From assembly GCA_002702685.1 (NCBI GenBank), contig PABD01000259.1:1-37186 (forward strand): a stretch of 37,186 nt of DNA, given 5' to 3'. Below, in pieces: positions 1 through 37,186 of this stretch. Each line of letters starts with the position of its first letter. The stretch's first letter is position 1. The DNA is from Planctomyces sp. (GTDB lineage Bacteria; Planctomycetota; Planctomycetia; Planctomycetales; Planctomycetaceae). A program made the position numbers and the translations under genes. Below the pieces are notes generated by a model. The model was not told the origin of the DNA. It ran no database searches and was given only the letters and a program-made list of their open reading frames with translations.

Positions 1-75
1 GAAGAGCCGGCAACGGAAGAGCCGGCAACGGAAGAGCCGGCAACGGAAGAGCCGGCAACGGAAGAGCCGGCTGCT
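1..75 (+). repeat. 15-bp tandem repeat encoding EEPAT
   Basis: Four perfect copies of GAAGAGCCGGCAACG occupy 1-60, and a fifth diverging copy lies at 61-75. The unit length is a multiple of three, so copy number can change without breaking the frame. The array probably continues upstream of the window. It encodes an acidic, Pro-rich linker ahead of the propeller. Confidence 0.95.
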
Positions 76-1650
76 GAAGAATCGCCCAAGGAAGAAACTG
101 CGGAAGCAGCTCCTGCCGAGGAGGAATCTGTCGAGGTGGCCGCGGTGGATGCCGCAGCTACGGAAGCGAAGAGCGACGAGAAGAAGATCGCGGGCGACTG
201 GCCGACGTGGGGGGGGGACTATTTCCGCAACATGGTCAACTCGACCAAAGGGATCAATCTCGATCTCGGAGCGCAGGACATCAATGAGTCCAACAGCGTG
301 AAATGGACCTCGAACCTCGGTTCTCAGACTTACGGCAACCCGGTCGTCGGCGGTGGCAAAGTCCTCGTCGGTACGAACAACGGTGCCGAATACCGTCCCC
401 AGCACGTTGGGGACCGGGGTGTCGTACTCTGCTTCGATGAAAGTTCGGGCGATATGCTCTGGCAGCTCACGCGCGAGAAACTCGAACAGGGACGCGTCAA
501 CGACTGGCCGGAGCAGGGGATCTGTTCGACTCCCTGTATCGAAGACGGAAAAATGTATGTCGTCACCAACCGGGCCGAGGTCATGTGCGTCGACATGGAA
601 GGTTTCCATGACGGTGAGAACGATGGCCCCTACACGGAAGAAGCCGATACCGAGGAAATGGACGCCGACATCATCTGGTCGCTCGACATGATCAACGACC
701 TGGGTGTCTTCCCGCACAACCTGGCGACGAGCTCACCGCTCATCTACAAGGATCGGATCTTCCTGTTGACCTCGAACGGGGTCGACGAAGCCCACCTGGA
801 GATTCCCGCTCCCCGCGCTCCCTGTTTTCTCTGCATTGATAAGAACTCGGGCGAGGTGATCTGGGAAGACAATACTCCTTTCGACCAGATTCTCCACGGT
901 CAGTGGGGCTCCCCCGCGATTGGGATCGTGAACGATCAGGCCCAGGTTTATTTCCCGGGTGGAGACGGCTGGATTTATGCCTTCGAAGCGGAAGCCGACG
1001 AAGCAAACCTGATATGGAAATTCGATATGAACCCCAAGGATTCCGAATGGATCCTGGGGGGGCGTGGTACTCGTAACGCCATCATTTCGACGCCGGTCTT
1101 CCTCGACAACAGCATCGTCGTCGGTGTCGGGCAGGACCCGGAACACGGCGAAGGGATCGGACACCTTTACCGGATCGACGCCACCAAAACAGGTGACGTG
1201 ACCTCCGTGAACGAAGATGGAACGCCGAACGAAAATTCCGGCGAGATCTGGCATTACGGTGGTGTTGATACCGATGGCGAAGTGACCGGGGAAGAAGGCG
1301 CGGAGGTCTTCCGCCGAACGATCTCCACGGTCGCCATTCACGACGGTCTCGTTTACGCCGCCGACCTCTCGGGACGCCTTCACTGCGTCGACTTCAAGAC
1401 CGGAAAACGGCACTGGGAATACGACCTGTTCGCCGCCGTCTGGGGGTCACCGATGGTCGTTGACGGGAAAGTCCTCATCGGAGATGAAGACGGCGACCTG
1501 GCCATCTTCAACGAAGGCGCGGAGCTCGACGAAGACGCCATCGTGGAATATCGATTCGAGTCGTCAATTTACAGTACGCCGACCATCGCCAACGGGGTCA
1601 TGTACGTCACCGACAGATCGCACCTGTATGCGATTCCGATCATGGATTGA
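1..1650 (+). CDS. Secreted PQQ-type beta-propeller protein, 5' truncated
   Basis: The reading frame is open from the first base, so the start lies before the window; 549 residues are visible. A GTG at 136 is an internal codon, not a convincing start. The first 45 or so residues are a Glu/Pro/Ala/Thr-rich linker that begins with five EEPAT-like units. The rest shows repeated beta-propeller blades with the usual pattern of a hydrophobic strand, a Gly, and a 'tG...W' ending, such as [18 protein letters not shown] and [10 protein letters not shown]. These match PQQ_2/PQQ-like (quinoprotein alcohol dehydrogenase-like) repeats. Pro-Val/Ile-hydrophobic-Asp/Gly-Gly strands ([24 protein letters not shown]) alternate with them. 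I see no heme motif. Planctomycetes encode many such secreted propellers; some bind PQQ and some act only as scaffolds, so an enzymatic role is unproven. A strong terminator follows 40 bases after the stop. Confidence 0.85.
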
Positions 1651-1689
1651 CGCGCAATAGTCCGACAGAATTGATGTATGAAAATAAGA

Positions 1690-1725
1690 AAGGCCGGAGC
1701 ATTGACTGCTCCGGCCTTCTTTTTG
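1690..1725 (+). terminator. Rho-independent terminator of the propeller gene
   Basis: A perfect 12-bp stem (1690-1701 with 1707-1718) and a 5-base loop are followed by a CTTTTT tract. It lies 40 bases downstream of the propeller gene stop codon. Confidence 0.85.
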
Positions 1726-1760
1726 TCGGCACCGACTGTTTGCTCAGGTTTGGAGTGCAA

Positions 1761-1796
1761 ACAAAAAAAGCCGGATCGACGCGTCGACCCGGCTTC
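1761..1796 (-). terminator. Rho-independent terminator of the Cys-rich protein gene
   Basis: Read on the minus strand, an AAGCCGG/CCGGCTT stem (1768-1774 with 1789-1795) encloses a self-complementary TCGACGCGTCGA core. It runs into seven Us (1762-1768 on the plus strand). It ends the minus-strand gene at 1826-2440, so the two convergent genes each have their own terminator. Confidence 0.8.
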
Positions 1797-1825
1797 GGTT
1801 AAAGCTCTCTAATAGAGCATCATGT

Positions 1826-2440
1826 TCAATCGTCGTAGTCGACTTTCACCACGCCGTCATCGGAGGTGATTTCGACTTCGTATTCGCCGTAGTCGTATTT
1901 GACTTTGGAGCCATGACGGCTGACTTTAACTTCCGGGCAACCGCACGGCGGAACGCAGATTTGCACGAACACACATCCGCGAGGGCAACAGGTGCCGCAG
2001 CTGTTACAGGAATCACAACCACCGCAGGAACCACATGCCGGCGGGCACGGATCCAGCACCGAAACGATTTTCGTGACGGCACAGGGATGGATGTTGTGAC
2101 GGTCTTCCACTTCGACGCAGTGGTACAATTGCATCGGGGCAGCGGACATACCGGAAGAAAGGGCAGGCCCATCCGAGTAAACCGAAGTCGGTTCCTGCGG
2201 GTAGGGGAGCGGTTCCGCCGGAGGTGCATCCGGTGCCTGGAAAGATACGGTCAGCAGTTCAGGTTGTTCCTTCTGCAGGCGGGCTTCTACTTCGTGCGAC
2301 ACGACTTCTTGCGTGCCGGGAACGTAGAAGTAACCGACTTCAGGCGGGACAGGTGTCTTCTGTTTCGATTTGGCCACCGACACTTCGGCACTCACAGCCA
2401 GAAGTGCGGTCACCAGCATGTATGCCAGTAACTTCTTCAT
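1826..2440 (-). CDS. Secreted cysteine-rich protein of unknown function
   Basis: The product has 204 residues. I place the start at the ATG at 2440 rather than at the longer open frame to 2542. It is preceded by AAGGAAGG at good spacing, and it begins a clear signal peptide (MKKLLAYMLVTALLAVSA). Fourteen cysteines lie in the mature part. Six of them (C136, 139, 142, 145, 148, 151) are spaced exactly three residues apart in a Gly/Ser/Asn/Thr-rich stretch. More follow at C152, C156, C162, C166 and C168. The 36 residues after C168 are Cys-free and charged, rich in Lys, Asp, Tyr and Val, and look beta-stranded. The central part (about 60-90) is Pro-rich. I do not recognise a named family. The repeated CxxC spacing could bind metal or form disulfides in an exported structural protein. 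The gene stands alone and has its own terminator. Confidence 0.8.
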   Translation of the reverse strand: MKKLLAYMLVTALLAVSAEVSVAKSKQKTPVPPEVGYFYVPGTQEVVSHEVEARLQKEQPELLTVSFQAPDAPPAEPLPYPQEPTSVYSDGPALSSGMSAAPMQLYHCVEVEDRHNIHPCAVTKIVSVLDPCPPACGSCGGCDSCNSCGTCCPRGCVFVQICVPPCGCPEVKVSRHGSKVKYDYGEYEVEITSDDGVVKVDYDD

Positions 2441-3164
2441 TGATTTATTCCTTCCTTGTGAATTCTTGTCAGGAGTGAATTTCGTGTCTGGTAACGACCC
2501 CATCGAGATCAAGTAGAGCGGATGGTGAGACCTCACTCGCATCAGGACAGAACATCCTCAGCGAGATTCGTGAACCGGATTCCATCAGATTGCAGAACTG
2601 TCTGATCTACTTTGAGATGACAGACGCCGGGCAGGGAATGAATGGAATTCATTCTCTATTGGATTCGTGTGGTCAGTTCTCCCGTCGATGGCTGCTATGG
2701 CCATGTTCACAGAGATCGAACAGGGCAGAGGCATAACAGCAGCGGAGCCAGCGATGGGATGTCTGCTCAAACATATCGCGCCTGCCGAAGCGCGAAAAAG
2801 TTTTTTTGTCGAACCCCTGAATTTGACCGCGAGACTTTTCAGGTTGTTGCGCTCAGTCGAACAGCGCAAGAAAACCGGACCCGATTGCGGTCATCGTGAG
2901 TTCTCGATCGGCAATCTTTCGCTCTTAATGAAGGGGGATGGAAGTTGTAACCAGTTGATGTTTACCGGAGGCAACATGCCTCACATCGGTCGTGTTTTCT
3001 TCCGGAAACATCCTTAACCCGTACTTTGAGCATATCTTCCCCAGCTTACTGCGGGGAACTGTTCAAATTGGTGGTTCACCAAAAGTTTGTAATTTGTCCG
3101 CGACCCGGGAGAAAACGGTTTCGATGGCGGAACACGGTTTCATAAACTGGGAGGGGTAGGTTTT
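2441..3164. other. Gene-poor gap with no convincing CDS
   Basis: About 0.7 kb separates the Cys-rich gene from the promoter at 3165. Both strands have short open frames (for example 2667-3017 plus and 2585-2869 minus). None has a ribosome binding site, a signal peptide or a recognisable motif, and their composition is unlike neighbouring genes. The only structure I note is the inverted repeat at 2636-2654. The segment may hold the upstream regulatory region of the Cys-rich gene. Confidence 0.5.
2636..2654. repeat. Perfect 8-bp inverted repeat
   Basis: GAATGAAT and ATTCATTC are separated by GGA. It lies about 200 bases upstream of the start of the minus-strand Cys-rich gene. It could be an operator, but only the sequence symmetry supports that. 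Confidence 0.4.
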
Positions 3165-3194
3165 TTGTGTCACCTGCACGAGCTGTGCTACAAT
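3165..3194 (+). promoter_or_regulatory. Sigma-70-like promoter for the cytochrome lipoprotein gene
   Basis: A TTGTGT (3165-3170) and a TACAAT (3189-3194) are spaced by 18 bases. Transcription would start near 3201, about 70 bases before the ATG at 3272. This also argues against the upstream GTG at 3167, which falls inside the -35 element. Confidence 0.45.
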
Positions 3195-3271
3195 TCGGGG
3201 GCCGGATCCTTGACGGGCGTATCGGTAGCTGCTTACTTATAGATGCGTCCCATATTGCGACCAATTTTCTC

Positions 3272-4390
3272 ATGGATGTGAATTTGAAACGGTTTATCCA
3301 CCACAATCAGGCCCGGTGGACTGTCCTCCTGTTTTGTCTGATGATCATTCCAGGCTGCGGGGGTGAGTCCACGCCCCCGACGACCGCGAACCCGGTCCCT
3401 CCGGCTAACGCTCCGACTCCTGCCGCTGAAGCCGTTCCGTCCACCGCTGTTTCCGCCTCCAACAAGATGCCTGAAGGTGTCACCATTGATGAGGCGGGAA
3501 AGAAAAAACTCGACGATATTCCGTATGATATCTGGTTCGAAAAGCCGCTGTCATTGATCAAACCGACCGATATGGAGTCTCCGCAATCAGCCTCGAGCCC
3601 AGCCGCATCGACCGCATCGATGGCCGTGGCACCGAATGAACGCGCCCCCGCCAATTCAACGGTTCCCGCCGTTGCGGAAGAGAGTACGAATGATGGCGAA
3701 TGGGACGAACTGGTCACACCGGCGATTCTTGAAGAAGAAGTCACTCGTATTTCGATCAGCCTCACGTCGTATCTGAACCAACTGGCGAGCTTCAATCGGT
3801 CGCGAAATGAGATTGCCGAAGAGGCCGAGGCTCTGATCGCCGCCGCGCTGGTCGCCTCGCGATTGAACGCGGATCTCCGCTGGAAAAACCAGACGCTGGT
3901 ACTCGCCGATTGCGGAGAACGATTGGTCAAACAATCCAAAGAGTCGGGGCGGGCTTCGTTCAATGCCGCGCAGATACCGCTTCAACAGGTGCGGTCCGTG
4001 TTAAATGGGGAAACTGTCAATCTGGAGGCGGAGCCTGACGCGAACTCGGATTTCAGTGATCGGGTCGATCGCGGCGCGATCATGTATCGCATGGAAAGCG
4101 CATTCGAATGGCTGGCCACAAACATTGACGCCGCGAATAAACTCGAGACCGAACAGAAAACCGCCGAACGCGAAACCGCCATCCTGGCGATGCTGGGGAA
4201 GATCATCGGCGAACCGGGCTATCCTTACGCCGAAGAAGCCGGTTATCATGAAGAGGCTGCTGGTTTTGTCACCTCGTCACTCGAAATGAAGTCAGCGGTT
4301 CTCAATAAAGACTTTGATCAATTTGTGACGAAACGTGATCGTCTCGAAAAACATTGCGCTGACTGTCACGCCAATTATCGATTTGAATAA
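3272..4390 (+). CDS. Lipoprotein with class II (c'-like) cytochrome C-terminus
   Basis: The product has 372 residues. The ATG at 3272 gives a lipoprotein signal (basic N-terminus, hydrophobic core, then IPGC with the lipidated Cys at 29). The longer open frame to 3167 would bury that signal. Residues 30-75 are a Pro/Ala/Thr-rich linker. The second half is helical. The protein ends with KHCADCHANYRFE, a CxxCH heme site (C362, C365, H366) six residues from the C-terminus. That placement, in a helical domain, is characteristic of class II cytochromes (c', c556), where one heme is bound by the last helix of a four-helix bundle. The function is therefore probably electron transfer or gas/redox sensing at a membrane surface. 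The S1C protease gene starts 44 bases downstream on the same strand, and the two are likely co-transcribed. No good Shine-Dalgarno is visible. Confidence 0.75.
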   Translation: MDVNLKRFIHHNQARWTVLLFCLMIIPGCGGESTPPTTANPVPPANAPTPAAEAVPSTAVSASNKMPEGVTIDEAGKKKLDDIPYDIWFEKPLSLIKPTDMESPQSASSPAASTASMAVAPNERAPANSTVPAVAEESTNDGEWDELVTPAILEEEVTRISISLTSYLNQLASFNRSRNEIAEEAEALIAAALVASRLNADLRWKNQTLVLADCGERLVKQSKESGRASFNAAQIPLQQVRSVLNGETVNLEAEPDANSDFSDRVDRGAIMYRMESAFEWLATNIDAANKLETEQKTAERETAILAMLGKIIGEPGYPYAEEAGYHEEAAGFVTSSLEMKSAVLNKDFDQFVTKRDRLEKHCADCHANYRFE

Positions 4391-4434
4391 ACTCCGCGAC
4401 TCGGGGTTCAGGATAGACAGGAATTTATTTCCAG

Positions 4435-5403
4435 ATGAGTTCAACCGCGACACGATTTCGAATTATATCAGCCGCCTTCCTCCTGCCGTTCCTGCTTCCG
4501 ACCACCGGGATGTCGGCGGAAGTGGTGGAATTGCGGTCCGGGCACAAGATCATGGGCGATGTTCTCAAAGCGGATACCTCGCTGCTCTACGTCGATATCG
4601 GTGTGGACGTGCTGAAAATCCCGATGGAGGAAGTCAAATCACGACGGCCGGTCGAGCAGGAAGAAAAAATCGAAGAAGTCAAAGGCCAGACGGAAACGGA
4701 AAGCCTGTATATGACGGCCACGCTTCCGGACAAAGGCCTCAAGGAACTGGTCGAACAATTCGGAAAAGGGGTCGTCCTGATTGAAACCCCCAGCGGCCTC
4801 GGTTCCGGGTTTATCATCAACGAAGATGGCTACTGCATCACGAATTACCACGTCGTCGAACAGGAGACACGCGTTGCCGTCACCCTGTTTCAACGTAACG
4901 AGCGAAACGAGTTCGCCCGACAACGAATCTCGGATGTGAAGATTCTGGCTCTCAATCCTTACTTCGATCTCGCCCTGTTACAGATTCCGAAACGGGAAGG
5001 GATACCATTTCACCCCGTCTATATCGCAGAGTCCGAAGACTACCGCGAAGGAGACGATGTTTTCGCGATCGGCAATCCGCACGGTCTCGAACGATCCGTT
5101 TCTCAGGGGATCGTCAGTACGCGGAATCGAAACTTTCAGGGCATCGTCTATATCCAGACGACAGCACAGATCAACCCGGGCAACTCGGGAGGCCCTCTCT
5201 TCAACGAACGTGGAGAGGTAATGGGCGTCACCAACATGAAACTGCAGTTCGCCGAAGGGCTCGGTTTCGCAATTCCCGTTGCGTATCTGAAGCACTTTCT
5301 TGATAATTATGATGCGTTTGCGTTCGACGAAAAGAATCCGAACACCGGGTACCACTATCTCGATCCACCTGAACGGACCGATTTCGGTGAACTTCCCCGA
5401 TGA
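4435..5403 (+). CDS. Secreted S1C (HtrA-like) serine protease without PDZ domain
   Basis: The product has 322 residues. A signal peptide is followed by a short domain (about 29-70, [18 protein letters not shown]...) that looks like a small beta-barrel. A trypsin-like domain then runs from about 105 to 305. The catalytic triad is complete: H139 in TNYHVV, D178 in FDLALLQ and S251 in GNSGGPLF. The oxyanion region and the 'GLGFAIPV' strand also fit HtrA/DegP proteases. Unlike DegP or DegS there is no PDZ domain; the protein ends about 20 residues after the protease fold. It is probably an envelope or periplasmic protease. It follows the cytochrome lipoprotein by 44 bases, which suggests a shared transcript and perhaps a redox or stress link. 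Confidence 0.88.
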
Positions 5404-5470
5404 AGGTTTCCGTAAATTCCCTTTAAGGATCTAAGGGCGCCCACGAATAAGATCGAGTAACCCCGATCCC

Positions 5471-5490
5471 CCCAACCAGACCCAACCAGA
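5471..5490. repeat. Tandem duplication of a 10-mer
   Basis: CCCAACCAGA occurs twice without a gap, in the region upstream of the gene at 5667. It could be a paired regulator site or a chance slippage duplication. Confidence 0.4.
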
Positions 5491-5494
5491 TAAG

Positions 5495-5524
5495 TTATCA
5501 TTACCATTTACCTGTCACTATAAG
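5495..5524 (+). promoter_or_regulatory. Possible sigma-70-like promoter upstream of 5667
   Basis: TTATCA (5495-5500) and TATAAG (5519-5524) are 18 bases apart. The leader would be about 135 bases. A second -35-like TTGACC lies at 5611-5616 but lacks a good -10. Confidence 0.3.
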
Positions 5525-5622
5525 GCCGATGCGGAAGGGCTGTTTTCCTGACGGAGCATGAAGCAGAATCGGGATTGTTTGTCTCTGCTATCGTGAATGT
5601 AAAGTTGTTTTTGACCAACTCA

Positions 5623-5634
5623 TTCAGGCCTGAA
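5623..5634. promoter_or_regulatory. Perfect 12-bp palindrome upstream of 5667
   Basis: TTCAGGCCTGAA lies 32 bases before the ATG and directly after a TTGACC. It could be an operator; nothing identifies the regulator. Confidence 0.3.
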
Positions 5635-5666
5635 CATTTTCAATGTAACCCAGATTGGATACTAAC

Positions 5667-7385
5667 ATGAGCTTGCGAGATTTCCCTTCTCCGAAAAAAG
5701 CACTCCTGAGCAGCGTCGCTGTCCTGCTCGTTTGTGCTCAGACAGTGTTGGCGGCGGATGCGACCACACTCGACCAACGTCTTCCTGACAAGACCTACGC
5801 GTATATCTCCGTTCCCAATGTCGAAACGCTCAAAGAGAAGTATAAGGAAACCAAGTTCTATGCCCTCACCCAGGAGGAGGGGGTTCAGGAATTCTGTACT
5901 CAACTGACCGATCTCGTCAACACCGCGATTGAACCGAAAATCAACATGACCGTGGATGACCTGAACTCGATTCTGTCGGGTGAGGTTTCGTTCTCGGTCT
6001 TCAAGCCGAGTGAAAAACCGCTGGCGATGCTGCTGGCGGTCGAATTCGGCGACAGCCGCGAGAAGGTCGACTCGCTCATCGAAAAAGCGACGAGTGCCGC
6101 GGAAGCCGAAGGATCTGAAATTGTCGAAGAAGAATACGCCGGTGCCACGCTGAACATCGTCGAAGTTCCCGGATCCGATCCGAGTGTGCCTGTCGAGCAG
6201 AACGTCGTGTTCTGTATCAAAGACAGCACGTTCATGGTTTCGAACAGCACCAACGGCGTCAAAGATATCCTCGATTCCTGGGAGGGCCGCGAAGAAGGCT
6301 CGTTCCGGTCCAGCCCGGTTTACTCGCAGGTGCTTGAACAGTGTGTCACCGATTCCGGTACGTCGATGTTCAATCTGTTCGTTGATCCGATCTCACTGTT
6401 GAAAGCGATCGCGACCTCGGCCGGCAATCAGGGAATGCAGTTGCAGTTCGGACTGGCGATGCTGGAACCGCTCGGACTGGGAAATCTCAAAGGAATCGGA
6501 TCCTGTTCGGAAATGATGGTCGACGACTTTGAAACCATCAGCCGCACGCTGTTCTACCTCGACTCAGCACCAAGCGGTCTCTTGAACGTACTCAAGTTCC
6601 CGGCCACGGCTCAGAAGCCGGCTGACTGGGTGCCCGCCGAAGCGGGTTCGTTCCAGGCATTCAACTGGGACGCTCAGTCCGCTTACAGCGCGATCGTGCA
6701 GTTGATCGACAGCTTCCAGCCACCTGGAACAGCCGAAGCGATGATTGAAGGAATGGCCCAGCAGCCCGATGGTCCCGGTGTCCACATCAAGAAAGACATC
6801 ATCGATCAACTCTCTGGCGACATTCAGTTCTTCACGATGGCTGGTGAAGGCGAAGGAATCGAAAGCCTGCAGAGCCTCGTCGTCTTCGGTGCGGAAGTGA
6901 ACGATGAGGAAGTCATGAAAGACGTTCTCGTTCGCGTTTCGGAAAGCCCCGGTTTCCCGGCGGAAGCCCGCGAGTTCCAGGGAACCACCATCTATGAGAT
7001 GGTGAACCAGAATCCGGCCGCTCCGACGGTTGCCTTCGGCGTCGCGAAAGGGTACTTCCTGTTCGCCACGGAAGTGCAGATGCTCGAGCAGGTCATTCGC
7101 GGCATCGCCGCTGCAGACAGCCTCGCGGAAAGCGAATCGTACAAAAAGCTGGCGGCTCATTTCCCCGCGGAAACCTCGATCATCGGCTACACCGATCCCC
7201 GCAGCCAGATCAAACCGGTTTACGAAAACCTGCGGTCAGGCGATCTGGGCGCGTTGATCCCGCAGCTTGACTTCTCGGTTCTTCCTCCGTTCGAGGAGAT
7301 CGAACAGTACTTCGGCAATTCGGCCTCTTACACCGTGCCGGTCGAAAACGGTGCGATGATGGTACAGTACCAGCTGAAAGACTGA
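5667..7385 (+). CDS. Large secreted protein of unknown function
   Basis: The product has 572 residues. I chose the ATG at 5667; the open frame extends only four codons further, to a TTG. The N-terminus is a signal peptide ending near VLAADA. The mature protein is acidic and has no transmembrane segment. Its organisation resembles planctomycete DUF3352-type proteins: an opening 'LPDKTYAYISVPNVETLKE' segment, alternating strands and helices, and a second half that repeats the same kind of fold (IKKDIIDQLSGDIQFFTM..., then VAFGVAKGYFLFATE). I am not certain of the family. I see no catalytic motif or Cys pairs. It is monocistronic, ending at a bidirectional terminator shared with the opposing aminotransferase gene. 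Confidence 0.8.
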   Translation: MSLRDFPSPKKALLSSVAVLLVCAQTVLAADATTLDQRLPDKTYAYISVPNVETLKEKYKETKFYALTQEEGVQEFCTQLTDLVNTAIEPKINMTVDDLNSILSGEVSFSVFKPSEKPLAMLLAVEFGDSREKVDSLIEKATSAAEAEGSEIVEEEYAGATLNIVEVPGSDPSVPVEQNVVFCIKDSTFMVSNSTNGVKDILDSWEGREEGSFRSSPVYSQVLEQCVTDSGTSMFNLFVDPISLLKAIATSAGNQGMQLQFGLAMLEPLGLGNLKGIGSCSEMMVDDFETISRTLFYLDSAPSGLLNVLKFPATAQKPADWVPAEAGSFQAFNWDAQSAYSAIVQLIDSFQPPGTAEAMIEGMAQQPDGPGVHIKKDIIDQLSGDIQFFTMAGEGEGIESLQSLVVFGAEVNDEEVMKDVLVRVSESPGFPAEAREFQGTTIYEMVNQNPAAPTVAFGVAKGYFLFATEVQMLEQVIRGIAAADSLAESESYKKLAAHFPAETSIIGYTDPRSQIKPVYENLRSGDLGALIPQLDFSVLPPFEEIEQYFGNSASYTVPVENGAMMVQYQLKD

Positions 7386-7425
7386 CTCAGCATCGACTGA
7401 TCGAGATATCAGTCTGAAGCAATAC

Positions 7426-7466
7426 AAAAAGGGGCGGGAAACAGTTTGTTTCTCGTCCCTTTTTTA
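7426..7466. terminator. Bidirectional rho-independent terminator
   Basis: A 12-bp stem with two G-U pairs (7431-7442 with 7448-7459) and a 5-base loop is flanked by AAAAA at 7426-7430 and TTTTTT at 7460-7465. It can end both the plus-strand gene at 5667-7385 and the minus-strand gene at 7501-8448. Confidence 0.85.
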
Positions 7467-7500
7467 TGTGCGGTTGAATTTACCGAAGCGGTGGAAAGCT

Positions 7501-8448
7501 TCAGGCATGAGCGTGAGTAGAATAGCGCCGGATGGCTCCAGCCTGAATCTGCTCGAAAATATCAAAGCCAACCATTTCGCTCCAAGCCTGTTGCAACTGC
7601 CGGACGACCGGCCCGGGTTTCCCGGTTCCGATCGGCAGTTGGTTGATCTTAGTGACCGGCATGACGCAATAAGGAGTCGTTGTCGTCATCGCTTCGTCGG
7701 CGTTAATCGCCTGGAATGCCTGAAAGTCCCGGACTTCGACGGGGATCCCCAGTTTCTCGGCAAGCTCAATCACGACTTGACGACTGACGCCCGGCAGCGT
7801 ATTTCGCAGTGTCGGCGAGACGATCTTTCCCTGCTCGACAATCAGGAAGTTGGATCCGCTGGTTTCCGTGACATTACCGTCAAGATCAAGCAGGAGGGCA
7901 GCTGCTTCCGGGTCGACCTTTCTCGCTTCGAGGTCGGCCAGATAGTAGTGCATGCGGCTGCGGTACTTCATGTTGGGATGATAGCATTGCGGGGGTACAT
8001 GACGGGTCGACGCAATGACCAGGTGTGAACCTGTTTCCATCTTCTTCGCCCAGTATTCGAACGGCAGCGGGAAGGTGTGAGCACATAGTGTCGGCGTCAG
8101 GTTTGCTCCCATGGCCGCTCCCCCCGCGTACATGCGGTTCTCTCCCGGTGTGACGAAAATCACCAGGCCGAGTTCATCTTTCTGATCGATCAATCCGCAG
8201 TTGTGTGCGACCAGTTCCGTCACTTTCGCCGACAGTTCGGATTTGGAATGGCCCGTATCGAACTGCATGTATTTCATCGACCGGTACAATCGATCGAGAT
8301 GTTCGTCGAGGCGAAAGAGTGAATGTCGAAACGTACGCACCATCTCCGTCACAGTTGCTCCCAGCACAATTCCCTGGTCGAAGATATTGAGGTGTGCCCG
8401 GGATGCGGGGATCATCTCCCCTTTGAGGTAGACGAGAGGTTCAGTCAT
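7501..8448 (-). CDS. Class IV PLP aminotransferase (IlvE/D-amino-acid transaminase type)
   Basis: The product has 315 residues. The ATG at 8448 starts MTEPLVYLKGEMIPAS, which aligns with the usual first strand of class IV enzymes; the longer frame to 8529 adds an unrelated tail. Family hallmarks are LNIFDQGIVLGATVTEMVRTF near residues 20-40, the PLP lysine (K161 in PNMKYRSRMHYY), the LDLDGNVTETSGSNFLIV segment, and the TTTTPYCVMPVTKIN loop. The family includes branched-chain aminotransferase, D-amino-acid aminotransferase and aminodeoxychorismate lyase. The sequence by eye does not choose between them, although the substrate-loop context is closest to an IlvE-like enzyme. The gene is divergent from the glycosyltransferase at 8650, and about 200 bases hold both promoters. 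Its Shine-Dalgarno is weak. Confidence 0.85.
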   Translation of the reverse strand: MTEPLVYLKGEMIPASRAHLNIFDQGIVLGATVTEMVRTFRHSLFRLDEHLDRLYRSMKYMQFDTGHSKSELSAKVTELVAHNCGLIDQKDELGLVIFVTPGENRMYAGGAAMGANLTPTLCAHTFPLPFEYWAKKMETGSHLVIASTRHVPPQCYHPNMKYRSRMHYYLADLEARKVDPEAAALLLDLDGNVTETSGSNFLIVEQGKIVSPTLRNTLPGVSRQVVIELAEKLGIPVEVRDFQAFQAINADEAMTTTTPYCVMPVTKINQLPIGTGKPGPVVRQLQQAWSEMVGFDIFEQIQAGAIRRYSTHAHA

Positions 8449-8649
8449 GTTGTAGGGCCTCAAAATATATTGGAACACACTGTTCAAAAGAAGGAGCCGA
8501 TTGAGAACAGCACTCTGTTGTATCAGCAAACGGACCCTCGAACAAACGATCGCCTCGGCCTCGGAGGAAAAAGGTTGGGACGCACCGGTTCCGATTGCTA
8601 CAGTAGGGACGAAATATCCTCTACAGGTTCGTTAATCCGGAGGTTCTGC

Positions 8650-9912
8650 TTGTTCCGCTGCTGTTCGTCCCCACCGAAATTCTTCCAGTCGATTGTGCTG
8701 CTGCTGTTCGCGGCATTCGCCGTGCGGGCGGTTGCGGCCGTGGGGCTGCAGATCTACCTCGATCGGCAGCCCAACCGGGATTTTCTCATCGCAGGCGATG
8801 CCGAGGGATACTGGCAATTGGCGAAGAATATCGCCGCGGGGGAACCTTATGAAGTTCACGATCCACCCCGGCGGATCCTGCGGATGCCCGGCTTTCCACT
8901 GGTGCTGGCGATTCCCATCAGGTTAGCCGACAGTTCGTTCCTGGCGACGCGGCTCTGGTTGGCGTGTATGGGAACGTTCGCTGTCTGGCTCTGTTACCGG
9001 CTGGCGTGTTTGTTGGTTGATCGTCCCGTCGCTCTGGTCGCTGGTTGGATCACGGCCCTGCACCCGGTCTTCGCCGGATTTTCCGTTTTAATTCTCAGCG
9101 AAACCTGCTTTGCCGCCGCGCTGTTGGCGAGCTTGATCAGCCTGCGCCAGCTGGAATCTTCGGGCGGTTCAGTTCTAAAGCCCCTCGTGGCGGGATTGCT
9201 GGTGGCAGGTGCGACCTACATGCGACCGGTCTGGTTGCTCTTCCCGATACTGTGGGCTGTTTATCAACTGCTCGCGACACGCGACTTCCGCCGGACGCTT
9301 CGTCAAATATTATTCATTGCGGTGGGTATGGCCATCGGGTTGGCCCCGTGGACCTATCGTAACTACCGCGTGAGTGGGCATCTCATTCCTACGACATTGT
9401 GGGTCGGTCCGAGCCTCTACGATGGCCTGAATCCGGAGGCCACCGGGGCGAGCGACATGCAATTTTTCGATCGCGATCAGTTGCCCGAATCGATGACCGA
9501 GTATGAGGTCGATCGAGAATATCGTGCGCGGGCGTGGCGATTCGCACGGGAAAATCCGGGACGCGCGGTCGAGTTGGCGGGTGCGAAAGCGGTGCGATAC
9601 TGGCGGCCGTGGCCCGCGTCGGCAGAGGTATCACATCCAGCGGTAGTGGTTCTTATTGGAGCGGTGAACACCGTGGCGTTTCTATTGGTGATCATCGGAA
9701 TCTGGCATTTCCGTCGCCAGGGGAGCAGGCTGTTCTACACCTTGGCGCCGCTTTTTTACTTTGCCGCCATACACTTGATCTTCGTTGGCTCGCTCCGCTA
9801 TCGATTACCGGCGGAGTATCCGCTGATGATTCTGGTGGGAATAGCGATGGTTAAGTGCTTGTGCAGTAGTAAGATAGAACGGGGTTCGGTCGCGGGAGAT
9901 CTTCCCGATTAG
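8650..9912 (+). CDS. GT-C type membrane glycosyltransferase (family 39/ArnT-like)
   Basis: The product has 420 residues. The open frame continues upstream to 8323, but that part is antisense to the aminotransferase gene and reads as non-protein sequence. I chose the TTG at 8650, six bases after a GGAGG at 8639-8643 and just before the first hydrophobic segment. Family features are a first helix, then an extracytoplasmic loop with the acidic DAEGYWQLAKNIAAGEPYE motif (GT-C Asp/Glu), then RMPGFPLVLA. About eight to ten membrane helices follow, and a short soluble tail ends the protein. Such enzymes transfer sugars from polyprenyl-phosphate donors to lipid or protein acceptors on the outer face of the inner membrane. 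The acceptor is unknown, and no other glycan genes lie beside it. Confidence 0.8.
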   Translation: MFRCCSSPPKFFQSIVLLLFAAFAVRAVAAVGLQIYLDRQPNRDFLIAGDAEGYWQLAKNIAAGEPYEVHDPPRRILRMPGFPLVLAIPIRLADSSFLATRLWLACMGTFAVWLCYRLACLLVDRPVALVAGWITALHPVFAGFSVLILSETCFAAALLASLISLRQLESSGGSVLKPLVAGLLVAGATYMRPVWLLFPILWAVYQLLATRDFRRTLRQILFIAVGMAIGLAPWTYRNYRVSGHLIPTTLWVGPSLYDGLNPEATGASDMQFFDRDQLPESMTEYEVDREYRARAWRFARENPGRAVELAGAKAVRYWRPWPASAEVSHPAVVVLIGAVNTVAFLLVIIGIWHFRRQGSRLFYTLAPLFYFAAIHLIFVGSLRYRLPAEYPLMILVGIAMVKCLCSSKIERGSVAGDLPD

Positions 9913-10153
9913 CGTCACTTTTCGACCGAAATGGGGTTGAGGAAACGGCGGGAGGTGGCGACAATGCCGGCGTGCTATTCTTTCTTGCCTGCGTTTGCGA
10001 CAGGACGTCGCCGACGAATTGATCTGACACCGATCTCGTTTCGATCTTCGCTTTCCGTATTCGGAGCCATTGCTTAAAGCGGCTCCGCCAATTCACGGAT
10101 GAATTTGGAATCAACCCGGCCCGCAGACAGGCACAGACTGCTTCTTCCCTTTT

Positions 10154-10187
10154 TATAATCAGCGAAACAAGGCTGTTTCTGATTATA
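10154..10187 (+). promoter_or_regulatory. Long imperfect palindrome over a TATAAT box and the start codon
   Basis: Positions 10154-10169 pair with 10174-10187 to give 14 base pairs. There is one 2-base bulge (10163-10164) and a 4-base loop, AGGC. The left arm starts with TATAAT (10154-10159). The right arm ends on the A of the ATG at 10187. As DNA it could be an operator over the -10 box. As RNA it would put the only AAGG-like sequence into the loop and tie up the start region. I see no good -35 at the expected spacing. Confidence 0.6.
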
Positions 10188-13100
10188 TGGCCCGACTTGG
10201 GAAATCCATCCGCTGGTATCTGCTGTTCACGTTGCTTCTCCTGATTGCGGTTGGGGGAGGTGTCGTGTGGTTCTGGATGCGTTCCGACGAACTGCTCCGG
10301 GCGCAGATTTCCCAACAGCTCGACCAACTTGTTCCCGATTGGAACGTGCAGATCGGCCGTACGCGCTACGACTGGAAAAGCCAGGTCCACATCTACGACG
10401 TCGCCGTTCAGGGGCAGGGCGAGGGACAGTCCCTGGTGCAATTGCCGGAAGTCATCGTCAAAATCGATGTCGAGCAGTTCAAAAAAAACCAGCACCTGCT
10501 GATTCAGAAGATCATTCTCAAACGCCCCACTGTCAACCTCGTGCGGGACGCCGGAGGGGAATGGAACTGGCAGAAACTGTCACCGCCACCGCAGTCCGAA
10601 GAGCCCGTCCCCGAGATTGAAGTCCGCGACGCCCGCTACCATGTCGTGCTCGAAAATGGTGGGGGACGTCCCCCGGGCGAAGTCATTATCGAGGAGGCCA
10701 ACGTCCGCCTCGTTCCCACCGGTCGCCGCAACGTCTCCATTGAAGGGCTGACCCACATCAATCAGGTGGGACGGTTGAAGATCAAAGGCAACTGGAGCGT
10801 TGATACCGGCGAATGGGACGTGCAGGGTTCCGTCGCCGAAATCCGAACGCAGGGGGAATTCCTGTCGCTCGTCGCCGGACAGTCGCCCGAGCTGTTGACG
10901 AAATTGCAGGACCTTGATCAGTTCCTGAAGAACTATCCGGGTCAGCAGGAAGAGGTCATTGCACAAACCGCGCTGACGACGCCGATGCCGACCGGAACGC
11001 GCGCGCCGGATTCGGACCAGATTCCCGATTTCGGAATCGGTGTATTATTCGATCTCGACTTCGCTGTCTCCAAAAAAGCGGGAGTGCCGGAACCCGATTT
11101 TCAGTTCAAGTTTGATTTCAAGGATGGTCTGCTGACGAACCGTATCCTGCCGTTCCCCTTGAGCGATCTGCAGGGGACGGTCGTCTGGAACAACGAGTTC
11201 ATCACGATCGAAAGTCTGACCGCTTTCAACGGACCTGCGGGAATCCAGACGAGCGGCAATATTGGTCGGCAACCGGACAAAGCGAGTTTCGATCTCAATT
11301 TTTCCTTTCGCAACATCACGCTGGATGAAGACCTCCGAGCGCGGCTGACGCCAGGACTCGGCAAGCTCTATGACGACTTCCAGCCGGCGGGTGTGTTCGA
11401 CCTCGACATCGGCGTCTATTTCCGGCCGGAAACGGGGTTCAAGTACCGTAACCTCCTGGCGAAAGTCCGCAATGGAAGTTGCCGATTCGTGAAGTTCCCC
11501 TACCCGTTCACCGGCGTGGAAGGAACGGTTCAGCAACCGGGGGACAGCGATGTCATGCACGTCAAGCTGACCGGTCTCGCGGCGCGTCGGGAAACTTCCA
11601 TTGATGGCTGGCTTCGCAATCCGGGCCCGGAGGCGGAATCGGAATTCACACTGTCGGTTACGAACCTTCCCGTGGACGACTCCCTGTTAACGGCGAGCCC
11701 GCCCCCGTTGCAGAAGACACTTGAGTCGTTGCAACTGCAAGGTCAACTCAATGCCACTGTCCATCTGAAGCGACCTCCCGGACTGGGGCAGAAATATCAT
11801 CAGCGAATGTTCGTCGAATTGCATCATGGTGCGATTCAGTACCTGCATTTCCCGTATCCCGTCAACGACATGACCGGCAGGTTGAAGTTCGATAGTGAAG
11901 AGAAAATCTGGTACTTCGACGATCTGACTGGAAGCAACGGCAATACGAAACTGATCGGCAGCGGGACGTTTGACGATTCCGTCGAGCCGGGGCATTTGAA
12001 GCTGCATATCGAGGCCCGACAGGGCTCCTTCGACTCGCAGCTCAAGCAGGCGCTTTCCCCGGAAATGCAGACTGTCTGGGACAAGATGTCGCCCCGCGGT
12101 GGACTTGATCTGAATGCGGATATCGAATGGCGTCAGGGTACGCCCCCTTACATTCATCTCCCTTACGTGAAAGTTTCACAGGGGGAAATGACGATGGACT
12201 GGTTCCCGTATCCGTTCAAGAATATCGACGGGCAGTTTGAATATGGCCAGCGCGTTTCTGATTTCATGAACGGACAGGTTCATCCGACGATCAAAATCAA
12301 ATCGTTTCGGGGACTGCACGACAACACCCAACTGCGGTTGAGTGGGGATATCGACTGGGCGGACTATCAGGACGCCAAAGACTGGCGCGTGCAGTTGTCG
12401 ACCCTGCACGTTGACGACCTTATTCCCGACCGGATGTTCCGCCTGGCGCTGCCACCTGATTTGCGGAAGGTGACTGAGGAACTCAATCCGCGCGGCAACC
12501 CGATTTCCTTGTCGGGCACCCTCGACCTGCGCGGCTCGACCGATCCGAAATTGCCCGTGACGGCGGGATGGGATATCGCCGCGGTACTCTCCGGAACCGA
12601 TGTCTGGGCCGGTGTCGAACTCGAACATGTGCGCGGCAATGTGACGAGCCAGGGAATCTTCGACGGGCAGAGCGTGGAGATGCGGGGCGAAATCGATATT
12701 GAGTCGGCAGATCTCTGGGGTGACTACCAGCTGACCGATATTGCAGGGCCTTACTTTCTCGTAGATCGTCGGTTCTGGGTGGGCTCTGTTCCCAAACCTC
12801 TGCGGCCGGTTCGATTCAAAATCGATCCGAGTCAGATTCGGCCCATCACGGCAAAAGCTATCGGCGGGCAGATCTCGCTCGAAGGAGATTCTCTCATTGA
12901 GGAAGAGACAATTTATAAACTCAAGATCATCATGGAGAACGGTCTGCTCGAGGAATACGCGAGGTTGTACCTCCCGGGGACGCACAACCTCAAAGGGGTC
13001 ATCAACAGCTGGCTGGAATTACAGGGGCAGGGGAACAACCCCGCGACGATCACCGGCAAAGGGCAGGTGTTGATCAGTCCCGCAGCGCTTTATGAACTCC

Positions 13101-13561
13101 CCGTCTTCGTGCAGATGTTCAACGAACTGGGAGGGCTGATTCCCCAGGATAAAACGGCGTTCAAGACGGCTTTCGCGGAGTTCGACATCCTGCAGAAACA
13201 ATTCCGGTTCAATCAGATCCGGTTGCAGGGGGATGCGATCGGAATGTACGGTTACGGAACCGCCCGATTCGATGGCCAGTTGAATCTCGATTTTTACTCG
13301 CGGGTTCCCCGGAACAATTTGCCGCTGCCGCTGGTCAACGAGGTGGTCAACATGGCCTCCCGGGACTTTATCGGCGTCAAGGTGCGTGGCAATGTGAACC
13401 GGCCGGTGGTTACGTTTGATAACGCGCTGCAGCGACTGTTTGAAAGCAACCCGGTACGTGATGCGATGCGGGCTCCGGCGATGTTGGTTCCTCCGTTCAC
13501 ATTCCCGAATCAGCCGTTCTTTTCGCCTGTTCCGAACGGAAACATTCCCGGGAACCAGTGA
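10187..13561 (+). CDS. AsmA/TamB-like envelope protein with four ~118-residue repeats
   Basis: The product has 1124 residues. It has one N-terminal membrane anchor (about 10-31) and an otherwise periplasmic body. The N-terminal 150 residues resemble the AsmA start (PTVNLVRDAGGEWNW). The C-terminal 200 residues (TITGKGQVLISPAALYELPVF, later LNLDFYSRVPRNNLPLPLVN and GVKVRGNVNRPVV) match the AsmA-like C-terminal region. Between them a unit recurs. Its [FL]P[YF]P motif has its first Pro at residues 322, 438, 556 and 674, a period of 116-118. Each motif is followed by a Gly, and each unit contains an 'L.P.L......P.G' helix (P389, about 505, 623, 755). A degenerate fifth unit is near 807-817. AsmA, TamB and YhdP belong to the repeating beta-groove family that moves lipids between membranes, so an outer membrane lipid or assembly role is a reasonable inference. 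Confidence 0.82.
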   Translation: MARLGKSIRWYLLFTLLLLIAVGGGVVWFWMRSDELLRAQISQQLDQLVPDWNVQIGRTRYDWKSQVHIYDVAVQGQGEGQSLVQLPEVIVKIDVEQFKKNQHLLIQKIILKRPTVNLVRDAGGEWNWQKLSPPPQSEEPVPEIEVRDARYHVVLENGGGRPPGEVIIEEANVRLVPTGRRNVSIEGLTHINQVGRLKIKGNWSVDTGEWDVQGSVAEIRTQGEFLSLVAGQSPELLTKLQDLDQFLKNYPGQQEEVIAQTALTTPMPTGTRAPDSDQIPDFGIGVLFDLDFAVSKKAGVPEPDFQFKFDFKDGLLTNRILPFPLSDLQGTVVWNNEFITIESLTAFNGPAGIQTSGNIGRQPDKASFDLNFSFRNITLDEDLRARLTPGLGKLYDDFQPAGVFDLDIGVYFRPETGFKYRNLLAKVRNGSCRFVKFPYPFTGVEGTVQQPGDSDVMHVKLTGLAARRETSIDGWLRNPGPEAESEFTLSVTNLPVDDSLLTASPPPLQKTLESLQLQGQLNATVHLKRPPGLGQKYHQRMFVELHHGAIQYLHFPYPVNDMTGRLKFDSEEKIWYFDDLTGSNGNTKLIGSGTFDDSVEPGHLKLHIEARQGSFDSQLKQALSPEMQTVWDKMSPRGGLDLNADIEWRQGTPPYIHLPYVKVSQGEMTMDWFPYPFKNIDGQFEYGQRVSDFMNGQVHPTIKIKSFRGLHDNTQLRLSGDIDWADYQDAKDWRVQLSTLHVDDLIPDRMFRLALPPDLRKVTEELNPRGNPISLSGTLDLRGSTDPKLPVTAGWDIAAVLSGTDVWAGVELEHVRGNVTSQGIFDGQSVEMRGEIDIESADLWGDYQLTDIAGPYFLVDRRFWVGSVPKPLRPVRFKIDPSQIRPITAKAIGGQISLEGDSLIEEETIYKLKIIMENGLLEEYARLYLPGTHNLKGVINSWLELQGQGNNPATITGKGQVLISPAALYELPVFVQMFNELGGLIPQDKTAFKTAFAEFDILQKQFRFNQIRLQGDAIGMYGYGTARFDGQLNLDFYSRVPRNNLPLPLVNEVVNMASRDFIGVKVRGNVNRPVVTFDNALQRLFESNPVRDAMRAPAMLVPPFTFPNQPFFSPVPNGNIPGNQ

Positions 13562-13668
13562 CTGTGGCGGGGAGAATGGCCTGCTTGACTGTCCCTGCGT
13601 CTGTGAATATAGCTGAAAAGGGACTCGGAACAGGCTTTTGGGACTGGGGGCAGATAGTGTTGCCCTGT
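13562..13668. other. Intergenic sequence before the cysK promoter
   Basis: The 304-base gap between the AsmA-like gene and cysK holds no gene I can support; open frames over it on either strand lack start signals. The useful element is the promoter at 13669-13697. I see no terminator for the AsmA-like gene. Confidence 0.4.
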
Positions 13669-13697
13669 TTGACACGTTTGCAATAAAATAGCATAAC
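13669..13697 (+). promoter_or_regulatory. Sigma-70-like promoter of cysK
   Basis: A consensus TTGACA (13669-13674) and CATAAC (13692-13697) are spaced by 17 bases. The leader would be about 160 bases. I see no obvious S-box/SAM riboswitch pattern in it. Confidence 0.55.
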
Positions 13698-13865
13698 TTG
13701 TTTCAGATACGACTGATGCATCGATGCGGAATATCGAACCTTTGACGGCCGTCCCCTCTCCATAGAGGAGTGTGTGCCGTTTCCCTGCTTTCAGGGCTTC
13801 AGCGAGAGAACCGGACGAACGCAACCCGCTTTCGTCTTTTCCATTCAAATAAAGGAGCGCCCCGG

Positions 13866-14798
13866 ATGGCCGTTTTCAATGACAACTCGGAAAGCATTGG
13901 AAATACTCCCCTTGTGAAGATCAATAAGATCACCTCCGGACTCCCGGTTACGATTCTCGCCAAGATCGAAGGTCGCAATCCCGCCTACAGCGTGAAGTGT
14001 CGAATCGGCGCGTCGATGATCTGGGATGCCGAGCAATCGGGCAAACTGAAGCCGGGAATGCACGTTGTCGAGCCGACGAGCGGGAATACCGGTATCGCCC
14101 TGGCCTATGTCTGTGCCGCTCGGGGGTATAAATGCACGCTGACGATGCCCGACACCATGTCGATGGAACGTCGCATGATGCTGAAGGCGTTCGGTGCCGA
14201 ACTTGTACTGACTCCGGGTGCTGATGGCATGAAGGGAGCCATCCGCAAGGCCGAGGAACTTTCCGAGCAGCCCGACTATTACATGCCGCAACAATTCAAG
14301 AATCCGGCCAATCCGGCGATTCACTTCAAGACCACCGGCCCGGAAATCTGGCGCGATGCTGACGGGAAGATCGACATCTTCGTCGCCGGTGTCGGTACCG
14401 GAGGTACCATCACTGGTGTCGGGCGATACCTCAAGGAAGAGAAAAAACATCCCGTGAAAGTTGTCGCGGTGGAACCGGAAACGAGTGCCGTTCTGTCCGG
14501 TGGCGAACCGGGTAAACATCGTATTCAGGGAATCGGGGCAGGTTTCGTACCTGATATTCTGGATACCAGCCTTATCGATGAGGTTGTCACCGTCACGGAC
14601 GATGAAGCCTTCGATATGTCTCCCCGTCTGGCTAAGGAAGAGGGGATCATCTGTGGCATCAGCTGCGGTGCCGCGATGGCGGCGGCCCTGAAAATCGCCA
14701 AACGCCCCGAAAGCGAAGGCAAAACGATCGTGGTCGTGCTGCCTGACTCTGGCGAACGGTATCTGTCAACGAACCTGTTTGAGTACGCCAAACATTAG
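13866..14798 (+). CDS. cysK: Cysteine synthase (O-acetylserine sulfhydrylase)
   Basis: The product has 310 residues, the usual length. The ATG at 13866 has AAAGGAG about seven bases upstream. The enzyme forms cysteine from O-acetylserine and sulfide. Diagnostic motifs match the E. coli CysK type: [19 protein letters not shown] with the PLP lysine K44, [20 protein letters not shown] (substrate and phosphate loop), and [15 protein letters not shown] for PLP phosphate. A conserved '[10 protein letters not shown]' follows, and then the [12 protein letters not shown] helix. The C-terminus is short and has no CBS regulatory domain, which separates it from classical cystathionine beta-synthase. It is cytoplasmic. 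The next gene, 196 bases downstream on the same strand, is a cystathionine gamma-synthase/lyase, so the pair probably serves sulfur amino acid metabolism. Confidence 0.93.
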
Positions 14799-14852
14799 TC
14801 GCGGCCGCGCCCGGCTTCACGTGCTTCTCAACGAAACGACGGAAGTTGAGTC

Positions 14853-14880
14853 TTGAGAGCCCTTCGAAAACCGCTAAACT
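14853..14880 (+). promoter_or_regulatory. Possible promoter of the cystathionine gamma-synthase/lyase gene
   Basis: TTGAGA (14853-14858) and TAAACT (14875-14880) are spaced by 16 bases, about 115 bases before the ATG at 14995. It would let this gene be expressed separately from cysK. Confidence 0.35.
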
Positions 14881-14994
14881 CAGGGACTTGCCGCGGGCAG
14901 ACCTCGCCTGAAAATGCTTGTTTCACGGTACGCGCCGTGTCTGCTTACCTTTTTGCTTCGTAACTTCTGACTCCTCCTGGTGGATGACCTCCCA

Positions 14995-16134
14995 ATGAAA
15001 TTCGAAACTCGTTCCGTGCATGTTGGCGTCGATAAAGATTCCGCTTACAACTCGGCCACCACTCCGATTTACCCGACATCGACGTTCTCCTGGGACAACC
15101 TCACCACCAACCGGGGTTTCGACTACACACGTTCCGGCAACCCGACCCGCTCGGCACTCGAAGAAAATATCGCGTCGCTGGAAGGGGGAACTCAGTGCCG
15201 CGCGACTTCAACAGGGATGTCCGCGATCGTCACGACGCTGCACCTCTTCAAACCGGGTGATCATATTATCGCCGGGGACGATATTTACGGTGGAACCTAC
15301 CGTTTGTTCTCCGACGTCTTTACGCGGATGGGGCTGAAATTCAGCTTCGTGAAAATGCGCGATCTGTCGAAACTCGAAGCGGCGATCACACCGGAGACGA
15401 AATGTATCTGGATTGAAACTCCGAGTAATCCGCTGATGAACCTGGTCGACATCGAAGCCATCACCGCCATCGCGAAGAAGTCGAACATCATCACGATTGC
15501 CGATAACACGTTCATGTCGCCCTATCTGCAGCGTCCGTTCGAGTTCGGAGTCGACGTGATCGTGCACTCGACAACCAAGTATCTGAACGGGCACTCTGAT
15601 GTGGTCGGTGGCTGCGTCGTGACCCGCGATGATGAACTGTCGCAGAAGATCGCGTACACGGTGAATGCCCTCGGCCTGGGTTGTTCGCCGTTCGACGCAT
15701 GGCTGATCCTGCGGGGAATCAAAACACTCGGGCCTCGGATGCAGGCTCATCAACGGGCCGCGATGGCGGTCGCCGAGATGCTGGACGGGCATCCGAATGT
15801 CGAGCATGTTTATTACCCGGGACTCGAAAGCCATCCCCAGCACGCGCTCGCGAAAAAGCAGCAAGACGGTTTTGGCGCGATGCTCAGCTTTGATATCAAA
15901 GGGGGACGCGCGGAAGCGGAGAAGGTCTTTGAACGGTCCGAACTCTTCCTGCTTGCGGAATCCCTCGGCGGAGTGGAATCGTTGATGGAATACCCCGAGA
16001 CGATGAGCCACGCGTCGATGACGCTCGAAGCACGTCGTCAGGCGGGGATTACCGAGAAAACGATTCGCGTCTCAATCGGAATCGAGCACCCGGACGACCT
16101 CGTCGCTGACCTCAAACAAGCCCTCGATTTCTAA
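14995..16134 (+). CDS. Cystathionine gamma-synthase or gamma-lyase
   Basis: The product has 379 residues. I chose the ATG at 14995; the open frame reaches a GTG at 14980 with no ribosome binding site. It is a Cys/Met-metabolism PLP enzyme. The family signature YTRSGNPTRSALE follows D43. The PLP-stacking and phosphate residues are in ATSTGMSAI. The Schiff-base lysine is K195 in HSTTKYLNGHSD, and the ESLGGVESLMEYPETMSHASM segment near the C-terminus closes the site. Gamma-synthases (MetB) make cystathionine from an acyl-homoserine, whereas gamma-lyases cleave it. Position 43 is Asp, as in E. coli MetB (D45), whereas human and yeast gamma-lyases carry Glu there. This favours synthase mildly. Pairing with cysK does not decide, since both transsulfuration directions occur beside cysK-like genes. 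Confidence 0.88.
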   Translation: MKFETRSVHVGVDKDSAYNSATTPIYPTSTFSWDNLTTNRGFDYTRSGNPTRSALEENIASLEGGTQCRATSTGMSAIVTTLHLFKPGDHIIAGDDIYGGTYRLFSDVFTRMGLKFSFVKMRDLSKLEAAITPETKCIWIETPSNPLMNLVDIEAITAIAKKSNIITIADNTFMSPYLQRPFEFGVDVIVHSTTKYLNGHSDVVGGCVVTRDDELSQKIAYTVNALGLGCSPFDAWLILRGIKTLGPRMQAHQRAAMAVAEMLDGHPNVEHVYYPGLESHPQHALAKKQQDGFGAMLSFDIKGGRAEAEKVFERSELFLLAESLGGVESLMEYPETMSHASMTLEARRQAGITEKTIRVSIGIEHPDDLVADLKQALDF

Positions 16135-16181
16135 GCGTCGAACGGCAGTTATCTCGATTCAGTATTCGCGGTTCCGCATTC

Positions 16182-17522
16182 TCAGTTCAGGCGACTGAAG
16201 CCCCCATGTTTGACGGGGCTTTTCAGCAGCTTGTCGACGGTTCGTTTTTCGACGGGCTCCTGTAATTCCGCGTAGATGGCGCGGTATGCTTCGAGGTACC
16301 GTTGAATGTGCTGCGAGGAGTGCGCGAGTGACGCGTAGAAACCGGCGCCGGCAAGAATGTTGCGTTCCAGCATCTGAATGGTGATGTAGGTCTGAATCTC
16401 GGCCGCCTGCGGGTGATCGTACTGGAAGTGCGTGATCGGCGCGTGGCCGAGGAGCTTCAGCGGAATACCGAATTTCTCGGCAATGGGTGTGATCCCGTAG
16501 CGAAGTTCGTGTCCAAGCGCGTTCAGCTTCGTGGAGAGGTCTGTCTCTTTCATCCTTTTTAATGTCGCCAGCGCGGCGGCGGGACCGACGGCTTCGGTCC
16601 AATAGGTGCTGGAGATGAATGTCTCTTGCGCGGCCTGCATCGCGGTTTTGGTTCCGATGATCGCGGCCATCGGATGCCCGTTGCCCAGCGCTTTTCCGAA
16701 GACGGCGATATCGGGTTCGATGCCGTATTTCAAATGCGCGCCGCCATAGTGCATCCGCCATCCGGCGGTGATCTCATCAATGACGAGCAGGCTGCCGTTC
16801 TGATGGCAGAGTTCGCGGACCTGTTCGAGGTATCCCGGCTCCGGATCGGAGTATCGTGTCGGCTCCATCACCACCGCCGCGAGCCGTTTCCCTTCTTTCT
16901 TGATGATCTGCTGCAGTTGGTCGATCTGATTGTACTGAAACGGAATCGCGGTTCCGGCGAGTTCCTCCGGAACACCATTGGGATGAAGTCCGGGAAGCAG
17001 GTGGCCTTTGAGCGAATCGCCTTCGCCTTTGGGCCGCCGGTTGGCGGCCAGATACCAGTCGTGCCATCCGTGGTAACCGCAGAAGGCAATCAAGCTGCGA
17101 TCGGTCGCGGCGCGGGCGATGCGCACGGCGACTGTCATCGCTTCACCGCCCGTTCTTGCATAGCGGACTTGTTCCGCCCACGGGTGAATGCGAATTAGTT
17201 CTTCCGCGAGGAGAACTTCCTCGGGGGCATTGAGCGTACACATGGAACCGCGGCGAATCCGTTCGGTGACCGCATCAGTGACGTCCGGGTCGGCGTACCC
17301 GAGCAGGCAGGCCCCGATCCCCATGATCGACATATCTGTGTATTCGCGTCCATCCAGGTCGACCACGGTGCAACCGTTGCAGCTCTGGTAGTAACCCGGC
17401 CAGACTTCGGGGGCGAACATCTCAGGCCGTTTGCTGAGCAGTTGAGTTCCCCCCGGAATGAGCTGCTTCGCCCGAAGGTACAGTGCCTGTGTGAGCGAAC
17501 CGGGGTGCTGAGGTAAGGTCAT
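16182..17522 (-). CDS. Class III PLP aminotransferase, glutamate-1-semialdehyde aminomutase-like
   Basis: The product has 446 residues. I chose the ATG at 17522, giving MTLPQHPGSLTQALYLRAK; the frame extends to 17594 without supporting signals. It shows the class III fold: LIPGGTQLLS near the N-terminus, 'YARTGGEAMTVAVRIARA' (phosphate-binding region), 'CGYHGWHDWYL', the PLP-binding Asp in VIDEI (D249), and the catalytic lysine K277 in FGKALGNGHPMAAIIG. True HemL usually carries GKxIGGGLPxGAYGG at the lysine. This protein has the alternative pattern seen in related aminotransferases of surface-sugar or secondary metabolism. It is therefore probably not the main HemL, even though hemA lies 8 kb away. 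It is convergent with the gene at 14995 (47-base gap) and divergent from the ceramidase-like gene. Confidence 0.8.
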   Translation of the reverse strand: MTLPQHPGSLTQALYLRAKQLIPGGTQLLSKRPEMFAPEVWPGYYQSCNGCTVVDLDGREYTDMSIMGIGACLLGYADPDVTDAVTERIRRGSMCTLNAPEEVLLAEELIRIHPWAEQVRYARTGGEAMTVAVRIARAATDRSLIAFCGYHGWHDWYLAANRRPKGEGDSLKGHLLPGLHPNGVPEELAGTAIPFQYNQIDQLQQIIKKEGKRLAAVVMEPTRYSDPEPGYLEQVRELCHQNGSLLVIDEITAGWRMHYGGAHLKYGIEPDIAVFGKALGNGHPMAAIIGTKTAMQAAQETFISSTYWTEAVGPAAALATLKRMKETDLSTKLNALGHELRYGITPIAEKFGIPLKLLGHAPITHFQYDHPQAAEIQTYITIQMLERNILAGAGFYASLAHSSQHIQRYLEAYRAIYAELQEPVEKRTVDKLLKSPVKHGGFSRLN

Positions 17523-17761
17523 GGGCGTGGTTCCCGCGGATAAGGCGTTGCGAGTTGGCAGGTGGAGATGAACCGAACAAGGAAACAGTACCACGGTGGG
17601 GAAAACCGGGTCAACTGCTCGCCCTGCCGCCCGAGGACGACACTGCCACGAAGGATGCCTGTTTGCGCTGCGATATCCCTGGAATCGACTATCTTTTCGA
17701 CAGGTGAAATATCTACGATAGAACAGTGTCCCTCCACGATTCTCTTAAAAGGCATTCTCCG

Positions 17762-19114
17762 ATGATGCGTCCTTCCGAAATGCGTTCACCCATGAATCGG
17801 TCACTGCGGCCATGGCTGTCGATGTTGTTGGTCACCTTTATGGGAGCCCTCAATTCAAACCTGATTCTGGCAGCCACTTTAACAGCGGGCGTCGCGCAGA
17901 TTGATCTGACACCGCCATTGGAAATGAAATGTTCGCTCGGAGGCTACGGAGAGCGGATGAGCAAACCAGCAGAAGGCATCCACGATCGCATCTGGGCCAA
18001 GGCGCTGGTTCTGTCGGATGGCGAACAGAAATTTGCCATCATCACTGCGGATATGCTTGGCTTTCCGTTTCCATTCAAGGCGGAACTGCTGGCTCAATTG
18101 GAGGAGGGGGACTGGAAGCCGGAGCAGATTATGATGATGGCGAGTCACTCGCATGCGAGTATCGAAATGAACGCGATCCATTCCGGGAACACATTCAATA
18201 TTCCGCAGATTGGCATCTATAACGAGCAGGTGCATCAATTTACGTTGGCGAATTTCAAGAAGTTAATTGAGTCGGCGGATCGTCAACTGCGGGAACACCC
18301 CGTGGAAGTCCAGATCGGGACGAGTACGACTAAAATCGAAGGCTGGAATAATAACCGTCGGCAGGAGGGGTATACCGACAACGATCTCACGATTACTCGA
18401 GTGGATACAATCGACGGCCTGCCATTGGCGGTGCTGGTCAATTTCACGGCGCACCCGACCTTCATGTCGGCCGAGCAGATGTGGTTCTCCGCGGGCTGGC
18501 CCGGTCATCTGCAGCGAACGCTCGAGACATTAATCGGCGTAGATGCGATGGTCATGTACTACAACGGTGCTCAGGGAGATCAATCTCCGCGCTCCCGGCC
18601 GGATTCAGGTGACAGTCGCTGGGAGAAAGCGGAGCGGTATGGCGTGGAACTGGGAGTCGTCTGTTTTGAACAATGGAAACAGACAGAAACGAACCGCGAT
18701 ATACCCTTTCGCTACCAGACGGAAAACTTCGATCTCCCTCCTGCAAACTGGCATCCGGATTTCATGCAGACGGGCGGGAAAGAATACGGCCTGAGCGTCG
18801 CGCTGCTGCGGCTGATGATTCCCCGGTTGTTCGCCGACAAATCCAATTGCACGACCGTACAGATTGGCGACCTGTCGATTACGGGGATTCCGGGAGAAAT
18901 GGCTGCGGGAATGGGTGCGGAAATCAAACGGGCGGCGGGAGAGAAACTGAACGTTAAATCTCCTACAATAGGGGGACTCGCGGACGTCTGGATCAGCTAC
19001 ATCCTGACGGAAGAGGCTTGGGAAGCGGGGGGTTATGAGGCCAGTGTCAGTTTTTACGGTCCTCAGCTCGGGCCGGTGGTGAAGAAAGCCGCTGAGGCTT
19101 CCTTTCCCGACTGA
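17762..19114 (+). CDS. Neutral ceramidase-like secreted hydrolase
   Basis: The product has 450 residues. Of several in-frame ATGs I chose 17762, preceded by AAAAGG at about eight bases; the signal peptide follows (about 13-38, ending LILAA). It matches the N-terminal domain of neutral/alkaline non-lysosomal ceramidases. Candidate zinc ligands are H129 and H131 in MASHSHAS and H231 in NFTAHPTFM. The nucleophile is probably S275 in NGAQGDQSP, equivalent to the GDxSP serine (S274) of the Pseudomonas enzyme. Full ceramidases are about 650 residues with an immunoglobulin-like C-terminal domain, which is missing here. Such short homologues are common in planctomycetes, and their substrate is uncertain. 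The gene is the first of a plus-strand run with the ROK, ppx and ppk genes (gaps 68, 76 and 93 bases). Confidence 0.82.
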   Translation: MMRPSEMRSPMNRSLRPWLSMLLVTFMGALNSNLILAATLTAGVAQIDLTPPLEMKCSLGGYGERMSKPAEGIHDRIWAKALVLSDGEQKFAIITADMLGFPFPFKAELLAQLEEGDWKPEQIMMMASHSHASIEMNAIHSGNTFNIPQIGIYNEQVHQFTLANFKKLIESADRQLREHPVEVQIGTSTTKIEGWNNNRRQEGYTDNDLTITRVDTIDGLPLAVLVNFTAHPTFMSAEQMWFSAGWPGHLQRTLETLIGVDAMVMYYNGAQGDQSPRSRPDSGDSRWEKAERYGVELGVVCFEQWKQTETNRDIPFRYQTENFDLPPANWHPDFMQTGGKEYGLSVALLRLMIPRLFADKSNCTTVQIGDLSITGIPGEMAAGMGAEIKRAAGEKLNVKSPTIGGLADVWISYILTEEAWEAGGYEASVSFYGPQLGPVVKKAAEASFPD

Positions 19115-19182
19115 ACCGCGCCATATTAAGGCATCTTCATATTTTCTTAGTGAGTTCTTCGTATTACGGAATTGAAGCACCC

Positions 19183-20313
19183 ATGACTACGCCCACGGAG
19201 CAGACAACATCCTCTACAGACGCCCCCGCTCAGCCGGAGCCCAAATCCAATGGGACACCGGCCACGGAGATGGTTCAGATCGACGTCGTCGAGCCACAGG
19301 AAGTGACCGACAAGGTCGGCGGAAAATCGAGCGGGAAGGTCTGGATCGGATTCGACCTCGGTGGCACCAAAATGCTCTGTAAGTCGTACACCGACAAGCT
19401 CAAGGAAGTCAGTAGTCGTCGAAAGAAGACCAAGAGCCGGAAAAGCGAAAAATCGCTGGTTGACCGCATTATTGAGACGATTGAAGACACTCTGAAAGAA
19501 GCGGGTAAGTCGAAGAGCGATATCGCCGGCATTGGGCTGGGGTGTCCCGGGATCCTGGATCTCAAGACAGGGACGGTATTGAACGCTCCCAACCTCGGAT
19601 GGAAGAAAATCCCACTTAAGAAAATCTTAGCCGATCATTTTGACTGCCCGGTCGTCATCGGAAATGATGTAGACCTCGGCGTTTATGGTGAATATACCGA
19701 GGGAGCCGGAAAAGGCGCCTACTCGGTGCTCGGAATTTTTCCGGGGACGGGAATCGGTGGTGGGTTCATCTACCAGGGTGACATCCTGACCGGATCGCGG
19801 AGTTCCTGTATGGAAATTGGTCATATGTGTATTCAACCCGAAGGGCGTCTCTGCGGATGCGGTCGCCGGGGTTGTCTGGAAACCGTCGCCAGTCGGCTTG
19901 CCATCGCCGCACAGGCGGCAAAAGCGGTTTACCGGGGAGAAGCTCCTGTACTAAAGGAACTGGCGGGCACCAACATCGCGGAAATCCGCAGTGGAGTTCT
20001 AGCCGAGTCGATCGAGAAGGGGGATGAATCGATCAAGGAAATCGTGACTTCCGCGGCGGAACATATCGGCCGGGCGATTGCCAATATGGTTAACCTGCTC
20101 GCCCCGGACGTCGTGATCCTCGGCGGTGGTCTGGTGGAGGCGATGCCGAAACTCATTGTCGATACAGCTTATAAGACATCCAAAAATCACTGTCTGAAAT
20201 CGGCCCAGGATTCCTACAAGGTTGTCGCCGCGAAACTGGGGGACGATTCCACCGTACTCGGAGCGGCGGGCTGGGCCCGGCACATTTTTGATGAAGGTAA
20301 GAAAAAAGAATAA
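19183..20313 (+). CDS. ROK-family sugar kinase
   Basis: The product has 376 residues. I chose the ATG at 19183; a GTG at 19150 would add eleven residues. The first 50 residues are a Pro/Thr/Glu-rich extension. The kinase domain begins with the ATP loop GFDLGGTKM (56-64). It continues with GLGCPGILD, the catalytic base D162 in GNDVDLGVYGE, and GTGIGGG (phosphate 2). E211/H214 in EIGHM and the Cys set CGCGRRGCLE (C224, C226, C231) form the ROK zinc site. A basic stretch, RRKKTKSRKSEK (79-90), replaces the usual loop after the first strands. Glucokinase or a related hexose kinase is likely. The gene sits directly upstream of ppx and ppk, which raises polyphosphate as donor. However, classical polyphosphate glucokinases, as I recall, lack the zinc motif, so ATP remains the default. 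Confidence 0.85.
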   Translation: MTTPTEQTTSSTDAPAQPEPKSNGTPATEMVQIDVVEPQEVTDKVGGKSSGKVWIGFDLGGTKMLCKSYTDKLKEVSSRRKKTKSRKSEKSLVDRIIETIEDTLKEAGKSKSDIAGIGLGCPGILDLKTGTVLNAPNLGWKKIPLKKILADHFDCPVVIGNDVDLGVYGEYTEGAGKGAYSVLGIFPGTGIGGGFIYQGDILTGSRSSCMEIGHMCIQPEGRLCGCGRRGCLETVASRLAIAAQAAKAVYRGEAPVLKELAGTNIAEIRSGVLAESIEKGDESIKEIVTSAAEHIGRAIANMVNLLAPDVVILGGGLVEAMPKLIVDTAYKTSKNHCLKSAQDSYKVVAAKLGDDSTVLGAAGWARHIFDEGKKKE

Positions 20314-20389
20314 CGACCGTATCACTCACTTCATCTGCGCTCGAGGGTGGTATGAGACTTGTTTTCATTGACGAAATAACCGGAATGTT

Positions 20390-21991
20390 ATGACCAAGAT
20401 CGAATCTGCCTCTGATCTGCCGGCACTGGACGACCAAAGCGCGTCCTGGAGACCAGTTGCCGTCATCGACATCGGCACCTCGCTGATCCGGATGGTGATC
20501 GCCGAGATTTCACCGCAGGGGGAAATCCATCGGCTCGAGGACCTGTCTCGCGCAGTCAATCTTGGGAAAGATTCATTCACGCGCCGCTCAATCCGCAAGC
20601 AGACGATCGAAGAGTGCGTGCAGGTCCTCAAAAGCTATCGCGCACTGATGGAGCAGTACCACATCCGGAACGCCAGCCAGATTCGCGCGGTTGCAACGAG
20701 TGCGGTCCGGGAGGCGATGAATAAACTGGCGTTCGTCGACCGTATCTACATCGCGACAGGGATCGAGATTCAAATCCTGGACGAAGCGGAAGTCAACCGG
20801 ATCACCTACCTCGGCGTGCAGCCCCGGCTCGCCGAGGAACCTGCCCTGCAGGAAGCGAATATCTGCCTGACGGAAATCGGGGGGGGGAGCACGGAACTGC
20901 TGCTGATCAGCGGCAAAGATGTGCATTATTCGAACACGTTCCGACTCGGTTCGTTGCGACTGCGGGAGATGCTGGAATCGGCGGGAAGCACCGCGACCTC
21001 TTCCTCGCGCAATCTCTTGAGGCCGCACATTCAGCAATCGATTGAACGTATGCTGGATGAAACGAGTGATTACACTGGCATCCAGATGGTGGCGCTCGGT
21101 GGAGACATGCGATTCGCCGCGCACCAGTTGCATCCGGAATGGGACCGGGAGGCGCTGGCCCCACTGTCGGCGAAAGAAGTGAGCGACTTTGCGGAAAAAA
21201 TTCTGGCGATGTCGGAAGACAAGCTGGTCCGCAAGTATCATCTCACCCTGAACGACGCGGAGACTTTAGGCATTGCGCTGTTGGCTTACGCAGAATTGGC
21301 GAAAGCGTTCAAAGTGCGGACCGTGTATGTCAGCAGTCAGAATATGCGCGACGGTCTGCTGCTGGAGATGACCAGCCAGGGAGCGTGGTCAACGGCGTTC
21401 GAAGACCAGGTCATTCGCTCCGCGATTGATACGGGGCATAAATTCAACTTCGACGAAAAGCACGCCAAGCATGTCGCGAACCTGAGCCGAATGCTGTTCC
21501 GTGAACTCGTCGGGCAGCATCAACTCGATCCGCACTACGAGATTCTGCTTTACGTGGCGGCGTTATTGCACGAGATCGGACTTTTCATCGGGCAGCGGGG
21601 TTATCACAAACATTCAATGTATCTGATTCAGCACGCGACCTTGTTCGGAATCAGTGAGAAGAACCTCGTACTGATCGCCATGATTGTGCGATACCACCGA
21701 CGGGCCTCGCCCAAGCCGACCCATACGGCGTTCGCCTCGTTGAACCGTGAGTCGCGTGTGATTATCGCCAAACTGGCGGCCATTCTTCGCGTGGCGGTGG
21801 CGCTCGATCAGTCGTACAGTCAGCGAATACAAAGTTTCACGACCAAAATGACGGATACCCGGTTCGAGATCAATGTTCGAAACGTGGAAGACCTTTCGCT
21901 CGAGCAGATCGCGCTCAAGCAGAACAACATGATGTTCGAAGAGATCTACGGAGTTCCCGTCCTGTTGCGCCGTGATACCAAGTCCGTGTGA
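20390..21991 (+). CDS. ppx: Exopolyphosphatase/guanosine pentaphosphatase family with C-terminal HD-like domain
   Basis: The product has 533 residues, close to E. coli Ppx. It starts at the ATG at 20390. Residues 20-320 form the two actin-like domains: VAVIDIGTSLIRMVI (24-38), RAVATSAVREA (99-109) and TEIGGGSTELLLISG (161-175), the last being the phosphate-binding loop. The C-terminal part has an HD-like region with LHEIGLFI and GYHKHSMYLIQH, matching the Ppx extension. The enzyme removes terminal phosphates from polyphosphate and may hydrolyse pppGpp. ppk1 follows 93 bases downstream, and that pairing supports the exopolyphosphatase name, although GppA-type activity is not excluded. Confidence 0.88.
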   Translation: MTKIESASDLPALDDQSASWRPVAVIDIGTSLIRMVIAEISPQGEIHRLEDLSRAVNLGKDSFTRRSIRKQTIEECVQVLKSYRALMEQYHIRNASQIRAVATSAVREAMNKLAFVDRIYIATGIEIQILDEAEVNRITYLGVQPRLAEEPALQEANICLTEIGGGSTELLLISGKDVHYSNTFRLGSLRLREMLESAGSTATSSSRNLLRPHIQQSIERMLDETSDYTGIQMVALGGDMRFAAHQLHPEWDREALAPLSAKEVSDFAEKILAMSEDKLVRKYHLTLNDAETLGIALLAYAELAKAFKVRTVYVSSQNMRDGLLLEMTSQGAWSTAFEDQVIRSAIDTGHKFNFDEKHAKHVANLSRMLFRELVGQHQLDPHYEILLYVAALLHEIGLFIGQRGYHKHSMYLIQHATLFGISEKNLVLIAMIVRYHRRASPKPTHTAFASLNRESRVIIAKLAAILRVAVALDQSYSQRIQSFTTKMTDTRFEINVRNVEDLSLEQIALKQNNMMFEEIYGVPVLLRRDTKSV

Positions 21992-22084
21992 CGGTCGACT
22001 TCGACCGCCAGCGCGCTTTACCTCCATCCCATCGATACTCAGCACTCAGCACCAGTAATCAGCATCAGAGGGCCATTCGGAAAA

Positions 22085-24193
22085 ATGGACGATATGACAG
22101 AGAAATCCAAACGATTCATCAATCGCGAATTGAGCTGGCTGGAGTTCAACCAGAGAGTGCTCGATGAAGCGCAGAATGAAGCGAATCCGCTCCTCGAACG
22201 GCTGAAATTCCTCGCGATCACGGCCTCCAACCTGGATGAATTTTTCATGGTCCGGGTAGGAAGCCTGAACATGATGGTGGAGCAGGGAGCCTCGGGGACT
22301 GATGCCGCCGGACTCACGCCGCCGGAACAGATGGCCGCCATCCGCGAGCGATGCCAGCAGATGGTGAAGGATCAGTACGATATCCTGCTGAACCAGTTGG
22401 AACCCCGCCTCAAACAGGAGGGGATCGTCCGCCAGCATCGTCAGGAATTGACTGAGAAGCAGTACCAGGTGTTGCAGAACGTCATCGAAGAGGAAGCCTT
22501 TTCGATTCTGACGCCGATGGTGGTGAGATCCGATCAGGAATTTCCACTCCTGATCAACCAGTCGATGAACGTCTGCGTTCAGATTGAGAATGCGGAGAAG
22601 GAACGGCGTTTCGTTGTGGTTCCCTTTGCCCGAACGAATCTGCGGTTCATCACGCTCCCCTCCGAGAGTGGGTATCAATACATTCTCCTGGAAGACGCAC
22701 TCGCCCTCTTTATACCGCGACTTTTTCCGGGAGAGACCGTCCTCGAGACCGTCCCGTTTCGCATTACCAGAAACGCCGACTTCGAATTGCGGGAAGATTC
22801 CGCTTCCGACCTGATGGTGGGGATGAAGGAAGTTCTCGACGCGCGTAAGGAAGGGACCTGTATCCGCTTGGAAACCTCGGAGTTCATCACCTCGGACATG
22901 TTGCGGTTCCTGTGCGAGGGACTCGAAATCGATGGTCCGGAAGTTTATGCGGTCCCCGGGCCTCTCGATCTCGCCGCGTACTTCCGCATGTCGAGCCTGG
23001 GGGGATACGATCACCTTAAATACGAGGACTGGCCTCCGCTCCGGGAAGCGAGCCTCGATCCCCGGGCGACCCTGTTTCACGAAATCGCGAATCGGGACCT
23101 CATTCTCAGTCATCCCTACGAAAGCTACGACCCGGTGGTGCGGTTCCTCGAAGAGGCGGCCGCGGATCCGGATGTGCTCGCGATCAAGCAGACGTTGTAT
23201 CGGACCAGCAGCCAGAGTGCCGTCATTGCGGCGCTGAAGTCAGCGGCCGAACGAGGTAAACACGTGACTGCCCTCGTCGAACTCAAAGCCCGTTTTGACG
23301 AGGCGCGTAATATCAAGTGGGCGGGTGAACTTGAACAGGTCGGTATTCAGGTGATCTATGGCGTCAAAGGATTGAAGACGCACGCGAAGGTCTGCCTGGT
23401 TGTCCGCCGCGAACCGAGTGGCATTCGTCGCTACATGCACTTCGGTACCGGAAACTACAACGAATCCACCGCGAAGATGTACAGCGATGTCAGCTTCATG
23501 ACGTGCAATCCCGATCTGGGGGCAGACGCGTCCAATTTCTTCAATGCGATCAGTGGTTATTCGCAGCCGATGAAGTTCAGTAAAATCGAAGTTGCCCCGA
23601 TCGGGCTGCGTGAAAAGATTCTAGAACTCATCAACGTGGAAACGGACCGGAAAAAACACGGCCAGAAAGCGCGCATTACGGTCAAGATGAATTCACTGGT
23701 CGATTCCGAGATCATCGAAGCCCTCTACCAGGCATCTCAGGCGGGGGTGAAGGTACGACTCAACATCCGGGGGATCTGCTGTCTCCGCCCCGGCGTCAAA
23801 GGACTGAGTGAGAACATCACTGTTGTCAGCATCATCGACCGGTTCCTCGAGCATAGTCGTATCTTCCACTTTCTACACGGCGGAGATGACCGGGTATATA
23901 TCTCGAGTGCCGACTGGATGCCGCGCAACCTGGATCGTCGGGTTGAATTGCTCGTCCCCGTGGATGATCGGGACTGTAAGGTCAAACTGGTCAATACGCT
24001 CAATATGTATTTCAAGGACAACGTCAAAAGCCGGACGCTGCAGCCCAACGGGACGTATAAGCTGGTGGAACCGGGAAACCGAAAAGCGGTCCGGGTTCAG
24101 GAATACCTGTACTCACGGGCGAGGAAAGATCTGGAAGATGCGGAACGTTCGCAGCGGATGGTCTTTGAACCTCACCTGGCCGCGGAAAACTGA
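22085..24193 (+). CDS. ppk1: Polyphosphate kinase 1
   Basis: The product has 702 residues, the normal PPK1 length. It begins near an ATG at 22085 (another at 22094 is possible). The enzyme makes polyphosphate from ATP, reversibly. Domain hallmarks: the N-terminal FINRELSWLEFNQRVLDEA segment (11-30), SNLDEFFMVRVG (48-59), the phospholipase D-like half with IKQTLYRTSS (367-376), and ELKARFDEARNIKWA (399-413). Both conserved histidines are present: H433 in LKTHAKVCLV, corresponding to E. coli H435, and H590 in RFLEHSRIF, corresponding to H592. HFGTGNYNESTAK (452-464) is intact. The enzyme is therefore predicted active. A weak terminator lies just after the stop. The gene follows ppx. Confidence 0.96.
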   Translation: MDDMTEKSKRFINRELSWLEFNQRVLDEAQNEANPLLERLKFLAITASNLDEFFMVRVGSLNMMVEQGASGTDAAGLTPPEQMAAIRERCQQMVKDQYDILLNQLEPRLKQEGIVRQHRQELTEKQYQVLQNVIEEEAFSILTPMVVRSDQEFPLLINQSMNVCVQIENAEKERRFVVVPFARTNLRFITLPSESGYQYILLEDALALFIPRLFPGETVLETVPFRITRNADFELREDSASDLMVGMKEVLDARKEGTCIRLETSEFITSDMLRFLCEGLEIDGPEVYAVPGPLDLAAYFRMSSLGGYDHLKYEDWPPLREASLDPRATLFHEIANRDLILSHPYESYDPVVRFLEEAAADPDVLAIKQTLYRTSSQSAVIAALKSAAERGKHVTALVELKARFDEARNIKWAGELEQVGIQVIYGVKGLKTHAKVCLVVRREPSGIRRYMHFGTGNYNESTAKMYSDVSFMTCNPDLGADASNFFNAISGYSQPMKFSKIEVAPIGLREKILELINVETDRKKHGQKARITVKMNSLVDSEIIEALYQASQAGVKVRLNIRGICCLRPGVKGLSENITVVSIIDRFLEHSRIFHFLHGGDDRVYISSADWMPRNLDRRVELLVPVDDRDCKVKLVNTLNMYFKDNVKSRTLQPNGTYKLVEPGNRKAVRVQEYLYSRARKDLEDAERSQRMVFEPHLAAEN

Positions 24194-24206
24194 CCGCGTG
24201 ACCAAA

Positions 24207-24232
24207 GGATTTCGGGGAATCCGTGCTTTTTT
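24207..24232 (+). terminator. Weak terminator-like hairpin after ppk1
   Basis: GGATT (24207-24211) and AATCC (24218-24222) form a short stem with a 6-base loop. GTGC and six Ts (24227-24232) follow. The stem is short, so termination may be partial. Confidence 0.45.
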
Positions 24233-24412
24233 GCCATGGCCGGGTGACCTCAGCATCCACAGGTGATCTACAACTGGATGAGTGGATGCGGGATCGGGCC
24301 AGTTTCGTCATAATACCTCAACGTGCGGTTTGGTCCGTTTACCGAATCGGCTCCCCGCGAAGCTCTCGTCCGGCTTTCTGATGGAGAGTGTCCCCTTTAC
24401 TCGCCGATCGGT

Positions 24413-24418
24413 TATAAT
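24413..24418 (+). promoter_or_regulatory. Consensus -10 box for the hemX-hemA operon
   Basis: TATAAT lies 84 bases before the ATG at 24502. No convincing -35 is seen 16-18 bases upstream (the sequence there is close to TGTCCC), so an activator may be needed if this is used. Confidence 0.4.
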
Positions 24419-24501
24419 CAGGGGATAGATATCCTTCCCGGCACTCGCGCCACATTCTCCCCGCCATCCGCAGCCCGATTCGCCCCGGAGTTGTCCTTTT
24501 C

Positions 24502-25416
24502 ATGCCTGACATTGCTAACGTGACGGTTGTTTGTTTTCTGGCAAGCTACATCGTCGCCCTCATCGCGGAATTCTTTCGCCTGAATAACCCGAAAGCGTGG
24601 CTGCGCTGGCTGGTCCTGTTCTTCTCCCTTGCGGGATTTCTGGCTCATACGGTCTACCTCATCGTCCGCAGCCGGGTGCATGGTTTACCTCCGCTGGTGG
24701 GGTCATCGCACGATTGGTCTCTGGTGCTTTCCTGGTTGTGCGTGCTGTATTACCTTGCGCGGACATTGCGCGATCAGAAACTGGCTCTCGGAGTCTTTCT
24801 CTTTCCGATCGTGATCCTGCTCACTCTTTCCGCGTATTTCGTCAGCACCGATTCGAGTGAACTGGTCCAGGAGAAGGGAGATCGTGGTTGGGCCCTGTTG
24901 CATGCGGCATTTCTGGTGTTGGGGATCGCAGGCGTACTGCTCAGCTTCATCACCAGCATGATGTATCTGTTCCAGCATCATCGGCTCAAAAACAAACAGG
25001 CGATCCCGGTGGGGTTGCGGCTGCCGAATCTCGAAAAACTGGCGAAAATCAACTGGTGGGCTGTCATCGTCTCCGTGCCGCTTTTGACCCTGGGGCTCAT
25101 CTCCGGATTCGGGCTCGCGCTGCATCTCAAGAAGACCAGTGAAGCTCATGAACTCAGCTTCGGTGATCCGGTGATATTGACGAGCGCGTTCCTTTGGATT
25201 GTCATGGCCGTCGTGTTCGTCTTCCTGCTGGTCAAGCCGCGTACCAAGTCGCGACAGGTTGCCTGGATGACACTCTGGGTAGCCGGATTTCTGGTACTCA
25301 CTCTGGTGGGTCTGCAGATTCTGCTCGGTGGTCGCGGCGAACTGATCGACACCTGGCACTCCGGCATTGATCCTCATTCGACTCCGCTTTCTCTGACGGA
25401 GGGAGCGGTCGGGTGA
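24502..25416 (+). CDS. HemX/CcsA-type cytochrome c assembly membrane protein
   Basis: The product has 304 residues. About eight hydrophobic segments occur through the sequence, consistent with the CcmC/CcsA/HemX fold. Histidines suited to heme handling are at LAHTVYL, SSHDWSL, LLHAAFL and TWHSG. The complete WGxxWxWD motif of CcsA and CcmC is not visible, only SSHDWSLVLSW in a comparable place. This makes HemX, the heme-biosynthesis-linked relative, more likely than a full CcsA. The gene ends at TGA 25414-25416, which overlaps the GTG start of hemA (GTGA). The two are thus one operon with probable translational coupling. A GGAG sits about eleven bases before the ATG. Confidence 0.85.
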   Translation: MPDIANVTVVCFLASYIVALIAEFFRLNNPKAWLRWLVLFFSLAGFLAHTVYLIVRSRVHGLPPLVGSSHDWSLVLSWLCVLYYLARTLRDQKLALGVFLFPIVILLTLSAYFVSTDSSELVQEKGDRGWALLHAAFLVLGIAGVLLSFITSMMYLFQHHRLKNKQAIPVGLRLPNLEKLAKINWWAVIVSVPLLTLGLISGFGLALHLKKTSEAHELSFGDPVILTSAFLWIVMAVVFVFLLVKPRTKSRQVAWMTLWVAGFLVLTLVGLQILLGGRGELIDTWHSGIDPHSTPLSLTEGAVG

Positions 25417-26693
25417 ATTTTCAGGTAGTTGTCTGCAGTCACGAGCAGTCAGATCTCGATCTGCGCGAGAAGATCGCGTTTCCCGACGAGGAAACCCTGA
25501 TCAAGGGGTACGACGTCCTCGGTGCACTCTTTCCAAAGTCCGAGCAGGTGATTCTCTCCACCTGCAACCGGGTCGAGATTTACACGGCGCAGGAGGATGA
25601 AGAAGACTTGCCGACGCGCGATGGGATTCTGCATTTCCTCGCGGACTTCCATCATCTGCAACTCGACGCGCATATTCTAAAGATCCCGGCATTGACGGAT
25701 CAGCAAGCCGTAAGTCACCTGTTTCGAGTCGTCTCGGGGCTCGACAGTATGGTGCTGGGAGAACCCCAGATCGTTAATCAGGTCAAGCAGGCTTACAAAG
25801 TCGCGCATGAAAAAAGCGCGTGCGGTCCACTGATCCATGCCTGGTTTCAGGATGCCATTCATGTCTCGGCCCGCGTCCGCTCGGAGACGGCCCTCGCGGA
25901 GGGGAAGGTCTCCATTGCGTCGGTGGCGGTAGGCGAGTTTGGGAAGGACATCTTTGAAACATTCTCCGATAAGGAAGTTCTCGTCATCGGTGCCGGGGAG
26001 ATGGCGGAAGAGGCGCTCACCTATCTTACGGATGAAGGGGTTCGCCAACTGTTCATCGTGAATCGGAACGAACAACGGGCGGCGGGGCTGGCCGCAAAGT
26101 TCGGTGGAGAGTCCCGACCGTATACGGACCTGGATGAACTGCTCGCGCGGGCGGATATCATCATCTCGGCGACCGGGGCAAATCGACCGATCGTCACCGC
26201 CGAGCAATTCGCCCGCACGCGAAAGCTGAATCGCCAGAAGGACGTCTTCATTCTTGACCTCGGGGCGCCGCGCGATTTTGAACCGGCGATCTCCAAACTG
26301 GACGACAGTGTTTTCCTGTTTGATATTGATGACCTGGAACAAACCTGCCAGCGGAACCGCGAACTGCGCCGGAAAGAGATCAACCGGGGCGAAGCGATCA
26401 TCGAGGAGCAGACGCAGAAATTCATGCACGCGCTTTATCATCGCGCGACCGGCCCCGTGGTCAAACGGCTGATGGAACAGTGGTCCCAGGTGCGTGACCA
26501 GGAACTCGAAAGACTCTTCGCTCGGATGACGCATCTGAGTGAGACGGATCAGCAGGAGGTGACGTATGCTATTGACCGCGTCCTCAAGAAGTTGCTCCAT
26601 CCTCCGCTGCAGACGCTGAAGGATCAGGCCCGTGAAGGAACTCCCCACACCCTGATGGACGCGCTGCGGCGACTTTTTCGCCTTTCCGAGTAG
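25413..26693 (+). CDS. hemA: Glutamyl-tRNA reductase
   Basis: The product has 426 residues, normal length. It starts at GTG 25413, nine bases after GGAGGG (25398-25403), overlapping the previous stop. The enzyme reduces Glu-tRNA(Glu) with NADPH to glutamate-1-semialdehyde, the first step of the C5 tetrapyrrole route. C51 in STCNRVEIY is the catalytic thiol. The SGLDSMVLGEPQIVNQVK segment follows. VIGAGEMAEEAL is the NADPH-binding loop, and ILDLGAPRDFEPAI and IVNRNEQRA are conserved. The C-terminal helical dimerisation domain spans about 320-420. The organism therefore makes heme through the C5 pathway. The genuine HemL should be elsewhere, as the class III aminotransferase at 16182 looks like a paralogue. 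Confidence 0.96.
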   Translation: MNFQVVVCSHEQSDLDLREKIAFPDEETLIKGYDVLGALFPKSEQVILSTCNRVEIYTAQEDEEDLPTRDGILHFLADFHHLQLDAHILKIPALTDQQAVSHLFRVVSGLDSMVLGEPQIVNQVKQAYKVAHEKSACGPLIHAWFQDAIHVSARVRSETALAEGKVSIASVAVGEFGKDIFETFSDKEVLVIGAGEMAEEALTYLTDEGVRQLFIVNRNEQRAAGLAAKFGGESRPYTDLDELLARADIIISATGANRPIVTAEQFARTRKLNRQKDVFILDLGAPRDFEPAISKLDDSVFLFDIDDLEQTCQRNRELRRKEINRGEAIIEEQTQKFMHALYHRATGPVVKRLMEQWSQVRDQELERLFARMTHLSETDQQEVTYAIDRVLKKLLHPPLQTLKDQAREGTPHTLMDALRRLFRLSE

Positions 26694-26844
26694 GGACAGA
26701 ATTTGCACCGCCAAGTCCGTTGCGAAAGCACCGGAAACTGTACATGCTGGCACCGTGCTTGGTATTAAAGGGCTGGATCGTACTCTGGCGCCGATTCAAG
26801 CCGGGACAAGGTCTCGACCCTCGCATCCATTTTTATTATTCTTA

Positions 26845-26862
26845 ATCTGACCATAATCAGAT
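26845..26862. promoter_or_regulatory. Inverted repeat upstream of the Rrf2 gene
   Basis: ATCTGA (26845-26850) and TCAGAT (26857-26862) are separated by six bases and enclose a -10-like CATAAT (26852-26857). Rrf2 proteins often bind such palindromes near their own promoter, so autoregulation is plausible. It lies about 100 bases before the ATG. Confidence 0.4.
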
Positions 26863-26963
26863 ACACTGACGCAAATACAGGAACGCAAAGACATTTGAGC
26901 CCGGGTATGGCGTGTTCGCGCCGTCGACGTGGATTCGAGGTCCAATCTTAGGTTTTCCGCACC

Positions 26964-27437
26964 ATGTTTTCACAGACTGTTGAATACGCACTCCGCGCCG
27001 TTGTTCAGTTGGCCTATAAATCGCCAGAACCATGCACGACCGAACAGATCGCTGAAGCGACGATGGTCCCGAAGGCTTATCTATCCAAGGTATTGCAGGT
27101 TTTATCCCGGGCCGGCATCGTAAATTCGCAGCGTGGAATTCGCGGCGGCATGTCACTCAACAGGTCACCCGAGGAACTGACGATCCTCGATGTTGTCAAT
27201 TCCGTCGATCCGATCCAGCGGATTCACCAATGTCCACTGGGACTGAAGTCCCACGGTTCGCTCCTGTGCCCACTGCACCGCCGCATGGACGAAACCCTCG
27301 CCTCCGTGGAAGCGACGTTTGCGAACACGACGCTGGCTGAGATTCTGAATGAGCCGTCCAGCAGCACGCCTCTCTGCGAACGGCCGAGCCAGAATCCGTT
27401 TATCAATCTGATTACCCCGCAGCCCCGCAAAGACTGA
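26964..27437 (+). CDS. Rrf2-family transcriptional regulator
   Basis: The product has 157 residues. The winged-helix N-terminus is typical: VEYALRAVVQLAY (6-18), then TTEQIAEATMVPKAYLSKVLQVLSRAGIV, and RGIRGGMSLNR, the wing. Family members bind Fe-S clusters or sense NO, iron or cysteine. In IscR the ligands are C92, C98, C104 and H107. Here C90, C102 and H105 fall at equivalent spacing, but the middle position is S96, next to H97. The cluster, if any, would need another ligand. The rest is a Pro/Ser-rich tail with an extra Cys (about 137). It lies downstream of hemA with 270 bases between. Its targets are unknown; heme or Fe-S functions would suit the neighbourhood. Confidence 0.88.
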   Translation: MFSQTVEYALRAVVQLAYKSPEPCTTEQIAEATMVPKAYLSKVLQVLSRAGIVNSQRGIRGGMSLNRSPEELTILDVVNSVDPIQRIHQCPLGLKSHGSLLCPLHRRMDETLASVEATFANTTLAEILNEPSSSTPLCERPSQNPFINLITPQPRKD

Positions 27438-27761
27438 GCCCGGTTCCGTATCGCGTCTCCTGCTTTTGATCCATACAGGACGATCTCTTTCCGCACGCGA
27501 CGTAAATTCTTGAGTGGAAACACTGTACGGTGATTCGCCTGCAAATGTTCGCGGATTGGCTTTCAGGGCAAGACCTCGTCCCAAGGCCGGATTGAGGCGC
27601 TCGTAACGCATTCGCCGGTTTTCGCAACTGCGCGTGTCACAACGGAGGGGTTTTACGGATAAGCTGCGCTCCTCTGGCGAAATCGATGGATAAATCCCAT
27701 TGTTATTACCGAATCGTTCCGTCTCCAGATCCTACGATTCTGACACGATACTAACGAGAGC
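27438..27761. other. Intergenic region upstream of the HEAT gene
   Basis: About 320 bases follow the Rrf2 stop without a supported gene. Short frames on both strands have no start signals. It probably contains the promoter of the HEAT-repeat operon, but I find no clear -35/-10 pair. The terminator-like hairpin at 27762-27789 directly follows. Confidence 0.4.
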
Positions 27762-27789
27762 GAGGCCGATTCACTGCCTCTTCTTTTTT
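27762..27789 (+). terminator. Terminator-like hairpin just before the HEAT gene
   Basis: GAGGC (27762-27766) pairs with GCCTC (27776-27780), with a 9-base loop, and TTCTTTTTT follows. It lies 20 to 47 bases ahead of the ATG at 27809, so it could end a short leader transcript or act as an attenuator. The stem is only five base pairs. Confidence 0.35.
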
Positions 27790-27808
27790 GCGGGACCGGG
27801 ATTAGAAC

Positions 27809-29512
27809 ATGACTTCCCCTCTCGAGGCGACATTCAATTTACTTGCCACGCGCAAGACAAAAGAGGCGCAGGATCTTCTGATCGCCGCGGTGGACGTGCC
27901 GGTCGGATCAATTCAGGCAATGGCAGTCCGATATCTGCTGCGACTGCATCAACTGCCTTCCCAACTGCTCATCATCCGGAAATGGTCCGAGCTGCATCCG
28001 AAAGCCCAGGAAGTCGTTTTCGAAGAAAAGCACACCATTCGCGAGACCATCAAGCATTGCCTTGAACGGGACGATGGCGAATTGCGTGAGCTGGCGCTGG
28101 AGATCTCCGTCTCCATCTCGGACTTCACTCAGATTCCGATGATTCTGGACCTGATGGAGACGGCAACCGGCAAACAGCTTTCCAAGCTGACCCATGCTCA
28201 CCGGATGCTCACAGACAAGTTTTATGACGCGCTCAACAAACTGGAAACCGAACAGGAAGCGTTCAGTCTCAACACCGAGAGCCTCTCCTTTCAACTGAAG
28301 ACGGTTGTTCAAAAAATATCGGGCATGATCCCGAGGCTCGAAAATTTTGAAGAGCCTGATCTCATTATCGAATCATTGCTGATTCTCGGATCGCCCCAGC
28401 TACCGAACTTGCGCGAGCTGATGGCGACCAGGGATTCCAGTCTACTGAAACGGATTGAGAAAATCCTGCTTCAGAGTAAACATCCCGGCGTAATGAGGTT
28501 CATCTTTGATTCGATGAATCTCAAAGAGCCGAACTTCCGAATCTTTGATGCCATTCGGACTCGCACGGATCCGGAATTCATCAATTTTCTGCTGTCGGTT
28601 TTCCCGGAGAAACCGAACGCGATTCAGTCGGACAATTTCAAGCAAATGCAGTCGCTCCGCTGGCTGTCGTGGCCGGAAGAGGAACTGCCGCTCATCCTGC
28701 CCGCACACCAATTGGCGCTCATTCGCCTGCTGATGGCGGTGAAACTGCCCGTTGGGTTGCAGGTCGATATTCTACGGTGGCTGATCAATAACAGCACCCC
28801 GGAAGTTCGTCTGGCGGCGACAGAAGTGTTGACGACACTCGATCAGCGCTCCGCGGAAAAGTTAATCGACCAGAGCCTCGAATCAGATGATCCGGAAGTG
28901 CAGGCCTGGGCGACGAGCCAGCTCCGCTCTCAGGCGGGGGCCTCTGCCTTCGAAAAACTGATCAAACGGCTCGACAGCGACATGCCCGAAGTGCAGGCTG
29001 CCGCAAGGCAGGAACTCGAAAGTTTCGATCTCGATCTGATGATCAAGATCTTTGAGGATACGCCGCCTAAGGCGGTGCGTGAAGCTGGGGGTCTGCTGCA
29101 GAAGCTGGACGTCGACCTCAACCGCAAACTCGCCGAACGATTGCGTGATCCGATGGCAAGCAAACGCCTTCGAACCGCGAAAGCGGCGTATGCACTGGGG
29201 CTGCACCGGAATGTTTCGCAATCGTTGATTGGCCTTCTGGGTGATCCTGATCAGATGGTGCGTCGTACGGCGGTCGAAATCCTGGGTGATGTTCCCAAAC
29301 GTAATGTCTACGACATGCTGTACCAGATGCGCAATGATCAATCCGTGCGTGTTCGCGAAGCGATTCTCAAATCGCTCCAGAGAATCCAGATGGAGTTCCA
29401 ACGGATGAAATCGGAAGAGATGTCCAACAGGTCCAAGGGAATACTCGACCGCCTGGCGGAAGCGGAAATGAGCCAAGCGGGTGCTGCCGCCGGCGACAGA
29501 GAGGAAACATGA
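27809..29512 (+). CDS. HEAT-repeat protein of unknown function
   Basis: The product has 567 residues. It has no signal peptide or membrane segment, so it is probably cytoplasmic. It is almost entirely helical. Tandem HEAT-type pairs are clearest from about 310 to 540: LIDQSLESDDPEVQAWATSQL, LIKRLDSDMPEVQAAARQEL, and LIGLLGDPDQMVRRTAVEIL followed by QMRNDQSVRVREAILKSL. Each has the D.(D).VR/Q.A pattern. Such solenoids normally scaffold other proteins. The next gene (29514) starts one base after this stop, so the two products are likely made together and may interact: a soluble scaffold with a membrane partner. It starts at ATG 27809 with only a weak purine-rich leader (GGGATTAG). Confidence 0.85.
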   Translation: MTSPLEATFNLLATRKTKEAQDLLIAAVDVPVGSIQAMAVRYLLRLHQLPSQLLIIRKWSELHPKAQEVVFEEKHTIRETIKHCLERDDGELRELALEISVSISDFTQIPMILDLMETATGKQLSKLTHAHRMLTDKFYDALNKLETEQEAFSLNTESLSFQLKTVVQKISGMIPRLENFEEPDLIIESLLILGSPQLPNLRELMATRDSSLLKRIEKILLQSKHPGVMRFIFDSMNLKEPNFRIFDAIRTRTDPEFINFLLSVFPEKPNAIQSDNFKQMQSLRWLSWPEEELPLILPAHQLALIRLLMAVKLPVGLQVDILRWLINNSTPEVRLAATEVLTTLDQRSAEKLIDQSLESDDPEVQAWATSQLRSQAGASAFEKLIKRLDSDMPEVQAAARQELESFDLDLMIKIFEDTPPKAVREAGGLLQKLDVDLNRKLAERLRDPMASKRLRTAKAAYALGLHRNVSQSLIGLLGDPDQMVRRTAVEILGDVPKRNVYDMLYQMRNDQSVRVREAILKSLQRIQMEFQRMKSEEMSNRSKGILDRLAEAEMSQAGAAAGDREET

Positions 29513-29513
29513 T

Positions 29514-29924
29514 ATGCACTTGATCACACTCTTTATGCAATTCGACAAGATCCAGCACAACCTGAATGGATACAGCATCCGGTCCGGCCAATTGATGCAT
29601 TACTGGTACCTGGTCGCTATTCCGATCATCTTCCTGGTGATCTGGAAATATCTCCCGCAGATTGAAAAGCAGGTGAAACATGCGTCGGGAATTGCCGATG
29701 ATTCCCCGAACGCCAGCATCTTCGATCAGCTCTGCCGACTTCATCACGTCAACCGCCACGAGAGAAAACTGATTCAAAACGTGGCGATGATGAATAAAGT
29801 GGCGGACCCGGCGCGAATCTTCATTGATAATCGTCCGTTGGCGAAGCTGAAGGGTTCGGGCGTGCATGAGAATAAAGAATACGCCGCGCTTTATCGCAAG
29901 CTGTATGGCGACGTGAGCGTTTGA
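29514..29924 (+). CDS. Small single-pass membrane protein coupled to the HEAT gene
   Basis: The product has 136 residues. The ATG at 29514, one base after the HEAT gene stop, has a GAGAGGAAA ribosome binding site inside the end of that gene, so the longer frame to 29481 is not needed. One membrane segment (YWYLVAIPIIFLVIWKYL, about 30-47) is followed by a cytoplasmic-looking domain (FDQLCRLHHVNRHERKLIQN..., then VADPARIFIDNRPLAKL). The pattern 'L...H.....E..LI......DPARIFID' occurs in some membrane-tethered bacterial proteins, but I cannot give it a family name. It probably recruits the HEAT protein to the membrane (inference from context). Confidence 0.75.
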   Translation: MHLITLFMQFDKIQHNLNGYSIRSGQLMHYWYLVAIPIIFLVIWKYLPQIEKQVKHASGIADDSPNASIFDQLCRLHHVNRHERKLIQNVAMMNKVADPARIFIDNRPLAKLKGSGVHENKEYAALYRKLYGDVSV

Positions 29925-29952
29925 ACCCTCGCTTCGAAAGCGTTCGGCTGAA

Positions 29953-30432
29953 TCAGGAAACCGCTTTGCTCTTTCCCATACCGATCGAACAGAGCAGCAT
30001 CGCGACGATGAAGGCGATGCCGACGTGGAGTGTGTTGACGTACTCGGAATAGGTATGGTACCGCTCGAATTCCTCATTCCGAGGTTGCCCCGCAGGAGTA
30101 ATGATATTCTGCAGAGGCATGTAAATCGCGAAGTAGTCGATCAACATAATGGCCAGCGCTGCCGAGAGCAGACCGATCGACAGCCACCAGCGGACGCGAA
30201 ATTGTCCGCGCTCCGTCAACGCGAGTGAGGCGAGGCTCCCTCCCACCATGATAAAGCCGACGAGGTAATAGTAGGGAAACCGGATCAGAGCGAGTTGATC
30301 CTTGACGACGTCGTTGAAGTTGTCTGATGTCTGCTCGGCGACACTGGTGATCACAAACAGGATCGCAGCTCCCACCCATGCGCAAATCAGAAAGCGTGAG
30401 AGTACGAACGTCAACTGGCGTAGCAGATTCAT
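29953..30432 (-). CDS. Four-helix integral membrane protein of unknown function
   Basis: The product has 159 residues. Four hydrophobic stretches at about 10-30, 54-74, 83-102 and 135-153 give a compact four-TM protein. Its arrangement, with the N-terminal RFLICAWVGAAILFVITSVAEQ, resembles DUF4149-like small membrane proteins; I am not sure of the assignment. There are no catalytic motifs. It is convergent with the gene at 29514 (28-base gap) and divergent from the large heme-domain gene. It starts at the ATG at 30432 with a weak ribosome binding site. Confidence 0.65.
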   Translation of the reverse strand: MNLLRQLTFVLSRFLICAWVGAAILFVITSVAEQTSDNFNDVVKDQLALIRFPYYYLVGFIMVGGSLASLALTERGQFRVRWWLSIGLLSAALAIMLIDYFAIYMPLQNIITPAGQPRNEEFERYHTYSEYVNTLHVGIAFIVAMLLCSIGMGKSKAVS

Positions 30433-30473
30433 GAGCGATAGGTTCCCGTCGCGGATAGCATGGAGCGGAAGTC

Positions 30474-30503
30474 TTGTCAGGCCAAACTTGGCAGAAATAT
30501 TTT
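30474..30503 (+). promoter_or_regulatory. Possible promoter with an inverted repeat in its spacer
   Basis: TTGTCA (30474-30479) and TATTTT (30498-30503) are 18 bases apart. The spacer contains GCCAA-AC-TTGGC, a compact inverted repeat that could be an operator. The leader to the ATG at 30691 would be about 180 bases. Confidence 0.3.
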
Positions 30504-30690
30504 ATCTGAAAAAGTCACGAAGAAAAACGGCGGGAGTACCTGCCCATCTCCCCAGTGCACTTTTAGAATGAAAGTTCCCACCTTCGGTACGAACTGAACT
30601 GCATCGCGATAGGGGCCAGTTTCCCGAGCGAAAGCAGAGTCAAACCGACCTCCCGCCTCGCATCACGTTCTGAGAACTCCGGAAGATTTC

Positions 30691-33600
30691 ATGGTATTCG
30701 CAACCCGCTCGTATGTTTGCCGTATCGCGATACTCTCCTGCATTGGTTTGTTGGGCAGCTCATTCTTTCTTCATTCGTTGCGGTCGCAGGAGCAGCAGCC
30801 GCCCGCGCATGAAAAACCACTCGTCAACAGTCCGTTGGATCCGGAACAGGCACTTTCGACGTTCGAGTTGCACCCTGCATTGGAACTCCAACTGGCCGCC
30901 GCGGAACCGGAAGTGATCGACCCTGTCGCCGTGCGATTCGACGAAGTCGGGAACATGTGGGTTGTCGAGATGATCGACTATCCCCTCGGTCCAAAGAGTG
31001 AGGACGGTCGGCCTATGTCCCGTATCCGTCGGTTGCAGGATCAGGACCACGATGGTTACTACGAGACCAGCCAGGTATTTGCCGACGAACTGCTGTTCGT
31101 CACGGGTGTCCTCCCCTGGAAAGGGGGCCTTATCACCACGCTCTCGGGGGAAGTCGCGTATCTCAAAGATACGGATGGCGACGGTCAGGCGGACCTGAGA
31201 GAAACCTGGTTCGTCGGTTTTGCGGAAGAGAACACACAACTCCGGGCGAATCATCCCACGTTCGGGTTGGATAACAAGGTGTACATCGCCAACGGACTGC
31301 GCGGCGGCGAAATTCGGAATGTCAATCCTGCGTGGGCCGACCAGGCGCAGGCGGTTCCTGTGACCCTCCGGGGCAAAGACTTCCGGTTTGATCCGCAGAC
31401 CGGAGAATATGAGGCCGTCGCAGGGAATGGTCAGTTTGGATTGACGATTGATTCCAACGGTTCCCGTTACATCTGCAGCAACCGAAATCCGTGTATGCAG
31501 GTGATGCTCGAAGATCGCTACCTCAGTCGTAATCCGCAGTTGATCGTTCCGACGACGATCAACGATGTTTCCCCTGCTGGTGGCGATTCTCGCGTCTACG
31601 CCATTACGCGTGCCTGGACGACATCCAACCTCCACGCGGGACAGTTTACCGCTGCTTGTGGGGTTCACCGCTACGAAGGAATGACGCTGCCGGCGGAATT
31701 CTTCGGGAACAGCTTCACCTGCGAGCCGACCGGCAATCTGGTTCATCGCGATGTATTCCAGCCGAGTGGCGCAACCTGTACGTCTCATTATGGTCGGGAA
31801 GGGAAGGAGTTCCTCGCCAGTCGCGATGAATGGTTCCGGCCTGTCAATGTGCAGACCGGCCCGGACGGCGCACTCTATGTCTGTGATATGTACCGGGCGG
31901 TGATCGAACATCCGCAGTGGGTTCCCGATGAACTGAAAAACCGTCCTGATGAACGCTACGGGGACGACCGGGGACGCATCTATCGAATCGTTTCTAAAGA
32001 GTCCACGAGTGATCTCGCCACGACGGTGGATCGCTCATCGGTCGACGCATTGGTCGCCGCGATTACCTCGCCCAACAGCTGGCAGCGGAATACGGCGGCC
32101 CGTCTCATCTATGAAGATCAGCGGACCGATCTCGTGGAAGGACTGCGCGAACAATATCTTGCAACGACGTTGCCTGCCGCGCGGGTGCAGATCCTGCATA
32201 CATTGGACGGCCTTGATCAACTCTCTGAACCCGATGTCCTCGCCGCGTTCAGCGACAGCAGTCCGCGCGTTCGCGAACATGCGGCTCTCCTGAGTGAGCC
32301 ATGGCTGGCGAACTCGATGGCACTGCGGGAGGCGATGTTGAGTTCGACATCCGCGGGAGACGGACGAACTCTCTTTCAATATGCCCTGTCCGCGGGGGCT
32401 GGTCAGGATACGAACTTCCGTCAGCAACTGCTGACCGAGGTCGTCAACAAGGGAGTGCTGGATCAGTGGACCCGTGCCGCAATTCTCAGCTCGGCTACAA
32501 ATCTCGAAGGGGAGATACTTGTTGATCTGCTTCGGCAAGTCGCCCATTCCGAAGCCGCACCTTCCGCCGGACAGCGAGACCTGCTCAAGGAACTCGCGTT
32601 GATCGTCGGGGCGAACAAGGATCCTCAAGAAATCACGACCGTCGTCCCGTTACTTGTTGAATTACATGGTCATCCCGGCGAAACGGATCAGCTCGTCTCA
32701 CTGGAAAGCCTGCAGTCGTTTCTGACCGGCTATCGCACCCGTGGCGATCGGAAGGCTGTTTCGACGCTAGATGGCTATCTCTCGGCAGAATCGCAGGCAG
32801 GCCTTGCGGAGATTTGGGATCAGCTCATCGCGCGCGTCGAGGTGGACGGTGGACAGACCCCGCTCTCTTCCGCAGCGATTCCTCTTCTCGTTTATACGCC
32901 CACGGAAAAAACCGTTCCCGTTCTAATGGAACTGTATGAGCAGGCGGAAGAGCAGAGCTTGAAGCAGCAGGTTCTCGATATCCTCGGCGCGCACTCTGGT
33001 ACCGGACCGGTCGAGTACCTGTTTGATGAGTACGAGCTCGCGTCTCCGCAAATTCGCCGGGCTGTTCTGGCGTACCTGTTGAAAGACAAAGGACGGGTGC
33101 AGCTGCTTTTCGATCAGATTGAAAAAAAGAAAATCCGTGCCACGGAGCTCGATCAGAACCAGCGGAAAATGTTGATGGAACATGCCGACGCCGATATCAA
33201 GAGTCGGGCTGTCGAACTGCTTAAATCAAACGTATCCGAGGACCGCACGAAAGTCATCGAGCAATACAAAGCGTCACTTGAAAAAAATGCGGACGCGGCT
33301 CGTGGCAAGAAGGTCTTTGCACAGGTCTGTTCGTCCTGCCATAAAGTTGGAGACGTTGGTGTGGATGTCGCGCCGGATATCTCCGACTCGCGGGTGCGGA
33401 AGCCGATTCAATACCTGACCGATATTCTGGATCCGAACAGGGCTGTTGACAATAACTACTTCAGTTACTCGATCATGACAACAGAAGGCCAGGTCCATAC
33501 GGGTATCATCGCCAGCGAAACGTCCACGTCGATTGTTCTGAAACAACCGGAAGGAAAAGAAGTGTCGCTGTTGCGGGAAGATATTGAAATGATCAAGGCC

Positions 33601-33738
33601 GATGGCATCTCGCTGATGCCGAATGGACTGGAGCAGAATATCAACGTGGATCAGATGGCTGACCTGCTCAGCTTCTTGAAGAACTGGCGCTACTTGGATG
33701 GCCAGATTCCGATCGACGCCAATCAACCGCTGCAGTAG
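30691..33738 (+). CDS. Secreted dehydrogenase-like protein with PVC-type heme domain
   Basis: The product has 1015 residues. A GGAAG precedes the ATG at 30691, and the N-terminus is a signal peptide. Residues about 50-430 form a propeller of the PVC membrane-bound-dehydrogenase type (DVSPAGGDSRVYAITRAWT, then QTGPDGALYVCDMYRAVIEHPQW). A long HEAT-like helical part runs from about 445 to 860. The C-terminus is the Planctomycetes/Verrucomicrobia heme-binding domain. It has CSSCH (C880, C883, H884), then VAPDISDS, LTDILDPNRAVDNNY, 'TTEGQVHTGIIASETSTSIV' and LLREDIEMIKADGISLMPNG. It should carry one covalently bound heme c and act outside the cytoplasm, probably oxidising a carbohydrate or related compound and passing electrons to the chain. 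The FAD oxidoreductase gene follows 86 bases downstream. Confidence 0.92.
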   Translation: MVFATRSYVCRIAILSCIGLLGSSFFLHSLRSQEQQPPAHEKPLVNSPLDPEQALSTFELHPALELQLAAAEPEVIDPVAVRFDEVGNMWVVEMIDYPLGPKSEDGRPMSRIRRLQDQDHDGYYETSQVFADELLFVTGVLPWKGGLITTLSGEVAYLKDTDGDGQADLRETWFVGFAEENTQLRANHPTFGLDNKVYIANGLRGGEIRNVNPAWADQAQAVPVTLRGKDFRFDPQTGEYEAVAGNGQFGLTIDSNGSRYICSNRNPCMQVMLEDRYLSRNPQLIVPTTINDVSPAGGDSRVYAITRAWTTSNLHAGQFTAACGVHRYEGMTLPAEFFGNSFTCEPTGNLVHRDVFQPSGATCTSHYGREGKEFLASRDEWFRPVNVQTGPDGALYVCDMYRAVIEHPQWVPDELKNRPDERYGDDRGRIYRIVSKESTSDLATTVDRSSVDALVAAITSPNSWQRNTAARLIYEDQRTDLVEGLREQYLATTLPAARVQILHTLDGLDQLSEPDVLAAFSDSSPRVREHAALLSEPWLANSMALREAMLSSTSAGDGRTLFQYALSAGAGQDTNFRQQLLTEVVNKGVLDQWTRAAILSSATNLEGEILVDLLRQVAHSEAAPSAGQRDLLKELALIVGANKDPQEITTVVPLLVELHGHPGETDQLVSLESLQSFLTGYRTRGDRKAVSTLDGYLSAESQAGLAEIWDQLIARVEVDGGQTPLSSAAIPLLVYTPTEKTVPVLMELYEQAEEQSLKQQVLDILGAHSGTGPVEYLFDEYELASPQIRRAVLAYLLKDKGRVQLLFDQIEKKKIRATELDQNQRKMLMEHADADIKSRAVELLKSNVSEDRTKVIEQYKASLEKNADAARGKKVFAQVCSSCHKVGDVGVDVAPDISDSRVRKPIQYLTDILDPNRAVDNNYFSYSIMTTEGQVHTGIIASETSTSIVLKQPEGKEVSLLREDIEMIKADGISLMPNGLEQNINVDQMADLLSFLKNWRYLDGQIPIDANQPLQ

Positions 33739-33824
33739 GTCGCCGTCTCTCTTGCTTCCCACGGCATACCAGCACCTTTCATGAAAACGATTTCTCACCT
33801 GACGCTCACGATTTGAAATAACCT

Positions 33825-35909
33825 ATGAAAATAACTTCCCTGTCGCTGCTCGTTGTTGCCTCAATGTTTTTCTCTCTGGTCTCTACGGCCGGCGCTGCAT
33901 TGCGTCAACCCGATCTGAATCAGAAGTACGATCTCGTCGTCTATGGAGGTACGTCTGGTGGGATCGCTGCCGCGATTCAGACCAAACGGATGGGAAAATC
34001 TGTCATCCTCATCGAGCCGGGTCAACATCTCGGTGGACTGACGTCGGGCGGGCTCGGTGCGACAGATATCGGGAATAAAGGAGCCATCGGGGGCGTTTCC
34101 CGCGAGTTCTACCAGAACATCAAAAAATACTACGACGATCCCCGGCACTGGAAGCAGGAAGAAGCAGCCGACTTCGCCGGCTACTCGAAAGAGGAGGATG
34201 CACTCTGGAAGTTCGAGCCCCATGTCGCCGAGTTGGTCTATGTGCAGATGCTCGAAGAGGCGGACGTGCCCGTTTTCTTCGAAGAGCGGCTGGACCTGAA
34301 ATCGGGCGTCGAGAAATCAGAAGGACGGATAGATGCGATCGTGATGGAAAGCGGCAAGCGAATTCGCGGCGAGATGTTCCTCGACACGACCTACGAGGGA
34401 GACCTGATGGCTGTTACCGGCGTCTCCTACCATGTCGGCCGGGAAGCGAACGACACATACGGAGAGACGCTCAATGGCATTCAGGTGAAGAACGCCGTTT
34501 ATCATCAGTTCGAACATGACGTCGATCCCTACATTGTGTCGGGCGATCCCTTCTCGGGGGTGTTGCCGGGTATCAATCCGGAGCCGCTGGCGGAGGATGG
34601 AACCGGCGATGATTGCGTGCAGGCGTACTGTTTCCGAATGTGTACGACGGACGTGGCCGAAAACCAGGTCGATTGGGTCAAACCGGAAGGTTACGATCCG
34701 CTCCAGTACGAGTTGCTGCTGCGTAACTTCGACGCGGGAGATCGCCGTATTCCCTGGAACCCGGTTTTCATGCCGAATCGGAAGACCGATACGAACAACA
34801 ACTTCGCCTTTTCCACCGACTACATCGGAATGAATTATGACTATCCGAACGCGAACTATGCCGAGCGGGAAGAAATCTTCAACGATCATCTCGTCTATCA
34901 GCAGGGTTTAATGTGGACGCTGGCGAATCATCCTCGGGTGCCGGAGGAAGTGCGGGAGCATTTCCAGCGGTTGAAACCGGCAAAGGACGAATTCACCGAT
35001 CACCACAACTGGCCGCATCAGCTTTACATCCGTGAGGCGCGTCGCATGGTCTCTGATTATGTGATGACCCAACATGATTGCCAGGGACGCACTATCCCGC
35101 AGGATGCCGTCGGTCTCGCTGCCTACACGATGGATTCGCACAACATTCAACGGCACATCGTTGATGGTGTTGTGCGTAATGAAGGGGATGTTCAGGTCGG
35201 TGGGTTTTCGCCGTATCCGATTTCGTATCGTTCCATTCGCCCCAGCAAGGAAGAATGTCGAAACCTGCTTGTGCCGATGTGCCTGTCGGCCTCTCATATC
35301 GCCTATGGATCGATCCGCATGGAACCGGTCTTTATGGTTCTGGGCCAGTCAGCCGCCACAGCCGCCTGTCAGGCCATTGATCAGCGGGTCGACATTCAGG
35401 ATGTGGACGTGGAGCAACTTCAGGCAAAGCTGTGCGAAGACAAACAGGTTCTCGTCTGGACCGGAGCAATCAAGAAACCACCGATTTCTCTCACGGACCT
35501 CGAAGGAATCGTGCTTGACGAAACCGACGCTGTTCGCAAAGGGGCGTGGCGGTTCAGTAAAGGGTCGCCTGTTTTCGTGGGTGGTTATTACGCTCATGAT
35601 TTCGACAATGGCAAAGGGGAGAAGTCGGTTACCTGGACGCCAAAGTTTGAGAAGGCAGGTGAATATGTCGTCCGCCTGTATTTCCCGCCGCAGGGGAATA
35701 GAGCGTCGAATGTACCGGTGACCATTGAATACGAAGGCGGAAAAAAGGTCATCATCGTCGATCAAAGGGCGACTCCGCAGGAACGCCCGTTCACGACATT
35801 GGGGGCGTTCCGTTTCGCCGCGGGAGAGTCGGGCTCGATCACGATCTCCAATGAGGGTACCGACGGTTATGTGATTGCCGATGCCGTGCAGTTTATTCTG
35901 ATCAAGTAA
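33825..35909 (+). CDS. Secreted FAD-dependent oxidoreductase with golvesin-like C-terminal domain
   Basis: The product has 694 residues. The signal peptide (1-25) is followed by a Rossmann FAD loop (YDLVVYGGTSGGIAAAI, G41-G46, with the ribose-binding Glu in LIEPGQHLGG). FAD-family segments recur later (FLDTTYEGDLMAVTG, IREARRMVSDYV, MEPVFMVLGQSAATAA). This is the FAD-dependent oxidoreductase (PF12831-like) family, seen in many planctomycetes. Residues about 560-693 form a separate beta domain. LDETDAVRKGAW, YYAHD, TWTPKFEKAGEYVV, VPVTIEYEGG, VDQRA, LGAFRFAAGESGSI and VIADAVQFI match the golvesin C-terminal-like domain, common in secreted polysaccharide-active enzymes. A carbohydrate substrate is therefore plausible. 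A terminator follows two bases after the stop. Confidence 0.88.
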   Translation: MKITSLSLLVVASMFFSLVSTAGAALRQPDLNQKYDLVVYGGTSGGIAAAIQTKRMGKSVILIEPGQHLGGLTSGGLGATDIGNKGAIGGVSREFYQNIKKYYDDPRHWKQEEAADFAGYSKEEDALWKFEPHVAELVYVQMLEEADVPVFFEERLDLKSGVEKSEGRIDAIVMESGKRIRGEMFLDTTYEGDLMAVTGVSYHVGREANDTYGETLNGIQVKNAVYHQFEHDVDPYIVSGDPFSGVLPGINPEPLAEDGTGDDCVQAYCFRMCTTDVAENQVDWVKPEGYDPLQYELLLRNFDAGDRRIPWNPVFMPNRKTDTNNNFAFSTDYIGMNYDYPNANYAEREEIFNDHLVYQQGLMWTLANHPRVPEEVREHFQRLKPAKDEFTDHHNWPHQLYIREARRMVSDYVMTQHDCQGRTIPQDAVGLAAYTMDSHNIQRHIVDGVVRNEGDVQVGGFSPYPISYRSIRPSKEECRNLLVPMCLSASHIAYGSIRMEPVFMVLGQSAATAACQAIDQRVDIQDVDVEQLQAKLCEDKQVLVWTGAIKKPPISLTDLEGIVLDETDAVRKGAWRFSKGSPVFVGGYYAHDFDNGKGEKSVTWTPKFEKAGEYVVRLYFPPQGNRASNVPVTIEYEGGKKVIIVDQRATPQERPFTTLGAFRFAAGESGSITISNEGTDGYVIADAVQFILIK

Positions 35910-35910
35910 C

Positions 35911-35942
35911 AGAGGCGGAGTTGAACGCCAGCCTCTTTTTAA
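35911..35942 (+). terminator. Rho-independent terminator of the FAD oxidoreductase gene
   Basis: AGAGGC (35911-35916) pairs with GCCTCT (35931-35936), enclosing a 14-base loop, and is followed by a TTTTT run. It starts directly after the stop codon at 35909. Confidence 0.65.
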
Positions 35943-36121
35943 TCTTTGTTTAGGTACTATTTGAGTTTTCTGTGAAAAGTCAAATAGGAGATCGCATACC
36001 CTGTGAACTCCCCCTTGAACTGATAAGATAAATGTAGGCGTTACCGGGCTTGTCAGATACCGGTGATGTTGTGATAGAGATTTTGCCCGTGGAGTTTGAT
36101 CAACTCCACGGGTAATTTTTT
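35943..36121 (+). ncRNA. Candidate small RNA with its own terminator
   Basis: No coding frame of note occupies this stretch between the oxidoreductase terminator and the next gene. Positions 35957-35987 form a hairpin (CTATTTGA and TTTTC pair with GAAAA and TCAAATAG around a TGT loop, one G-G mismatch). CCGG elements recur near 36043 and 36059. The segment ends in an independent terminator (36086-36121). Two terminators in a row, with no gene between, suggest a transcript of roughly 150 nt. No promoter or family is certain; it could also be a 3' UTR or a leader of the next gene. Confidence 0.35.
36086..36121 (+). terminator. Strong rho-independent terminator
   Basis: A perfect 11-bp stem (CCCGTGGAGTT at 36086-36096 with AACTCCACGGG at 36102-36112) and a TGATC loop are followed by TAA and seven Ts. 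It lies in an otherwise gene-free stretch about 130 bases before the ATG at 36253. Confidence 0.8.
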
Positions 36122-36252
36122 TGTAGGTAAAGCATTACCTGGTGGCGACGTTCACACGTTTCTTTTCTGCGCGAATTGAATCCGTTAATCTGTGGAACAG
36201 CAGATACGCCGAGCCCATCCTTTTCAAACAGCGCGCAGAACCAATAGCGATT

Positions 36253-36582
36253 ATGCCGGAAGACACAACGACAAATAATGTTCCTGAACTGACTGCGGAT
36301 CAGCAGGAGATGCTTCAGCAGATCCGGCAAATTGACGTGGACGAGCAACGCTCGTTCGCCGGAATACAGAGTAAGCTCTCACTCGGAGTGCTCGCGACGG
36401 GTGTCGTCATTTCGCTGTTCATCGAGGACAATTGGCATCTTGTCCTGATTATCGCCGTTGCCATTTCGTTTCTGTTTTTCGTTGTCTCACGCGCAAAGTA
36501 TGGTTTCTGTGAACTGCAGGAACTGATCCAGGGAATGGACAGAAAACAAACGAAGACCGATCAGGATAAGACTGCAGACTGA
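36253..36582 (+). CDS. Small two-helix membrane protein of unknown function
   Basis: The product has 109 residues. I chose the ATG at 36253; the open frame reaches a GTG at 36142, just downstream of a terminator, which would add 37 non-conserved-looking residues. No clear ribosome binding site precedes the ATG. The first 40 residues are acidic and polar (MPEDTTTNNVPEL, then QQEMLQQIRQIDVDEQ), probably a short coiled coil. Two adjacent hydrophobic helices (about 42-56 and 62-79) follow, and then a charged tail ending in DRKQTKTDQDKTAD. I do not recognise a family. It is convergent with the reductase gene, with two bases between the stop codons. Confidence 0.65.
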   Translation: MPEDTTTNNVPELTADQQEMLQQIRQIDVDEQRSFAGIQSKLSLGVLATGVVISLFIEDNWHLVLIIAVAISFLFFVVSRAKYGFCELQELIQGMDRKQTKTDQDKTAD

Positions 36583-36584
36583 TC

Positions 36585-37186
36585 CTATTCGTTGCCGAGC
36601 TTCAGCAGAATTTTGCCCGATTTTCCGACCGCCTCGGAATCACGAACGGCGTCTTTGATTTGCGACAGATCATAGGCATGGTCGACATCTGCCTGCAGGA
36701 TCTTCTCGCGCATCAGGCGGGTGATCTTCTTCACGAGTCGCATTTTGCCGAAGAGACTGAGTTCCTGCATGTGACGGGAAAGCCAGAAACCTTCGACGCG
36801 GACATCCTGCGTGATCAGTTGCCTGGGTGTCACTTCGATCGGTTGATCGGACAGCGAACCATAGACGACCAGTCGCCCACCGCTCCCCAAAGTTTCTGCA
36901 ACTCCCGACCCCGTTCCACCCCCAACGGGGTCGAGGGCGTACTTGACTCCCTGCTTGCCGACGATTTCCTTTACTTTGCGGACGAACTCTTCGCGTCCCT
37001 CCGGGTTGCCATCATAAACAACGACTTCGTCGGCACCGAGATCCTTCAGCTCAGCAGCCTGGGCTTCCCGGCGAACGACATTCACGGTCTTGAATTTGTA
37101 TTCCTTCGAAAGCCGAATGATCATCCGTCCAAGCGCGGACCCGGCGGCGGTTTGCAGTAACCAGCCCCCTTCCGGCACAGCGAGCA
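36585..37186 (-). CDS. MDR-family zinc-type dehydrogenase/quinone or enoyl reductase, 5' truncated
   Basis: Only the C-terminal 199 residues are in the window; the start lies beyond 37186 on the minus strand. The visible part is the NAD(P)-binding domain. It contains 'LLQTAAGSALGRMIIRLSKEY', the Rossmann loop of the medium-chain dehydrogenase/reductase superfamily, 'VVRREAQAAELKDLGADEVV' with basic residues after the second strand that favour NADPH, and YALDPVGGGTGSGVAETLGSGGRLVVYGSL. The stretch ending VGKSGKILLKLGNE is the usual C-terminal strand. The overall look is of quinone oxidoreductases or MECR-type enoyl reductases, and the missing N-terminus, with any zinc ligands, prevents a finer call. 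Confidence 0.85.
   Translation of the reverse strand, partial: LAVPEGGWLLQTAAGSALGRMIIRLSKEYKFKTVNVVRREAQAAELKDLGADEVVVYDGNPEGREEFVRKVKEIVGKQGVKYALDPVGGGTGSGVAETLGSGGRLVVYGSLSDQPIEVTPRQLITQDVRVEGFWLSRHMQELSLFGKMRLVKKITRLMREKILQADVDHAYDLSQIKDAVRDSEAVGKSGKILLKLGNE

Follow-up and report, generated by a model that had tools for sequence, protein, structure and literature searches.

The question raised by this locus is whether planctomycetes possess a lipid bridge of the AsmA type built from an unusually regular repeat. The window, a stretch of 37,186 nucleotides from a Planctomyces sp. contig, carries a gene for which a sequence-only reading had proposed such a role (Table 1). In E. coli, YhdP, TamB and YdbH carry phospholipid to the outer membrane (PMC8593681, PMC8912898), TamB being an inner-membrane-anchored hydrophobic beta groove (PMC12800296). 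Bacterial AsmA/TamB proteins are connected with the eukaryotic bridges by their chorein-like start (PMC6791001). A literature search found no paper on planctomycete AsmA proteins or on the crossing of the planctomycete periplasm by lipids. The best explanation of the findings described here, and one that we consider probable, is an inner-membrane-anchored beta-groove bridge of five modules, along which lipids would move from the inner to the outer membrane.

Table 1. Features of the repeat-protein gene and its upstream neighbour (positions in the window; residues of the repeat protein)
Feature	Position	Residues	Strand	Basis
AsmA-like repeat protein	10187..13561		+	ORF, 1124 aa, single copy in genome
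N-terminal transmembrane helix, putative inner-membrane anchor	10214..10279	10-31	+	hydrophobic, sequence WYLLFTLLLLIAVGGGVVWFWM; model helix 5-48
Chorein-N-like first module	10289..10846	about 35-220	+	Pfam YhdP/DUF748/AsmA N-terminal matches; Vps13 superposition
Repeat unit 1	10949..11281	255-365, predicted strands from 284	+	pooled unit profile, 70.7 bits
LPFP motif, unit 1	11147..11158	321-324	+	[FL]P[YF]P match
Repeat unit 2	11288..11635	368-483	+	pooled unit profile, 95.3 bits
FPYP motif, unit 2	11495..11506	437-440	+	[FL]P[YF]P match
Repeat unit 3	11639..11989	485-601	+	pooled unit profile, 108.4 bits
FPYP motif, unit 3	11849..11860	555-558	+	F and P invariant, 24 relatives
Repeat unit 4	11996..12361	604-725	+	pooled unit profile, 100.5 bits
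FPYP motif, unit 4	12203..12214	673-676	+	[FL]P[YF]P match
Repeat unit 5, degenerate	12404..12763	740-859	+	partial profile match 740-771, 12.2 bits; both AlphaFold models
C-terminal beta region	12845..13420	887-1078	+	AlphaFold model; weak GspN-like match
Pro-rich C-terminal tail, low confidence	13421..13558	1079-1124	+	pLDDT <50
GT-C (PMT_2) glycosyltransferase ORF, directly upstream of the repeat gene	8323..9912		+	Pfam PMT_2, 27.3 bits, cut-off 26.1

Exactly four copies of the motif [FL]P[YF]P are present in the protein, with the first Pro at residues 322, 438, 556 and 674, as the sequence-only reading had stated. The second motif that it placed in phase with the first is real, but 'L.P.L......P.G' as written has no matches and its spacing was mis-stated. 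In the corrected form, L.P.[LM] followed after eight residues by P.G, it lies at 387, 623 and 755, with a degenerate copy near 505 (SPPPLQKTLESLQLQG), and in the AlphaFold model it corresponds to the helix hairpin of each unit. Ungapped self-comparison placed the top off-diagonal segment at offset 236 (2 x 118). It scored 110, while the best of 100 shuffles reached 57; at offset 117, and equally at 118, the score was 51, with a shuffle mean of 37. Family profiles of single units, made from 21 relatives, recover the other units, that of unit 2 finding unit 3 at 5e-19 and unit 4 at 1.5e-17, with 200 shuffled sequences as control reaching about 4 bits. A pooled unit profile detects four strong copies of 71-108 bits at a spacing of 117-120. 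The proposed periodicity near 116-118 residues is thus significant in both the self-comparison and the unit profiles, with shuffles far lower. The degenerate unit suspected near residues 807-817 is seen as predicted structure, a helix pair (749-766) and strands (773-859), and has lost the FPYP motif. Profiles and two AlphaFold runs together give four strong units and one degenerate unit, in agreement with the four to five stacked structural modules that had been expected.

Pairwise identity between the units is only 11-26%, which would suit a periodicity that arises as a by-product of beta-rich composition and has no structural meaning. However, shuffle scores never come near the observed ones, the identity of each unit is kept in 20 species, and the order of structural elements is repeated alike in both AlphaFold models. 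Because the profile tests go against it, this explanation is contradicted and can practically be discounted.

Of 294 Planctomycetota genomes, 172 gave a relative of the protein, among them every listed genome of the same family; the nearest record with a name is that of a metagenome-assembled Planctomycetaceae bacterium. A second unit profile found only this one gene in each of seven planctomycete genomes and nothing else below E 0.7. When the strong units of 20 species from the class are compared, they group by position into four pure clades, each separate from the others (support 0.79-0.99). Since each unit forms its own clade, the duplications are older than the class and the positions have evolved separately since. 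Other members of the phylum carry different numbers of units, with eight in one genome (G130), seven in another (G145), six in two (G039 and G051) and three to four in a further one (G012), at spacings mostly close to 112-122. Counts of about 3 to 8 at near-constant spacing indicate that length changes by whole modules.

AlphaFold predicts repeated beta modules in two runs. The whole chain was modeled with a mean pLDDT of 80.8, mostly 90-95 over residues 400-720, and a pTM of only 0.55; residues 280-870 alone gave the same pattern with a pLDDT of 87.6 and a pTM of 0.71. In both models each unit is predicted to consist of a short helix pair (alpha-hairpin) and then six strands, so that HH-EEEEEE is repeated, and FPYP falls on the third of the six strands or immediately before it. 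Over 39 strands the in/out alternation of hydropathy is 2.34, against 1.23 +/- 0.14 in shuffled sequences (maximum 1.79 in 2000), and is weak for some strands in units 2-4. Alternation beyond chance is what a sheet that is greasy on one side would show. The profile, both models and the alternation all indicate the tandem beta modules, hydrophobic on one face, that characterize the AsmA-like clan, and these modules may together form a continuous groove. At the textbook strand spacing of 4.8 Å, the roughly 50 predicted strands would span at most some 24 nm, which strand tilt would shorten; a normal periplasm is about as wide as this upper value.

The N terminus carries the transmembrane helix (residues 10-31) that belongs to the AsmA-like clan and to the repeating-beta-groove architecture. 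In VIA-align, residues 35-219 of the model fit onto 6cbc, an N-terminal fragment of Vps13, with a Z of 8.7 (rmsd 4.2 over 163 residues), and residues 33-352 onto LPD-3 with a Z of 9.5 (rmsd 5.3 over 255), values of 8-10 being only modestly above the stated background of the tool; ATG2 (6a9e) superposes with a Z of 6.8. The 6cbc and ATG2 superpositions, together with N-terminal Pfam matches, point with moderate strength to a chorein-N-like first domain. The best Foldseek match is again LPD-3 (2.9e-6), a bridge-like lipid transfer protein, with ApoB100 and LptD next. With the repeat region only, Foldseek gave no significant match (best 0.0099), and the VIA comparison returned mostly barrels and ApoB and no specific solved bridge. 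Since the repeat region alone is without a significant match, it is mainly the N-terminal third that carries the likeness of fold to known bridges. A PDB sequence search with the protein found no convincing relative.

Like VPS13, ATG2 and BLTP1/LPD-3, the protein begins in a chorein-like manner and continues in tandem groove modules, each with six crossings (PMC7613979). The eukaryotic groove unit comprises five strands and, as its sixth element, in most cases a helix with a crossing loop (PMC7613979). The canonical VPS13-type domain, a five-stranded meander with a crossing loop, is not seen in either model, both of which show six strands and a helix pair. Thus, whereas the sixth element in VPS13, ATG2 and BLTP1 includes a crossing loop, the one predicted here is a strand, and the unit of about 118 residues also has an alpha-hairpin.

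Among bacterial families, the first 206 residues match the Pfam models YhdP, DUF748 and AsmA at 3e-11 to 2e-4, YhdP giving the 3e-11 and all falling below the curated cut-offs. The YhdP family PF13116 scores 42.5 bits against a gathering cut-off of 46, over residues 3-206 only, and the YhdP equivalog TIGR02099 14.1 against 519; AsmA (PF05170) reaches 20.9 against 29.8 bits, and the TamB C-terminal domain (PF04357) 13.8 against 22.4 (E 0.036, residues 711-800). Because its scores for YhdP, AsmA and TamB all fall short of the curated cut-offs, the protein is assigned to an unnamed subfamily. Against E. coli YhdP the unit profile reaches 27.5 bits (shuffle maximum 3.3), compared with 13.4 on AsmA (13.2 in shuffles), 8.2 on TamB (6.8) and 4.8 on YdbH (4.7), and by these scores YhdP is the nearest E. 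coli protein. When the whole alignment was compared with YhdP profile to profile, the probability was only 21%, the unit-level profile being more sensitive. YhdP resembles the protein in its N-terminal membrane helix, its N-terminal 200 residues and its length (1266 aa), but the unit profile finds in it two weak, unevenly spaced copies, unlike the regular units here. The AsmA and DUF748 families are matched weakly and N-terminally, and E. coli AsmA has 617 aa. The evidence thus supports an AsmA-like, repeating-beta-groove protein of an unnamed subfamily with YhdP as its nearest E. coli relative, and the protein probably works like YhdP. The proposal of an AsmA-type bridge is borne out by the periodic modules, the predicted beta-groove architecture, the inner-membrane anchor and the chorein-like N terminus.

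TamB has the same anchored hydrophobic beta-groove plan, and fragments of TamB are among the fold matches, with Z values of 7.5-7.6; however, the protein has no TamB domain above the cut-off and no adjacent TamA-type partner gene. The Pfam TamB model goes undetected across genomes of the window's class, and in the phylum it exceeds the cut-off in 34 of 148 genomes, all from other classes. This class-wide non-detection contrasts with the description of TamB in all diderms (PMC6791001). An Omp85 protein was found in 10 of 11 class-level genomes, one per complete genome, and MlaD in all 11, one protein each, and the genomes are judged diderm from this content. A class in which TamB is undetected and each complete genome has one Omp85 leaves the role of TamB open to another AsmA-like protein, so the repeat protein could help to assemble outer-membrane proteins in the manner of TamB, acting with the single Omp85 protein (BamA). 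The sub-threshold TamB C-terminal domain and the unit-profile score on TamB, which barely exceeds its shuffles, make this very unlikely.

The idea that the cell has no AsmA-like protein besides the repeat protein was rejected, as the same genomes contain ORFs of the DUF748 type, 436 to about 1200 aa in length. Elsewhere in the same genus and genome, one further AsmA/DUF748-like ORF has 436 aa (locus L042, 2138-3448, minus strand) and another about 1195 aa (genome G000, contig C20, 13810-14772); both are missed by a query with the repeat protein. Given these ORFs, redundancy among AsmA-like proteins, as in E. coli (PMC8593681), is likely.

In the favored bridge, the N-terminal helix would hold the protein in the inner membrane, with the chorein-like module next. 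The five modules, each about 118 residues long and composed of an alpha-hairpin and six strands, would stack head to tail and join their hydrophobic faces in one groove, and the C-terminal beta region would end the protein. Residues 887-1078 of that region also weakly match the type II secretion protein GspN (TIGR04411, NCBIfam, 9e-4, below the cut-off). By analogy with YhdP and TamB, the protein would stand in the periplasm on its inner-membrane anchor, take up lipid at the chorein-like end and conduct it through the groove as far as the outer membrane. The cargo would most likely be glycerophospholipids, and perhaps also a lipid modified by the GT-C glycosyltransferase encoded next to the repeat gene.

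This glycosyltransferase gene is the sole neighbor common to all seven loci compared over about 20 kb, on the same strand, and it adjoins the repeat gene in 20 of 21 class-level loci, overlapping it in some. Its true start probably lies downstream of 8323, since the start as listed overlaps an aminotransferase ORF on the opposite strand (7501-8529). A linkage this tight hints at a possible cargo, and the enzyme may act on the lipid of the bridge, a guess from linkage. It would also suit a bridge reserved for the export of a single glycolipid, which the neighboring enzyme makes or finishes, in place of a general phospholipid bridge. However, a substrate does not follow from linkage, and outside the class none of nine loci has a detectable GT-C gene beside the repeat-protein relative, so that such a dedicated role appears unlikely. 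The same loci led to the rejection of glycosyltransferase linkage as a phylum-wide rule.

A more far-reaching reading would be a phylum-specific bridge family whose length is set by module duplication (about 3-8) and which is paired with GT-C in Planctomycetia; a glycosylated inner-membrane lipid would enter the groove and reach the outer membrane, and module number would scale with periplasm width. Planctomycetes have an enlarged periplasm (PMC11958385). This extended version is a speculative one that we regard as distinctly doubtful. Modules that can be counted and read from sequence, in a class without detectable TamB, offer a direct test of such proteins as rulers.

Two further ORFs of the window's plus strand were noted. 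A DUF3352 protein of 576 aa (5655-7385) is conserved in a same-genus genome, and the ORF at 17726-19114 is of the neutral/alkaline ceramidase type (Pfam, 9e-24).
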